From Candidatus Nealsoniibacteriota bacterium (GTDB lineage: Bacteria > Patescibacteriota > Minisyncoccia > Minisyncoccales > PWPS01), in the NCBI GenBank assembly GCA_003553505.1, contig PWEN01000042.1, forward strand, positions 1-62,876: 62,876 nt of DNA, given 5' to 3'. The notes beneath the pieces were generated by a model. It saw only the letters and a program-made list of their open reading frames with translations. It did not search any database and had not been told where the DNA came from. This document shows, piece by piece, positions 1 through 62,876 of this stretch. The position numbers were made by a program, and so were the translations under genes. The first letter of the stretch is position 1, and every line of letters starts with the position of its first letter.

Positions 1-912
<912 letters not shown>

Positions 913-959
913 GCTAGTATTTAATGACCATTACACTTTTCAAATGATTGGAGTCATTC

Positions 960-1070
960 TATGGGGGCTAACAGTGACGTTGTCCCACCCGTTCCCATTC
1001 CGAACACGGTAGTGAAATACGTCAATGCCGATGATAGTGGGTTTTCCCGCGAAAGTAGGTAGCCCCCATA
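960..1070 (+). rRNA. rrf: 5S ribosomal RNA
   Basis: Terminal helix TATGGGGGCT...AGCCCCCATA and core cccgttcccattccgaacacgg. Flanked by an outer helix (ttggagtcat 948-957 / gtggctccaa 1073-1082) followed by a T-rich run. Confidence 0.95.
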
Positions 1071-1122
1071 AAGTGGCTCCAATTTTCTTTTATTTTTTTG
1101 TATTTACGATATAATGTAAGTG

Positions 1123-1905
1123 ATGATTTTAAGAAGAGGAAAAACCTCTCTCGCTGCTAAGGCGGCTGTTGTAATTATTTTATTTGTTTCTTTGTTTTTC
1201 TTTTCAGATACTGCAAAGAATGCATTTTTCTTTGTTTCTTCTCCTGTGCAAAGTTTTCTTTTTCAAAAAGGAGGGGCTTTTTATGGAGTAACGGAAACAG
1301 TTGTCAATTTAAGCAGCATAAGAGAAGAAATAACTGATCTGCGAAAAGAAAACAGAGATTTGTCTGCAAGGCTGACCTTACAAAGAGAGATAGTTGCTGA
1401 AAACGAGGCTCTAAGAAAAGCGCTGGACCTTGATATGCGTTCTGAGAAACAGTTCATATTTTCAGAGGTTAGTGGTTCTAATTTTGATGCTGAAAAATTG
1501 ATAGTTGCCAGCGGCAAAAAGGATGGCGTAGAGGAAGGATATGCGGTTACCACCCCTGAAGGTTCGCTTGTAGGTGTTGTTTCAGATGTTTTTTCTGATT
1601 TTTCAGAAGTTCTTCTTATAACTTCTAAAGAGAGCTCTTTTGAAGCAAAGGTGCAGGGAGAAGATGACTATATTGGTGTGCTAAAAGGAGGGAGTGATCT
1701 TGTTTTAGAGATGCTTCCAAGAGAGTCAGAGATAGAAGAAGGAGACCTTGTGTCTACATTTTCACAGGAAGGTTATTTTCCGAGGGGGATATTCATAGGA
1801 CACATTTCCAAGGTTATAGATAGTGATGTAGAAGCCTTTACTAGTGCGGAAGTGAGACCTGCTTTCAATCTTCACGAGCTTGAATTTTTACTTATTATAG
1901 AGTGA
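1123..1905 (+). CDS. mreC: Rod shape-determining protein MreC
   Basis: N-terminal TM, coiled coil, then MreC beta domain (VASGKKDGVEEGYAVTTPEGSLVGVVSDV). ATG at 1123, alternative GTG at 1120. Confidence 0.9.
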   Translation: MILRRGKTSLAAKAAVVIILFVSLFFFSDTAKNAFFFVSSPVQSFLFQKGGAFYGVTETVVNLSSIREEITDLRKENRDLSARLTLQREIVAENEALRKALDLDMRSEKQFIFSEVSGSNFDAEKLIVASGKKDGVEEGYAVTTPEGSLVGVVSDVFSDFSEVLLITSKESSFEAKVQGEDDYIGVLKGGSDLVLEMLPRESEIEEGDLVSTFSQEGYFPRGIFIGHISKVIDSDVEAFTSAEVRPAFNLHELEFLLIIE

Positions 1906-2387
1906 TGTTAAAAGCGTTTCTTAAAGCTTTCTTTTCAGGAATTGTTACGGGGTTTGTTTTTCTTGTTGCTTTTCCTTTTCTTGTAATTCAAGTAAACAGT
2001 TATTTCGGGCTCTTGCAAATAGATTACGTTGTTCTCGATATTGTTGGAGTTTTTCTTGTTTTTTGTGGTATATTAATGTTTCTTTACTGTTCAGGCATTT
2101 TTTGGAAGTTGGGAAAGGGAACGCCTGCCCCAATAGAGCCACCACGAAAAATAGTTACAGAGGGGATTTATCGTTATACAAGAAATCCTATGTATCTGGG
2201 ATATTTTTCTATAGTAACAGGGCAGGCTTTCTTTTTTGGAGACATTCTTCTTTTTGCTTACCTTCTTTTTGTGATTTTACTTATAAATGTTTATTTATTG
2301 TTTTTTGAAGAGCCTGCACTAAAAAAAAGGTTTGGCAAGGAGTATGAAGATTATGTCTCCCAAACCCCTCGTTGGATTTTTATATGA
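1905..2387 (+). CDS. Isoprenylcysteine carboxyl methyltransferase / phospholipid methyltransferase-like membrane protein
   Basis: C-terminal motif GIYRYTRNPMYLGYF...EEPALKKRFGKEYEDYVSQTPRWI, typical of the ICMT/PEMT-like family. Confidence 0.8.
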   Translation: MLKAFLKAFFSGIVTGFVFLVAFPFLVIQVNSYFGLLQIDYVVLDIVGVFLVFCGILMFLYCSGIFWKLGKGTPAPIEPPRKIVTEGIYRYTRNPMYLGYFSIVTGQAFFFGDILLFAYLLFVILLINVYLLFFEEPALKKRFGKEYEDYVSQTPRWIFI

Positions 2388-2680
2388 AGAAACTGTTTTT
2401 ACTAATAATTGTTGCTTATTTTATTGCTCTTTTTGAGAGCGGATTTATGGCACACTTTTTCTTTCCTAATCTGCTCTTTGTTTATTTTTTAGCAGTTAAT
2501 GTTTTAGAGAGTCCTGAAAGAAAAGAGGGATTGTTTTTAGCAGGAGCGTGTGGGCTTTTGTTTGACTTATTTTCTTCTTTTCCTATAGGATTTTATTTAG
2601 TATTGTTTGTTTTTGGTGCTTTCTTGATAAAGTTAATATTAAAGAGGTATGTCCACTTTCCGTCGTTTATTCGCTCGTAA
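2384..2680 (+). CDS. mreD: Rod shape-determining protein MreD-like membrane protein
   Basis: Small multi-TM protein between mreC and mrdA; ATGA overlap with the upstream gene. Confidence 0.65.
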   Translation: MKKLFLLIIVAYFIALFESGFMAHFFFPNLLFVYFLAVNVLESPERKEGLFLAGACGLLFDLFSSFPIGFYLVLFVFGAFLIKLILKRYVHFPSFIRS

Positions 2681-4565
2681 AAAGGGCGTAAAAGATATAG
2701 AGCCTCAAGAAGTTCTCCTTGATGGGTGGGCTCAAGAAAAAGAGGAGCAGATTGGTGTTTCCGAGAAACGCATGGAGGTTCCTTTGTCAAAGAACTATTT
2801 GCTTCTTTTTGCCTTTATTATGATGTTCTTGTTCTGCATTCTGTTTGGAAGAAGTTTGCATCTTCAGGTAATAGAGGGAAGCAATCTTTCATCTCTTGCG
2901 GAAAGAAACAGATCGGCAATGGTCTCTGTCCAGACACTTCGTGGAGTGATTTATGACAGGAACATGGATCAACTTGTTTTTAATTCTTCTCGTTTTGATC
3001 TTGAGTACTCTTCCTCTGATTTACCCAAAAAAGAAGATGTAGAAAGAGTGGCGGAAGTGATTTATTTAAAAAAAGATGATATAATAGAGACAATCACCGA
3101 CTCTTCGGAAGAATCTGTTGTTGTTAAGGAAGACCTTGAGCATTCTGAAGTTGTTTCTCTTCTTACAGTTGTTGATGACATGGACGGTTTTTCGGTCTCA
3201 GAGCAACTTGACAGAGAGTATAAGGATCCGGAGACTTTTTCGCATGTTGTCGGTTACATGGGAAAGATCGATAGGGAGACAATAGCTGACAATCCGGATG
3301 AGTATTCTATAAGGGATTATGTCGGTAGAGCGGGAGTCGAAAGAAGCTATGAACACATATTAAACAGAAAAAAAGGAGAAGTGCGCATAGAGAGAGACTC
3401 TGCAGGAAACATTAAAAACAAAGAAGTTGTCTCCTTGCCGGAAGGCGGAAGCAATGTTGTTCTTTCAATTGATGCGAAGCTTCAAAGAAAAATAGAAGAA
3501 GAAGTCCTTGAAACTCTTGAAAATGTTGGGTCAGAGAAGGCGGCCGTAGTTGCGGTAAATCCTCAAACGGGAAATATTCTTTCTATGACAAGTGTTCCTT
3601 CTTATGACAATCACATCTTTAGCAAGAGAGCAGACCAGAGTTCTTTTTCGGAGATGTTTTCCAATGAAAAGGGATCTTTTGTAAACAGAAATATATCTGC
3701 TACTTATCCTTCTGGGTCGGTAATAAAGCCGCTTGTGGCCGCTGCTGCACTGGAAGAGGATGTGATAAGCCCTGAAAAAGAGATATATAGTCCGGGACAT
3801 TTGACGGTGGAAAATCCCTGGAGTCCTTCAGAGCCCTCTGTGTTTAGAGATTTTCAAGCGCATGGCTGGACAAATGTAAGAGAGGCGATAGCTGTTTCAA
3901 GCAACGTGTATTTTTATACTGTTGGAGGAGGCTATGAAGATCAAGAAGGTCTTGGAATAGAGAGAATGAAAAATTATTTTCAAGAATTTGGACTTGGAAG
4001 CAGGACCGGCATAGATCTTCAGGCGGAAGCAGAGGGGTTTGTTCCCGATATGGAGTGGAAAAGAGAAGAGATTGGGATTCCTTGGACGGTAGGGGACACT
4101 TACAACACATCTATCGGACAGGGATATCTTTCTGTTACCCCGTTACAGATAGCTATGGCCTACTCCTCTTTGGTGAACGGAGGGAAGTTGCTTTCTCCCA
4201 GTATACTAAAAAAGGTTGTAAATGACGATGGAGAGGTTGTTGAGAGAAGGTCTCCGCAAGTATTAAATGAAGGATTTATAAGTCAAAGCAACCTAAATGA
4301 GGTGATGGAGGGGATGCGTCAGACAACTTTGATCGGGACGGCAAAAAGCCTTGGAACGCTTCCTGTGGAAGTTGGGGCCAAGACGGGAACGGCACAGATA
4401 CCAAAGCCCGGACATTATCACAACTGGATAACGGTTTTTGCTCCTTTTGATGATCCGGAGATAGTGATAACAATTGTAGTAGAGGAAGTGGAGGGGGTTC
4501 GTGCGGCGTCCATTCCTCTTGCCAGAAGTATACTTGAGTGGTACTTTAGTGAGTATAATAATTAA
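2649..4565 (+). CDS. mrdA: Penicillin-binding protein 2 (transpeptidase)
   Basis: PBP dimerisation domain plus transpeptidase with SxxK (YPSGSVIKPL), SSN (AVSSNVYFY) and KTG (GAKTGTAQ) motifs. Confidence 0.93.
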   Translation: MSTFRRLFARKKGVKDIEPQEVLLDGWAQEKEEQIGVSEKRMEVPLSKNYLLLFAFIMMFLFCILFGRSLHLQVIEGSNLSSLAERNRSAMVSVQTLRGVIYDRNMDQLVFNSSRFDLEYSSSDLPKKEDVERVAEVIYLKKDDIIETITDSSEESVVVKEDLEHSEVVSLLTVVDDMDGFSVSEQLDREYKDPETFSHVVGYMGKIDRETIADNPDEYSIRDYVGRAGVERSYEHILNRKKGEVRIERDSAGNIKNKEVVSLPEGGSNVVLSIDAKLQRKIEEEVLETLENVGSEKAAVVAVNPQTGNILSMTSVPSYDNHIFSKRADQSSFSEMFSNEKGSFVNRNISATYPSGSVIKPLVAAAALEEDVISPEKEIYSPGHLTVENPWSPSEPSVFRDFQAHGWTNVREAIAVSSNVYFYTVGGGYEDQEGLGIERMKNYFQEFGLGSRTGIDLQAEAEGFVPDMEWKREEIGIPWTVGDTYNTSIGQGYLSVTPLQIAMAYSSLVNGGKLLSPSILKKVVNDDGEVVERRSPQVLNEGFISQSNLNEVMEGMRQTTLIGTAKSLGTLPVEVGAKTGTAQIPKPGHYHNWITVFAPFDDPEIVITIVVEEVEGVRAASIPLARSILEWYFSEYNN

Positions 4566-4569
4566 AAAT

Positions 4570-5028
4570 ATGAAAAAAAGCTTTACCCGTGAGGGGTTAG
4601 AAAAATTGAAAAAAAGACTCGCTTTTCTTGAGAAAACAAAACGAAAAGAGGTTGCTGATGAACTGAAAGCTGCTGCTTCTTTTGGTGATTTGAGTGAGAA
4701 TTCGGCATATGAAGAAGCAAAACATGAGCAAAATATGCTTGAAACGGAGATCTCGAAGATAAGGGAGGCGATAAAAAATGCGGAAGTAGTGGAGATGGAT
4801 AAAGATTCAAAGTTGGTTCAGATAGGGTCGAGAATTGTTGTGGAAACAAGTGATGGCAAGGAGGAATTTGAGATAGTGGGAGGAACGGAGTCCGATCCTT
4901 TTGCGGGCAAGATATCTTGTGATTCTCCTTTAGGAAAGGCACTTATTGGTAAAAAAGAAGGAGAGAGCACTGCAGTACAAACTCCTTCTGGAGAAAAAAG
5001 TTATAAAATAGTAAAAATAAATGAGTAG
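4570..5028 (+). CDS. greA: Transcription elongation factor GreA
   Basis: FTREGLEKLKKRLAFLE...ELKAAASFGDLSENSAYEEAK; start trimmed to MKKSFTREG. Confidence 0.95.
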   Translation: MKKSFTREGLEKLKKRLAFLEKTKRKEVADELKAAASFGDLSENSAYEEAKHEQNMLETEISKIREAIKNAEVVEMDKDSKLVQIGSRIVVETSDGKEEFEIVGGTESDPFAGKISCDSPLGKALIGKKEGESTAVQTPSGEKSYKIVKINE

Positions 5029-6487
5029 AAAAGAAGAGCTCAGAAAAAACCGCATAGAGAAGATGCGAAACGTGGAAAAGGACTCTCCTCCTTATCCTTT
5101 GTTGACCGCAAGAAATTACACTTTAAAAGAGGCGTTTTCTAGGTTTGAGAAATTAAAAGAAAGCGAAGAAGAGGTGGTCGTTGCTGGAAGATTGCGATCT
5201 ATACGTCAACACGGAAAACTTACTTTTGCAAACATAGAAGATGGAACAGCAGAGATACAGGTGTTTATTTCCGAGGATACTATCGGCAAAGTTCCCTATA
5301 ACTTTTTTTTGGAGAACTTTGATATGGGTGATTTTGTAGAAGTGAGAGGGGTTTTGTTTTTAACAAAAAAGAATGAGAAAAGCATAAAGGTGGCAGATCT
5401 AAAAATGCTCTCCAAGAGTCTTCTTCCTCTTCCTGAAAAGTGGCACGGACTGCAAGATACGGAAGAGAGATACAGAAAAAGATATCTCGATCTTCTTTTT
5501 AATGATGAGGTGAAAGAAAGCTTCCGTAAGCGCTCCAAGATAATAAAAGAGCTTCGTAGATTTTTGGAAAAAAAAGAGTTCATGGAGGTGGAGACTCCGG
5601 TGTTGCAGCCTATGTATGGAGGGGGGAGTGCAAAGCCCTTTAAAACGCACCTGAACGCTCTCTCTATGGATCTCTATCTTCGCATTGCTCCGGAGCTTTA
5701 CCTTAAGCGTCTTCTTGTAGGAGGTTTTGATAAGGTCTATGAGATGGGAAAGTGTTTTCGAAATGAAGGGATCGATAAGACACACAATCCGGAATTTACT
5801 TCTTTGGAGATATATAAGGCGTACTCGGACTACAAAAAGATGATGAGTTTTACGGAGGAGATGGTTTTATATGTACTAAAAGAGGTTTTGGGAAAGAAGG
5901 ATCTTTGGTATGACGAGAAAAAGATAGAGTTTTCTGCTCCTTTTGAGAGAGTTCAATTTTACGACCTTATTCGTAAAGAGACAGGAATAGACCTAGAAGA
6001 GATAAGTGTAGACGCTTTACGAAAAGAAGCGGAGAGTATGGGCATAGAACTGGAAAAGGGAGCAAGTAAAGCGCATATAAGTGATGAAATATTTAAGGAA
6101 AAGTGTCGTCATAAACTGGTGCAACCTACTTTTGTTATTCATCATCCGGAGGGTTTTCAGCCTCTTGCCAAGCCTCTTCCTGATGGATCGGGAAAGCTTG
6201 CCACCTTTCAGCTTTATATTGCTGGATGGGAGATTGTAAATGCCTTTTCGGAGCTAAATGATCCCACAGAACAAAGAAAAAGATTTATAGAGCAAGAGAA
6301 GATGCTTGAAAAAGGATTTACAGAAGCACAGCGGATGGATGAGGACTTTCTTACTGCATTAGAACATGGCATGCCTCCCGCTGTTGGTTTTGGTATGGGC
6401 GTTGATCGTTTTTGTGCCATACTTACCGGATCACACAGTCTTCGTGAGATTATTCTTTTTCCTGCAATGAGAAAAAAAGATGAATAG
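5021..6487 (+). CDS. lysS: Lysyl-tRNA synthetase, class II
   Basis: Class II motifs FRNEGIDKTHNPEFTSLEIY and GFGMGVDRFCAILTG. Confidence 0.95.
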   Translation: MSRKEELRKNRIEKMRNVEKDSPPYPLLTARNYTLKEAFSRFEKLKESEEEVVVAGRLRSIRQHGKLTFANIEDGTAEIQVFISEDTIGKVPYNFFLENFDMGDFVEVRGVLFLTKKNEKSIKVADLKMLSKSLLPLPEKWHGLQDTEERYRKRYLDLLFNDEVKESFRKRSKIIKELRRFLEKKEFMEVETPVLQPMYGGGSAKPFKTHLNALSMDLYLRIAPELYLKRLLVGGFDKVYEMGKCFRNEGIDKTHNPEFTSLEIYKAYSDYKKMMSFTEEMVLYVLKEVLGKKDLWYDEKKIEFSAPFERVQFYDLIRKETGIDLEEISVDALRKEAESMGIELEKGASKAHISDEIFKEKCRHKLVQPTFVIHHPEGFQPLAKPLPDGSGKLATFQLYIAGWEIVNAFSELNDPTEQRKRFIEQEKMLEKGFTEAQRMDEDFLTALEHGMPPAVGFGMGVDRFCAILTGSHSLREIILFPAMRKKDE

Positions 6488-7037
6488 AGAAGAAGCTTTA
6501 CAACTTATAAAGAAGTATGTTAAAAATAAAAACAGTATAAAGCACATGCTTGCAGTTGAGGTTGTTATGCGTTCTTTAGCAAAGAGATTTGGAGAGCCGG
6601 AAGATAAATGGGCAGTGGCTGGCCTGTTGCACGATATTGACATGGAGATAGTGGACTACAGGAACAATGAAGAGCAACATGGTGTTGTTGGGGCTGATAT
6701 ACTAAGAAAGGAAGGAGTAGAGGAAGATATTATTGATGCAGTTTTGGCTCATAATGCTGCTACCGGCAAGAAAAGAGAAACGCTTATGGAGAAAGCTATA
6801 TTTGCAGTAGATCCCCTTACAGGGCTGATAGTTGCTTCCGTGTTAGTTCTTCCCGAGAAGAAGATAGAAAATATATCTACTGATTCTGTCATGAACCGTT
6901 TCAAAGAAAAGTCTTTTGCAAAAGGCGCGAATCGTGAAGTCATACTTTCTTGCAAAGAGATGGATATGGATTTGGAGGAGTTTATTTCTGTTTCTCTGCT
7001 TGCTATGCAAGAGATAAGTGAAGATTTAGAACTTTAA
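6480..7037 (+). CDS. HD-domain hydrolase (HDIG-like)
   Basis: VAGLLHDIDMEIVDY ... VLAHNAATG HD-family signature. Confidence 0.75.
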   Translation: MNREEALQLIKKYVKNKNSIKHMLAVEVVMRSLAKRFGEPEDKWAVAGLLHDIDMEIVDYRNNEEQHGVVGADILRKEGVEEDIIDAVLAHNAATGKKRETLMEKAIFAVDPLTGLIVASVLVLPEKKIENISTDSVMNRFKEKSFAKGANREVILSCKEMDMDLEEFISVSLLAMQEISEDLEL

Positions 7038-7049
7038 ATTAATCAAAAG

Positions 7050-7246
7050 CTGTGAAGGAGAATTTCCGCTCCGGAGCTGGTCGGGGAAAACGCTTTGCGA
7101 CTAACCCGTCCCGGCAGCGACCGTAATATCGCTTTTTTCCCTTCAGATAGGGAAAGTGAGGCTCTTTTTGGCAACAAAAAGAGTAAAATCAAAGTGGCAC
7201 CACGAGCATGCTCTCGTCTTTGATGTTTTAAGATGAGAGTTTTTTT
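7050..7246 (+). promoter_or_regulatory. T-box riboswitch (tRNA-Ser-responsive transcription attenuator) upstream of serS
   Basis: Stem I base GAAGG(7054-7058)/CCTTC(7140-7144); Stem III CTCTTTTTG-GCAA-CAAAAAGAG (7162-7183); antiterminator ATCAAAG-[TGGCACC]-ACGAG-loop-CTCGT-CTTTGAT (7188-7224); competing terminator CTCTCGTCTT/AAGATGAGAG + T7 (7211-7246). Confidence 0.88.
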
Positions 7247-7267
7247 ATATAATAATTATTAAAAGTT

Positions 7268-8515
7268 ATGATCGATATAAAACTTATTCGCAAAAATCCA
7301 AAGCAGATTAAAGATGCTTGCCTTAAAAAAGGTGTAGAGATTGACACAGATCTTATCTTGCGCCTTGACAAGCAAAGAAGAGACCTTCTTTCAGAGGTAG
7401 AGGAGATGCGTGCCAAGAAGAATGAGGCAAATAAGAAACTTGCGAGTGCCACAAGCGAAGAAAAGGAAAAGATAATAGAGGAGATGCGCGCAATTGATAA
7501 AGGTGATGCAGAAAGAAGACTAAAAGAAACAGAGGAAGAGCTTGAAAGAAACCTTCTCCTTATTCCTAATCCTCCTCTTGACGATGTTGTTGTGGGGAAA
7601 AGCGATGATGACAACGTCGTTATTCGCAGAGAAGGGGATCTGCCGGAGTTTTCTTTTGCTCCTCGTGACTATATGGAGATATGTGAAAAACTTGATATAA
7701 TTGACCTTAAGCGTGCTGCAAAGGTGTCCGGTTCACGTTTCGGTATACTAAAGGGAGAGGGTGCTCTTCTGCACCTGGCTATCGTTAATTTTGTGATGGA
7801 GAAATGCATGAAGCATGGATTCTCTCCTCTCTTGCCTCCCGTAATGATCAGGCCGGAGATGATGAAAGGCATGGGATACGTAGAAAGAGGCGGTGATGAG
7901 ATATACCACATAGAAAAGGACAATCTTTATCTTGTGGGAACATCGGAGCAGATTATTGGCCCTATGCACTCAGGAGAGATACTGGATGAAAAAGAGCTTC
8001 CTCGCAGATATGTAGCATACTCTTCCTGTTTTCGTAGAGAGGCCGGGTCTTATGGAAAGGACACGAAAGGCATATTGCGAGTGCATCAGTTTGAAAAGGT
8101 AGAAATGTTTTCCTTTACGACTCCTGAAAAATCAAAAGAGGAGCACAGTCTTCTCCTTTCCATAGAAGAAGAGATTATGAAAGATTTAAAGATACCATAT
8201 CAGGTTATTGATATATGTAGTGCCGATCTGGGCGATCCTGCAGCATCAAAGTATGACATAGAAGCTTGGATGCCCGGACAAGGAGATTACAGAGAAACGC
8301 ATTCTACTTCCAACTGCACTGATTTTCAGGCAAGAAGACTTAATATACGTTATAAAAGCAGAGAGGAGACCAATTTTCTACACACCTTAAACGGAACAGG
8401 GCTTGCAGTTGGAAGAGCAATTATCGCATTAATAGAGAACAACCAGAGAGAAGATGGGAGTGTAGATATTCCCGAGGCATTACACAAGTTTCTTCCCTTT
8501 ACAAAGATCGGATGA
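7268..8515 (+). CDS. serS: Seryl-tRNA synthetase
   Basis: N-terminal coiled coil, LLIPNPPLDDV, FRREAGSYGKDTKGILRVHQFEKVEMF, HSTSNCTDFQARRLNIRY. Confidence 0.97.
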   Translation: MIDIKLIRKNPKQIKDACLKKGVEIDTDLILRLDKQRRDLLSEVEEMRAKKNEANKKLASATSEEKEKIIEEMRAIDKGDAERRLKETEEELERNLLLIPNPPLDDVVVGKSDDDNVVIRREGDLPEFSFAPRDYMEICEKLDIIDLKRAAKVSGSRFGILKGEGALLHLAIVNFVMEKCMKHGFSPLLPPVMIRPEMMKGMGYVERGGDEIYHIEKDNLYLVGTSEQIIGPMHSGEILDEKELPRRYVAYSSCFRREAGSYGKDTKGILRVHQFEKVEMFSFTTPEKSKEEHSLLLSIEEEIMKDLKIPYQVIDICSADLGDPAASKYDIEAWMPGQGDYRETHSTSNCTDFQARRLNIRYKSREETNFLHTLNGTGLAVGRAIIALIENNQREDGSVDIPEALHKFLPFTKIG

Positions 8516-9456
8516 AAATTGAAACAGTAACAACAAAAAAAGACTGGGACAGGTTTATATTAAAAGAAAATGGGAGCTTTTTGCAGTCTTTTGATTGGGG
8601 GGTCTTTCAGGAAAAACAAGGAAATCCTGTTTTTCGTATTGCGGTGCGATCAAAAGGAGAGACGATACTCCAAGCGCAGATAATAAAAGAAAAACTGCCT
8701 TTTTCCAAGTTTTATTTTCAGCTGCCTTATGGGCCGGTGACAAAGAAAGGATTAACGGAAGATAAAAGACGTGAGGCGGAAAGAATGCTTGTAAAGCAAG
8801 TAAGTGGCAAGGGTGCGGTTTTCATGATAGTGGAGCCCTTAAAAGAGTTCTTTTTTGGGAAAAAGGCTTCTTTTCGTATACAGCCGCAAAAAACGTCTGT
8901 TATAGACTTAACCAAGAGCATTGAGGATATTTTTAACTCTTTCAAAAAGGATCTTCGCTATAGCATACGCACAGCACAAAAAAAGGGAGTAGAATTGGAA
9001 GAAGGTCCTTATGACGAGCGTTTTTTTGATTTACTGGAAAAAGTAAAGGAAAGAAAGGGGTTTTCTTCTTATCATTCTTCTTATTTTCCCGAATTACTTG
9101 ATACTGTTAATTCTCGTTTTTTCTTTGTGAGTTATGAGGGAAAACTTGTAGCGGGCATGATAATGGTATTTTTTGGTGATACAGTTACCTCTCTGCACTC
9201 TGCCTCAGACTACGATTACCGCCACTTGCAAACTCCTTCTTTGCAAAGATTTCATGCTTGTCTTGAAGGTAAAAAGCAAGGCTTTGCGTGGCATGACCTT
9301 TGGGGAATAGAAGAGGAGAAATATCCCGGAGTGGCAAATTTCAAGAAAAAGTTTTGCGGAAGAGAGATCGTCTACCCTCAAGGAAAGGTGGTTGTTTTTT
9401 CACATTTTTGGTATACCCTTTATATTATCGCAAAGAAAATAAAACGCATCTTATGA
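8512..9456 (+). CDS. FemAB-family peptidoglycan bridge aminoacyltransferase / GNAT
   Basis: SFDWGVFQEKQG, FKKDLRYSIRTAQKKGVE, GIEEEKYPGVANFKKKFCG typical of the FemAB family. Confidence 0.8.
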   Translation: MKIETVTTKKDWDRFILKENGSFLQSFDWGVFQEKQGNPVFRIAVRSKGETILQAQIIKEKLPFSKFYFQLPYGPVTKKGLTEDKRREAERMLVKQVSGKGAVFMIVEPLKEFFFGKKASFRIQPQKTSVIDLTKSIEDIFNSFKKDLRYSIRTAQKKGVELEEGPYDERFFDLLEKVKERKGFSSYHSSYFPELLDTVNSRFFFVSYEGKLVAGMIMVFFGDTVTSLHSASDYDYRHLQTPSLQRFHACLEGKKQGFAWHDLWGIEEEKYPGVANFKKKFCGREIVYPQGKVVVFSHFWYTLYIIAKKIKRIL

Positions 9457-10682
9457 AGAATCTACTCAAGCTGGCATTAAAACTTGTCACAAAACTGGTA
9501 ATAAAAAGGTATGATCCTTACATCATTGCTATTACCGGTACTGTGGGAAAGACATCCACAAAGGAGGCTATGGTTGCTGTCTTGTCGGATAAGTTTAATA
9601 CAAGAGGTAGTGCGGGAAATCTTAATACGGAGTTTGGTGCACCGCTTGTTTTTTTGAAGCAGGGCAAGGCGGGTGAGAGCTATTTGGAATGGGCGAGTAT
9701 ACTTTTAAAAGGCGTATCACTTTTAGTGTTTCGTGACAAAGATTATCCGGAAATTATTGTCTCTGAGATCGCTGCTGATAAGCCGGGGGACATAGAGTAT
9801 CTTTGCAGCGTGATAAAGCCCCATATTTCTGTTATCACTGCCGTAGGAGAGGTTCCTGTGCATGTAGAGTTCTATAATAGCGTGGAAGAAGTAGCAAAAG
9901 AAAAAGCAAAGCTTGCTTTTGCTGCAAAGGATAACGTTTTTCTTTGCTTTGATGACCCACTTGTAAGAGAGATGGGAGAGGGGATAACATTTGGATTTGA
10001 AAAAGAGGCTGACGTATACATTCATAGCTTTGAACACACCCAAAAAGGGGTGAGTTTTGCAATCTCACACAATAAAAAAGATCACAGATTTCATCTTCCT
10101 CTTATAGGAAAGCCTGCTGCTTACTCTTTTGCTGCTGCTTTTGCGGTAGCGTCTTATCTTGGGCTTGAAGACATCTCTTCTGATAACATATTTTCTCCAC
10201 CGGGCAGAATGTCACTTCTGGAAGGAATAAAAGAAACGATGATAATAGATGGCAGCTATAATGCTGCCCCTGCCTCAGTTTTTTCCGCGCTGGAGTGTCT
10301 TGAGGATTTTCCTGCAAAAAGAAGATTGGCGGTTCTCGGTGATATGTTAGAGCTCGGCGAGCACTCATTGGATCAGCATCGCAAGGTGGGAGAAAGAGCA
10401 AGGTCGGTTTGCGATATTGTTATCTCCGTGGGAGAGCTTTCCCGAGAGATGAATAGTGACTATCACTTTCAAAGATCGGAGGATGTTGCTTCTTTTTTAC
10501 CCGATGTTATAAAGAAAGGAGATGTAGTCCTTGTAAAAGGTTCGCAGAGTATTCGTACGGAAAAAGTTGTTTACAGTATCATGAAATATCCCCAAAAAGC
10601 GGAAAAGCTTTTGGTTCGCCAAACATCTTATTGGAGAAAAAAGGATGAGCAAAAAGAAGCTGAGAAAAAAACATACCGTTAA
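9453..10682 (+). CDS. murF: MurF-like Mur ligase (UDP-N-acetylmuramoyl-tripeptide--D-Ala-D-Ala ligase), short N-terminus
   Basis: ITGTVGKTSTKEAM P-loop, GNLNTEFGAPL, DGSYNAAPASVFSALECL, VLGDMLELGE. Start trimmed to the ATG overlapping the FemAB stop. Confidence 0.85.
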   Translation: MKNLLKLALKLVTKLVIKRYDPYIIAITGTVGKTSTKEAMVAVLSDKFNTRGSAGNLNTEFGAPLVFLKQGKAGESYLEWASILLKGVSLLVFRDKDYPEIIVSEIAADKPGDIEYLCSVIKPHISVITAVGEVPVHVEFYNSVEEVAKEKAKLAFAAKDNVFLCFDDPLVREMGEGITFGFEKEADVYIHSFEHTQKGVSFAISHNKKDHRFHLPLIGKPAAYSFAAAFAVASYLGLEDISSDNIFSPPGRMSLLEGIKETMIIDGSYNAAPASVFSALECLEDFPAKRRLAVLGDMLELGEHSLDQHRKVGERARSVCDIVISVGELSREMNSDYHFQRSEDVASFLPDVIKKGDVVLVKGSQSIRTEKVVYSIMKYPQKAEKLLVRQTSYWRKKDEQKEAEKKTYR

Positions 10683-11412
10683 AAAAAGAACGCCTTTTTG
10701 GAAGAAACCCTTTTTACAAGGAGTGTTTCTGATTTTACTTTTTATTTGTATTGTTTTTTATTTTTTCTTTCTTGAAACTTATTTCTATGTTGCTGATGTG
10801 CGTGTCAAGGGAGTAGAGTGGATATCTCAGGAAAGATTAGAGCAGATAAGAGAGGATCATGTAAAGAGAGATCTTTTCTTTACTTATTCTTATAGCACAT
10901 TTCTTGTGCCTCTTTATAAAATAGAAGGTGAGATAAAAGAGGACTTTTATAAGGTAAAAAGTGTTGATGCGCGAAGAGTATTTCCGGATATTATAGAGAT
11001 AAAGATTGAAGAAAGAGAGCCACGCGTAAACTGGTGTGAAGAGGATGTTTGTTTTAAGGTTGATAGTGAAGGAGTTGTCTTTGAAGAAGGAAAAAGAGGG
11101 GGGATAGTTTTTTACAAAGACTCCAATGCAGCTCTTGGAGAGAGAGTTGTTTCAGAAGAAAAGATACGCTTCATGGAAGAGACGGCAAAACTTCTTTCCG
11201 AGATTGATATAAAGACTGATTCTTTTTATGTTCGCTCCAAAGACAGGGTGGATGTGCTAACCGTGGAAGGGTGGAGTGCTTATTTTCTTTTTAGTGATAA
11301 TGTAGAACGACAGATAGACAACTTGAATATAATATTGGATCAGAAGATAGATGACAAGAGTGACTTGGAGTACATAGATCTGCGTTATGGGGATGCCGTT
11401 TATTTTAGATAA
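10645..11412 (+). CDS. ftsQ: FtsQ/DivIB-like POTRA-domain cell division protein
   Basis: Short basic N-terminus, one TM, POTRA (VADVRVKGVEWISQERLEQI) and FtsQ domain (VDARRVFPDIIEIKIEEREPRVNW). Confidence 0.75.
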   Translation: MSKKKLRKKHTVKKRTPFWKKPFLQGVFLILLFICIVFYFFFLETYFYVADVRVKGVEWISQERLEQIREDHVKRDLFFTYSYSTFLVPLYKIEGEIKEDFYKVKSVDARRVFPDIIEIKIEEREPRVNWCEEDVCFKVDSEGVVFEEGKRGGIVFYKDSNAALGERVVSEEKIRFMEETAKLLSEIDIKTDSFYVRSKDRVDVLTVEGWSAYFLFSDNVERQIDNLNIILDQKIDDKSDLEYIDLRYGDAVYFR

Positions 11413-11414
11413 CT

Positions 11415-11441
11415 TTATCACTCTTGACAGAGGAGTGATAA
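11415..11441 (+). promoter_or_regulatory. CIRCE-like HrcA operator variant
   Basis: Perfect inverted repeat TTATCACTC-N9-GAGTGATAA versus consensus TTAGCACTC-N9-GAGTGCTAA, directly upstream of hrcA. Confidence 0.85.
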
Positions 11442-11452
11442 TAATTTATCAT
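11424..11452 (+). promoter_or_regulatory. hrcA operon promoter: TTGACA (11424-11429), 17 nt, TATCAT (11447-11452)
   Basis: Sigma-70-type hexamers with 17-nt spacing; ATG 8 nt downstream of the last -10 base. Confidence 0.75.
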
Positions 11453-11459
11453 TGACCCA

Positions 11460-12173
11460 ATGAATATCACTGAAAGACAGCGAAAGATACTGGAGATAGT
11501 GATAAGAGAGCATATAGAGAGTGCTTGTCCGATAAGCTCTAAGTTTCTGGAGGAGAAGTACGACTTGGGGGTTTCTCCAGCAACTATCCGTAACGAGATG
11601 CAGGATTTGATAGAGAGAGGATATCTTTATCAGCCGCACACTTCCGCGGGAAGGGTGCCTACCGATAAAGGATATCGTTTTCTTGTTGATATTTACAAGA
11701 AAGACATGGATCTGATTGACAAGAGAATAGAAAGAGAGATAAGAAAGATAAGAAAAGAGATAGAGAACGAGCTCTCGTTTGTAAGAGAGTTTACGCGTTT
11801 TATGGCGCAAAGTTCTTCCAAACTGACTATTTCTTATCTTAAAAAAGAAGGGGTTGTGATGAAGGAGGGGTGGTCTTTTGTGTTGAGTGATCCGGAGTTT
11901 GATGATGCGGAAAAGATACGTGGATTTGCAAAAATGGTTTCTGAGATGGAGGACAACATTGATAAGTTGCACTGTGGCGACCGTTCTTTGAAGGTTTATA
12001 TAGGAGGCGAATCCCCATTTAATGGCAGGCATGATTTTGCGATCATGATCTCTCCTTACTTTTCCAAGAGAAGAAAAAAAGGATTTTTTGCTATAATGGG
12101 CCCCAAGAGAATGGATTACGACAAAAATATGCGCCTTGTAAGCTCTATTACAAAGTTTTTAAGAGAGATTTAG
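11460..12173 (+). CDS. hrcA: Heat-inducible transcription repressor HrcA
   Basis: ERQRKILEIVIREHIESACPISSKFLEEKYDLGVSPATIRNEMQDLIERGYLYQPHTSAGRVPTDKGYRFLVD. Confidence 0.95.
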   Translation: MNITERQRKILEIVIREHIESACPISSKFLEEKYDLGVSPATIRNEMQDLIERGYLYQPHTSAGRVPTDKGYRFLVDIYKKDMDLIDKRIEREIRKIRKEIENELSFVREFTRFMAQSSSKLTISYLKKEGVVMKEGWSFVLSDPEFDDAEKIRGFAKMVSEMEDNIDKLHCGDRSLKVYIGGESPFNGRHDFAIMISPYFSKRRKKGFFAIMGPKRMDYDKNMRLVSSITKFLREI

Positions 12174-12177
12174 TTTT

Positions 12178-12648
12178 ATGGAGAAAAAAAAGAAGTCTTC
12201 TGTTAGTAAAAAACTGGAAGAGTGTGAAAAAGAGAAAGAGGAGTACCTTTACGGGTGGAAAAAAGCAAAAGCGGACCTTATAAACTACAAAAAAGAGGAG
12301 GCTTCCCGTGCAGAGTCCTTATTAAAAGAAAAAAAGAGAGGAATAATTTTGAGAGTAGTGTCTGTTATGGACAGTTTTGATCGTGCGGTAGAAGAAGCAG
12401 AAAGGAAGGAAGACTCTTTTTATGAGGGATTCTTAAATATAAAAAAACAAATGGAGGACGTTTTAAAAAAAGAGGGAGTAGAGGCGATCAGCTCACTGGG
12501 TGAGGAGTTTGACCCCTCTTTTCATGAAGTGGTAGAGATGATAGAGAAAGAAGGTGTGGAAAGTGGAACAGTGGTAGAGGAGGTTCAAAAAGGATACAAA
12601 ATGGATGGAGAACTGATACGTCCTTCAAAGGTAAAGGTTGCTTTATAA
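12178..12648 (+). CDS. grpE: Nucleotide exchange factor GrpE
   Basis: Coiled coil plus C-terminal FDPSFHEVVEMIEKEGVESGTVVEEVQKGYKMDGELIRPSKVKVA. Confidence 0.93.
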   Translation: MEKKKKSSVSKKLEECEKEKEEYLYGWKKAKADLINYKKEEASRAESLLKEKKRGIILRVVSVMDSFDRAVEEAERKEDSFYEGFLNIKKQMEDVLKKEGVEAISSLGEEFDPSFHEVVEMIEKEGVESGTVVEEVQKGYKMDGELIRPSKVKVAL

Positions 12649-12669
12649 GTTAATTAATTAAAAAGTCTT

Positions 12670-14568
12670 ATGGGAAAAACAATTGGAATAGATCTAGGAA
12701 CAACATTCTCTGCGATGGCAATTGTAGCTTCCGGAGAACCAAAGATCATAGAAAACAAAGAAGGATCAAGAACAACTCCTTCCGTGGTTGCGATGAGTAA
12801 GAAGGGAGAGCGTCTAATTGGAACGATAGCGAGACGTCAGCAGGTAACAAATCCCGAGAACACCATATTTGCAACCAAAAGGCTTATAGGTAGAAGGTTT
12901 GATGATCCCGTTGTGCAGAAAAGCAAGAACAATCTTCCTTATCACATAAGAAAAGAGGAAAAAGGAGAAGGGGTAGAGATTCAGTTAGGTGATAAGTGGT
13001 ATAAGACGGCTGAAGTTTCGGCCATGATACTGCAGAAGCTAAAAAAGGATGCGGAAGAAAAACTTGGTGAGAAGGTGACAGATGCGGTTATTACATGCCC
13101 TGCTTACTTTGATGATTCACAAAGGAAAGAAACTAAGGTGGCAGGAGAGATAGCGGGATTTAATGTAGAAAGGGTTATAAATGAACCCACTGCTGCTGCT
13201 CTTGCTTATGGCTTGAATCGTAGAAAAGATGAGCAGATAGTTGTGTATGACTTTGGAGGAGGAACTTTTGATGTTTCTGTACTTGATGTAGGAGACGACA
13301 CAATAGAAGTAAAGTCTACCGGTGGTGATAGTTATCTTGGAGGAGAAGATTTTGATGAAGAGATAGTTTCCTGGCTCATAGAGCAGTTTAAGCATGATAA
13401 CGGTATAGATCTTGGAAAGGATCGTCTTGCTTTGCAGAGACTAAAAGAGGAGGCGGAGAAAGCGAAAAAAGAGTTGTCTACTACTATGGAAACGGAGATA
13501 AACATTCCTTTTGTGACCTCTGATGAGTCCGGACCGAGACATCTTAACTATTCTCTTTCGCGATCCAAGTTCGAGTCTCTTGTGGAGAAGCACATTGATC
13601 GCTCCATAGAGATCACAAAGCAGGTTATTGAAGACGCGGGACTCAAGGTGGAGGACATAGATGAAGTCGTTCTTGTGGGTGGACAAACAAGAATTCCAAA
13701 GATACATGAAAAGGTAAGTAATGTTTTTGGAAAAGAGCCAAACAAGGAGATAAATCCTGATGAAGTTGTTGCCATAGGAGCTGCGATTCAAGGAGAGATA
13801 CTTTCTGCCAAAAAAGAAGGAAGGAAGCCAGAAGGAGAGATGAAGGACATACTTCTGATCGATGTTATTCCTTTATCTTTAGGTATTGAGACACTTGGAG
13901 GAAGAAACACTGTTCTTATAGAAAAGAATTCCGCCATACCGGCATCCAAAACAGAAGTATTTTCTACGGCGACTGACAATCAAACGCAGGTTCAGATAAA
14001 TGTACTTCAAGGAGAAAGACCTATGGCAAGCGACAACAAGTCACTTGGCACCTTTGTGCTTGACGGCATTCCTCCTTCTCCTAAAGGAGTTCCGCAAATA
14101 GAGGTTACCTTTGACATTGATGCAAGCGGTATATTGAATGTTTCTGCAAAAGATAAGGGAACCGGCAAAAGTCAATCTATTCGTATAGAGGGCTCTGTGG
14201 GTGTTTCTGATGAAGAAGTAGAGAGGATGAAAAAAGAGGCAGAAGAGCACGCAGAAGAGGACAAGAAAAAAGAGGAGTTGGTTGATCTTAGAAATCAAGC
14301 AGAGCAGGTTGTTTATTCTGCAGAAAACACTCTTAAAGAGCACGGCGAAAAGATCTCCAGCGAAAAGAAAGAAGAGCTTGAAAAAGCTAAAAGTGAACTT
14401 CAAGAAGCAAAAGATGGCGAGGATACGCAAAACATAAAAGAGAAGATAGAGCAGCTTTCCACGAAAATGCAGGAGATTGGATCAAGCATCTATGAGGATA
14501 AAGGAGAAGGAGAAAAAGGTGATGGCGAAAACAAGGCAGCGGAAGATGGAGATTATGAAGAAAAATAA
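12670..14568 (+). CDS. dnaK: Chaperone DnaK (Hsp70)
   Basis: [32 protein letters not shown], substrate-binding domain. Confidence 0.98.
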
Positions 14569-14571
14569 CCT

Positions 14572-15606
14572 ATGGAAGATTACTACGAGATATTGGGAGT
14601 TTCGAAAAATTCTTCCAAGGAAGAGATAAAAAAAGCTTACAGAAAGCTGGCGCACAAATATCATCCTGACAAGAAAGAAGGTGATGAGCAAAAGTTCAAG
14701 AAAGTGAATGAAGCATATCAGGTATTATCCGATGATAAGAAGCGTCAACAGTACGATAATTTTGGAACTTCCGGCGGAAGCGCGTCAGGGTTTGGAGGGT
14801 TTTCTTCCTCCGACTTTGGCTTTGAAGACATGGGAGACATCTTTGAGGAGATGTTTGGGTTCGGAAGAAGGCAATCAAGAAAGGGCAGGGGAGAGGATAT
14901 AAGAATAGAGGTTTCTATATCTCTTGAGGAAGCAATGACGGGGAAAGACCGTCTTGTTTCTATTTACAAGTTTGTTCCTTGTTCTTCTTGTTCTTCTTCC
15001 GGAGTTGCTCCCGGTTCTGGTAAAAAGGCGTGCACGCAGTGTAAGGGTAGTGGAAGAGTGCAAAAGAGTGTGTTGGGAACTTTTTCTACTGTGATTGCCT
15101 GTCCGGACTGTGCAGGAGAAGGTGAGATTCCTGAAAAAGAGTGTACGCAGTGCAAAGGAGAAGGAAGGGCAAAGAAAAAAGAGGATGTGGAGTTCTCTAT
15201 TCCTGCGGGAATAAGTTCCGGTCAAACTTTGCGTGTGCCGGGAAAGGGAAATGCGGGAAAAAAGGGGACACAACCAGGGGATCTTCTCGTAGATGTCTTA
15301 GTGGAAAAACACTCTTTCTTTAGACAAGAGGGAGAGGATCTTTACTGTTCTGTTTTTGTTCCTTATACAGACGTTGTCTTGGGTGGAAAAGTTGATATAA
15401 CTCTTTTGTCGGGAAAGACAATATCTCTCAAGATACCTGCAGGCACAACTCCCGGAAAAGTAATGCGCATATCCGGAAAAGGGTTGCCGCGTCTTTCGGG
15501 TTATGGTTATGGTGATCTTTATGCAGAAATAAATATAAATGTTCCCAAAAAGGTTAATAAAAAACAGAAACAGATCCTTGAAGAGCTTAAAAAAGAAGGG
15601 ATTTAA
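14572..15606 (+). CDS. dnaJ: Chaperone DnaJ (Hsp40)
   Basis: J domain [32 protein letters not shown] and CxxC zinc-finger repeats. Confidence 0.96.
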
Positions 15607-15634
15607 TTGACTTTTACATAAATATAGATAAAAT
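15607..15634 (+). promoter_or_regulatory. tRNA-Lys promoter: TTGACT - 16 nt - TAAAAT
   Basis: Hexamers and spacing upstream of tRNA position 15644. Confidence 0.6.
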
Positions 15635-15643
15635 AGTGGCTAT

Positions 15644-15715
15644 GCGCCCGTAGCTCAAAGGTAGAGCAGTTGCCTTTTAAGCAAACGGCTGTAGGTTCGA
15701 GTCCTACCGGGCGCA
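15644..15715 (+). tRNA. tRNA-Lys (anticodon TTT), CCA not encoded
   Basis: Acceptor GCGCCCG/CGGGCGC, D arm GCTC..GAGC, anticodon loop CTTTTAA, T arm GTAGGTTCGAGTCCTAC. Confidence 0.95.
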
Positions 15716-15739
15716 CAATTAATTACAAGAAAAAAACTC

Positions 15740-15768
15740 TTGATTTTTTTTATTTAATATGCCATAAT
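15740..15768 (+). promoter_or_regulatory. Promoter TTGATT - 17 nt - CATAAT upstream of the lipoprotein gene
   Basis: Sequence TATGCCATAAT, matching the promoter at 20.1 kb. Confidence 0.55.
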
Positions 15769-15799
15769 ATCAGAAAAGTTCTTTACACAAGGAGGTGTT

Positions 15800-16066
15800 A
15801 TGAAAAAATCACTGCCTCTACTGCTAATCGTTGTCTTGTTTGTTGCGGGGTGTGCGGCAGGGCCGAACACTGTCGTAAGTACTCCTGCTGCAGATGGCGA
15901 TGTAGCGGGGTTTTGGCACGGACTATGGCACGGGCTGATTGCTCCAATTACCTTTGTTGTTTCACTTTTAAGTGAAAACGTGAACATATATGAAGTTCAC
16001 AACAATGGTAATTGGTATAACTTAGGTTTTTTAATGGGAGCAAGTGTTTACCTTTACGGAAGGTGA
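15800..16066 (+). CDS. Small lipoprotein (conserved hypothetical)
   Basis: Signal peptide with lipobox VAGC; FWHGLWHGLIAPITFVVSLLSENVNIYEVHNNGNWYNLGFLMG; SD aaggaggtgttATG. Confidence 0.85.
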   Translation: MKKSLPLLLIVVLFVAGCAAGPNTVVSTPAADGDVAGFWHGLWHGLIAPITFVVSLLSENVNIYEVHNNGNWYNLGFLMGASVYLYGR

Positions 16067-16077
16067 AAGGAGGAGAA

Positions 16078-16635
16078 ATGAAAGCCAGAGAGATGGAAAC
16101 GAAATTGGTCCTTTTGCAGTTTACCACTGCGAACAAAAACCTTATTGCGGAAAATATTCGCTATAAGGGGTTTGATTCCCCTCAAAAGAAGGGGAAAAAG
16201 AACGGCGAGCAAAACGTAGAGGCAGAAGAAGCTTGCCTCCTCGACCTCATAGCAGAGGTCGAGAAAAAAGGTTATAGAGTGATCGACACGTTTTACAAGA
16301 AGCGCGTCAACCCTCAGTCCGTAAAGAGATGTTACTATGCAGTAACGTTTATTTATGGACTTGAAGGAGAAGAAGATCATCAGCACCGTGAGGCGTTGAT
16401 GACGCTTTGCAAAAATTCTCTTTGGAACGTAAGGGTTTATTACAACCCCTACTTCCAAAAAGGAAAAAAAGTCCCTGGCGCTTGCGCGGTTAGCGTAAAC
16501 GCTAGGATGAGAACACCTCTATTTAGGCCAAATGGTGAACCTGTGACTGTTTGGCCTAAAGACAGAAATGGGAACAGGGTTGGAGAGCACCCTCTTCCCA
16601 AAGGTCCCAAGAATATAATTACTTTAAATTCCTAG
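16078..16635 (+). CDS. Uncharacterised protein (island gene B)
   Basis: Strong SD aaaggaggagaaATG; complete ORF followed by a terminator; no family recognised. Confidence 0.8.
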   Translation: MKAREMETKLVLLQFTTANKNLIAENIRYKGFDSPQKKGKKNGEQNVEAEEACLLDLIAEVEKKGYRVIDTFYKKRVNPQSVKRCYYAVTFIYGLEGEEDHQHREALMTLCKNSLWNVRVYYNPYFQKGKKVPGACAVSVNARMRTPLFRPNGEPVTVWPKDRNGNRVGEHPLPKGPKNIITLNS

Positions 16636-16640
16636 GACAA

Positions 16641-16680
16641 AGTCCCGTTCAAAAGCTATGCTTTTGTTCGGGACTTTTTT
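16641..16680 (+). terminator. Intrinsic terminator
   Basis: AGTCCCG-tt-CAAAAGC tat GCTTTTG-tt-CGGGACTTTTTT. Confidence 0.9.
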
Positions 16681-16727
16681 ATGTTATTGTTTTTGTTAGC
16701 ACATTTCATGGAAAGGAGGTGATGGAG

Positions 16728-17198
16728 ATGATGTTCTTGGAAGTCAAAATGATCCGCAAGAGAGTTTCAGAGTATCTCGACAACGTGGATATCTCAGCAG
16801 AAGAAAGGGAAAGCATAGAGAAGTTATTTTTTTATCTTGAAAAAATAAACAAGTATTGGAATATTTACCCCAAAGATATCTCTGTTTACTTCTCTCTTCC
16901 TCTTGCTTTCTTTTTTATACTTACCTACGATGCGACAACGCTTCTTGCTGGATTTTGGGGATTCTCTGAAACAGAAATTATTGTTGCAAGTCTTGTTTTT
17001 GTTTTTTATGCCTCTCAGTTTCTTGCTAGGTATCTGTTATTTTGCAGTTGCGAAGAACAAAACGATAACATTGAAGTGTTGCTTGAAAAAGAAGGAGAAG
17101 ATTTATTGAAAATATTAAAAGGATGTCAGGAGGGGCATCTTCTTTTAAGAAACGCTGTGCGTGTAAAGGAACCGGTATTCATTGACTGGTTCTTGTGA
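16728..17198 (+). CDS. Uncharacterised protein with central TM region (island gene C)
   Basis: SD gaaaggaggtg; hydrophobic segment FSLPLAFFFILTYDATTLLAGFWGFSETEIIVASLVFVFYASQFLARYLLF. Exact start among ATGs 16722/16728/16731 is uncertain. Confidence 0.75.
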   Translation: MMFLEVKMIRKRVSEYLDNVDISAEERESIEKLFFYLEKINKYWNIYPKDISVYFSLPLAFFFILTYDATTLLAGFWGFSETEIIVASLVFVFYASQFLARYLLFCSCEEQNDNIEVLLEKEGEDLLKILKGCQEGHLLLRNAVRVKEPVFIDWFL

Positions 17199-17199
17199 C

Positions 17200-17226
17200 A
17201 AAGCTCCGTTTTTTGCGGAGCTTTCT
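17200..17226 (+). terminator. Intrinsic terminator
   Basis: AAAGCTCCG tttttt.. CGGAGCTTT. Confidence 0.8.
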
Positions 17227-17314
17227 TATTGAAAAAAAAGACATAATGTTTTATAATAAAGCTTAAACAGAAGAAAGGAGGGTGTTCTTTAGACATAAAA
17301 CGGAGGAAGAAGAA

Positions 17315-17860
17315 ATGAGAATAAGAGGGAGGATTAACAAAAGTGAAAGATCCTTAGGGGTGCTTGAAAGGAGAGGCTTTCAATTAAGAGAAACAAGAAG
17401 TTCTTTTATAATTGATTTGCCTCCTAAGGCAGATGTAAAAGACGGGTATTATTTGCCCGAAATGGTTAATCCCGTTCTGCTAATCAACCTTGCAGAAAAA
17501 GGGGGAGCAAAAAATGAGATGGGAATAGGAATTGTTGTTGTCGGAGTTACTGGCAAGCCGCTTTATCCGTACTATATTCCTTCAGTGAAAAATCCTTGTG
17601 GGGAGCATGCTTACTTTTCTGCTCCCGAAGCGCTTGTTACGGTTGCTGCTTTTCAGGGTGATGCAGCAGTGATCATCATGAAGCACAGCATAGAAAAGAA
17701 GGAAAATGTTGCTTATATCAAGTCACAGAATATATGGAGTGGCAGGATATTTGCGAAAATAGATCCTTCAATTAAGTGTTTCGAAGGCGCCATAAGGGCA
17801 GCAAAAGAAAAGTCTGAGTGCTACAACTGCACATGTGTGCATTATATGAAATCTTTTTGA
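17315..17860 (+). CDS. Uncharacterised protein (island gene D), paralogous to the next gene
   Basis: SD acggaggaagaagaaATG; shares RR(G/K)-x-[FI]IIDLP/FDLP and xIWSG[RK] motifs with gene E; Cys-rich C-terminus. Confidence 0.8.
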   Translation: MRIRGRINKSERSLGVLERRGFQLRETRSSFIIDLPPKADVKDGYYLPEMVNPVLLINLAEKGGAKNEMGIGIVVVGVTGKPLYPYYIPSVKNPCGEHAYFSAPEALVTVAAFQGDAAVIIMKHSIEKKENVAYIKSQNIWSGRIFAKIDPSIKCFEGAIRAAKEKSECYNCTCVHYMKSF

Positions 17861-17875
17861 AAAGAAGGAGGAAAA

Positions 17876-18445
17876 ATGAGGTTGGTTGGAAGAGTTACAG
17901 GTGGTGACATGAATACCCTTGAGGCCCTGAGAAGAAAGTGCATCAATGCTAGAGTTTGTAACTCGGCGATTATCTTTGATCTTCCCAGAGAGCGGGGTAA
18001 GTATAAAATTCCCATGAGAAATGCAAAACTGATGATAGAAGCGCAAGATGAAAGGGGAGTTGTCTTCTGTGACTCTAATGGTAATTTTGTTCGCCCTTAT
18101 CGCAAAACAGGGCATAGCACCAACTATTTTTCAATGCAAAAAATGGTATCTGTTCGTGTTTACGCTAAAAATAGCACTGTTTCCTTAAAGGAGCACACTA
18201 TTGCGCGTAATGGGAGTAACGCAGAGATAAGATCTACTCCTATATGGAGTGGAAAGGCACGTACCTTGAAGTGGAAATGCTCTGTCTGTGGATGCATAGA
18301 AGGTTGGAGTGACAGTTGTTGTTGTTCAGGCGAAAAACTGCCCGCCGAACTTTCATTGCCCGGAAAAGTGAAAAAGTTTGAAAAAGCCGTGGTTGCGGCA
18401 AAAATGTTCTCAAAAAGGAGGAGACTATATGAGACATATTATTGA
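17876..18445 (+). CDS. Uncharacterised Cys-rich protein (island gene E), paralogous to gene D
   Basis: SD gaaggaggaaaaATG; NSAIIFDLP, PIWSGKART, CSVCGC...CCC cluster. Confidence 0.8.
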   Translation: MRLVGRVTGGDMNTLEALRRKCINARVCNSAIIFDLPRERGKYKIPMRNAKLMIEAQDERGVVFCDSNGNFVRPYRKTGHSTNYFSMQKMVSVRVYAKNSTVSLKEHTIARNGSNAEIRSTPIWSGKARTLKWKCSVCGCIEGWSDSCCCSGEKLPAELSLPGKVKKFEKAVVAAKMFSKRRRLYETYY

Positions 18446-18779
18446 CAATTTTTTTGCGAATGGCGAGATAAACGAGCTATATATTCCTCTTATGGAAAGA
18501 GAAGAAGCGGCGATGCTTCTCCACGAGATAATTGTACGCTGGGCAAAAGATGTCAAAATATTTTGCTATCAGAGTACGGCTCTTTCGGAAAACGGATGGC
18601 TTTTCGGGTACCACATCACAAAGCGGTGTGATTTTTGTTTAAGATCACAAAAGATGCTGGAGAAAATATTCGGAGACTGCAGAAAATTAGACAAAATGCC
18701 ATTTGTCTTTAAGCAAAACGAGGAGAATGCTCACTTCTTTTTCCTCGGTGACTTAAAAAGTCACTTGAATTTGAAGTAA
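18429..18779 (+). CDS. Uncharacterised protein (island gene F)
   Basis: SD aaaaaggaggagactatATG; 17-nt overlap with gene E; terminator immediately downstream. Confidence 0.75.
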   Translation: MRHIIDNFFANGEINELYIPLMEREEAAMLLHEIIVRWAKDVKIFCYQSTALSENGWLFGYHITKRCDFCLRSQKMLEKIFGDCRKLDKMPFVFKQNEENAHFFFLGDLKSHLNLK

Positions 18780-18783
18780 ACAA

Positions 18784-18815
18784 GCCCCGGCAGCATTGTG
18801 CTGTCGGGGCCTTTA
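18784..18815. terminator. Bidirectional terminator between convergent island operons
   Basis: GCCCCGGCAGCA ttg TGCTGTCGGGGC (one G.U pair). Confidence 0.85.
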
Positions 18816-18821
18816 AGCTTC

Positions 18822-19379
18822 TCAGAAAGAAAGCGCAGCAGATAGCCCTATGCAGGATGCTTTTTGTTCTTCCCTCCATTTTTCTATGTTAAATCCCTTG
18901 TATCCGGATATCACTGCTCCAGAGTACTTTTGATTTGTTTTGCTTTTTGCTGTTCTGACATGAACATCACTAAACAGCAAGACGCTTTTTATTTCGTAGT
19001 ACAAGGAGATAAGCCAGGCCATCTCCACCGTCGTAGGAACATATTCTTTGGTGCCGAGCAGTCTTATTTGCTGATCCCACCTTAAAAATGTTGATCCTTC
19101 AACAGGCGATTTTTGAATGAGGCTCCAGCCCGATACATCTTTTTTTATTTTCGGGAGACAGCTTGAGAAAGGGTTTTTTTCGCTTAACCTTTCATCAGTT
19201 AACTCCGGGGGTTCAGGAACAAGAACATGGTTGCTCGCTTTTTGGAGCGTTTCCTTGCCTGGAAGAGAGTTTTGCAATTTTAATTTTTGGTCTTCGGAGT
19301 AGAAAACTCCGAACTTCTCAAAGACTTCCTCTACTTCTTCCGGCATAATAATGTCTTCAATTACTCTTGGTATCCTCAT
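18822..19379 (-). CDS. Uncharacterised protein with IIMPEE motif (island gene G)
   Basis: Paralogue of the upstream gene H (EDIIMPEEVEEVFEKFGVFYSEDQ...); SD gaggaggagaaATG. Confidence 0.8.
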   Translation of the reverse strand: MRIPRVIEDIIMPEEVEEVFEKFGVFYSEDQKLKLQNSLPGKETLQKASNHVLVPEPPELTDERLSEKNPFSSCLPKIKKDVSGWSLIQKSPVEGSTFLRWDQQIRLLGTKEYVPTTVEMAWLISLYYEIKSVLLFSDVHVRTAKSKTNQKYSGAVISGYKGFNIEKWREEQKASCIGLSAALSF

Positions 19380-20008
19380 TTCTCCTCCTCCTGCTGCTTA
19401 AACAAGTCTATTTCTTGGGCTGCCACAATGGGCAGCTTGTTGTCGGAAGTAGAGAAGAACTCTATTCCGTTGTTGTTATCAAAACATATCCTGTCTCCGT
19501 CGTCTTCCAAAGAGGACGTGCGGAAACTTTCTTGGAACAAGCTTTCTCCTTTAACTTTCTGATACACAAATTCCATCCAAGCCATCTGCGTTGCAGACAG
19601 CGGCTTCTGGCTGCAGCGCAGGAGCTTTACTGCACTGTGCCATGATCTTCCTTTTGATTTGGGAATTCCTTTTTTCCAAACCGCATACCATCCCCAGCCT
19701 ATAAATTCTTTGGTAAAACTCTCTTTTTCCCACCAACTGTTGCTTGGTGAAAAGACATCGGGATCCAGCATGTATATGTTTTTTAGTGTTTGCTGGACCG
19801 GGGGGCCGCAGAGGATGACGACACTGTTTTCGTAGCAGTATCGCGCTACCATTTCCAGTGCAAGCTCCCGAGGGAGCATCAATGAGAGCTTTTCGAGTTG
19901 TTCTTGAGAGTAGAAAAGTTGTTTTTCAACTGCATCTTCAATCTCTTCCGGCATAATGATGTCCATACCGATTATCTCTCTTCCTTTCTTTAGCTCTTGA
20001 GCCAACAT
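19376..20008 (-). CDS. Uncharacterised protein with IIMPEE motif (island gene H)
   Basis: MDIIMPEEIEDAVEKQLFYSQEQ...; SD aaaggaggttctATG; 4-nt overlap with gene G. Confidence 0.8.
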   Translation of the reverse strand: MLAQELKKGREIIGMDIIMPEEIEDAVEKQLFYSQEQLEKLSLMLPRELALEMVARYCYENSVVILCGPPVQQTLKNIYMLDPDVFSPSNSWWEKESFTKEFIGWGWYAVWKKGIPKSKGRSWHSAVKLLRCSQKPLSATQMAWMEFVYQKVKGESLFQESFRTSSLEDDGDRICFDNNNGIEFFSTSDNKLPIVAAQEIDLFKQQEEEK

Positions 20009-20058
20009 AGAACCTCCTTTTGCTGTTGTTTTTCTTTCTTTTTTAAGAGAACTTGCGC

Positions 20059-20121
20059 AAAATTATACCAAAAATTTGATCAAAAGTAAACATTTGACAT
20101 TTTTTTTCATTATGCCATAAT
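20059..20121. promoter_or_regulatory. Divergent promoter region between gene H (-) and gene I (+)
   Basis: Minus: TTTACT-17-TATAAT. Plus: TTGACA (20094-20099)-16-CATAAT (20116-20121). Palindrome TTTGATCAAA at 20075-20084 between them. Confidence 0.65.
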
Positions 20122-20169
20122 TTTATGCAAGTTTGTGGCAAAAAACCAGAAAATAAAAAAGGAGGAAGA

Positions 20170-20418
20170 ATGACAGCAGAAATGGAGCGTTATCTTCGGA
20201 TTCGAATGCAGCTCACAAAAAGGGTGGTTGTTGAGATTGATAAAGCAGAAGAGGATGAGTTCTTGGATAAGCTAAACGATGAAGAAGTCTCTCTTATAAC
20301 GTTCAAGAGAGAGGAAGGTAAAACGTTTCTGTTGGTGGATATCCATAAAGGAACAAAGCTAAGGGGCGTAAAAACAATAACTGACGTTTCCTCAATATTC
20401 GGGGAAATGTATCTGTAA
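20170..20418 (+). CDS. Small uncharacterised protein (island gene I)
   Basis: SD aaaaaggaggaagaATG; MTAEMERYLRIRMQLTKRVVVEIDKAEEDEF... Confidence 0.75.
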   Translation: MTAEMERYLRIRMQLTKRVVVEIDKAEEDEFLDKLNDEEVSLITFKREEGKTFLLVDIHKGTKLRGVKTITDVSSIFGEMYL

Positions 20419-20427
20419 GTCACAAAC

Positions 20428-20452
20428 AAGGCCCTGCAATGCAGGGTCTTTT
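20428..20452 (+). terminator. Intrinsic terminator
   Basis: GGCCCTGC aat GCAGGGTCTTTT. Confidence 0.8.
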
Positions 20453-20479
20453 GCATGTAGGCGTTTTTTGTGGTATATT
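20451..20479 (+). promoter_or_regulatory. ctpA promoter TTGCAT - 17 nt - TATATT
   Basis: Spacing 17; ATG 20487 begins 8 nt after the -10. Confidence 0.6.
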
Positions 20480-20486
20480 ACTTTCA

Positions 20487-21650
20487 ATGCCTAGAAAAAG
20501 AGAAGGAGATTTTTTCTTTAAGGTCCTTTTTTTTCTTTTTATATTCTTGTGTGGCGTTTTTGCGGGAGTTACGGTAGAAAATATTAGAAGCGTTGTTTAC
20601 CCTCCCGAAGTGGACTTTTCCCTTATGTGGGAAGTTTACGACAAGATGGAAGAAGATTTTATCTACTTTCATGAAACGGAAAAAGAGGACATTGTTTATG
20701 GTGCTATCAAAGGAATGGTAGAGTCTTTCGAAGACCCTAATACCGTATTTTTTGACCCTGAAAGCAGCAAGGATCTTTTAGATAGCTTGGAGGGCAAGTT
20801 TGAGGGAGTTGGAATGGAGGTAGGAATGAGAGACGAAGAGATACGCATAATCTCTCCTTTGCCCGACACGCCCGCAAAAAAGGCGGGAGTGCAATCGGGA
20901 GACGTAATAATTTCTGTTGATGAAGAGTCTACAAAAAACATGTCTCTAGAAGAGGTTGTAAGCCGTATTCGTGGACCAAAAGGTGATCCCGTTGACCTTT
21001 TGCTATCAAGAAAAGGTGAGGAAATAGAGTTTACTATAGTAAGAGATGTTATTGATATTCCCTCCATGTCTTGGGAGATGATAGGCGATGATATCGCTCA
21101 TATTGAGTTTTATCAGTTTCACGAAGGAGCAGTAGAGAAGTTTTCCAAAGAGGTGAACTCTATATTGGAAAGTTCTGCAAAAGGACTTATAGTGGATGTC
21201 AGAGGGAACCCCGGTGGATCGCTTGAAGTGGTGAAAAATATAGCAGGATGGTTTCTGGAGAAGGATAGCGTTGTTGCTCTTGATTATGATGGTGAAAGGA
21301 AGTATAAACCTACCGGGACACCTGCTTTTACAGAGTATCCTCTGGTAGTTCTTTCAAACGAAGGCTCTGCATCTGCTTCCGAGATAATGATCGCTGCACT
21401 GAGAGATAATCGTGGAACCACCATAGTGGGGGAGACCTCGTTTGGAAAAGGTTCTATACAATCTCTTAATCCCATGAAAAGAGGGTCTTATCTTAAATTG
21501 ACAACTTCAGAATTCCTTACTCCCAGCGGGGATCGAATAAATGACGTTGGTATAGAGCCCGATGTGGTTGTTGAGATGGACATCGAAGAGGAAGAGGATA
21601 TTCAATTGGAAAAGGCTATCGAATTATTAAAAGAAAAAATAAATAATTAA
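20487..21650 (+). CDS. ctpA: S41 family C-terminal processing peptidase (PDZ domain)
   Basis: PDZ (SPLPDTPAKKAGVQSGDVIISVD), VDVRGNPGGSLE, NEGSASASEI, GETSFGKGSIQ. Confidence 0.93.
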   Translation: MPRKREGDFFFKVLFFLFIFLCGVFAGVTVENIRSVVYPPEVDFSLMWEVYDKMEEDFIYFHETEKEDIVYGAIKGMVESFEDPNTVFFDPESSKDLLDSLEGKFEGVGMEVGMRDEEIRIISPLPDTPAKKAGVQSGDVIISVDEESTKNMSLEEVVSRIRGPKGDPVDLLLSRKGEEIEFTIVRDVIDIPSMSWEMIGDDIAHIEFYQFHEGAVEKFSKEVNSILESSAKGLIVDVRGNPGGSLEVVKNIAGWFLEKDSVVALDYDGERKYKPTGTPAFTEYPLVVLSNEGSASASEIMIAALRDNRGTTIVGETSFGKGSIQSLNPMKRGSYLKLTTSEFLTPSGDRINDVGIEPDVVVEMDIEEEEDIQLEKAIELLKEKINN

Positions 21651-21651
21651 C

Positions 21652-22080
21652 ATGCGTATAATACTTTTAAAAGATGTAGAAGAAATTGGTAGAAAGCACG
21701 AAATAGTGTCTGTTTCTGCTGGATATGCGAGAAATTACCTTATCAAAAAAGGACTGGCAAGAACACTTTCTGCTGGGGACGAAAACTTGTCCTTGAAGGC
21801 GGAAGAAAAGAGGAGAAAAGAACAAGAAAAAGAGATTGCTGAAATGCAAAGCAAGGCAGAAAAGATTAGTGGTAAGAAGTTTGAGGTGCCGGTTAAAGTA
21901 GGGGAGAAAGGCCAGCTTTTTGAGGGAGTAAGCGCGAAAAAGGTAGCAGAAGTAACGGGATTAAACAAAGAAAGTATCGACTTACAAGAACCAATAAAGG
22001 AACTTGGAGAGTTTGATGTGAGAATCGCTTTCAAGCACAATATCGAAGCAAAGATAAAAGTTGTTGTAAAAGAGGAATGA
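21652..22080 (+). CDS. rplI: 50S ribosomal protein bL9
   Basis: MRIILLKDVEEIGRKHEIVSVSAGYARNYLIKKGLA. Confidence 0.95.
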   Translation: MRIILLKDVEEIGRKHEIVSVSAGYARNYLIKKGLARTLSAGDENLSLKAEEKRRKEQEKEIAEMQSKAEKISGKKFEVPVKVGEKGQLFEGVSAKKVAEVTGLNKESIDLQEPIKELGEFDVRIAFKHNIEAKIKVVVKEE

Positions 22081-23693
22081 AGACGAAGTACATATTTGTT
22101 ACTGGAGGGGTGATGTCGGGAATAGGCAAGGGGGTTGTTACGGCATCTGTTTTAAGAATACTGCAATCAAAGGGGTACAGTGTAACGGCTCTCAAGGTAG
22201 ATCCTTATTTAAATGTGGATGCCGGAACTATGAATCCCATAGAGCATGGAGAGGTTTTTGTAACGGATGATGGCTCGGAAGGTGATCAAGATCTTGGCAA
22301 CTATGAAAGGTTTGCCGGAATTGATCTTTCAGAAAAAAACTACATGACAACGGGAAAAGTTTATCGTTCTGTAATAGAAAAGGAGCGTAATCTAGAGTAT
22401 GAAGGGAAGTGTGTGGAGGTTGTTCCAGATATCCCCAACGAAGTTATACGAAGAATAAAAGAAGCAGGGAAAGATGTTGATTTTGCTCTTGTTGAAATAG
22501 GTGGAACGGTGGGTGAGTACCAGAACATGCTCTTTCTCGAGGCGGCTCGCATGATGCGTCTTGAGAGTCCCCAAGATGTGCTTTTCTTCTTGGTTAGTTA
22601 TCTTCCTGTACCAAACACAATAGGAGAGATGAAGACCAAGCCCACACAAGCGGCAAGTCGTTCTCTTAATGCGGCAGGAATACAGCCTGATTTTATCATA
22701 GGAAGATCTCCTGTTTCTATGGATGAGGTGAGGAAGCGCAAGATCTCTGTTTTTTGTAGCGTAGATGAAAGGGATGTTATATCCTCTCCTGATATAGAGT
22801 GTATGTATGAGGCTCCTATTGTGTTTGAAGAGGAGGGGCTGGGAAGGCGAATACTTGAAAAATTCAACTTAAAAAAGAAACAGGACGACATGAGTGACTG
22901 GAAGAACTTTGTTTCCATGGCAAAGAAAAGATCAAGGAGTGCTAAGATAGCGATCATAGGAAAGTATTTTGAGACGGGAGACTTTGTTCTCTCTGATGCA
23001 TATATATCTGTTATTGAGGCAGTAAAACATGCCTGCTATAACATGGGGTATAGCGATGATATATCTTGGATATCCGCCAGTCGTTATGAGGAAGATCCTT
23101 CTAGTGTGGAGGAGCTTTTAAATTATGACGGTGTTATTGTTCCCGGTGGTTTTGGCAAGAGAGGAGTAGAGGGGAAGATAGAAGCGATAAAGTTTTGCAG
23201 AGAGAACAGCATCCCTTTTTTGGGGCTTTGCATGGGTATGCAGCTTGCGGTTATTGAGTTTGCGCGCAATGTGTGTGGCATGCATGAGGCTTCTTCGTCG
23301 GAGTTTTCCAGTGACACTCCTTTTCCGGTCATCACCATTATGCCGGATCAGGAAGATCTAATCAGAAAGAAAAAATATGGAGGAAGCATGAGACTGGGAG
23401 CCTTTCGGTGCAAATTAAAAAAAGGAACACTTTCTTTTAAGGCGTATGAAAAAAGCGAGATAAGTGAGCGTCACAGACATCGCTTTGAGTTAAACAACGA
23501 ATTTCGTGAAACTTTGGAGAAAAATGAAATGATCGTGGCGGGAAATAATCCGGACCACGATCTGGTTGAGATAATAGAATTAGGGAATCACCCCTTCTTC
23601 TTAGGTACGCAGTTTCATCCGGAGTATAAATCAAGACCGCTTGAGCCGCACCCTTTATTTAAGGAATTTATCAAGAAAGCTCTTGAACGTTAA
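22077..23693 (+). CDS. pyrG: CTP synthase
   Basis: [32 protein letters not shown] and the glutaminase domain [12 protein letters not shown]...FLGLCMGMQ. Confidence 0.98.
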
Positions 23694-23952
23694 CGACTTT
23701 TACCTTTCTTTTTGTTCCGTCGAATCTTGTTCTTACCTTGTCTGAGAACTTTACCTTACCGTCCTTTAATGCGTAAAGAGTATCGTCTCTTCCTCTTTTT
23801 ACATTCTTTCCGGGGAAGAACTTTGTTCCTCTTTGGCGTACTATAATATTTCCCGTTTTCACTGATTGATCGCCAAAGATCTTCACTCCCAAGTATTTTG
23901 GTTGTGAGTCTCTACCTGTTTTTACTGTTCCTGCACTTTTTGTTTTAGCCAT
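23671..23952 (-). CDS. rpmA: 50S ribosomal protein bL27
   Basis: [62 protein letters not shown]. Confidence 0.95.
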
Positions 23953-23975
23953 ATGTTTTCGTTTAAATTTAAAAT

Positions 23976-24164
23976 ATGTTACCAAAAATAAGAGATTTTG
24001 TCAAAAAGAATAAATTTGATATCATTCTTTTTTTAGGGGTTGTGCTTGTCTCGTTGTTGTCGTTCTCATTGGGATACATAACCGCTAAAATGGAAGAAAA
24101 AGAACCGCTTAAATTTGAAGAGCCAATATATGAAGATACCTCGATCAATAGGCATAATTCCTGA
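23976..24164 (+). CDS. Small single-TM protein upstream of uppS
   Basis: 62 aa with [26 protein letters not shown]; overlaps the uppS start. Confidence 0.5.
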
Positions 24165-24801
24165 CGGCAACAGAAGGTGGGCAAAAAAGAATAATTTTCC
24201 CAACATAGAAGGTCATCGCAAGGGGTTGTTGAAATTTAAAAGAGTAGGGGAATGGTGTCTGGAAAAGGGCATATCGACAATGACCATATTCTCTTTTTCT
24301 AGTGAAAACAAAAATAGATCAGAAGAAGAGATAAAATATTTGACAAAAATAGTAAATAATGCGCTTAATAAAAAAAACATCGAAGAGTTTAAGAAAAAAG
24401 GCGTGCGTTTGCGGGTAGTGGGGGATGTAGGGTCTTTTTCATGTGACATAAAGGAAAGGGCTCAAAAGGCAGAGGAAGAAACGAGAGGTGGTGATAAAAT
24501 GGGCATTAATGTTGCGCTTAATTATGGTGGAAGGTGGGAGATACTGTCTGCTGCTGAAAAGATGGCTAAAGAAGGCAATGAGTTCACAGAAGAGAATTTT
24601 TCTCAAAATCTTGCCATAAAAGAGTTTCCCGATCTTATTATACGTACGGGAAAAGAAAAGCGTCTTTCAAACTTTATGTTGTGGCAAGCCGCTTACAGTG
24701 AACTATACTTCTCTGACAGCTATTGGCCGGAGTTCTCAAAGAAAGAGTTTGAGTATATTCTTGAATATTATGCGAAGAAAGAAAGAAGATTTGGGAGGTA
24801 A
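24130..24801 (+). CDS. uppS: Isoprenyl (undecaprenyl) diphosphate synthase
   Basis: [53 protein letters not shown]. Confidence 0.93.
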   Translation: MKIPRSIGIIPDGNRRWAKKNNFPNIEGHRKGLLKFKRVGEWCLEKGISTMTIFSFSSENKNRSEEEIKYLTKIVNNALNKKNIEEFKKKGVRLRVVGDVGSFSCDIKERAQKAEEETRGGDKMGINVALNYGGRWEILSAAEKMAKEGNEFTEENFSQNLAIKEFPDLIIRTGKEKRLSNFMLWQAAYSELYFSDSYWPEFSKKEFEYILEYYAKKERRFGR

Positions 24802-24862
24802 AGAGGGTGTATTTGTTGTATTATACGAAGAAAGAAAATAAGTCTTGGAAAATGAAGGTAGG

Positions 24863-25825
24863 TTATTCTTTCATGTCCTTTCCGCCATGAAACTCTCTGT
24901 GTATATCCCTTAGTCTTTGGCTTGTTATGTGAGTATAGACTTGAGTTGTAGCAATATTTCTGTGCCCGAGGAACTCTTGAATTACTCTTAGATCAACTCC
25001 TTGAGCGAGAAGGTCGGTAGCGTAAGTATGGCGTATAGTGTGTGGGGTTGTAATTATTGGTATTCCCGCTTTTTTGGAGTATTTTTTAACTATATTCTCC
25101 ACAGAACGAGAAGTGAGGCGTTTATCAGCACTTCTGGGTCCTTTATGCCTTATAAAAAGCGCTTTTTCTTTATCATTGCGCTTTTTGAGATATGCATCCA
25201 CCGCTTTTACGGCACGATTGCTGAAATAAACGGTTCGTGGATGATCTCCTTTTCCTACGATAACCACTTCCAGATCTTCTGTTTCCGGTTTTATTTTTAA
25301 CTGTTCACGGTCGAGGCTGACAAGTTCTGCAACGCGTAACCCAGTAGAGAAAAGAGTTTCTAGGATAGCTCTGTCACGTAATCCTGTTTTACTGTTTGTG
25401 TCGGGGGCAAGGAGTAGCTTTTCTATCTGATCCATCTCTAAAAACTTTACAGCGCGTTCTTTTTTCTCTTTTGTAAGTTTAACTTTTTCTGCTGGCAGTG
25501 ATGCTATGCTGCGATCTGCAAAGTAATTTAAAAGTGCACGGAGAGCGATAAGGTAATAGTTGCGTGTTCTTTTTTTGATCGGTTCTTTTGTTTGATTGTT
25601 CTTACGAGAAGAGAGGTAAACACGATAGTTCCAAACGTGTTCTTCTGTTATCTCATGAGGCTTTAACTCTTCCAAGTTATTTTCTTGTAGCCAGTTTATA
25701 AAACTCTGCAGGAAGCGTGAGTAGGTTTCCTGTGTTTTTTTTGCAACACCTTTTTCTATATCGAGATATTCAAAAAACCGGGGTACGTGTTCTATTATAG
25801 GCTTTTTATCTTTTTTAAGCGCCAT
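24863..25825 (-). CDS. Tyrosine recombinase XerC/XerD-like
   Basis: SAM-like N-terminus and catalytic GLRVAEL...HTIRHTYATDLLAQG...FLGHRNIATTQVYTH. Confidence 0.9.
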   Translation of the reverse strand: MALKKDKKPIIEHVPRFFEYLDIEKGVAKKTQETYSRFLQSFINWLQENNLEELKPHEITEEHVWNYRVYLSSRKNNQTKEPIKKRTRNYYLIALRALLNYFADRSIASLPAEKVKLTKEKKERAVKFLEMDQIEKLLLAPDTNSKTGLRDRAILETLFSTGLRVAELVSLDREQLKIKPETEDLEVVIVGKGDHPRTVYFSNRAVKAVDAYLKKRNDKEKALFIRHKGPRSADKRLTSRSVENIVKKYSKKAGIPIITTPHTIRHTYATDLLAQGVDLRVIQEFLGHRNIATTQVYTHITSQRLRDIHREFHGGKDMKE

Positions 25826-25862
25826 ACTTCGGTAAAGTTATCTTATGCGAAGTAATATATAT

Positions 25863-26120
25863 TTACTCCCCATTGAAGGACAGGGACTCCACAACAGAAT
25901 CTCGCACACTGTCGATTGTAGATCTTATAGCTTCGTTTATTGATTCTTTGACTTTTTCCTTTTCCTTTTCTGCTTCTTTTTCGACTATCTCTTTCCTTTC
26001 TTCAAAAATAGAAACAACTCTGTTTTTGATCTCCTCTGTCGCTTCTTTTCCTGTTTCTGTGAATCCAAACAAGACGACAAGAGCAGCAATAGATAAGACT
26101 ATGATGATTGCTCTGATCAT
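25863..26120 (-). CDS. Small TM protein with charged helical tail
   Basis: MIRAIIIVLSIAALVVLFGFTETGKEATEEIK... plus Lys/Glu-rich helix. Confidence 0.7.
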   Translation of the reverse strand: MIRAIIIVLSIAALVVLFGFTETGKEATEEIKNRVVSIFEERKEIVEKEAEKEKEKVKESINEAIRSTIDSVRDSVVESLSFNGE

Positions 26121-26287
26121 AATATATTTTTTACTTTATTTACTATGTCCCAGAAGTATGAAGCAAGGACATCATACGAGTAAGCAAGCACATCGATTAA
26201 TTGATCGGCAATGTCTCTCCCACTCTCTGTTGCTGCCAGAAAAATAAGAAAGATTAATACTAATACAAAGGATATGTTTTTTATCAT
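26117..26287 (-). CDS. 56-aa single-TM microprotein (not in the supplied ORF track)
   Basis: Translated by hand: MIKNISFVLVLIFLIFLAATESGRDIADQLIDVLAYSYDVLASYFWDIVNKVKNIL*. Overlaps the gltX stop and the next start by 4 nt each (ATGA). Confidence 0.75.
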   Translation of the reverse strand: MIKNISFVLVLIFLIFLAATESGRDIADQLIDVLAYSYDVLASYFWDIVNKVKNIL

Positions 26288-27741
26288 AACTTCTTTTTTG
26301 CCTTTCTAAGCCTTTTTAATACTTCATCCCGTCCCAACACCCAAGATATCTCAAAAGGTCCTGCAGAGGCCTTTTTTCCGCTTAATGCGACGCGAAATGG
26401 CCACAAAAATGACCCTTTATCACTTCCTGCTCTCTCTATTAGTGTTTTTTCTATGCTTTCCATGTCCCACTTATCTATCTCTAAAACGGCCTCTTCTCCC
26501 CTTTTGAGCGAATCATATATCTCTTCATCACTCATGTTCTTCCATCTTAGCATTTCTTTGTCATAATCAACAGGAGCAAAGAAGTAATCCGCAAGTTTTG
26601 TTATTTCAGAGAGATTTTTCATTCTTTCTTTGCATATCGATACTGTTTTTGCAATATCTTCTAATGAGAATTGTTTTCCTTGACTATTGAAGTATTTTCC
26701 CTCTTTTTGTTCAAGAAATCCGGACTCAGTAAGGAAAGGTACACACATTTCCGCCAGCTCATTATCATCTTTTTGACGTATATAGTATCCGTTTATGGAG
26801 TCTAATTTGTCTATATTGAACACTGCTCCACTTTTCTTGCACTTTTCTAACTTGAACTCTTCTATTATCTCCTCTAAAGAGTATATTTCTCTTTCTCCTC
26901 CGGGATTCCATCCCAGGAAGGATATAAAGTTGATCATTGCCTCCGGGAGATATCCCATCTCTTTATACTCTTGAACGGAAACGGCAGCGTGTCGCTTAGA
27001 TAATTTGCTCTTGTCGGGGCCCAGTATAAGTGGTAAGTGTGCATAGTAAGGAGTATTTATTCCCAGCGCTTTTTGTATAAGTATCTGTCTAGGAGTGTTT
27101 GATATGTGATCTTCTCCCCTTATTACATGTGATATCTCCATTTCGTGGTCATCAATCACTACTACAAAGTTGTAGAGTGCTGAAAAATCACTTTTTCCGA
27201 TAACAAAATCTCCTATTTCGTTGTTATCAAAAGAAACTTTTCCCCGAATAAGGTCGTTAAAAGTTGTGCTTTCTTCTTTTGGAGAACGAAAACGGATCAC
27301 AAAGTCGCCTTTTTTCTCGTTTTTTTTCTGGGCACACTTGCCACTGTAGCGCGGTGCTTCACCTCTTTCCAGCTGTTTTTTTCTTTCCTTTTCTAACTCC
27401 TCTGCACTACAAAAACAGGGATACGCCTTGTCTTCTTGAAGTAGTTTTTGGAGGTATTTTTTGTATATCTCCCCTCTCTCACTTTGCCTATAAGGACCAT
27501 AAGACCCCTTTTCACTTTCCTCTGTCACTCCTTCGTCATAATTTATGTTTAACCACTTTATACTTCGTATAATATCAAGCTCATACTCTCTCTTTGATCT
27601 TGTCTTGTCTGTGTCTTCTATACGCAATATAAAATCTCCCTTGTTCTTTTTTGCGAATAGATAGTTAAAAAGGGCCACTCTTGCGGAGCCTATATGAAAA
27701 GGACCCGTAGGAGAGGGGGCGAATCTTACTCTTTTTTTCAT
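26284..27741 (-). CDS. gltX: Glutamyl-tRNA synthetase
   Basis: RFAPSPTGPFHIGSARVALFNYLFA and KLSKRHAAVSV. Confidence 0.97.
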   Translation of the reverse strand: MKKRVRFAPSPTGPFHIGSARVALFNYLFAKKNKGDFILRIEDTDKTRSKREYELDIIRSIKWLNINYDEGVTEESEKGSYGPYRQSERGEIYKKYLQKLLQEDKAYPCFCSAEELEKERKKQLERGEAPRYSGKCAQKKNEKKGDFVIRFRSPKEESTTFNDLIRGKVSFDNNEIGDFVIGKSDFSALYNFVVVIDDHEMEISHVIRGEDHISNTPRQILIQKALGINTPYYAHLPLILGPDKSKLSKRHAAVSVQEYKEMGYLPEAMINFISFLGWNPGGEREIYSLEEIIEEFKLEKCKKSGAVFNIDKLDSINGYYIRQKDDNELAEMCVPFLTESGFLEQKEGKYFNSQGKQFSLEDIAKTVSICKERMKNLSEITKLADYFFAPVDYDKEMLRWKNMSDEEIYDSLKRGEEAVLEIDKWDMESIEKTLIERAGSDKGSFLWPFRVALSGKKASAGPFEISWVLGRDEVLKRLRKAKKKL

Positions 27742-28877
27742 CTTTTAAGATACTCTTTAATATATGATGCTATTATCTTTGCTGATTTAGGATTATAGAA
27801 CTCTGCCGCTCTTTTACTCATAACTCTCAACTGCTCTCTTGGAGAAAACAGTTGCTTTAGTTTTTCCAAAAAGAAGTGCGGCGTAAGATTTTGTTCTTCC
27901 ATCACTATTGCTGCACCGGTGTCGGCGTAGTAGTAAGCGTTTTTTGTTTGGTGATCTTGTGCTGCTTCCGGAAGAGGTAGTAAAATGCTTGGTTTTTCGT
28001 TTGCTGATATCTCGAATATACTTCCCGACCCTGCTCTACTTACCACAAGATCTGCTACAGCATAAGCGTTTCTCATCTTTTCTTCATCGAAAAAGGAGTA
28101 TGGATGATAGTATTTTTTCTTTTCTTTTTCGAGCACCACTGCCTCTACTTGTTTGGACACATAATCTATATTCTCTTTTCCGCACTGGTGTATTATTTCA
28201 AAGTGCTCCAACATATCCCCTATCCCGGAAAGGATGAGTTCATTTACTCTGTTGCTTCCTTGTGAGCCGCCGAGCACAAGTATGACGGGCTTTTCTCTTG
28301 TAAGAGAGAACATTTCTATCGCTTTCTCTTTATCGCCTCCCGTTACTCCTTCTCTTATGGGATTTCCTACCGTAATCTTTTTTTTGGGATTTACGCCTTT
28401 TGTGTCTTGAAAAGAAACAAAAGTCTCTAGTGCTATTTTTTGCAGAAGCTTATTTGTTGTTCCCGGGATAATATCTGACTCATGAAAGAATACGGGGGTT
28501 CGAAATATGTATGCGCTGATTACTGCCGGAAGTGATCCGTATCCTCCCTTGCTAAAGACAAGATCGGGAGCACTTTTGAACATATATACAGAAGACTGTA
28601 TTATTCCCACAGGGATCTTAAAGAGCACATCAACTATGTTCTGTAAAAAAGATGCGGGTGTAAAGTATCTTCTTAGCTTTCCGGCGTATATATATTTAAC
28701 TTTTATTCCTTTGTTCTCTATATACTCACGAGCTATCTCCTCTTGAGGGCCTATATATTCTATCTCCAACAGTTCTTCGGGAACTGTCTTTTTTAGTTCT
28801 CGTATAACAGAAACTAAGGGGAAGATATGCCCCCCTGTTCCTCCTCCTGTAAATGTTACCTTAAACCTTTTTTTCAT
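27738..28877 (-). CDS. murG: UDP-GlcNAc:lipid I N-acetylglucosaminyltransferase MurG
   Basis: TFTGGGTGGHIFPLVSVIREL, VLGGSQGSNRVNE. Confidence 0.95.
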   Translation of the reverse strand: MKKRFKVTFTGGGTGGHIFPLVSVIRELKKTVPEELLEIEYIGPQEEIAREYIENKGIKVKYIYAGKLRRYFTPASFLQNIVDVLFKIPVGIIQSSVYMFKSAPDLVFSKGGYGSLPAVISAYIFRTPVFFHESDIIPGTTNKLLQKIALETFVSFQDTKGVNPKKKITVGNPIREGVTGGDKEKAIEMFSLTREKPVILVLGGSQGSNRVNELILSGIGDMLEHFEIIHQCGKENIDYVSKQVEAVVLEKEKKKYYHPYSFFDEEKMRNAYAVADLVVSRAGSGSIFEISANEKPSILLPLPEAAQDHQTKNAYYYADTGAAIVMEEQNLTPHFFLEKLKQLFSPREQLRVMSKRAAEFYNPKSAKIIASYIKEYLKR

Positions 28878-29970
28878 TTTGTTTTGAAGCGTTAAGAAGT
28901 AGTCCTAATGCGGCAAGTTCGGCAATAATGTGTGACTTTCCATAACTTATTAATGGAAGAGGTATTCCCGTAAGTGGAACCAGTCCCACCATTGAGCCCA
29001 TATTAATGAATGCTTGCACAAAAAACCATGACGTTATTCCTATAACGACAATTCTTGTGAACTGATCTTTGCTGTTTTTAGCTATAACAAATCCTCTCCA
29101 AAAAAGCAAGAGGAAAAGAGCAACAAGAATCACGCTTCCGATAAATCCTGTTTCTTCTGCAAATATTGCAAATATGGAGTCTGTTGTGCAAAAAGGGAGA
29201 AATCCAAACTTTTGATAGCTCATTCCGAAACCGGAGCCTATCAATCCTCCCGAGCCTACGGCAATCAGCGCTTGTTTTATCTGATAAGTTAGGTCTAAAG
29301 AGTCAAGATCGGGATTTAGCATTGCTTTTATTCTCCTTAGACGGTAAGGCTCTATTTTCACAAGCACAAAAAGCAGTGTTGCTCCCGCCCCTAAGAGAGT
29401 CAGCATGTGCCAAAGAGGGGTGTTTGCAACAAAATACATAATCATTGCGGATATAAATATCACTCCCAAAGTGCTTATGTCCGGCTGCATTATGAGCATT
29501 CCTCCCACTATTGCCGATATTGCAAAGAAGGGAATAAGAGTGTTTTTAGCGGACTTTTTGCTTCCTTTTTCTGCTGTTCTCGTCGAGAGCCAACTTGCAA
29601 GATAGATTATAAAGGTAAGCTTTAATATTTCCGAGGGCTGAAATGATAAGGGGCCAAGTTCCACCCATCTTATTGCTCCCCTACTCCCTTCTCCGAAATA
29701 CGGTATAAAGACCATAAGGAGCAAGACTGTTGTTATGCCGAGAAATAACGGGGACCACTTTTTAATAAAAGAAAGCGGTGTTTTATAGATAGCAAAGGCC
29801 AGAACTATTCCCGGCAAAAATCCCAACAAAACTTGTTGTAAGAAAAAGTAATAAGGGTGTCCCGTGAGTTCTTGTGATTCGAGCGCCGACACTCCTGCAA
29901 GAACAAAAAGCCCTAGCAGCACTATAACCAGAGCTATCGCTATCAGTATGTAATCGGGACCTTTTTTCAT
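28861..29970 (-). CDS. ftsW: FtsW/RodA-family lipid II polymerase
   Basis: Multi-TM; GAIRWVELGPLSFQPSEILKLTFI; GLVPLTGIPLPLISYGKS. Confidence 0.9.
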   Translation of the reverse strand: MKKGPDYILIAIALVIVLLGLFVLAGVSALESQELTGHPYYFFLQQVLLGFLPGIVLAFAIYKTPLSFIKKWSPLFLGITTVLLLMVFIPYFGEGSRGAIRWVELGPLSFQPSEILKLTFIIYLASWLSTRTAEKGSKKSAKNTLIPFFAISAIVGGMLIMQPDISTLGVIFISAMIMYFVANTPLWHMLTLLGAGATLLFVLVKIEPYRLRRIKAMLNPDLDSLDLTYQIKQALIAVGSGGLIGSGFGMSYQKFGFLPFCTTDSIFAIFAEETGFIGSVILVALFLLLFWRGFVIAKNSKDQFTRIVVIGITSWFFVQAFINMGSMVGLVPLTGIPLPLISYGKSHIIAELAALGLLLNASKQNEKKV

Positions 29971-29971
29971 T

Positions 29972-31084
29972 TTAACCAAGTAACTGGACAACAACTCCCA
30001 CTATGGCCACCACAACTCCGATTATCCAAAAACGCATTGTCACCTTATAGTGTGGCCATCCTTTTGCCTCAAAGTGATGATGTATCGGTGCGGCAAGAAG
30101 CAGTTTTTTGTTTCTGAACTTTTTTGATAGAAGTTGTAATATAACAGAGCCGGACTCAAGAACAAGAAGAAAAGCGATTATGGGAAGTACAACCACCGCA
30201 TTTGTTAGAAAAGCTATCACTGTCAGTGTTGTTGTTAGTCCCAGTATTCCTGTTTCTCCCATATAAAAACGTGCAGGAGGAATGTTAAACCAAAGAAAAG
30301 CAAGTAAGGCCCCTACTATAACAAGACAAAAAGCGGCGATATTTATTTGTCCTTGTGCAAGGGAAATTACTGCGTAAGCAGTAAACATAGAAGCAAATGC
30401 TCCACCTGATAGACCGTCAATTCCATCTATTACTCCTCCACTGTAAACTGCCAGCATAACAATAATAAAGATAGGCAAGAAAAGAAGCCCTACAAAGAAC
30501 TCTCCTACTCCGGGAATATGTATTACATCTTGTCCTAGCTTGAAGTAAAACCACCAAGCACCGACAGAACCAATAAGTGCGACGAGAATAAGGCGATAAC
30601 GCAAACTGAGACCTCCTCCGATATACTTTTTTGTTCCTTCCCATAAAGGAGAAAATATCTTGCTTTTTGGTTTTTCCATCACTTGCAGGAGATCATCCAG
30701 TAATCCTACAAGGGAAGCGGTCACAAGCGTAAAAAGGGGTAGCCAAGTTTGTTCACGTGAGAGAAACTCCAGTCTGTTTATGATGGTATTATCAGAAACA
30801 TAAGAAAGAGCCAAGAAAACAAAAGAGACCACCAAGGGAGTTATCCATATAAGCAACCCTCCCATGCGAGGGACTCTTGTTTCGTTGTCGGAGTGAAACT
30901 TCTTAAAGAAAACTACATCTGATCCGTCTATCGCCTTTTCACGGACCTCTTTTCTCCAGAACTTGTTCTTGTAGAGAAAGCTTGTTAGTGCGGGAGTAAA
31001 AAGAAAAGCAAAAAGAAAAGCAAATGTTCCCAGTGAAAATATTTTTATTGCGCTTGAAATTGCTTCTGGGCCGTTTTCTATCAT
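29972..31084 (-). CDS. mraY: Phospho-N-acetylmuramoyl-pentapeptide transferase MraY
   Basis: Multi-TM; GLLDDLLQV, GVIDGIDGLSGG, MGETGILGL, APIHHHFEAKGW. Confidence 0.93.
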   Translation of the reverse strand: MIENGPEAISSAIKIFSLGTFAFLFAFLFTPALTSFLYKNKFWRKEVREKAIDGSDVVFFKKFHSDNETRVPRMGGLLIWITPLVVSFVFLALSYVSDNTIINRLEFLSREQTWLPLFTLVTASLVGLLDDLLQVMEKPKSKIFSPLWEGTKKYIGGGLSLRYRLILVALIGSVGAWWFYFKLGQDVIHIPGVGEFFVGLLFLPIFIIVMLAVYSGGVIDGIDGLSGGAFASMFTAYAVISLAQGQINIAAFCLVIVGALLAFLWFNIPPARFYMGETGILGLTTTLTVIAFLTNAVVVLPIIAFLLVLESGSVILQLLSKKFRNKKLLLAAPIHHHFEAKGWPHYKVTMRFWIIGVVVAIVGVVVQLLG

Positions 31085-32013
31085 CAGAACTTATATGATT
31101 TATGTATATAATCTATCATTTTTTCCATCTCTTGAAATCTATCCTCTGCTCCGAGCACGACGTTTATGATGTATCCTTTCTCTTGCGGCGATTCTATTAC
31201 CATCAAGAGACATCCTTTTGCACTTAGTGTCCATCCTGTCTTTCCGCCGACAATTCTGTTCTTCCACTCTTTATCTCTTGAAAAAAGGAACTCGTTGGTG
31301 TTGATTGTTACATAGTAAAGACTTTTATCGTAAGAGTATACCCTGTAGGAAGGAGTGTTCATGATAGAGAAAAGATCACTGTTCTCTAAGGTGTATTTTG
31401 CTGTTTTATAGATCTCTCTTGCTGTAGACATGTTTGCACCTCCTCTCTCGTCTAGTCCGCTCGGATTTATAAAAGATGTATTTGAAAGTCCTATCTCCTT
31501 TGCTTTTTTGTTCATCTCTTTTACAAATCCTTTTTCCAGAAAGCGATTATCTTGCATAGCAAGTGCGTTTGCAATGCTGTTATTTGACTCCAAGAGAAGA
31601 GGATAAAGAGTATCCCCTATTTTTGTATCGTTCCATATGCGCAAGTCAGACAGGCCCGGATTTGTCATTATGTCTTTTTGGGTTACATTTATCGGAGCAT
31701 TTAGATCATACTCTTCATACACCAAAAGTGCGGTAAATATTTTACTTATGCTTGCTATAGATAGCTGTTTGTCGATATTTTTGTCGTAAAGAATTCTTTT
31801 CTGGTTACCATCCCAGAAAACGGATATCGCCGCAGAAGCGTCTATTTCCGTGTTCCCGCTTTTTATTTTTTCCGGATAGGGTTTTTGTGTATATATCTCT
31901 TTATACTGTATCTCTTCTCCCTGTGACCAAGTTACCGTCCAAAGAAAAAACAAAGACGAGATTAAACAAAAAGCAAAAGCGGATCTTCTGTATGTTTTTC
32001 TTTTTATTTTCAT
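31084..32013 (-). CDS. D-alanyl-D-alanine carboxypeptidase (S11 family)
   Basis: SIASISKIFTALL (SxxK), ESNNSIANALA (SxN), VGGKTGWT (KTG). Confidence 0.88.
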   Translation of the reverse strand: MKIKRKTYRRSAFAFCLISSLFFLWTVTWSQGEEIQYKEIYTQKPYPEKIKSGNTEIDASAAISVFWDGNQKRILYDKNIDKQLSIASISKIFTALLVYEEYDLNAPINVTQKDIMTNPGLSDLRIWNDTKIGDTLYPLLLESNNSIANALAMQDNRFLEKGFVKEMNKKAKEIGLSNTSFINPSGLDERGGANMSTAREIYKTAKYTLENSDLFSIMNTPSYRVYSYDKSLYYVTINTNEFLFSRDKEWKNRIVGGKTGWTLSAKGCLLMVIESPQEKGYIINVVLGAEDRFQEMEKMIDYIHKSYKF

Positions 32014-33329
32014 TACGGTTTTATTCTCTTAACTCCACGATATATGAAGGTTGCGTCACGCACGTTATTTATCCCTAAAAGTTTCATTATCATTCTGCTT
32101 GGACCAAGCCCTATTCCTCCATGTGGTGGACATCCATACCTGAAGAAATCAAGATAAAATTGTAGGGACTCTATATCCATATCTTTCTCTTTTGCTTGAC
32201 TTAGTAGTTTTTCGTAGCGGTGTTCTCTTTGAGCTCCCGTGGTTATCTCAACTCCGTTCCAAAGAAGATCAAAGCTTTTTGTGAGAGATTGATCGTTTTC
32301 ATCTCTCATGTGATAAAAAGGCCTTACCTCCGAAGGATAGTCCGTTATGAAGACGAACTCATGACCAAACTTTTCTCTTGCATACTCGCTTATCTTTGTT
32401 TCTTCTTCGGGGCATATGTCTCCTTCTTTCTCTCCTTCTATGTTCATTTCGGAAAGTATCTTTTTAGCTTCTTTCATTGATATTTTTGGAAACGGTATGG
32501 ATGGCACCACCACTTCTCTTCCAAACATCTCTTTTATTTCTTCTCCATAAGTTTCTTTAACTTCTTTTATTACTGCTTGCAGCATCTTCTCTTCTTCTTC
32601 CATTATATCTTTGTGGGACTCTATGTATGAAATCTCTGCATCGTATCCCGTAAACTCTGTTGCATGTCTTGATGTGAAAGAAGGTTCTGCTCTAAAAACG
32701 GGCCCTATCTCGAACACTTTCTCAAAGCCGGCTGCCATGGCCATCTGTTTGTAGAACTGCGGAGATTGGGCGAGATATGCCTTGCGATCGAAGTATTTTA
32801 TCTCAAACACTTCTGCTCCTGACTCGCTTGCTGCAGCAATAATCTTTGGGGAGTGGACTTGTATGTATCCGTTATCTATGCAGTAGTTTCGAAAAGCGGA
32901 CTCCATTGCGCTCCATACTTTAAATATGAGCGTGTTATTTTTTTTACGAAGATCTATCCATCTCCAATCCAATCTCACCGATTGTTCTGTTTCGCTTTTT
33001 TGTCCTTTTTCAACGACTGGTATGGGAAGTTCCGGATCTGATAATGAGAGTATGTTTACTTCTTCCGCTTCCATCTCTACAGATCCTGGAGCCTGCCCCT
33101 CTTCTTTTACGTTTCCTTTTACCTCTATGACGGACTCATGACTTATCTCTTCTGCCGCCTGCATTGCCTCCTTTTTATCTTTTGTTACAACTACTTGCAA
33201 AATACCGGTGACATCACGAACAAGCAAGAACTTGATATTTCCTTGATCTCTTATTGTTTGCACAAATCCTGCTATTTTTGCTTTTTCTCCGATATGCTTT
33301 TTTATTTTGTCTATGTGTGTTCTTTGCAT
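32013..33329 (-). CDS. aspS: Aspartyl-tRNA synthetase, archaeal/eukaryotic type (438 aa, probably non-discriminating)
   Basis: OB-fold plus class II core; FEIGPVFRAEPSFTSRHATEFTGYDAE; no bacterial GAD insertion given the length. Confidence 0.88.
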   Translation of the reverse strand: MQRTHIDKIKKHIGEKAKIAGFVQTIRDQGNIKFLLVRDVTGILQVVVTKDKKEAMQAAEEISHESVIEVKGNVKEEGQAPGSVEMEAEEVNILSLSDPELPIPVVEKGQKSETEQSVRLDWRWIDLRKKNNTLIFKVWSAMESAFRNYCIDNGYIQVHSPKIIAAASESGAEVFEIKYFDRKAYLAQSPQFYKQMAMAAGFEKVFEIGPVFRAEPSFTSRHATEFTGYDAEISYIESHKDIMEEEEKMLQAVIKEVKETYGEEIKEMFGREVVVPSIPFPKISMKEAKKILSEMNIEGEKEGDICPEEETKISEYAREKFGHEFVFITDYPSEVRPFYHMRDENDQSLTKSFDLLWNGVEITTGAQREHRYEKLLSQAKEKDMDIESLQFYLDFFRYGCPPHGGIGLGPSRMIMKLLGINNVRDATFIYRGVKRIKP

Positions 33330-33694
33330 TATTGTAAGTGATAATTTACTCTTTCTATTATCTCTTTTGGTGTGTAATTCGTTTTTATGAGATACTCCTT
33401 TACTCCAAGAGAGCTTGCTTCTCTTCTCGTCTCTTCATCATCATAGTTTGAGAAAGCGATCACAGGAGTGGAAGATATCTCTTCCGTATTTCTTAAATTT
33501 TTAAGAAAACTTATCCCGTTTTCTTCCGGCAGAAGAATATCAAGGATCACCATATCTGGTTTTACTTCCCTTGCCATACCGAAAGCTTCTTCTGCGTCAA
33601 TAGCAGAGTGTACCTCAAAACCTTCTCGCTGAAACCTGTCTTTGTACATATCAGCGAGCATTTTTTCGTCTTCCACAATAAGTATTTTTTTCAT
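33329..33694 (-). CDS. Response regulator receiver protein (single domain)
   Basis: KKILIVEDEKMLADMY...PDMVILDILLPEENG...KEYLIKTNYTPKEI. Confidence 0.92.
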   Translation of the reverse strand: MKKILIVEDEKMLADMYKDRFQREGFEVHSAIDAEEAFGMAREVKPDMVILDILLPEENGISFLKNLRNTEEISSTPVIAFSNYDDEETRREASSLGVKEYLIKTNYTPKEIIERVNYHLQ

Positions 33695-33746
33695 ATTGTT
33701 AGGCGTTTATTTACTGCCTTGTATTTTAACCCATTATTAATAATAT

Positions 33747-34916
33747 TCAAAATTTTAAGGGCTTTGCAAGTATGTATCTGTTTTTTTTGTCTATTGTCGC
33801 AATAATGCAGTACTTTTCTCCGTCTTTTACTTTTAATTTTTTACGCAACTCTTCCGGTTTAATGAAAAAATTTTCTGTCATTATCTGTGACTCCCCTACT
33901 CCTTCCTCTTTCAGTTTACGTTTTAGTTTGCGCAGAGAGTCAGAGTGATAGATCACCTCAAAGACTCTTAGGAGATCATTTTCTTTTATTACTTTTTCTG
34001 ATGTGAGAAGTGATGCTTTGGAGCTTATTCTTTTTATGTTGTATTTTTTTGCCAGCTCGTCTATAAGACTTGCTTTTATTACCGCTTTATTAGGCTTATA
34101 AAGATAGTTTTGTATGCTTGTAACGGGTGCTTCTTTTTCTTTTTTTGATATAAGAGATTTTTTCCCAATTTCTGAAAAACATGTCGCTTTTCTGTGAAAG
34201 CGGTTTAGCCTTCCAAGCCAAAGCAAAGCAAGCTTGTTATTGTTTTTCTTAGAAACCACCTCTAGTCCTGGATGCTCAGGAAGTTTTTTTATTTCTTGAT
34301 CATCAAACGCGGGAGATATTTTAATGCACCCGTCTGGAATTTTCTCTAAGAGCAAGGGAGCTATCTTTTCTACTGGCGGCGTTGAATTGAAAATGGAGCG
34401 CGTTTTTGTTTTTCCGGGACGCTCTCTTTGGGGATCAAAAAAGAAAGCGTCTACCTTTTTTAGTGGCAAGTCTTCTATTCGGGAGTTTATAAAAGTTATG
34501 TTTTCTTTTACTTTGTATATTTCTGCATTCTTTTTTGCAAATTTGATGTGATCAGGGTCACTTTCTACTGCCAAAACTTTGAAGTGTTTTGCAAGTGAAA
34601 GAGAGTTTCCTCCGATTCCACATCCTACCTCCAGCACTAAGCTGTTCTCAGGGATAATCTTGAGCATCTCGCTTGCAATATAGTCTGCCAGCTCCTCTTG
34701 CGTGCTTTGCTCCAGTCCTTTACTTGTAAAGTACATTTCTTTTGCTTTTTTGAACTTTTGAGACGCCTTTCTTCTTAACTTTAAAAGAGTTGCCACATCT
34801 CTTAAACGAGCATCACTTTTCTTGAGCAGTAGTTGATCCAGCTCTTTACTTGAAAGGTGTTTATGCTTTTCAAGTAGAGACTCTCCTTCTTTTGATGTGA
34901 GAAATTCTGTGTCCAT
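33747..34916 (-). CDS. Class I SAM-dependent methyltransferase (THUMP-associated-like)
   Basis: VLEVGCGIGGNSLSLAKHFKVLAVESDP...VDAFFFDPQRERPG. Confidence 0.75.
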   Translation of the reverse strand: MDTEFLTSKEGESLLEKHKHLSSKELDQLLLKKSDARLRDVATLLKLRRKASQKFKKAKEMYFTSKGLEQSTQEELADYIASEMLKIIPENSLVLEVGCGIGGNSLSLAKHFKVLAVESDPDHIKFAKKNAEIYKVKENITFINSRIEDLPLKKVDAFFFDPQRERPGKTKTRSIFNSTPPVEKIAPLLLEKIPDGCIKISPAFDDQEIKKLPEHPGLEVVSKKNNNKLALLWLGRLNRFHRKATCFSEIGKKSLISKKEKEAPVTSIQNYLYKPNKAVIKASLIDELAKKYNIKRISSKASLLTSEKVIKENDLLRVFEVIYHSDSLRKLKRKLKEEGVGESQIMTENFFIKPEELRKKLKVKDGEKYCIIATIDKKNRYILAKPLKF

Positions 34917-34951
34917 TTTGCCAAACAAGTTGATTGGTGGTATTATGCGAT

Positions 34952-35353
34952 ATGCTTAAAAAAATAGAAGTATTTCTTTACAAGGTAACACGCGACAAAG
35001 AGTATCGCTTTCTTTTAATGAAGCGTCCTCCTGAGAATGGAAGCGTCTGGCAACCAATAACGGGTCACGTAGAAAAAGATGAATGCCTCACTGATGCTGT
35101 AAAAAGAGAAGTGAAAGAGGAGGCAAGAGTAAGTATTGCAAGAATTGAGGGTCCATTTTACACCTTTTCCTATTATCGTGATGAAGGTGAGTATAAAGAG
35201 TATGTCTTTGGAGCGCAAGTTAAAAATGATGTGGAGATTGAGATATCACATGAGCATATAGACTTTTTTTGGGCAACTAAAGATGAAGCCTTGAATATGA
35301 TGAAGTGGCCCGACAACAAAAAAGGACTTCAAGAGCTTTACTCTAACCTGTAA
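34952..35353 (+). CDS. NUDIX hydrolase
   Basis: GHVEKDECLTDAVKREVKEEARV Nudix box. Confidence 0.9.
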   Translation: MLKKIEVFLYKVTRDKEYRFLLMKRPPENGSVWQPITGHVEKDECLTDAVKREVKEEARVSIARIEGPFYTFSYYRDEGEYKEYVFGAQVKNDVEIEISHEHIDFFWATKDEALNMMKWPDNKKGLQELYSNL

Positions 35354-36065
35354 AGTGCTTTATTCCTTCTACCACCCCCTTGCAGTAGCTTTGCTTTGCT
35401 ATATAAACGTTGGGATGGTTTTTGAAGTATGTCTTTAGACTCTCTGGTGCGTTGGCAACAATAATACTATTAAATCCTTTATCCAAGGGACCCGTGTCGT
35501 TGCCCGAATCTCCTGCAAAAACAACATCGCTCTTTTGAAGCTTTAACTTATCAGAGAGGAATCCCAGCACCCCCTCTTTTCCTCCCCTTTTTGGAATTAT
35601 ATCAACAAGTCCTATGTTTTTTACGGGATCGACGGAGTATATCAATTTTGCGGGAGTGTTTTTTATGATTCTCTCCATCTCTACCAAGGAGCTTTCATCG
35701 TCCAAGTAGTAGCTTAACTTTGCTTCTTTTTGTGCATCATACTCTTGCATGTAGAGCCCTTTTATGTCCTTTAGCTTTTCTTCTAACTCTTTCCTGTTAT
35801 ATCCGTCGGACATAAGATAGTTTTCGTACTCTTCGTTTTTTTGGAAACTTTTCCCACAGTATATAGAAGTTCCCACATCTGCTCCTATAAAATCCGCTTC
35901 CGGAAGCAAAGGCATAACCTCTGCAATGAGAGACAGGTTGCGACCACTTATGTAGACCACCTTCATTCCTTCGATCTTTTTTTCAAGATCTCTTATATCC
36001 TCTATAATAAGAGGATCTTTTTTGGGGATGAGAGTGTTGTCTATATCACTTGCAAATAGTTTCAT
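35343..36065 (-). CDS. HAD-IIB sugar phosphatase (sucrose-6-phosphate phosphatase-like)
   Basis: FASDIDNTLIP, VVYISGRNLSL, VVFAGDSGNDTGPLDKGFNSIIVANAP. Confidence 0.78.
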   Translation of the reverse strand: MKLFASDIDNTLIPKKDPLIIEDIRDLEKKIEGMKVVYISGRNLSLIAEVMPLLPEADFIGADVGTSIYCGKSFQKNEEYENYLMSDGYNRKELEEKLKDIKGLYMQEYDAQKEAKLSYYLDDESSLVEMERIIKNTPAKLIYSVDPVKNIGLVDIIPKRGGKEGVLGFLSDKLKLQKSDVVFAGDSGNDTGPLDKGFNSIIVANAPESLKTYFKNHPNVYIAKQSYCKGVVEGIKHFTG

Positions 36066-37206
36066 ATGATTTTATTGCAAATATCTGCCCGGCTGCGCTC
36101 CATGCCATACGAGAAACTCCGGCAGGAGTGTTCTCTTTGCCGTGCAAGTACTCATAAAAACCCCAGTTTTCCGCCTTATTTGCTTCCGTTAAAAGATTTA
36201 AGTAGTGTGAGGCAAGATTTTTTTCTCCTATTTTGCAGAGGGCTGATACATAAAATCCGTTTATCATGGGCCACAATCCTCCATTGTGAAGCATGTGTGG
36301 CTTGTTTTTAAAACTGAAAGAGTATCTTTCTGAAAGATCTTTCCACTCTGCATTCTCTTGCGATATGACGGGATAAAAAGAAGGAACCATTCTGTTGCTT
36401 GATATCTCCGAGATGTATTCTACTATTTTTTTGCTTTGCTCTTTGCTTGAAATATCCAGCATCATACAAAGAATATTACCAAAGGCGTCAAAACGATAGC
36501 TATTTACACTAAAAGACTCCAAAAAGAACGGTTTGTCCTTTCTTAGCCTATCAAAAGTTGGTTTGTGATAGACATACTCTTGCTTGGGGTCTTGAGGCCA
36601 AAAATTTGTTCTTATCTTTTCTCTCAACCTTTTTCTTTTTTCTTCCAAATACTGATAATTTTCGCTCATCTCTGTTTTGACATCGATAAACTCATCTATT
36701 GCAGAGTAATAGAGCGCTTGATCATAAAGAAGATAACCTCTTCTCGGTATCTCGTCTGCCCAGTCGCCGGACTCTGGTACGTATATAAAATCTCTGCGAT
36801 TGAACTCCCAGCACTCAAGTAAGGAAATTGCCATGCGCATTCCCGGATAGGGTTTTAAGAGAAACTCACTGTCTTTTGTTTTTTTGTAATACCTAACGCA
36901 TCCGATAACATACCAGATAGTTGCATCTACTCTTCCTGAAGTTATTCCGTAACTAACTTCTCCTTTTTCTGGCTCTATATTGCTTGCTATCTCTCCTTGT
37001 CTTCCTTGATAATCTAAAAGCGTGTCCAAGGTTCTTTTGAAGGTGTCTATAAGCTTTTCATCTTCCGTGAGAAGGGCCGCAAGTCCTGTTATTACTCCGT
37101 CTCTTGACCAAACACGCTTGTAGTTATCACTTTTTTCCGTAGAGGCGTAGAAACCGTATTTTGAAGAGCACTCATGTAAGAGTTGGGCTGCCTCTTTGTA
37201 GGACAT
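36046..37206 (-). CDS. Six-hairpin glycosidase (amylo-alpha-1,6-glucosidase / GH15-like)
   Basis: WSRDGVITGLAAL, QGRQGEIASNI, GRVDATIWYVIG, ESGDWADEIPRRGYLLYDQALYYSAI. Confidence 0.7.
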   Translation of the reverse strand: MSYKEAAQLLHECSSKYGFYASTEKSDNYKRVWSRDGVITGLAALLTEDEKLIDTFKRTLDTLLDYQGRQGEIASNIEPEKGEVSYGITSGRVDATIWYVIGCVRYYKKTKDSEFLLKPYPGMRMAISLLECWEFNRRDFIYVPESGDWADEIPRRGYLLYDQALYYSAIDEFIDVKTEMSENYQYLEEKRKRLREKIRTNFWPQDPKQEYVYHKPTFDRLRKDKPFFLESFSVNSYRFDAFGNILCMMLDISSKEQSKKIVEYISEISSNRMVPSFYPVISQENAEWKDLSERYSFSFKNKPHMLHNGGLWPMINGFYVSALCKIGEKNLASHYLNLLTEANKAENWGFYEYLHGKENTPAGVSRMAWSAAGQIFAIKSYETICK

Positions 37207-37208
37207 AT

Positions 37209-38486
37209 TTACTCAACAGATAAAACTTCAAAAACTTTTCTATTTTTCATTATATCGTGAATATGCGCGCGCATTCTTTCAAGATTTTCTTCATTTTCTT
37301 CTTCTTTAACTCTTCCGGAGGCAGCAAAGTGTCTGTCCACTTCTTTTTCTATCTCTTCATCTGTCACCTCTATGTCCTCTTTTTCGCTTATCTTGTGCAG
37401 TATAATGGCGTAAGAAACATTTTCTTTCGCCTTCTCTCTCCACTCACTCCTTAGATCATCTTCTGTTTTATTTGTGCTCTTAAGGTACTCTTCAAATGAC
37501 ATTCCGCTTTGACTTACTTGATGCTTCATGTTTTCAAGCATATTTTCGATCTCCTTGTCAATAAGAACTTCCGGAACCTCAAACTCTACTTTTTTCTTTA
37601 TCTCCTCCATCACCTTCATCTTTAATCTTTCTGACTCTTTTGCTTTTTTATCCGCCTCAATTCCTTCTTTTATTTTTTCTTTGAGTTGTTCTATGTTTTC
37701 CACATCAGGGATAGTAGAGGCAAACTCGTCGTCTGCATCTGGCACCTCTCTTTCCATAACAGATACCATTTCTGCTTCAAAATTTACACTCTTGTTTTCT
37801 CCGGAAACGGGGATCTCGATTGAAAACTCTTTTTTATCACCTTCTTTCATTCCCAGTATATTCTCTTCAAATCCCTTGAATACATCAAGCTCTCCCTTGC
37901 CAAGTGTTACTTGAAAATCTTTTTCATCTATCTTCTTTTCTTCTTCCCCTTCAAAAGAGCCGGTAAAGTTCAAAGTTACTTTATCTCCCTCTCTTGCTTC
38001 ACGAGAAACTTTATTGACCTTGGCGCGTGACTCTCTTATTTTTTCCAATGTATCATCTATCTCTTTTTTTTCTGTTTCAACTGTTGTTTTCTCATTTTTA
38101 ACAGTGTCTTCCGCGATACTTTTGTAGTCCGGAAGCTCAAACTCCGGCATTACATACACCTCCGCTTTATACTTAACCTCTCCATCGGGGACAAGTGAAA
38201 CGATCTCTACCTTTGGTTGTGCAACAGTGAAGAGGTTGTTTTCTTGTATGATCTTGGGATAGTCTTGCTTTATCGCCTCTTTTGCTGCCTCTTCCCAGAG
38301 CTCTTTCTTTCCCATGGTGTTTTCGACCATCTCTCGGGGAGCATTTCCGGGACGAAAGCCTTTTATATTCATGTTCTCGGAAAACTCCTTTGTGACCTTG
38401 GAGAGATGCGGCTCCATCTCTTCTGGCGTCATTGTTATTTCCAACTCCCTTTTTGTTTCTGATAGTTTGTTTATTTTTACATCCAT
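37209..38486 (-). CDS. tig: Trigger factor
   Basis: Ribosome-binding motif GFRPGNAPREMVE; PPIase and C-terminal domains. Confidence 0.9.
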   Translation of the reverse strand: MDVKINKLSETKRELEITMTPEEMEPHLSKVTKEFSENMNIKGFRPGNAPREMVENTMGKKELWEEAAKEAIKQDYPKIIQENNLFTVAQPKVEIVSLVPDGEVKYKAEVYVMPEFELPDYKSIAEDTVKNEKTTVETEKKEIDDTLEKIRESRAKVNKVSREAREGDKVTLNFTGSFEGEEEKKIDEKDFQVTLGKGELDVFKGFEENILGMKEGDKKEFSIEIPVSGENKSVNFEAEMVSVMEREVPDADDEFASTIPDVENIEQLKEKIKEGIEADKKAKESERLKMKVMEEIKKKVEFEVPEVLIDKEIENMLENMKHQVSQSGMSFEEYLKSTNKTEDDLRSEWREKAKENVSYAIILHKISEKEDIEVTDEEIEKEVDRHFAASGRVKEEENEENLERMRAHIHDIMKNRKVFEVLSVE

Positions 38487-38565
38487 AACTTTTAACTTTT
38501 TAAATTTCCCTGCCAAGTATATTCTTATTTGGCATTTTTTTCAACCGCATGGTTTATATGAAAAA

Positions 38566-38588
38566 CCGCCGATAGCTCGGCGGCTTTT
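38566..38588. terminator. Terminator hairpin between tig and the TM-acidic gene
   Basis: CCGCCGA tagc TCGGCGG flanked by A5 and T4. Confidence 0.85.
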
Positions 38589-38590
38589 CT

Positions 38591-38791
38591 TTATTCTCGA
38601 TTTTCCCAATCTTCCTCGTTTTCTTCCATATCTCCTTCTTCCTCCTCCCCCACTTCTTCTTCAACTTCTTCTTCTACTACTCCTTCTTCAACTTCTTCTC
38701 CTGTTTCTTCTTTTTCTTGTTCTCTTGTCATATACCAAACCGCTATTCCAACGATGACAAGAATCAATACCAAAATTATTAAAGTATCCAT
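38591..38791 (-). CDS. Single-TM protein with extreme Glu-rich tail
   Basis: MDTLIILVLILVIVGIAVWYMTREQEKEETGEEVEEGVVEEEVEEEVGEEEEGDMEENEEDWENRE. Confidence 0.75.
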   Translation of the reverse strand: MDTLIILVLILVIVGIAVWYMTREQEKEETGEEVEEGVVEEEVEEEVGEEEEGDMEENEEDWENRE

Positions 38792-38834
38792 ATATCTTTT
38801 TTTGGTTTCTCGACCTTGAAGATTTTAAAGAGCT

Positions 38835-40100
38835 TTACTCGGTGACCATGCCTTCTAAGTCATAAACATCACCTGCACCCATTATAACGATAACTTCTCC
38901 TCCTTGCAAGTCCTTTAGCAGTTTTTTGCTTGTTTCATTTAAATTTCCGGAGTAAGTGGCAAGCGATGCACTCATTGTTTCCGCACTTACTTTTTGCTTT
39001 ACTCCTTCTGATTCTCTTCCACTAACAGTGTATATGTCGGTTATAAGTATCTCTTGTACCGGAAGATCTGCTATTACTTCTCTGAATCTGTCAAACAACT
39101 TGTAAGATCTGTCATACTGATGAGGCTGAAATACGGCAACTATCTTTTTTTTAGGATATTTTTCCCTTGCTGCCTCTGTGGCAGCTTTTAGCTCTGTCGG
39201 GTGATGAGCATAGTCATTTATTATAGTTACCTTTTTCCCGTTTTTTAATGTAATTCTCTTCTCTTCAAATCTTCTCCAGCACCCTTTAAAGCTCTCCAGT
39301 GCCTTAATAGCCGTTTCTCTTTTTATTCCCATCTTAAGAGAAGCAGAGAGAGCCGCAAGTGCGTTATATATGTTATGTTTTCCGGGAACTTTTAGGGTTG
39401 GTTTTTTCATGCGATAACTGTAAAAAGTTACAGGAACTTTTTTAAAATCTTTCAATAAAGAAACTATGTTCTCATCGTCTTTGTTGGCAACAATTCCTTC
39501 TTTTACATTTTCGATGTAGCTACGGAACGTATTTTTTATGTCATCGAGGTCTTTATAGTAATCAAGATGATCCTCTTCTATGTTTGTTAGCACACATAGA
39601 TCGGGATGATAATTTAAAAATGATGCCTTGAACTCATCAGCTTCTATGAGAAGATAGTTTGAGCTTCCCTTGCGATAATTGGAATCCCCAAACTCTTTTA
39701 ACTTTGTTCCTATTATAACTGTAGGATCGAGCCCTGCTTTTATCATTACAAGAGACAACATAGATGTCGTTGTGCTCTTTCCGTGTGTTCCGGAAACAGT
39801 TATGGTGTAGTATTTTTTTGTCAGATCACCGAGTGCCTGCGGGTAACTTTGAATTTTTACACCAAGCTCTTTTGCGCGCTCCATCTCAGGATTACTTTCT
39901 TCCACTGCCGGACTATAGACAACAAGATCGACATCTTCGGGCACATGTGTGGCAGAGTGTCCCTTGAAATAGCTCATACCTTCTTCCTCTATTGTTTTTC
40001 CTGATATGTCTGAGCCGCTAACATTGTGTCCTTCTGACAAGAAATGCTTTGCAAGAGCGGAAATTCCTATCCCCCCTACTCCTATAAAGTGAATTTTCAT
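38835..40100 (-). CDS. murC: UDP-N-acetylmuramate--L-alanine ligase
   Basis: HFIGVGGIGISALAKHFLSEGHNVSGSD, TVSGTHGKSTTTSML, DYAHHPTEL. Confidence 0.95.
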   Translation of the reverse strand: MKIHFIGVGGIGISALAKHFLSEGHNVSGSDISGKTIEEEGMSYFKGHSATHVPEDVDLVVYSPAVEESNPEMERAKELGVKIQSYPQALGDLTKKYYTITVSGTHGKSTTTSMLSLVMIKAGLDPTVIIGTKLKEFGDSNYRKGSSNYLLIEADEFKASFLNYHPDLCVLTNIEEDHLDYYKDLDDIKNTFRSYIENVKEGIVANKDDENIVSLLKDFKKVPVTFYSYRMKKPTLKVPGKHNIYNALAALSASLKMGIKRETAIKALESFKGCWRRFEEKRITLKNGKKVTIINDYAHHPTELKAATEAAREKYPKKKIVAVFQPHQYDRSYKLFDRFREVIADLPVQEILITDIYTVSGRESEGVKQKVSAETMSASLATYSGNLNETSKKLLKDLQGGEVIVIMGAGDVYDLEGMVTE

Positions 40101-40663
40101 AGATCTATGGATTCTAATAAATTATATTGAGGCCCTTCTTTCTTTAACACACTCTCAAAAAGTGATATGGAGCTTGCCGGCAAAGACAAGGATATATCTT
40201 CTTCTACCTCAGGAATCTCTTCCTTTTCCATTTTTTTTATCTCCCACTTTCTCACTCTTCCAATTGTGATGTGTGCAAGAATATCGTCTTTTTTTGCGAA
40301 AACCACTCCTTCCTCTTCAAGATTTTTTTCTAACTCTTTTTTTAGAAGTGACAACTCTTCAGTGGTTTCTCCTTTTAACCATATGAGTTGTGGAACTCCT
40401 TTATTGTAATGGTAGCAAACCTTAAAAAAAGGTACTTCAAAAGGATCGATCATCTTAGATGTCTTTTTTGCAGCAAATATAAGCTTCTCTATTTTTTCTT
40501 CTTTGATGCCGCCAACAAAAATAAGGGTCAAGTGGATGTTCTCTTTTTCGACCCATTTTACGGAACCATGAGGAAAAAGGCTCTTTTTCTCTTCTAGTAT
40601 ATTCCAAATCTTTTCTCTTTTTTCTTGATCGGGGTTTATGGCAAAAAATACGCGCTTAATCAT
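40097..40663 (-). CDS. thpR: RNA 2',3'-cyclic phosphodiesterase (2'-5' RNA ligase family)
   Basis: Two HxTx motifs: IHLTLIFVG and LAHITIGRV. Confidence 0.85.
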   Translation of the reverse strand: MIKRVFFAINPDQEKREKIWNILEEKKSLFPHGSVKWVEKENIHLTLIFVGGIKEEKIEKLIFAAKKTSKMIDPFEVPFFKVCYHYNKGVPQLIWLKGETTEELSLLKKELEKNLEEEGVVFAKKDDILAHITIGRVRKWEIKKMEKEEIPEVEEDISLSLPASSISLFESVLKKEGPQYNLLESIDL

Positions 40664-40732
40664 GATATTTTAACCATAGCATTTTAAAAGGATTTTGTAT
40701 AATCTCCTGATTTATAATATAATGCTAAAGAA

Positions 40733-41155
40733 ATGAAGAAAGAAGAAACAGAAATTCAAGAGATCATAAACCACTACTTTTTCACAAAAGGGTTCAGTCT
40801 TGAGGACATAAAGGAAAACTCAAAGAAGAAAAAGATAGTCTATTCGCGTCATACGCGACCCGCAAAAGACTTGCTTGAGCTTGCCGGAAGCACAAAAAAA
40901 GCAAAAAAGGCAATAGATAAGGTCGCTGCTTGGGCGAAGTCAAGGAACCTGGACTATGCCATTGAAACTGTTTTCAAGAAGTGGCCGGAGATAGACAAGT
41001 TAAAGGCGAAAGAGAAAGAGAAAAAACCTTATTATTGCGGAGATCTCATGGTAAAATCAAAGAGAAACGGTAAGTGGTATGTGATCGATAAAAGTGGTGA
41101 ATGGTTGGAGTTTGCGGGAAAAGAAGAGGATATAGAATGGAGATTAGAAGATTAA
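40733..41155 (+). CDS. Uncharacterised protein
   Basis: 140-aa ORF with promoter TTGTAT-17-TATAAT ending 9 nt before the ATG; no family recognised. Confidence 0.75.
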   Translation: MKKEETEIQEIINHYFFTKGFSLEDIKENSKKKKIVYSRHTRPAKDLLELAGSTKKAKKAIDKVAAWAKSRNLDYAIETVFKKWPEIDKLKAKEKEKKPYYCGDLMVKSKRNGKWYVIDKSGEWLEFAGKEEDIEWRLED

Positions 41156-41166
41156 TAAATTAATTT

Positions 41167-42054
41167 ATGAAGATAATATTTGCAGGAAACTCGCGTTTTG
41201 CAGAAATAACGCTAAAAGAGATTATAAAAAAAGGAGTGGTTCCTTCTCTTGTTTTGTCTGACAAAGACGATGTTTGCTTTAAGGCGGCAGAAAGTGAAGG
41301 AGTAAATGTTAAAAGTGTAGAAACTAAAGACTCTTTTCATGAAACGATAAAAAAGGAAGATCCTGATTTGGTAATTGTCGCTTCTTTTGGGGTCATTATT
41401 GATAGCAAAACTCTTTCGCTTGCCGAATTTGTAAACTTACATCCCTCTCTTCTTCCTCTTTATCGTGGATCCTCCCCTATACAAACAGCCATAATGGAGG
41501 GAGTAGAAAGAAGTGGAGTAACAGTAATAGAGATGAGTGAGGAGGTGGATAGTGGTCCCATACTTTCTTCAAAAGAAGCTTTGCTTGGAAGCAAGATAAC
41601 TTACCCGGAAGCAGAAGAGTTGCTTGCCAAAGAAGGGTCTGCTCTTCTTTCTTCTGTTGTTTCTAATATGGAAAATATAGAGAAAGTTGAGCAAGACCAC
41701 TCAAAAGCAACTTATACAAAAAAAATGACAAGAGAAGATGGAAGAATAGACTGGAATAAGAGTGCTCAAGAGATAGAGAGAAGAGTAAGAGCTCTTAATC
41801 CTTGGCCGGGAACCTTTTCTGAGACAGATATGGGTAGAATAAAAATATTAGAAGCTTATATTCAGGAGCAAACCAATCACGGCCCTTTTGGAGAGGTCGG
41901 AAAGACATATCTTGCCACCAATAGCATGATTGCGGTACAAACAGGCAGAGACTTCCTTTTGATAAGTAAATTGCAAATGGAGGGCAAGAACCCTGTGTCG
42001 GCTAAAGAGTTCCTTAACGGCAATATCGGGTTTGTGGGAACAGTGTTAAAATAG
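41167..42054 (+). CDS. fmt: Methionyl-tRNA formyltransferase
   Basis: MKIIFAGNSRFAEITLKEI, LHPSLLPLYRGSSPIQTAIM, ALNPWPGTF. Confidence 0.93.
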   Translation: MKIIFAGNSRFAEITLKEIIKKGVVPSLVLSDKDDVCFKAAESEGVNVKSVETKDSFHETIKKEDPDLVIVASFGVIIDSKTLSLAEFVNLHPSLLPLYRGSSPIQTAIMEGVERSGVTVIEMSEEVDSGPILSSKEALLGSKITYPEAEELLAKEGSALLSSVVSNMENIEKVEQDHSKATYTKKMTREDGRIDWNKSAQEIERRVRALNPWPGTFSETDMGRIKILEAYIQEQTNHGPFGEVGKTYLATNSMIAVQTGRDFLLISKLQMEGKNPVSAKEFLNGNIGFVGTVLK

Positions 42055-42909
42055 GTCTATATAACCCTTGAAGTCCTTGCCTATATCTTCTCTCATCATG
42101 GCAAACTCCACGGATGTTTTGAGATAGCTTAAAGGATCTCCTGTGGTATGCCACTTCCCTTCTATCGGTTGCGCTATTACACTTTTTCCTTTCTTTGTAA
42201 GATTGTTTATCATATCTGCCACCCACAGCTCTCCATCTTTTCCGGTGGAAGTTTTTTGGACCTCCTCAATAACCTCATAAGAAAAAACAAATCTTCCGAA
42301 CTGGGCTTTATTCGAAGGAGCTTCTTCTGCCGGAAGTTTCTCATAAACCCCTTCTACCTCTTTTCCCTTCTTATATTTTACAGTGCCGTATCGGTGAACC
42401 TCTTCTTTTGGAACGTCTTGAACTCCCAGTACAGCGGATGGAGACTCTTTTTCAAAAACATCTATCAGTTGCTTTGTTACGGGCTCTCTGGAAATTGTAA
42501 GGTCGTCTCCGAACATATACACAAAAGACTCTTTTTTGTCCATGAGTGGAGCAATACAGCGTAAAGGAGTGGCGTTTCCATAAGGTTGGTCATTGTTTTG
42601 TCTTACATAGACAAAGTTTGCCATCCGTGGTATTTTTTTTATCCTTTCAAGTCTTTCTTTTTTTCCTGATTTTTCAAGTTCGTTTTCAAGCAGCGCATGA
42701 GAGTCAAAGTAGTCTTCAAGTGCTCCTTGTCCTGCACGAGTAACAATGATTATGTCCTTTATCCCGGAGTTAACTGCTTCTTCTACGAGATAATGGATTA
42801 TAGGCTTGTCCACAATGGGAAGCATCTCTTTTGGTTGATTTTTTGTTGCTGGAAGGAATCTTGTTCCATATCCAGCAGCGGCGATAACAGCTTTTGTTAC
42901 TTTACTCAT
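42046..42909 (-). CDS. galU: UTP--glucose-1-phosphate uridylyltransferase
   Basis: KAVIAAAGYGTRFLPATKNQPKEMLPIVDKPIIHYLVEEA. Confidence 0.95.
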   Translation of the reverse strand: MSKVTKAVIAAAGYGTRFLPATKNQPKEMLPIVDKPIIHYLVEEAVNSGIKDIIIVTRAGQGALEDYFDSHALLENELEKSGKKERLERIKKIPRMANFVYVRQNNDQPYGNATPLRCIAPLMDKKESFVYMFGDDLTISREPVTKQLIDVFEKESPSAVLGVQDVPKEEVHRYGTVKYKKGKEVEGVYEKLPAEEAPSNKAQFGRFVFSYEVIEEVQKTSTGKDGELWVADMINNLTKKGKSVIAQPIEGKWHTTGDPLSYLKTSVEFAMMREDIGKDFKGYIDLF

Positions 42910-42922
42910 AATATATTTAAAT

Positions 42923-43540
42923 TTATCTATTACCTATAATGGCAAACATCGACTTTATTTTGCCATCTCTTCTATATGAAAAATAACTATCGCTCATGCA
43001 GTATGTGCAGTCCGCGTTGACCTTTATCTTGTTCAAACCTTCTTTAATCAAAGCCTCTTTTGCTGCTTTTTTTAGGTCAACAAACATTTTTCCTTTATTT
43101 TTTTCAGTTAACAAAGGAAACTTGGAAGCAACATCTTCTTTTACTTCAAAGTGGCACTTTCCTATTCCTGGTCCTATATAAGCATTCATCTCACTGTCAT
43201 GAATTTCTCTCATCTTTAAAGCTCCAGACCTCAAAACTCCTGATATTAATCCTTTCCATCCCGCATGAAAAATTCCTACTGCCTTGTTGGTCCATAAAAA
43301 AACAGGAATGCAGTCAGCAACTGGCACGCCGATAAATAAATCTTTCTCTTTTGTAATTAATCCGTCCACACTTTTTATTGTTTTTCCTGCATGAGAACTA
43401 TTTACAACTTTTACTTTATTTCCGTGTACATTTTCACTTAAAACAAGCAAGGATATGTCATTTCTCCTAAGAAAAGCATCTTTATTTTTTTTATCATCCA
43501 TTGATCCATCACTTTTTTTGGAAAGAACTATTCTTGTCAT
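42923..43540 (-). CDS. pgeF: Polyphenol oxidase/laccase-domain protein (YfiH/PgeF family)
   Basis: VPVADCIPVFLWTNKAVGIFHAGWKGLISGV, IGPGIGKCHFEV. Confidence 0.85.
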   Translation of the reverse strand: MTRIVLSKKSDGSMDDKKNKDAFLRRNDISLLVLSENVHGNKVKVVNSSHAGKTIKSVDGLITKEKDLFIGVPVADCIPVFLWTNKAVGIFHAGWKGLISGVLRSGALKMREIHDSEMNAYIGPGIGKCHFEVKEDVASKFPLLTEKNKGKMFVDLKKAAKEALIKEGLNKIKVNADCTYCMSDSYFSYRRDGKIKSMFAIIGNR

Positions 43541-44073
43541 ATAAAAAGCGGGGTTATAAATGACTCTATGAGAGCGGCAATAAACACTAATGGAATAATA
43601 ACTTTAACAAAAAAGATAAGCACTTTTTTGACCAAAGGTTTCATCTCTTTTTGTTTTATAAAGTTGTATCCAAGGAAGATCCCTAGGCCTGAGGCCATCA
43701 TCGCCGCAGGTAGTTCTATTATGCCATGAGGCGCAAGCAAAAGAAATATTCCCTTAACTCCTGCTGTATCTATAAAAAGGGAAACAACTATACCTAGTAT
43801 CCCTCCGTTTATGACCATGAAAAGAAAAGGAATAACACCGAATGCAACTCCCGTGATGAGCGCAAAAAACATACTAAAGGAGTTGTTTGCAAATATAAGC
43901 GCAAAAAGCTCAAAGGAGTTCAAGTCTTTTATGAAAGATAAATCTTCTCCCATCTCTGAGAAGATTTCCATGGCGATACCCGGATTAGAGGTAGCATAAA
44001 AATAACCTAAAACAGAAGATACCACAAAGACTATAGCCGATATTATGGTGCAGTAAAATATTTCTTTTTTCAT
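43537..44073 (-). CDS. SpoIIM / DUF95-family membrane protein
   Basis: Multi-TM with IFANNSFSMFFALITGVAFGVIPFLFMVINGGILG and LLAPHGIIELPAAMMASGLG. Confidence 0.8.
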   Translation of the reverse strand: MKKEIFYCTIISAIVFVVSSVLGYFYATSNPGIAMEIFSEMGEDLSFIKDLNSFELFALIFANNSFSMFFALITGVAFGVIPFLFMVINGGILGIVVSLFIDTAGVKGIFLLLAPHGIIELPAAMMASGLGIFLGYNFIKQKEMKPLVKKVLIFFVKVIIPLVFIAALIESFITPLFI

Positions 44074-45710
44074 ATGTTTTTTATTGTTTCCATGTCTTTA
44101 TCTTTTATCTCTTTTAACTTCTCTTTTTCCATATCAATAATCTCTCCTATGAACTGCCCTGAAGAGAGGTGTGGAAGAAAAACGTAATCCGCTCCTTTTT
44201 TATAAAGTTCTATCGCATCACTGTCTGTCTCTGCTCGCAGAATAATAGTTAAAGGGGGCTCCTTGAGCTTGTTTAGTAGGAAAAGATTGTCTTCTATGTT
44301 AGGACTTGTAGATATTACCGTTTTTGTTTTTGAAAGATCTATGCTTTCAAACAAATGAGGATCTGTTATGTCCGCAAACAAGCAAGATATACCTTTTTTC
44401 TTTAAGTTTTCTATTACAAACGGGTCAAAATCTATTACCATTACCTCTTTTTGGGGCATGCACGACAACACTCCCCTTCCCGTCCTGTTTCCTCCGAACA
44501 TCACTATCGGTTTTGAGTTTGCCTTCAAGAAGGAAACGCCTTCTTCACTTAATGCATCTTTTCCTATAAAAGGAGATATAATTGCAAATATCTTCTCTGC
44601 GTAAAGTATGAGATAAGTTGAGACAGTGATAGTTACAACTCCTACTGCAGCTATAAGAGTAAATATCTCGTTTTCAATGTGTCCCAGTGTCAGTCCCATG
44701 GTTCCCACTATAAGACTAAACTCTGATATCTGTGCTACCGTGAGACCCGTAAGGAAAGAAGTTCTCTTTTTATATCCCAGCAGATTCATTATGAAGAAAA
44801 CAATGAGAGGATTACCGATAAGAACAAAAAAGGAAAATGTTATAATGGGAACGATCATTCCTGATATCTCTGACACGACCATTAATGATCCCAGCATGGC
44901 AAAGAATGCGAGTATAAAGAAATCTCTCAAAGGACGTATTCTGCTTGCGATGTGGTATTTTTGCGAGGAGTTGGCGAGAGCAAGACCTCCCAAGAATCCC
45001 GCAAGTTCGATTGAGAATCCTATGCTCTCCATAACAACAACAAGAAGAAAAACCCAAGCAAGAGTAAAAAGAAATATAAGTTCTTGTGATCTTGATATTT
45101 TATCAAATATAACTGGAAAAAGTCTCACTCCCAAATAGAGTGTCACTAAAAAAAACACGACACCCTGAAGAGTAATATATAAAATAGGAACAAGAGAGAC
45201 TTCCTTGCCTGCGTCAAGTCCTGCCAAGAGCACAAGGATAACAACCACCACAAAGTCCTGTACTAAAAGAAGGCCGATAGATATTCTTCCATAAAGACTG
45301 TTTATGGCGTTCTTGTCGGAAAGTAGCTTAATTATTATGACTGTACTGGAAAAAGTGAGCGCTATTGCTATATAGGCGGAAGTTAATGCTTCAAACCCGA
45401 AAAATATATTTGCAATTATGTATCCGAAAAAGAAAGTGAACAATACCTGACCGACTCCTATGGCAAGAGAAACCCTTCCCACCTTCCTTAGGGATGTGTA
45501 GTCCATTTCCAGACCAACAAGAAAAAGTAGGAGAGTTACTCCTACAGAGGAAAGCAGGCGTATGCTTTCCTGGTCTTCCAGATTTAATAGTCCAAAGTAT
45601 CCTATTAGCAGTCCGGTAAAAAGATAGGCAAGAATGAGTGGTTGCCTTAAGATCTTCGCCAGCACTCCTAAGATTGCAGCGACTCCGAATATTATGGCGA
45701 TATCCGTCAT
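44070..45710 (-). CDS. Kef-type cation:proton antiporter with TrkA-N domain
   Basis: Na/H exchanger membrane domain and NAD-binding domain (PIVMFGGNRTGRGVLSCM). Confidence 0.88.
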   Translation of the reverse strand: MTDIAIIFGVAAILGVLAKILRQPLILAYLFTGLLIGYFGLLNLEDQESIRLLSSVGVTLLLFLVGLEMDYTSLRKVGRVSLAIGVGQVLFTFFFGYIIANIFFGFEALTSAYIAIALTFSSTVIIIKLLSDKNAINSLYGRISIGLLLVQDFVVVVILVLLAGLDAGKEVSLVPILYITLQGVVFFLVTLYLGVRLFPVIFDKISRSQELIFLFTLAWVFLLVVVMESIGFSIELAGFLGGLALANSSQKYHIASRIRPLRDFFILAFFAMLGSLMVVSEISGMIVPIITFSFFVLIGNPLIVFFIMNLLGYKKRTSFLTGLTVAQISEFSLIVGTMGLTLGHIENEIFTLIAAVGVVTITVSTYLILYAEKIFAIISPFIGKDALSEEGVSFLKANSKPIVMFGGNRTGRGVLSCMPQKEVMVIDFDPFVIENLKKKGISCLFADITDPHLFESIDLSKTKTVISTSPNIEDNLFLLNKLKEPPLTIILRAETDSDAIELYKKGADYVFLPHLSSGQFIGEIIDMEKEKLKEIKDKDMETIKNI

Positions 45711-46747
45711 TTGTTTATATACACTGTGCGAGTCGGGAAAGCCATGGAGATGCCTTCCTTCTCAAACTCTCTTTTTACTTTAAAAAGAATGCTTTGATGA
45801 ACATCCATGTACTCTTTGAAGTCATGAGAATTAACATAGTAAACTACGGTAAAGCTCAACGAAGAGTCGCCAAACTGGTTAAAGTGTGCCCTCTCAAAGT
45901 CAGCAAGCTCTTCTTCCTCTATTACTTTTTCTACTATCCCGGGAATCTTTTCCAGTTTTTCGGAAGGTGTGTCATATGTTACACCAAAATCAAAGCTTCT
46001 CCTTCTGCTTTCCAGATCTTTGAAGTTGTGTATCTGTGCAGAAGTAAGTTCTCTGTTTGATATAACTATCTCTTCTCCTTGTAGTGCACGTAAGCGAGTT
46101 GTCTTTATTCCTATTCTCTCCACTGTACCGAGCTTGTCACCTACTATTATAAAGTCTCCTTCCACAAAAGGTTTATCAAAAAAGATGGCAAAGGAGCTGA
46201 AAAGATCTGAAAGAATGTTTTGCAGAGCAAAACCGACGGCAATACCCCCTATACCAAGTCCGGCAACAAGGGCAGTAATATTCACTCCCATTGTGGAAAG
46301 AAAGACAAGCAGCGCAAAGAACCAAAGCATGGCCTTTACTACACGAACTATTATTCCCAGAGAAGCTTCTTGTTTCTTTTCTTCATCGAGTTGTTTTTCT
46401 ACAAAAAAATCAATTACTTGTTGGAGAGAGATGACCGCTCTTATTGATATCCATGCCACAAGGATCGCAAAAAGGATCACTGAGGCAGACTTGGGAATAT
46501 TCAAAATGAGAAGCGCTATGTAAAGCGACAAGAACCCGTAAAAGGCGGGCCTTATTCTGTCTATTATCTTTACTACAAGCTCCCCTACTTCACTTCCTTT
46601 TGTTATCTTTTTTATCTTTCTAAGTATTATAAGCTTGAATATTGCAAAGAAAGAAAGGAGAACAAGCAATAAAACTAAAGAAGAGGCATACTGTGCAATA
46701 GTATTGCCAAAATATTCCAACTCCATTTTTGTTAATATATCATCCAT
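45707..46747 (-). CDS. Small-conductance mechanosensitive channel (MscS family)
   Basis: LVAGLGIGGIAVGFALQNILSDLFSSFAIFFDKPFVEGDFI. Confidence 0.92.
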   Translation of the reverse strand: MDDILTKMELEYFGNTIAQYASSLVLLLVLLSFFAIFKLIILRKIKKITKGSEVGELVVKIIDRIRPAFYGFLSLYIALLILNIPKSASVILFAILVAWISIRAVISLQQVIDFFVEKQLDEEKKQEASLGIIVRVVKAMLWFFALLVFLSTMGVNITALVAGLGIGGIAVGFALQNILSDLFSSFAIFFDKPFVEGDFIIVGDKLGTVERIGIKTTRLRALQGEEIVISNRELTSAQIHNFKDLESRRRSFDFGVTYDTPSEKLEKIPGIVEKVIEEEELADFERAHFNQFGDSSLSFTVVYYVNSHDFKEYMDVHQSILFKVKREFEKEGISMAFPTRTVYINK

Positions 46748-46750
46748 AGT

Positions 46751-47431
46751 TTATATGTTATCAAAATTTTTAAAAAAGAAAACATTCTTTAGTGGTATAA
46801 GTTTTTCGTTTTCAATATTAACGCAGTCCTTTACGGAAAAATCCCCCACCCTGTCTCTTCTAAGGTCATAAAGATAGGCTCCGCAAGAAAGTTTTTCTCC
46901 TAAATCCCTTGCTAAAGAGCGAATATAAACTCCTGATCCTGTTACCGTTCTTATTTTTATAAAGGGATACTTATAAAGTATAATGTCATTCTCTTTTATG
47001 AAAACTTTTCTTTTTTTCATTTCGGGAGGAGTTCCCTTTCTTGCTAGCTTATAAGCTTCTTTTCCTTTTATTTTTACAGCCGAAAAAGCAGGTGGAGTTT
47101 GATATATCTCCCCTATAAAAGAACTCAAAGCAGTTCTTGTTTCTTCCAAAGAGGGTCTTTTAAAGGAGACTCTTTCTTTTCTACCCTCTTTATCATCTGT
47201 CTCACTTTTTTTCCCAAGCAGAATAAGGGCGGTATACTCCTTTTCGTTGAGTTGTTCGGAAAACAGATTCTTTGTTCCTTTATTGTACCCTACCACAAGC
47301 ACTCCTTGAGCCAAGGGGTCGAGTGTACCTGCATGACCCCACTTTTTCACGCCGGTTATCCCCTGAATTCTATTTAGCATTTCACGGGATGTAATGTTTT
47401 TTGGCTTGTATACGGCAAAAACTTCTTTCAT
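46751..47431 (-). CDS. truB: tRNA pseudouridine(55) synthase
   Basis: VYKPKNITSREMLNRI, KWGHAGTLDPLAQGVLVVG. Confidence 0.93.
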   Translation of the reverse strand: MKEVFAVYKPKNITSREMLNRIQGITGVKKWGHAGTLDPLAQGVLVVGYNKGTKNLFSEQLNEKEYTALILLGKKSETDDKEGRKERVSFKRPSLEETRTALSSFIGEIYQTPPAFSAVKIKGKEAYKLARKGTPPEMKKRKVFIKENDIILYKYPFIKIRTVTGSGVYIRSLARDLGEKLSCGAYLYDLRRDRVGDFSVKDCVNIENEKLIPLKNVFFFKNFDNI

Positions 47432-48012
47432 TTTATAGATTTGAATCCTTGCAAGAGAGTTTCTTTTTGATGTGGATTGTGTACGGCGGCTGCGGGATGA
47501 AGAAGAGGAACTATTTTTATATCACCGTAATTTGTTTTTGCAAAGAAAACTTTTCCGTGCATCTGTGTTATTGGTAGTATATCTTTTTCTAAACCAAATT
47601 TTGTAAGTATGTAAGCGGCTGAAAATCTTCCCAAGGGAGATATTGTTTCCGGCTTTATGATGTTTATCTGTCTGTCTAAAAAAGGGGCATACAACTCTAT
47701 CTCATCCGGGTAAGGATCTCTGTTATTAGGGGGACGATCCTTTATTATATTTGTAATATAAGTGCTTTCACGCTCTATCCCTACTTCTTGGAGGCACCAG
47801 TCAAGAACTTTTCCCGCTGTGCCGCAAAACGGTCTACCACGCTTTGCTTCATTTGCTCCGGGAGCTTCACCGATAAACATGATCTTGGCATCATGATCAC
47901 CCTCCCCTATTACCGGAAAAGCACCGTTTGCAACTCTTTCCTTGTAAAGTGGAGACTCGTTTAAGTCTAGCACTTGTTCTTTTATCTCTCTTAAAAGTTC
48001 TTTTTTTGTCAT
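47428..48012 (-). CDS. Uracil-DNA glycosylase, family 4-like
   Basis: AKIMFIGEAPGANEAKRGRPFCGTAGKVLD and PLLHPAAAVHNP. Confidence 0.85.
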   Translation of the reverse strand: MTKKELLREIKEQVLDLNESPLYKERVANGAFPVIGEGDHDAKIMFIGEAPGANEAKRGRPFCGTAGKVLDWCLQEVGIERESTYITNIIKDRPPNNRDPYPDEIELYAPFLDRQINIIKPETISPLGRFSAAYILTKFGLEKDILPITQMHGKVFFAKTNYGDIKIVPLLHPAAAVHNPHQKETLLQGFKSIK

Positions 48013-49043
48013 TGAAGCATTTTTATGACAATTTTTAACTCTGCAGAAGAAAGGTTGTTCTTTAATTTTTCTTTTATTTCTTCTACTATCTTTTTGCTTT
48101 TTTGAGAGGAAAGATTAAGTTCTCTTTCTACTTCTGAAAGACTTTTTTTGGTACGTAACTCGAACATCTTTACTTCTCTTTCGTCTAATATATCATCACG
48201 TAAAACTTTTTCCAGAACGCTATCCTCCTTAAAGATACAAAAGCTGTCTTTTTTGTTGTCAGAGTGAATCATGCATGCTTCCCCTTGAAATATGCGATTA
48301 TAATCTCCACAGGCAAAACAACGTCCCGGATAACTACAAGGAAAATCATTTTTTTCTATAGAATCCTTTATCTTCAAAGATATATTTTTTATTTCCTCGA
48401 GAGAACTTTCTGTGTCCCCTACTTTATGCTCTACCGGATCATCATCATGTTGCAGATACCAGTAACTCACCTTTTTCACCTCCTTTTTTATATTGTTTTT
48501 TGCAAGTATGGTGTATATAGGAAGTTGCAAGGATCCGTTTGACTCTTTGTTATTGCCTGTTTTAAAGTCGACTATGTGAACTCCTCCGCAGTCAAGCAGT
48601 TCTATCCAGTCCAGACTCCCCACAAGCTTTATATCTTCTCCTTGAAAAAGGTCCAGTGTAGGAAGTTTTTTTTGTGGTTCAAGCGAAGGTCTTTTTAATA
48701 AGGGTGACCCTTCGACACGGGAAACCATGCTTACTCCACGCTCTTTAAACTCTTCCTCTTTTTTTGTTGATATAAATCCTCCTTTTTTGCCGCTATATCT
48801 TGAAAAAACTTCTTCGAATTTTTCTGCAAGAGAAAGATTTACCCTTTCTTCTATAGGAAGTGTGGCAAGCTCTTCCACAGTTTCATGTACTGCAGATCCG
48901 AGAGAAAGATAAGGGTTTACTATTTGCAACCTATTACCTGTTTCAGGGTTGCGGTAAACATACTGCATATAGTAAAGACGGGGACATTTTTTAAAAGCGG
49001 AAATTGCAGAGTGTGATATCCACAGCGTGTTTTGGTAGTTCAT
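48009..49043 (-). CDS. PD-(D/E)XK (RecB-like) nuclease with Cys cluster and C-terminal HTH-like segment
   Basis: SAFKKCPRLYYMQYVYR, GSAVHETVEEL, VGSLDWIEL...VHIVDFKTG, CSYPGRCFACGDY...GEAC. Confidence 0.8.
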   Translation of the reverse strand: MNYQNTLWISHSAISAFKKCPRLYYMQYVYRNPETGNRLQIVNPYLSLGSAVHETVEELATLPIEERVNLSLAEKFEEVFSRYSGKKGGFISTKKEEEFKERGVSMVSRVEGSPLLKRPSLEPQKKLPTLDLFQGEDIKLVGSLDWIELLDCGGVHIVDFKTGNNKESNGSLQLPIYTILAKNNIKKEVKKVSYWYLQHDDDPVEHKVGDTESSLEEIKNISLKIKDSIEKNDFPCSYPGRCFACGDYNRIFQGEACMIHSDNKKDSFCIFKEDSVLEKVLRDDILDEREVKMFELRTKKSLSEVERELNLSSQKSKKIVEEIKEKLKNNLSSAELKIVIKMLQ

Positions 49044-49047
49044 ATTT

Positions 49048-49794
49048 CTATCGATAACCGGAGAAGCACTTCTCTTTTTGGTCTATTATTTCGTTATACT
49101 TTTCTATAAGTGATGTTGTTTTGGAGGCTAAATCGTTATACTCTTCGATTATAATGTTGTGCTCTACTCTACTATCCTCTTCTCTTATTGTCTCTTCAAG
49201 CTCCTTGAGTTGCTCTTCTTTTTCATCTATACGTGACACAAGCTCATCATCCATTTGAGGGCAAACAGATACCGGAGTAGCGAAAACTTGCACAGAAACA
49301 AACATCTTCGTTTCGTTTAGCTTGCCGTAACGTGAAGCAACACCCGTTTCCAGATAGTTTTCATTTAATATATTCTCTCTATGACCAGGACTTTCCATCC
49401 AAGCTTGCACAACATCTTTTTCATCTTTAAATCGGCCTCTTATAAGATTCTCTCCTATAATAATGAATTCATAGCCAACATCTGTAGCTATAGCATCAAT
49501 TTCTTCTCCCGTGGGAGAGGTGTGATCAAAATAGTTTCTTTCAAGCATGTCGTCCAATTTTTTTTCTGCAATAAGAGAGAGGTCTTTATTTTCCTCAAGG
49601 CGTACCGTCTCGCTCTCTTTTCTTTTTTGATTTACCTCTTGCAGTATAGTAGAGCTCTCAAGGGGAGTATCTCTTAAGGAGTACTGCAGATAAGAGTAAA
49701 AAAGAAAGGGAATAGAGACAACTATTCCCAATACTAATCCCGCCTTAATAGGTTTGCTCATCATCTTCTTCCTCTTTTTCTTCTTCTTTCTCAC
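49048..49794 (-). CDS. CAP/SCP-domain membrane-anchored protein
   Basis: NYFDHTSPTGEE...GENL...VVQAWMESPGHRENILNENYLETGVA. Confidence 0.85.
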   Translation of the reverse strand: MRKKKKKRKKMMSKPIKAGLVLGIVVSIPFLFYSYLQYSLRDTPLESSTILQEVNQKRKESETVRLEENKDLSLIAEKKLDDMLERNYFDHTSPTGEEIDAIATDVGYEFIIIGENLIRGRFKDEKDVVQAWMESPGHRENILNENYLETGVASRYGKLNETKMFVSVQVFATPVSVCPQMDDELVSRIDEKEEQLKELEETIREEDSRVEHNIIIEEYNDLASKTTSLIEKYNEIIDQKEKCFSGYR

Positions 49795-49996
49795 TGCCTG
49801 ACTCCTCTTCTCTGCTGATTATAAAACACCAGTATACTATAAAGATTGAGAATATGAATAGCAGACCACTTACCCATGTAGGGATCTCCGCTCCGGCGAC
49901 TTCTACACTCCAACCAAACATCATGCGCAGAAAATCAAGTATGGCATGAACAGAAAAAAACAGTGCCACTATAAATAAAAATACTTTTTTACTCAT
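49745..49996 (-). CDS. Small two-TM protein with acidic tail
   Basis: MSKKVFLFIVALFFSVHAILDFLRMMFGW...EEESGSEKEEEKEEEDDEQTY. Confidence 0.65.
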   Translation of the reverse strand: MSKKVFLFIVALFFSVHAILDFLRMMFGWSVEVAGAEIPTWVSGLLFIFSIFIVYWCFIISREEESGSEKEEEKEEEDDEQTY

Positions 49997-50204
49997 CTAT
50001 TTTAAATATTTTACTTTTACTTTTTTGACCTTTGACCAACTTTACCCTTTTTTGAGGAAATATGGAAGAGATTATCTCTGTTACACGGCGATTCACCTCT
50101 CCTCTTAGCGGCTTCTCTTTTATCTCTATCACTGCTTCTCTTTCTTTGATCCAAAAAATCTTTTCTTTTCTACTGCTGGGAACTACTTTCACTTTTACAT
50201 ACAT
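49989..50204 (-). CDS. DUF167 family protein
   Basis: YVKVKVVPSSRKEKI...VIEIKEKPLRGEVNRRVTEII..VKLVKGQKSKSKIFKI. Confidence 0.8.
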   Translation of the reverse strand: MYVKVKVVPSSRKEKIFWIKEREAVIEIKEKPLRGEVNRRVTEIISSIFPQKRVKLVKGQKSKSKIFKIDE

Positions 50205-52084
50205 AACCACTCACCATCATCCATCTCCTCTGTTATTATTATCTCTTCTTCCTCCGGTTCACTTTCTGCTTCACTTAAAAATCTGGAAGGCATTGAGGAG
50301 TTACGGAAACTGTATACGGGGTAAGTAAGGAAAAGATTTTTCTTGCATCTTGTTACGGCCACATAAAAGAGCCTTCTTTCCTCTTCAATACTTCCCTCCT
50401 CTACTGCTTTTATGTATGGGAAATCACCTTCTTTTAGTGATATAACAAAAACAGTATCCCACTCCAATCCTTTTGCCTGGTGTACAGTGCTAAGGGTTAC
50501 CGCATCTCCTCCGCCTTCTCTTGCCTGAAAGTCTTCACTTAAAGAGAACTCTGCTATTACGTCCTCTATGCTTTCATATTTTGCGGAAAGGTCACAAAAA
50601 CGATTTAAATCCGTTATCCTTTCTTCTGGATTATCAAAAAAAGAACGCAGGTAGTTCTCATAAAAACGAGACATGAAAATCTCTGTTATCTTTTCTGTGG
50701 AGGCTTCTATTTTTGCTTCTTGCAAAAGTGAAAGAAGAAACAAGATGCCTTCTTTTGCGCGACTGGAAACAACACAAGATATCTCTTCTTTTTGAGTGCA
50801 GACGTGATCCAAGCTCTCTCTTTTTAGTATCTCTTCCAAGGCACGAGAAGCATATATTTTTCCTACTCCTCGCATTCTGGACAACAACCTCATCCAAGAG
50901 GTTTCATCGCGGAAATTCACTATTATACGTAAAAAAGCAGCAAGATCTTTTACATGAGCCTGTTCAAAGAATCTCACTCCTCCACGCATGATATAAGGAA
51001 TTCCCTTTTTTGCAAGATCTATCTCTAGTTCTGCCGACTGATAGTGTGCACGGAAAAGCACTGCTATCTCGGAAAGAGGTATACCGGAGCGCCTCAACTC
51101 ATCTATCTTGGAGGTAATAAAGTGTGCTTGCTTGAAAGGAGATTCCAACGCCTTTATCTGCGGTGAAGCACCGCCTTCCTCTATGCTTTTTAACTCCTTT
51201 TCGAAACGCTCTTTATTGTGCCTTATCACTTCATTTGCAAGTGTCAGTATCTGCGGGGTGCTGCGATAATTTGTTTCAAGGTAAAATATCTTTGCTTGTG
51301 GATAGTTGCTTGAAAAACGAAGAATATTGCTAACATCAGCGGCACGGAAAGAAAATATACTTTGAGATTCGTCTCCTACGGCAAGAACATTGCCATGTTT
51401 TCTGCTCATCTCTTTTACTATTTCGTCTTGCAGTGCGTTTGTGTCTTGATACTCATCCACCAAGATATAAGAAAATGCAGAAGATAACTCTTTTTTTATT
51501 TCATCAAAAGAAAGTAGTTTTAGCCAGTTCAAGAGAAGATCGTCATAATCCATAAGATTATTTTCTTTCTTTCTCTTTTCATATTCTTCTTTTACATCCT
51601 CTATCTGTTCAAAATGATCTTCTGTAAAGTGGGAAGCATCCTTTTTGGCATTTTTGGAGATAGAGATCACGTTTTGCACAAAAGGTGCGCGCAACTTTAC
51701 GTCTTTGTTTTTCAGTATAGAAGATATCATCTCTTTAGAGTCCTCTTCGTCCATTATGATAAATCTTTCCGAGTAACCGAGTGTGCTAGCATATCTACGC
51801 AAAAAAGTGTTTCCCACGTGATGGAAAGTTCCCCCTTTTACTTCACTACTGTCTCTATTTATTATTTGAGAGACACGGTGAAGCATATTTTTAGCTGCTT
51901 TTTTTGTGAAAGTTAAAAGCAAAACCTTTTCTCCGGGAACTCCTTTTTCTAACAAATAGGCGGTACGATGAACAAGAGTACGTGTTTTTCCACTTCCCGG
52001 CCCACTTAAAACCAAGCATGCTCCATCGCCTTCATGTACAACTCTTAATTGTTCTTTGTTTAGGCTTTTTTTGTAATCTATCAT
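50195..52084 (-). CDS. UvrD/PcrA-like superfamily 1 helicase
   Basis: SLNKEQLRVVHEGDGACLVLSGPGSGKTRTLVHR, VDEYQDTNALQ, VHQAKGLEWDTVFV, VAVTRCKKNLFLT. Confidence 0.92.
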   Translation of the reverse strand: MIDYKKSLNKEQLRVVHEGDGACLVLSGPGSGKTRTLVHRTAYLLEKGVPGEKVLLLTFTKKAAKNMLHRVSQIINRDSSEVKGGTFHHVGNTFLRRYASTLGYSERFIIMDEEDSKEMISSILKNKDVKLRAPFVQNVISISKNAKKDASHFTEDHFEQIEDVKEEYEKRKKENNLMDYDDLLLNWLKLLSFDEIKKELSSAFSYILVDEYQDTNALQDEIVKEMSRKHGNVLAVGDESQSIFSFRAADVSNILRFSSNYPQAKIFYLETNYRSTPQILTLANEVIRHNKERFEKELKSIEEGGASPQIKALESPFKQAHFITSKIDELRRSGIPLSEIAVLFRAHYQSAELEIDLAKKGIPYIMRGGVRFFEQAHVKDLAAFLRIIVNFRDETSWMRLLSRMRGVGKIYASRALEEILKRESLDHVCTQKEEISCVVSSRAKEGILFLLSLLQEAKIEASTEKITEIFMSRFYENYLRSFFDNPEERITDLNRFCDLSAKYESIEDVIAEFSLSEDFQAREGGGDAVTLSTVHQAKGLEWDTVFVISLKEGDFPYIKAVEEGSIEEERRLFYVAVTRCKKNLFLTYPVYSFRNSSMPSRFLSEAESEPEEEEIIITEEMDDGEWLCM

Positions 52085-52620
52085 ACATCCAGCGTATCGA
52101 TCATTTCTTCCAGATTTTTTATTAGAGGATTTTGCGGCCAGGCATTTCTTATCTTTACTAGCACCATTTTGCAATACTTTATTTTTTCTTCCTTGGAAGC
52201 GTGGAATTTATCAAATGCCTTGTCTCCCACCTGCTCTATATCTGAAACAAGATCACTTATATTATGGAGCATGTCGGCACTTTTGATCAAAAGAATATCC
52301 TTCTCTGCCTCTTCCAGCTTTTCAATTACACTTTCTTTTCTCTCTCTCCATCCAATACCTTTTTCTGTCACTTGATCAACAAGAAAAGAGACACGCTTTC
52401 CAAAGATCTCTTCTATCTCTAAAAGGGAGACATCACAGTCTTCGACCACGTCATGCAATATCCCGGAAATAACAACTTCTTCGCTTGCTCCCCCTCCCGC
52501 AAGCGCAATCCCCACGCTTAAGGGGTGTATAATGTAAGGAGCGCCACTCCCCTTTCTTATTTGTCCGCGATGCGCCTTCTCAGAGAAAACCACTGCTTTG
52601 TGTACTTTTTCAGTCAACAT
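52081..52620 (-). CDS. HD-only RelA/SpoT-type (p)ppGpp hydrolase-like protein
   Basis: KAHRGQIRKGSGAPYIIHPLSVGIAL...ISGILHDVVEDCDVS...LLIKSADMLHNISD. Confidence 0.82.
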   Translation of the reverse strand: MLTEKVHKAVVFSEKAHRGQIRKGSGAPYIIHPLSVGIALAGGGASEEVVISGILHDVVEDCDVSLLEIEEIFGKRVSFLVDQVTEKGIGWRERKESVIEKLEEAEKDILLIKSADMLHNISDLVSDIEQVGDKAFDKFHASKEEKIKYCKMVLVKIRNAWPQNPLIKNLEEMIDTLDV

Positions 52621-52627
52621 ATTAATT

Positions 52628-53464
52628 TTATAGATCAAGAATGCTTTTTTCCACTTCTTGGAGATCGTAAAGAGATCTTTCCAGTTCTTCTTTCTTGTGC
52701 GGAGAGTGAGACACTATCTCTTTTAGTGAGCTTTTTATTATCTTTAAACACTCCCTTATTACATAGCGCGCATAATTATTCTCAAAGGTAAGCGCTTCAC
52801 TTTGTGCGAGAACAGAGCACTTCATCGAAAGTTGGCTGGAATACCAAAAAAGATCACAAGCAGCGCGTGTGAACATCCAGAAGTCTCCCTCCTCTTCTGC
52901 TTCTTCTGATATATAAAAAAGATTTTCACACCAGTTTTTTACGGCCGTATGAACAAACTCCTCTACATAAGGTAGATCGATAAAATTTTCTCTTCCGGCA
53001 CACAAAGGACAGTTGTCTCTTCCGCAGTTAACCCTTTTCCATGTACACTCCATAAAAGAAGGAATGCTTTGAAGGTGTTTTTCGTAAATGTTGCGATAAT
53101 ACTCTTCTGAAAGAAGAACCTTACTAACGAGCATCTGCAAGCTCTTATAAACTGAAGGAGGGAGGTCGCTTATGCGGTCATACTTACAAAAATCTTCTTT
53201 ATAGTAGTCCTCCATCATGTCTATGATGCGATCCACAAATTGGCAAAACTCCTTTTCTTTCTCTGATTCCAGTGGTTGAGGGAGAGAGCTAAACAGGTTC
53301 TTGCCTAAAATTATTACCGCCATTCTTACCTTCCCGGATCTACTCTTTATGTTTTCTGCAAAAAAACGAAGAAAAAACGACAGATGATAAACACCCTCTT
53401 TTTTTGCAAGATCCTTTAAGGAGTGTATAAAAAGTGCCTTGTTTTGTTCTTTTGTGTACTTCAT
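52628..53464 (-). CDS. Uncharacterised protein with CxnC..CxxC knuckle
   Basis: CTWKRVNCGRDNCPLCAGR; 278 aa; no family recognised. Confidence 0.7.
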   Translation of the reverse strand: MKYTKEQNKALFIHSLKDLAKKEGVYHLSFFLRFFAENIKSRSGKVRMAVIILGKNLFSSLPQPLESEKEKEFCQFVDRIIDMMEDYYKEDFCKYDRISDLPPSVYKSLQMLVSKVLLSEEYYRNIYEKHLQSIPSFMECTWKRVNCGRDNCPLCAGRENFIDLPYVEEFVHTAVKNWCENLFYISEEAEEEGDFWMFTRAACDLFWYSSQLSMKCSVLAQSEALTFENNYARYVIRECLKIIKSSLKEIVSHSPHKKEELERSLYDLQEVEKSILDL

Positions 53465-53658
53465 TCTTCTTCTATCTCTTTCTTTATCTCTTCAAACTCG
53501 TTTTCTATCTCCTTCAGCCTCTCCTTGCTTTCTTTTATGACCTCCGTGGCCTCCTTTACTTTTTTTAACCCCTCCTCTACATCCACCTCTTCTCTGCTTT
53601 CGAACCAATCGGCTATCTGGGATAATTTTTTAAGATTTTTATTTAGATCTGTTGACAT
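53461..53658 (-). CDS. xseB: Exodeoxyribonuclease VII small subunit
   Basis: 65-aa helical protein overlapping xseA; KLSQIADWFESREEVDVEEGLKKVKEATEVIK. Confidence 0.8.
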   Translation of the reverse strand: MSTDLNKNLKKLSQIADWFESREEVDVEEGLKKVKEATEVIKESKERLKEIENEFEEIKKEIEEE

Positions 53659-54940
53659 TTTTTATTTGTGAATTAACTGCTCCGTTGTAAAAATTAATTT
53701 TTAAATTATCACCTTTTTTTAATTCATCAACGGTCCTTACAATGCTGCCTTCCTTGCTTGCTATAGAGTATCCTAGGCGTAGTTGTCTCTTAGGATCGTT
53801 TGCAGATATTACACGAGACACATGATTTAATCTTTCTTTTTCTTTTCTTATATCAGAAATAAAAGCAGATGTTATATCAATATGACTTATTTGGTTCTTT
53901 TTATCAAGTAAGGCATTGCGAAAAAGATCTTTTATGCCTTCTTTGTGATTTGTGATCTTTTCTTTTGTGTGACGTATTGATGACTGTGTAGCAAAAACAC
54001 CTTGCACTATGCGCTGTTTTGCTCTACCATAGCTCTTTATTATCTCTCCAAAATGCAGCGATATAGTCCTTAGATATTTCACAGTTCTTTTCTTTTCTTT
54101 GTATAGTAAATTGTCAAATCTTCTTTTTATCTCTTCCTTTTTAGTGTTTATCTCTTCATTTGCTGTCTCAAATCCCTTACAAAGAATATTTGCTGCAGCT
54201 GTAGGAGTTGATTGAGAGACATCCGCCGCAAGAGCGACAAGCGTGGTGTCCTCATGGTGGCCCACTCCCGCAACAACAGGTACTGGAAAGTTGTGGATCT
54301 CTCTTGTAAGTGTTTCGTTATCAAAAGCAATGAGCGATTGAAGGGATCCTCCTCCTCTTATAACAACAAGAACATCGATGTTTTCTTTTTTCATTCTTTT
54401 TAAGGCAGAAAGAAGATCAGGAACAGCCTCTTGCCCTTCTACGCGTGCATCACATGCCAACACCTTGAAGCCGAATTTTCCCAGATTTGACATAAAATCA
54501 TGTACTGCCGCCCCTTTTAAAGATGTTATCAATCCTATTTTTTGTGGATAATCGGGGACATCTCTCTTGTTGTCAAAAATACCCTCCAAAGAAAGTTTTT
54601 GCTTTAACTCTTCATATGCTTTTCTGAGTGCTCCTTCTCCGGAAAGCTCCACTGTTCTTACTTTAAATGTAAGACTCCCCCGTACCGGATAAATATCTGC
54701 GTTCCCGGAAACAATAACCTTTGCTCCCTCTTCCAGGTTTGCTCCGCACATTTTATAAATAGATCTCCATATAGCGCAGTTTATAACTCCGTTTTCATCT
54801 TTAAGATTAAAGTAAACATGGCCACTTGCTGCAAACTTTAACCCGCTTATCTCACCCTCTACGCGTGCCTCCACGCCGGAAATCATCTCGTTAATTACAG
54901 AGATGTATTCCGATACGCTTATAGTCTCAGGTAACTTCAT
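53639..54940 (-). CDS. xseA: Exodeoxyribonuclease VII large subunit
   Basis: SVSEYISVINEMISG, OB fold, IGLITSLKGAAVHDFM, VVIRGGGSLQSLIAFDNE, GVGHHEDTTLVALAADVSQSTPTAAA. Confidence 0.94.
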   Translation of the reverse strand: MKLPETISVSEYISVINEMISGVEARVEGEISGLKFAASGHVYFNLKDENGVINCAIWRSIYKMCGANLEEGAKVIVSGNADIYPVRGSLTFKVRTVELSGEGALRKAYEELKQKLSLEGIFDNKRDVPDYPQKIGLITSLKGAAVHDFMSNLGKFGFKVLACDARVEGQEAVPDLLSALKRMKKENIDVLVVIRGGGSLQSLIAFDNETLTREIHNFPVPVVAGVGHHEDTTLVALAADVSQSTPTAAANILCKGFETANEEINTKKEEIKRRFDNLLYKEKKRTVKYLRTISLHFGEIIKSYGRAKQRIVQGVFATQSSIRHTKEKITNHKEGIKDLFRNALLDKKNQISHIDITSAFISDIRKEKERLNHVSRVISANDPKRQLRLGYSIASKEGSIVRTVDELKKGDNLKINFYNGAVNSQIKNVNRSK

Positions 54941-57900
54941 TTCTCTTTTAATAATATATCCTCTTCCATTTTAATTATACCCTTGTAGTTTTTCTCATAG
55001 CTTTCCACAGAAGGAAAGTTCATCTCTTTTATCATTTTTCCGACTCCTTTTATAAGATTTTTTGTGCGATCCACCTCTTTTTCTTGAAAATCAAGCGACA
55101 TGGAAAATATATCTTCCCTGTAGGGTTCCAAGAACTCTATTATGCCCTTGGAAACACTGAACTCACGTGATTCTTCTGCCAGTATCTTATAAAAAATAAG
55201 TTGTTTTCTGAACCTCCATATTTTTCTTTTTTCATAATCATCTTTTCCTTTCCAATCTTTTACTATCTTTCCCGTTTTAAAGTCTACCACTGTAACTTGG
55301 TCATCCAAAAGAGACATCTTATCTATTTTACCGACGATCTCAATGCCACAAAAGCCGGAAAAGCTCCTTTCTATCTCATCCCGGGGATCAAAGTTTGCTT
55401 TTTGAAGATATGTTTGCAGCGCTCTCTTTCCTTTTTTCATATACTTTTCCATGTCTTTCTGTGACAATCTTTCCGCTTGAAGATGATTATAGAACGAAGA
55501 AAGACACTCATCTTCCTTGGGAAGCGTTCCTTCGCTTTTTAAGCTCATATAGACATCTTTTATGGTAGCATGCATTGCTGTACCAAAAGAGACAGGAGGA
55601 GACTTCTTTTTGGGAAAACGCAGTATAACATCCTCCAAAAACCTCTGTGGTCCCCCCTCAACCACATCAAGAAAGAGACACAATCCTGTGGGGCTTAACT
55701 TATACTTCTCAATCAAGGGCAAAATCAACTCTTTTTCGTTAGCATTAAAAGTGCGAAAACTCTCGCTTACTTGTATCGCTTCTTTCTTAAAGGTGGACTC
55801 TTCTTTTTTCAAAGAAGAAATAAAACGCAAAGGAGTTCCTTTTTTTTCTCCTTCTTTGTGTGATGTGAGAAATATATTACTTTTTGCGCGTGTAAGGGTT
55901 ACGTAGAATATTCTCAATCTGTCATCTTCGTTGTCTCCCGCGTCCTTTAAAGGAAGGTTGAGAGGAAAGGGAAGTTTTGTTCCTCTTCCTCTATTATTGT
56001 TCCAAGCCTCCTCTTTGCAATTTAAAATAAAAACCGTGTCAAATTCCATTCCTTTTGCGCTATGAGAAGTTATAAGTGAAACAGACTCCTTGCCCCCATA
56101 TGAGTCTTTCTGGGAAACAGATATGCCATTTTCTTGGCAAAGATCAACAAACTGTATCACATCGCAGACCTTTAACAGCCTTCCTTTTTTGTGCTCATTT
56201 ACTGTATGTATAAAACGACGTAATGAAAACAACAACTGAAGATACTGCTCTTCCATGAACTGCTTATCTGGAAAATAGTACTCTTTAAACGGGCTTTTCA
56301 TGGTGCTCTCTTTTGTTCCTATAATTATATCTATTAACTCATCGACGGGCTCACTTTGTGCTCTCACTCCCAAATCGATCAGGAACTCTCTTATATCAGA
56401 GAGCCCTTTTATCTCTTTCATGCAAGAAAGCCAAGATCTCCCCTCTTTCTGCGATTTAACGGAAACTTCCCAGACCTTTTCACGAGAAATATTCCAAAAT
56501 GGATAACTCAGTATCTCTGGAAGGATCTCTTCTGCACAGTCAGTGTCTCGACAAAGATATTCCGCAAAACGTAAAACACCTATGATCTGCCTTATATGAG
56601 GCATGTCAATTATGTTCTCATTACCTCTATAGAAAACAGGTATACCTTTTTTTTCAAGATAAGGGAATATGTCACGCAAGTCTTTGTGAAAACGAGATAT
56701 AACAGCGACATCAGAGGCGTTCTTTTTCTTTAAAGTCTCTTTTAATTTGGAAGAAACAAAAGAGTACTCTTCCTCTTTTGTTTTAAATTCTATGACTTTT
56801 ATCTTTCCTTTCCTTTTCTTGTTGGTAGATCTTAGCTGCTTACTTACTTCCGGAATAATGTTCTCTAATCTTTCTTCCCCCTTCTTAACTATATCAAGAG
56901 AGGTGTCTATTATCTGTTGTGTGTTACGATAGTTTTCTATAAGAGTAACTATTTTAACGTCCCTATAGTTTTCTTTGAAGCGCACTATATTTGAAACCTC
57001 TGCTCCCTGAAAACGATATATGGCCTGATCATCATCACCTACAACACACATGTTCGGCCTTTCTTCGTTTGCAATATTGTTGTTTAAAAGATGGAGTAAG
57101 CGCATCTGCACGCCACTTGTATCCTGAAACTCGTCAACCATTATGTATAGATATTTCTCCTGGAGTGTAGATAGCAATGCTTCGTTATTTTTCAATCTAG
57201 AGATGGTGTAAATGAGCATGTCCTCAAAATCGTAATATCCTTCTTCATGCATGCGTTGTTCATATCTCTTGTAAACAGCGGCAAGAGAGTTCATCTTGTC
57301 GATGTAAGCTCTTTCTTTTAAGACATGGCCACTATCTGTTTTTGTAAGTATCTTGCTTTTAAATTCCGAGAGCTTTTTATTTAAAATTGCTCTCTTTAAA
57401 GATGATCCCACGGCAAAAGACAAGGAGTTTTTGTGACATTTTTCAAGATTTTTTAGTGCTTTCTGTGCATCTTTTGTTGATTTGCTTGTAACTCTGTTTT
57501 TTAAAAAAGAAAGCTGATCCTCTATAAATGAGAACTCTTCTTCGTTTTTTTTGAGCACATCTTTGAACTCTTCTGGAGAGAGGCCCTCTTTTTTCAGGTC
57601 TGCTATGCTATCTTTTAGAGAGGAAAGATAAATATATCCCTTGCGAGGATGATAAGTGGAAAGAGGATCATCCTCTTCCATCTCTTTTATGATTTCTTGA
57701 ATTATTGATATTTTAACGATCTCATCTGCAGGATAAAAAGAAACTCCGTCATAAAAGAACTCCTTATAGCGACTCATCACCTCCACGCAAAAACTGTGAA
57801 AAGTGTGTACAGGAACCCTATATCCATCCTCCCCCATGAGCTCGATCAGCCTCTCTCTCATATTGGATGAAGCCGTGTCCGTAAAGGTAAGGCAGAGCAC

Positions 57901-58074
57901 ATTTTCCGGAGGCGTGTCGGTAACCTTTACAATGTTCGCCGTTCGCAAACCGATAAGCTCTGTTTTTCCTGAACCGGGCCCGGCAACAACAAGAAGCGGC
58001 CCCTCAATATGGTCAACCGCTTCACGTTGTTTTTCATTTAATTTGTCGTATCTTTTTTGGAATGCGCTCTTCAT
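54937..58074 (-). CDS. UvrD-like helicase fused to C-terminal PD-(D/E)XK nuclease (1045 aa)
   Basis: LNEKQREAVDHIEGPLLVVAGPGSGKTELIGLR, VDEFQDTSG; C-terminal FGTAMHATIKDVY...IVGKIDKMSLLDDQVTVVDFKTGK. Confidence 0.92.
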   Translation of the reverse strand: MKSAFQKRYDKLNEKQREAVDHIEGPLLVVAGPGSGKTELIGLRTANIVKVTDTPPENVLCLTFTDTASSNMRERLIELMGEDGYRVPVHTFHSFCVEVMSRYKEFFYDGVSFYPADEIVKISIIQEIIKEMEEDDPLSTYHPRKGYIYLSSLKDSIADLKKEGLSPEEFKDVLKKNEEEFSFIEDQLSFLKNRVTSKSTKDAQKALKNLEKCHKNSLSFAVGSSLKRAILNKKLSEFKSKILTKTDSGHVLKERAYIDKMNSLAAVYKRYEQRMHEEGYYDFEDMLIYTISRLKNNEALLSTLQEKYLYIMVDEFQDTSGVQMRLLHLLNNNIANEERPNMCVVGDDDQAIYRFQGAEVSNIVRFKENYRDVKIVTLIENYRNTQQIIDTSLDIVKKGEERLENIIPEVSKQLRSTNKKRKGKIKVIEFKTKEEEYSFVSSKLKETLKKKNASDVAVISRFHKDLRDIFPYLEKKGIPVFYRGNENIIDMPHIRQIIGVLRFAEYLCRDTDCAEEILPEILSYPFWNISREKVWEVSVKSQKEGRSWLSCMKEIKGLSDIREFLIDLGVRAQSEPVDELIDIIIGTKESTMKSPFKEYYFPDKQFMEEQYLQLLFSLRRFIHTVNEHKKGRLLKVCDVIQFVDLCQENGISVSQKDSYGGKESVSLITSHSAKGMEFDTVFILNCKEEAWNNNRGRGTKLPFPLNLPLKDAGDNEDDRLRIFYVTLTRAKSNIFLTSHKEGEKKGTPLRFISSLKKEESTFKKEAIQVSESFRTFNANEKELILPLIEKYKLSPTGLCLFLDVVEGGPQRFLEDVILRFPKKKSPPVSFGTAMHATIKDVYMSLKSEGTLPKEDECLSSFYNHLQAERLSQKDMEKYMKKGKRALQTYLQKANFDPRDEIERSFSGFCGIEIVGKIDKMSLLDDQVTVVDFKTGKIVKDWKGKDDYEKRKIWRFRKQLIFYKILAEESREFSVSKGIIEFLEPYREDIFSMSLDFQEKEVDRTKNLIKGVGKMIKEMNFPSVESYEKNYKGIIKMEEDILLKEK

Positions 58075-59660
58075 TTTTTAGTCACAGGAAGCACTATCTT
58101 GAAGGCGGCTCCTTTGCCATATTTGCTATTTGGAGATTCTACAAATATTTTTCCTCCTTTCTTATCAACTATAGACTTCACTATGTAGAGATCGAGACCG
58201 GATCCGTAGCTTTTTACTTCTTTTGCGGTCTCTGTGCGAAAAAACTTTTGAAATATCTTTCCCTGTTCTTCTTTTTTAATACCACAACCATCATCCCCCA
58301 CATAAAAAACAATATCGTTCTCACCCTCTTCTATTAAAGAGAAAGATATATTACCTTTTTCTTCTGTGTAATTTACCGCATTTGAGAGAAGGCTTCGCAG
58401 AATTATTTTTATTGTATAAGGGTCAATTATAATCTGAGGAATAGAAGAGTAGTTCTCTTCAAGCTTTATTTCTTTTTCATTTACTTGATCTCTATACTCA
58501 TCAACTATTGACTTTGCAAGTCCAACAATATCGGTTTCTTTGGGATTAAAAACGAACATCTCTAGGTCAAGGGCAGTTACATTCAAGAAAGCATCACTCA
58601 ACCTTACAAGCTTTTTTGTTGAGTCATATATATTTTCCATCGCCTCTCTGTGCTCTTCTTTTACATCAAAGGTCTCATCTTCCAGCAAAGATATGGAACA
58701 CCATCTTATGACAGAGAGGGGTGACTTTATTTGATGTGAAGTTATAGAAATAAACTCCGATTTTGCTTTGTCTATTTCACGGACCTCCGTTATATCACGA
58801 GATATGCTAAGCACAGAGCGCACTTTTCCATCTTTTGCCGTTTCCGGAACAAGAAAAGTATAATAGTGCTTTATACCGCTTTCAAACTCTACTTCACTAT
58901 AAAAAGAAGTCCTCTCCTTGTTTTTAAACACTGACTGTACTGCCTCACATGTTGCACGAGCTCTTTCTTCGGAAAAATTAAGATCTCTTTCTGTTTTCCA
59001 AAAAAAGTCTTTCTTGTCTATTCCCATCTCTTTTTCTGCGGCAGAGTTAACATATATATAACGACACTCTTTGTCGAACCTTGCTATTATATCAGGTGTG
59101 TTTTCTGCAAGAGTTCTAAACTTCTCTTCCTGATAACTAAATATCTCCTCCATCTTTTTCTTTTTCGTGGTGTCACGTACAATGATAAGCTCTTCGGCAA
59201 ATCCTTCGTACTCTACAGTACCAATGCTTATCTCGACATCTATGCACTTTCCTCTTGCATTCTCTATTTTCCCCTCATAGAAGTTTGAGAACTGGCTCCC
59301 CTTTTTTTTCTTTTCATAGTACTCATGAAAGTCACTATCCTTACCAAACAAAGAGTATATGTTTTTTCCGGCAAGATTTTTATATCCTGTCAGCTTAAGA
59401 AGTGCGGGATTGGCGTACTTTATATCTCCTTTTCTTACAATCATAACTCCATCACTTGCCCCCTCAACAAGTGTGGTGTAGCGCCTCTCTCCTTCCCTCA
59501 TTCTCCTAATGAACTTATTTACCCATAAAGCAACCATAACGGCAATAGCAACACCAACAAGAATAAGAGAAACACAGATGGTTGCATCAACAAAAGAAAA
59601 ATAAACAACTAAAGCTAAATAAGCAATAGAAATTAAAAGTATGAGTATCTTTTTTATCAT
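58071..59660 (-). CDS. PAS-domain sensor histidine kinase
   Basis: Two TM, two PAS, HisKA (SEFISITSHQIKSPLSVIRW), HATPase (LLSNAVNYTEEKG, GDDGCGIKKEEQGKIFQKFFR). Confidence 0.93.
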   Translation of the reverse strand: MIKKILILLISIAYLALVVYFSFVDATICVSLILVGVAIAVMVALWVNKFIRRMREGERRYTTLVEGASDGVMIVRKGDIKYANPALLKLTGYKNLAGKNIYSLFGKDSDFHEYYEKKKKGSQFSNFYEGKIENARGKCIDVEISIGTVEYEGFAEELIIVRDTTKKKKMEEIFSYQEEKFRTLAENTPDIIARFDKECRYIYVNSAAEKEMGIDKKDFFWKTERDLNFSEERARATCEAVQSVFKNKERTSFYSEVEFESGIKHYYTFLVPETAKDGKVRSVLSISRDITEVREIDKAKSEFISITSHQIKSPLSVIRWCSISLLEDETFDVKEEHREAMENIYDSTKKLVRLSDAFLNVTALDLEMFVFNPKETDIVGLAKSIVDEYRDQVNEKEIKLEENYSSIPQIIIDPYTIKIILRSLLSNAVNYTEEKGNISFSLIEEGENDIVFYVGDDGCGIKKEEQGKIFQKFFRTETAKEVKSYGSGLDLYIVKSIVDKKGGKIFVESPNSKYGKGAAFKIVLPVTKK

Positions 59661-59974
59661 TATATTTGAACCTCTTTTTTGCTTTTATTTCCCGTTCTGC
59701 GCCCCCCCTTTATCTTTCCTACAATAAAGGATCGCACTTCTTTTTCCCCTGCCGGAAAGGCATTAAAAATATGTCCGGGACTTAAACGGTCCCGGCCATA
59801 CACAAGCCGCTCTCCCTCCGGAAGAACATCGGTGTATAACCCGAAAGGCTCCACTTCGCGCCAACCTTCGGGATTATTTTCTGTTTCAGGATAGTATATT
59901 TCCACTGTTTCCCCGGAAGAAACAGCTTCACTTATTACTTGTAATATATTCCTGAAATCGGAATAAAAAGGCAT
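59660..59974 (-). CDS. Small uncharacterised protein (possible standalone WYL-like domain)
   Basis: SSGETVEIYYPETENNPEGWREVEPFGLYTDVLPEGERLVYGRDRLS...VRSFIVGKIKG. Confidence 0.55.
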   Translation of the reverse strand: MPFYSDFRNILQVISEAVSSGETVEIYYPETENNPEGWREVEPFGLYTDVLPEGERLVYGRDRLSPGHIFNAFPAGEKEVRSFIVGKIKGGRRTGNKSKKEVQI

Positions 59975-59977
59975 AAA

Positions 59978-60412
59978 TCAAATAATATTCCCTTCCCTGT
60001 CTATTTCACCGTTTCTTATTCTGGTAGATGATATGGCGCCTCCATCTTCAGATAAGACGGTGTCTATCTCTTCTATCACCATCTCCTCTTTCCCTTTTTC
60101 TTTTCTTTGAGCGTTTATCTCTTCCGCTCGTGGCCTGGTTTCTTCGGAAACTACTATGCAGTCAAAGTTCTCATCAACCGCAAAACCGAAGGGGTCTTCA
60201 ATTTTCTCTATCTCCACTTCCGGAAAGAGACGGAGTATCTCTGACTCACGCACTCCATAATCATCTACTACCTCACCCTTCATCTCTCTTGCCATCTGAT
60301 CGGACGTAAGACCAACCTTTACATCTCCCAATGAAGAGGCGTGTGAGATCAACTCTCTGTGTCCTTTGTGCAGAAGATCGAACGTACCTCCTATAACAAC
60401 TTTTTTATTCAT
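59978..60412 (-). CDS. Phosphopantetheine adenylyltransferase-like protein, archaeal/eukaryotic type
   Basis: VVIGGTFDLLHKGHRELISHASSLGDVKVGLTSDQMAREMKG...YGVRESEILRLF...SSTRIRNGEID. Confidence 0.83.
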   Translation of the reverse strand: MNKKVVIGGTFDLLHKGHRELISHASSLGDVKVGLTSDQMAREMKGEVVDDYGVRESEILRLFPEVEIEKIEDPFGFAVDENFDCIVVSEETRPRAEEINAQRKEKGKEEMVIEEIDTVLSEDGGAISSTRIRNGEIDREGNII

Positions 60413-60436
60413 GGTTTTATTTTAGTTTTTAAACGA

Positions 60437-61285
60437 TTAAAAGTCAAAAATAGATCTTATCCTTTCAACATTCTCCTTGTCAGGGCCATCCCCTTTTATT
60501 CCCGGTACTTCAAGTATCCAAGGAATGTTGAGAAAAAAATCCTCTTTTGCAAGCACAAAAAAACCTTCTTTTCCTATAAATCCCTCTCCTATATTCTCAT
60601 GGCGATCTTTTTGTGAGCCACTTTTTGTCATAGAATCATTTATATGAAGCGCGATAATTCTAGACAAGCCAACTTCATCGTCCCAGTGTTTAATCCATTT
60701 TTTTATCTCTTTTTCTGAGAACTCTTTTATGTCCCCGGAAGCAAAGGCGTGTGCCGTATCTATGCAAACACCAATATTTACAATATCTTCCAGGCCATTA
60801 ATGATAGTTGACACCTCTTTTGCACACGTCCCTATCTTCTTTTCTCCCGCCGTGTTTTCTATTAATAGAAGCTCCTTGCCATTAAAACTTCTAAAAACTT
60901 CTTTTAATCCCTCTATTTCTCTTTCTATCGCCTTGCCTTTATCACCTCCTTTTGGAGATCCGGGATGATATATTACCCCTTTAGCACCAATAGTGCCTGC
61001 AAATCGCAAGGAGTCTACGATGCTTGTAACTGATTTTTCACGCAACTCTTTGTTTTCAGATGCAAGATTGACAAGATAAGAGGCGTGGACAAAAACAGGA
61101 TCTATGCCCTTAATCTTCTCTTTGTAATTATCTACTTCTTTTTCTTCAGGAATCTTAATCTCATATCTTCGCGGACTTCCTGCAAATATCTGCATGCAAT
61201 CCAAATTCATTTCCTGTGCCCTGTAAGCAGCCATGGAAAGTCCTCCGGCAACTGACACGTGAGCTCCTATTTTAGGTTTTTTCAT
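60437..61285 (-). CDS. nfo: Endonuclease IV (AP endonuclease)
   Basis: KIGAHVSVAGGLSMAAYRAQEMNLDCMQIFAGSPR, IENTAGEKKIGTC, VCIDTAHAFASG, LHINDSM. Confidence 0.94.
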   Translation of the reverse strand: MKKPKIGAHVSVAGGLSMAAYRAQEMNLDCMQIFAGSPRRYEIKIPEEKEVDNYKEKIKGIDPVFVHASYLVNLASENKELREKSVTSIVDSLRFAGTIGAKGVIYHPGSPKGGDKGKAIEREIEGLKEVFRSFNGKELLLIENTAGEKKIGTCAKEVSTIINGLEDIVNIGVCIDTAHAFASGDIKEFSEKEIKKWIKHWDDEVGLSRIIALHINDSMTKSGSQKDRHENIGEGFIGKEGFFVLAKEDFFLNIPWILEVPGIKGDGPDKENVERIRSIFDF

Positions 61286-61297
61286 AACTTAAAAATA

Positions 61298-61322
61298 AAG
61301 GAGGGTGTTATATGCCCTCCTT
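61298..61322. terminator. Terminator hairpin
   Basis: AAGGAGGG tgttatatg CCCTCCTT. Confidence 0.75.
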
Positions 61323-61343
61323 CATTTACAAAAAGTTATCAAA

Positions 61344-62132
61344 CTAGGGCTGTAGAACGCCCTCCGTTTCTCCGTTTACTGATATCTCTACACTATCAAT
61401 GCTGTCAAACTGAGTAAGAGTGTTTGTAATCTGATCTACTATTGCAGTAACCCACGCAGAACCTCCGGCAACGTCAAGCTCTTCACTGAAGTCCGCAAAA
61501 GCAACTCCATTCTCAATGTTTAGAGAGTTTAACTCTGTGCCCTCATCTATGGAGGTGGAGTACCCCTCCTCTTTCTCTTCTTCCGTAGGACCACTTAAAA
61601 GCTCTACAAGAGCTCTGTGCTCTACATCCGTCACATCTTCCAAGCTTCTTTCTACGGGAACAACATCTTCCATGCCATCTTCCACGATCATAAAGTAAAC
61701 ATTAAAAGAAGTAGTTACTTCCTCCTCTTCTTCCTCTATCATTTCGCCACTCATTTCATCAAAGACACCATCAGTTACTGCAGAAACAACCTCTCCATTC
61801 TCTACCGTAACTACGGTTGTATGAGGCGTTATCACTTGAGCCGTCATCTCTTCACTGCGATCTCCGTAACCCGCAGAATTGGACTCAAAGTCAAAAGTTA
61901 CTTCTACTACTCCTTCATCCACTTCCTCTGTTTTAGAGATCTCCAAATCTCTTCCATCATAAGTATAAGTAAGAGATTGGCTTTTCATCCACTCATCTGC
62001 GATGGCGGAAGCCTCATCAAGTGTAACCTCTCCATTCTCTTCCGGTACATCGGTATCCATTCTGGAAACAAAAACCCCTGCTACTACTACGACAAGAAGA
62101 ACAACTATAGCTATAATAATTTTTTTATCCAT
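61344..62132 (-). CDS. TM-anchored GerMN-domain protein
   Basis: N-terminal MDKKIIIAIVVLLVVVVAGVFV; GerMN: ALVELLSGPTEEEKEEGYSTSIDEGTELNSLNIENGVAFADFSEEL. Confidence 0.78.
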   Translation of the reverse strand: MDKKIIIAIVVLLVVVVAGVFVSRMDTDVPEENGEVTLDEASAIADEWMKSQSLTYTYDGRDLEISKTEEVDEGVVEVTFDFESNSAGYGDRSEEMTAQVITPHTTVVTVENGEVVSAVTDGVFDEMSGEMIEEEEEEVTTSFNVYFMIVEDGMEDVVPVERSLEDVTDVEHRALVELLSGPTEEEKEEGYSTSIDEGTELNSLNIENGVAFADFSEELDVAGGSAWVTAIVDQITNTLTQFDSIDSVEISVNGETEGVLQP

Positions 62133-62200
62133 AATTATTAACTTTACTTAGTACTCGACCTTTTTATTTTAAATTAGCACAAAAATTAGTAAAAAACAAT

Positions 62201-62230
62201 AAAGACCCTCCTTGCAAAGAGAGTCTTTAT
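62201..62230. terminator. Terminator hairpin
   Basis: AAAGACcCTC..GAGaGTCTTTATTT. Confidence 0.7.
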
Positions 62231-62240
62231 TTATGAGCAA

Positions 62241-62399
62241 TTAAGGCTCTATAGGATCATCTATGGGATCATCCGCAGATGGCGGCTCTTCTATCTCCAC
62301 ATCTTCCGGAGAAGGTGTAGACATAACAAATATTAGTGCGGCAAGCCCTATCACAACTGCACCAATAACCACCGCAATAAGTATCCTTTTTATGTCCAT
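62241..62399 (-). CDS. 52-aa single-TM acidic/proline-rich microprotein (not in the ORF track)
   Basis: Translated by hand: MDIKRILIAVVIGAVVIGLAALIFVMSTPSPEDVEIEEPPSADDPIDDPIEP*. Confidence 0.75.
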   Translation of the reverse strand: MDIKRILIAVVIGAVVIGLAALIFVMSTPSPEDVEIEEPPSADDPIDDPIEP

Positions 62400-62463
62400 G
62401 CTTTAAAAGATTGATTAAAATCTAATCGACCTTTTGTACATAATAACACAATAAGAGATAAAC

Positions 62464-62500
62464 AAAAACCCCTCTCTTTTATGCCTGAGAAGGGTTTTCA
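62464..62500. terminator. Terminator hairpin
   Basis: AAAACCCCTCTC..TGAGAAGGGTTTT. Confidence 0.7.
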
Positions 62501-62507
62501 TGAAAAA

Positions 62508-62729
62508 CTAGTCTACCAGCTCCTCGTCTTCCTCATCCTCATCTTCATCTTCGTCTTCATCATCTTCGCCGTTTTCATCTTCGTCTTCATCATCTTCGCC
62601 GTTTTCATCCAAGACATCGTTCTCTCCATTTATAAGCTCAACATCTTCTGTCATCATGGAGTAAGCCATAACGCCTCCCACGATAACAAGAATGATGATT
62701 ATGGCGATAATTATGTTTTTTGTATCCAT
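62508..62729 (-). CDS. Single-TM protein with extreme Asp/Glu tail
   Basis: MDTKNIIIAIIIILVIVGGVMAYSMMTEDVELINGENDVLDENGEDDEDEDENGEDDEDEDEDEDEEDEELVD. Confidence 0.78.
   Translation of the reverse strand: MDTKNIIIAIIIILVIVGGVMAYSMMTEDVELINGENDVLDENGEDDEDEDENGEDDEDEDEDEDEEDEELVD
62551..62610. repeat. 30-bp tandem duplication inside the acidic-tail coding sequence
   Basis: tcgtcttcatcatcttcgccgttttcatc[t/c] at 62551-62580 and 62581-62610 (29/30 identical). Confidence 0.9.
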
Positions 62730-62788
62730 TACATTAAATTCAAGGACTTTTAATTTCGACCTTTTTTCCAAACTTACTTACAGAATAA

Positions 62789-62824
62789 TAAAAACCTCCT
62801 TTTATGTAAAGAGGAGGCTTTTAT
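62789..62824. terminator. Terminator hairpin
   Basis: AAAAACCTCCTTTTatgtAAAGAGGAGGCTTTTA. Confidence 0.75.
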
Positions 62825-62833
62825 TTAGTCGCT

Positions 62834-62876
62834 TTAGTACTCCAATTCTATATCCAGATCACTGTCGTCATTTAGC
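62834..62876 (-). CDS. C-terminus of a further acidic-tail protein, truncated by the window edge
   Basis: Minus-strand in-frame ...LNDDSDLDIELEY* followed by a terminator hairpin. Confidence 0.55.
   Translation of the reverse strand, partial: LNDDSDLDIELEY

Follow-up and report, generated by a model that had tools for sequence, protein, structure and literature searches.

A sense-strand leader element ahead of khpA and unrelated genes in Nealsonbacteria and related Parcubacteria, with KhpA as a candidate reader

Introduction

Regulation by CsrA/RsmA depends on a short sense-strand leader motif carried by unrelated genes, and autoregulation of the reader is typical of such systems. CsrA sites are GGA sequences in hairpin loops that overlap the Shine-Dalgarno (SD) sequence. 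The cold box of Escherichia coli cspA is likewise short and conserved, and lies close to the 5′ end of several mRNAs with long AU-rich leaders. KhpA has been described as an RNA-binding protein (e.g. PMC6403258). Individual CPR genomes, among them those of Campbellbacteria and Wolfebacteria, are reported to have lost the CCUCC anti-SD sequence (PMC10783764).

The findings below bear on how start sites are chosen and translation is regulated in Patescibacteria that lack an anti-SD, almost none of which can be cultured. The analysis starts from a contig of 62,876 nucleotides, referred to as the window, from a draft genome of Candidatus Nealsonbacteria (810 kb, 68% complete), about half of which was read as sampled stretches. 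A search of the open-licence literature returned nothing relevant on a khpA leader motif, on CPR leader motifs, on Nealsonbacteria small proteins or on the 8-mer described below.

Results and Discussion

The gene array in the window

The original prediction placed a tandem array of small acidic membrane proteins with a common upstream motif at the end of the window. Four exact copies of AAGGTCGA are present, all on the minus strand, and the window holds no further copy. The copies and the associated features are as follows.

38591–38791, minus strand: ORF for a 66-residue acidic microprotein with a single transmembrane (TM) segment, the unlinked copy
38810–38817, minus strand: leader motif AAGGTCGA of the unlinked microprotein, ATG 18 nt on
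61344–62132, minus strand: 262-residue protein (net charge about −54) with a TM segment at the N terminus and a Germane (GerMN) domain at the C terminus
62155–62162, minus strand: leader motif AAGGTCGA of the GerMN gene, ATG 22 nt on, with a TAAAAT −10-like hexamer just upstream
62198–62231, minus strand: terminator-like hairpin 3′ of the 52-residue gene (hairpin scan)
62241–62399, minus strand: ORF for a 52-residue single-TM microprotein with an acidic tail
62426–62433, minus strand: leader motif AAGGTCGA of the 52-residue microprotein, ATG 26 nt on
62508–62729, minus strand: ORF for a 73-residue single-TM microprotein, 45% Asp/Glu
62756–62763, minus strand: leader motif AAGGTCGA of the 73-residue microprotein, ATG 26 nt on
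62795–62814, minus strand: terminator-like hairpin 3′ of the truncated fourth gene (hairpin scan)
62834–62875, minus strand: 3′ end of the fourth array gene (...LNDDSDLDIELEY*), truncated by the contig end

The predicted gaps between motif and ATG (22, 26 and 26 nt in the array, 18 nt for the unlinked copy) were confirmed, and the three complete array ORFs are real. All are acidic and one contains a GerMN domain, with a match of the 262-residue protein to the Germane profile PF10646 at 83.9 bits against a cut-off of 23 (E 1.7e-23). A Pfam search with the 52- and 73-residue microproteins gave no match above cut-off. The 262-, 52-, 73- and 66-residue proteins all have a pI of ∼4.05. The hairpin terminators that had been proposed between the genes are partially supported, as the scan recovered two of them (62231–62198 and 62814–62795). 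With the terminator-like hairpin that follows the 52-residue gene, the array genes appear to be transcribed separately.

A second contig of the same genome (C1) opens with the motif and MDIKRIII and, divergently, with an ATPase gene, which occupies the corresponding place next to the array in relatives. Judging from this synteny, the window very probably runs on into C1 after base 62876, which would make the truncated ORF one more member of the array. Five relatives from this family have the cluster in the order of a divergent ATPase, the motif with an MDTKK acidic microprotein, and one or two N-terminal TM proteins of the GerMN type, the second of which often has its own motif. Further genes in most of the five are endonuclease IV, a protein of ∼100 residues and a PAS histidine kinase, with UvrD where this part was read, and the same genes lie downstream of the array in the window. 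The pairing of the motif with an acidic TM ORF is kept in relatives, in agreement with the original prediction, and the window array, a conserved cluster of the ATPase with acidic TM microproteins, GerMN and nfo, would be one part of a wider regulon.

Position, strand and gene set of the motif

The number of AAGGTCGA copies in the window is unremarkable (4 versus 1.8 expected; 12 of 100 shuffles reach 4). Exact counts per genome also show no overall enrichment (27 versus 37 for the reversed control), since most copies are coding and only position separates them. As copy number is not significant, the case rests on position before starts. In the sampled half of the genome, 11 of 51 copies of AAGGTCG lie 20–52 nt before a start (p ∼5e-10), compared to a mean of 0.56 over 420 permuted 7-mers and 1 of 51 in antisense, and AAAGGTCG is the most enriched of all 8-mers in the leaders of this genome.

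Inspection of all 27 AAGGTCGA sites in the genome placed about ten in sense-strand leaders and most others inside genes. The genes behind them encode KhpA, a DUF4352 TM protein, a T4SS-pilin-like protein, an EF-Tu-domain-like protein, acidic single-TM microproteins, GerMN and others. With the last base freed (AAGGTCG), GroES, Hsp20 and a DUF5320 protein are added. Occurrences of AAGGTCG in tRNA variable loops were treated as chance.

In the genomes of 30 relatives, the pattern TATAATN{3,20}AAGGTCGA has ∼55 matches, versus ∼5 for the reversed control, and its antisense version has 8, which is background. The spacing from TATAAT to the motif is held to 3–20 nt; 21–50 nt is at background. These strand and spacing controls indicate that the motif is directional and that, in leaders with a visible −10, it falls within the first dozen or so transcript bases. 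The motif therefore stands as a non-random leader element near the mRNA 5′ end, where the original prediction had put it. The distance from motif to ATG has a median of 28.5 nt (interquartile range 24–34).

The gene set, which was drawn from draft genomes using a simple ORF finder, includes in relatives HU, KhpA, GreA, SWIB, prepilins, T4SS pilins, SPFH, LemA, MscS-like and SDR proteins, as well as DoxX, camelysin-like surface proteins and very acidic soluble proteins of 40–50 residues. Some of the same classes (MscS-like, prepilin, T4SS-pilin-like and SDR) carry the motif far outside the order of this genome. Enrichment is strong in the order and weaker in the class, where the excess is modest and several matches are khpA itself; a phylum-wide scan found no motif excess outside the class. 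In one relative (G023), AAGGTCGA is outside the top-ranked 8-mers, so the regulon is not equally large in all genomes.

A family of soluble, very acidic proteins with 40–106 residues, several of them rich in Asp and Trp, was also seen behind the motif (L104, L105, L108, L084, L112, L035). In some of their leaders, a GACCT sequence could pair with AGGTC of the motif.

The leaders of khpA

A search with the KhpA of this genome returned relatives named Nealson-, Staskawicz-, Wolfe-, Harrison-, Jorgensen-, Azam- and other Parcubacteria, which also assigns the window to Candidatus Nealsonbacteria. AAAGGTCG precedes khpA in 64 of 79 Parcubacteria loci, compared to none in antisense, and the next unrelated 8-mer reaches 11. 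The last motif position is free in these leaders (A 31, C 19, G 12, T 4). At nine loci, the motif is found inside the last rpsP codons or at most 11 nt past the rpsP stop. A −10-like hexamer accompanies one of these nine copies (random expectation 14%), versus 27 of 55 at the other khpA loci. As the copies at the rpsP boundary mostly have no −10, the motif follows the khpA start codon rather than a promoter, which argues that it works in RNA.

The khpA gene is not alone in this respect. In an even sample of the class, the GGTCG/GTCGA core is present in 18 of 21 khpA, 9 of 21 HU and 6 of 26 groES leaders, with 0–3 in antisense and reversed controls. By the exact 7-mer, HU leaders (9–10 of 21–23 in the class sample) have about the same rate as khpA. 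Since the two are equal by this measure, khpA is not unique, and the KhpA reading is a lead rather than a proof. KhpA is present in all 55 class genomes, including lineages with few motif genes, so co-occurrence is uninformative on a link between KhpA and the motif.

Stems that enclose the motif score at least 13 in 39% of khpA leaders, compared to 15% of shuffles. In part of the leaders the stem closes right after the motif, and the pairs vary by lineage (GTAGC/GCTAC, GGGTAG/CTACCC, CCAGTCTT/AAGACTGG, GCAG/CTGC). Most khpA leaders lack such a stem, as do the microprotein leaders inspected. The stems lend support to an RNA element, but a universal hairpin around the motif was rejected for most leaders. 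Rfam searches of the window returned only rRNA and tRNA, placing the motif in no known cis-regulatory family. Searches of seven khpA loci gave only rRNA and tRNA above threshold, with a sub-threshold L20_leader 3′ of the khpA start (L191).

Translation context and alternative readings

None of 62 motif leaders contains an SD sequence, and the spacer between motif and ATG is 52% A and 31% T. The CCUCC anti-SD is missing from every 16S 3′ tail listed for the order (GGATCATTTCTA..., GGATCATTAAATTT..., GGATCACTACATTT...; including L113, L114, L118 and L073), and CCTCA is kept in the tails of a few families. This order-wide lack of CCUCC is a broader picture than the single CPR genomes reported. 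In this genome, which is 68% complete, no 16S gene was found. Because the motif leaders have no SD and the 16S tails no CCUCC, an element that substitutes for the SD is worth considering.

The 30S subunit or a ribosomal protein might accordingly recognize AAAGGUCG in highly expressed mRNAs, where it would serve as a standby or enhancer site. Such recruitment would suit the SD-less setting, the fairly constant distance between motif and AUG, and a gene set that looks like abundant proteins (HU, GroES, pilins). However, only a few percent of genes carry the motif. AAGGTCGA is also no SD site in the usual sense, being neither complementary to the 16S tail nor within 5–12 nt of the start (median 28.5 nt), and 20–34 nt from the AUG is too distant for an SD-type contact. 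No complement to the motif is conserved in 16S, the 3′ part of 23S, or 5S; the one at 16S h42 is variable, reading TCGACCT in one genome and CCGACCT in another. We regard ribosome recruitment as unlikely, with more in its favor than the explanations that follow.

A conserved small RNA containing UCGACCUU could instead pair with the leaders, as would fit a motif that is short, directional, near the 5′ end and common to unrelated mRNAs. None of the 27 AAGGTCGA sites in the genome, however, looks like an intergenic antisense site in a setting typical of a small RNA, in a search of a 68% complete genome that a shorter or imperfect match would escape. Intergenic copies of AAGGTCG in four genomes are leader sites, parts of tRNAs or unassigned, with no recurrent antisense partner. 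A small-RNA target is therefore improbable.

The position of the motif 3–20 nt after TATAAT in the order would also be compatible with a DNA operator of a transcription factor or with an initially transcribed promoter element. The motif is strictly one-stranded and asymmetric, however, its spacing to the −10 is spread evenly over 5–20 nt, and the nine copies at the rpsP/khpA boundary mostly have no −10, all of which makes action at the DNA level very improbable.

The idea of the original prediction that the motif marks a regulon of acidic surface microproteins is extremely improbable, and in its exclusive form refuted: all four window copies do precede N-terminal TM acidic ORFs, in a cluster conserved in the family, but most motif genes beyond the cluster are not acidic microproteins, and the motif lies at a similar distance before khpA, groES, hsp20, HU, greA, SWIB, prepilins and other unrelated genes, the very outcome that the prediction itself had named as counting against it.

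Several observations on ribosomal RNA genes and on other leader sequences were made alongside. The window starts inside a 23S rRNA gene, which is followed by 5S (1–1070). In most members of the order, a conserved TGTCGACTGGA.TTGA-like block lies just 3′ of the 16S tail (L113, L114) and is possibly an rRNA processing element. The 16S rRNA gene of G023 holds a group I intron close to its 3′ end (L073 13905–14347, 15244–16651). In G023 (L059–L074) and G107 (L153–L163), AGGAGG-type sequences peak 10–15 nt before starts (51 of 189 and 26 of 240 genes, respectively; controls 3–4) despite 16S tails that lack CCUCC; some of the genes concerned may be recently acquired. Many G023 leaders (e.g. L062, L064, L071 and L074) also contain TTCTTTGAAAA or GTACTTTGAAAA ∼25–45 nt before the start, which resemble rrn boxA antitermination sites, here ahead of protein genes.

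Proposed mechanism

The motif, its position, strand and gene set, its placement inside operons and the absence of an SD are features of the sequences themselves, and from them AAAGGTCG(A) is very likely an RNA-level leader element of a regulon. The element would sit in the 5′ leaders of a set of Parcubacteria (GTDB Paceibacteria) mRNAs that are for the most part short and often monocistronic, and it is best developed in the Nealsonbacteria order. A typical leader would have the element near the mRNA 5′ end, an A/U-rich spacer of ∼24–34 nt and an AUG with no SD, and the element would be read on the sense strand only.

Its binding, its reader and the effect are inferred. In the most likely mechanism, an RNA-binding regulator would bind the GGUCG core and so set the translation or stability of the leader mRNAs, which may mean repression, activation or stabilization. 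KhpA, a KH-domain protein, is the leading candidate, favored on account of its own leader, in which the element is most widespread and sits inside a supported stem in about one third of cases. Such a leader would be expected of an autoregulated RNA-binding protein. We put KhpA forward tentatively as the reader, autoregulation included, and consider this assignment somewhat less probable than not. For the statement as a whole, that AAAGGTCG(A) is a cis-acting leader element read by a regulator with KhpA as the leading candidate, the chances appear about even. Put more generally, a class of bacteria without the anti-SD could use a AAAGGUCG leader element, read by KhpA or directly by the ribosome, as a dedicated means to control or drive the translation of a defined group of stress, envelope and nucleoid mRNAs, a possibility to which we give slightly under an even chance.

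The outcome is a short, concrete sequence, a list of genes and KhpA as candidate reader, all of them open to tests in vitro or in a heterologous host. Across tens of thousands of draft genomes, the motif could serve to mark start codons and regulons, and the little-studied KhpA family gains a possible specific target.

Comparison with known systems

The link to the KhpA/KhpB (EloR/Jag) system is the presence of the element in the khpA leader (64 of 79 loci). CsrA/RsmA regulons are similar in having a short sense-strand motif in the 5′ leaders of unrelated genes. In contrast to CsrA sites, the present core is AAAGGUCG, located 20–34 nt upstream in leaders that have no SD. The SD/anti-SD pair is also based on a recurrent purine-rich motif upstream of start codons, whereas the present motif is too far from the AUG, is found on a minority of genes and occurs together with listed 16S tails that lack CCUCC. 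The cold box of cspA differs in sequence and is not known to keep a fixed distance to the AUG.

Resemblance to the CIRCE/HrcA operator was seen at groES. In CIRCE-like inverted repeats before this gene, GGTC, GGTCG or GTCGA is often found between the arms (L257, L259, L261, L263, L264, L278), and the two elements are alike in the several class members where the CIRCE-like loop holds GGTC or GGTCG. Unlike CIRCE, the present element precedes many genes that have no CIRCE arms and is read on one strand only. A leader motif common to the members of a post-transcriptional regulon is of a known kind, and it is the motif itself, the lineage and the SD-less setting that appear to be new.
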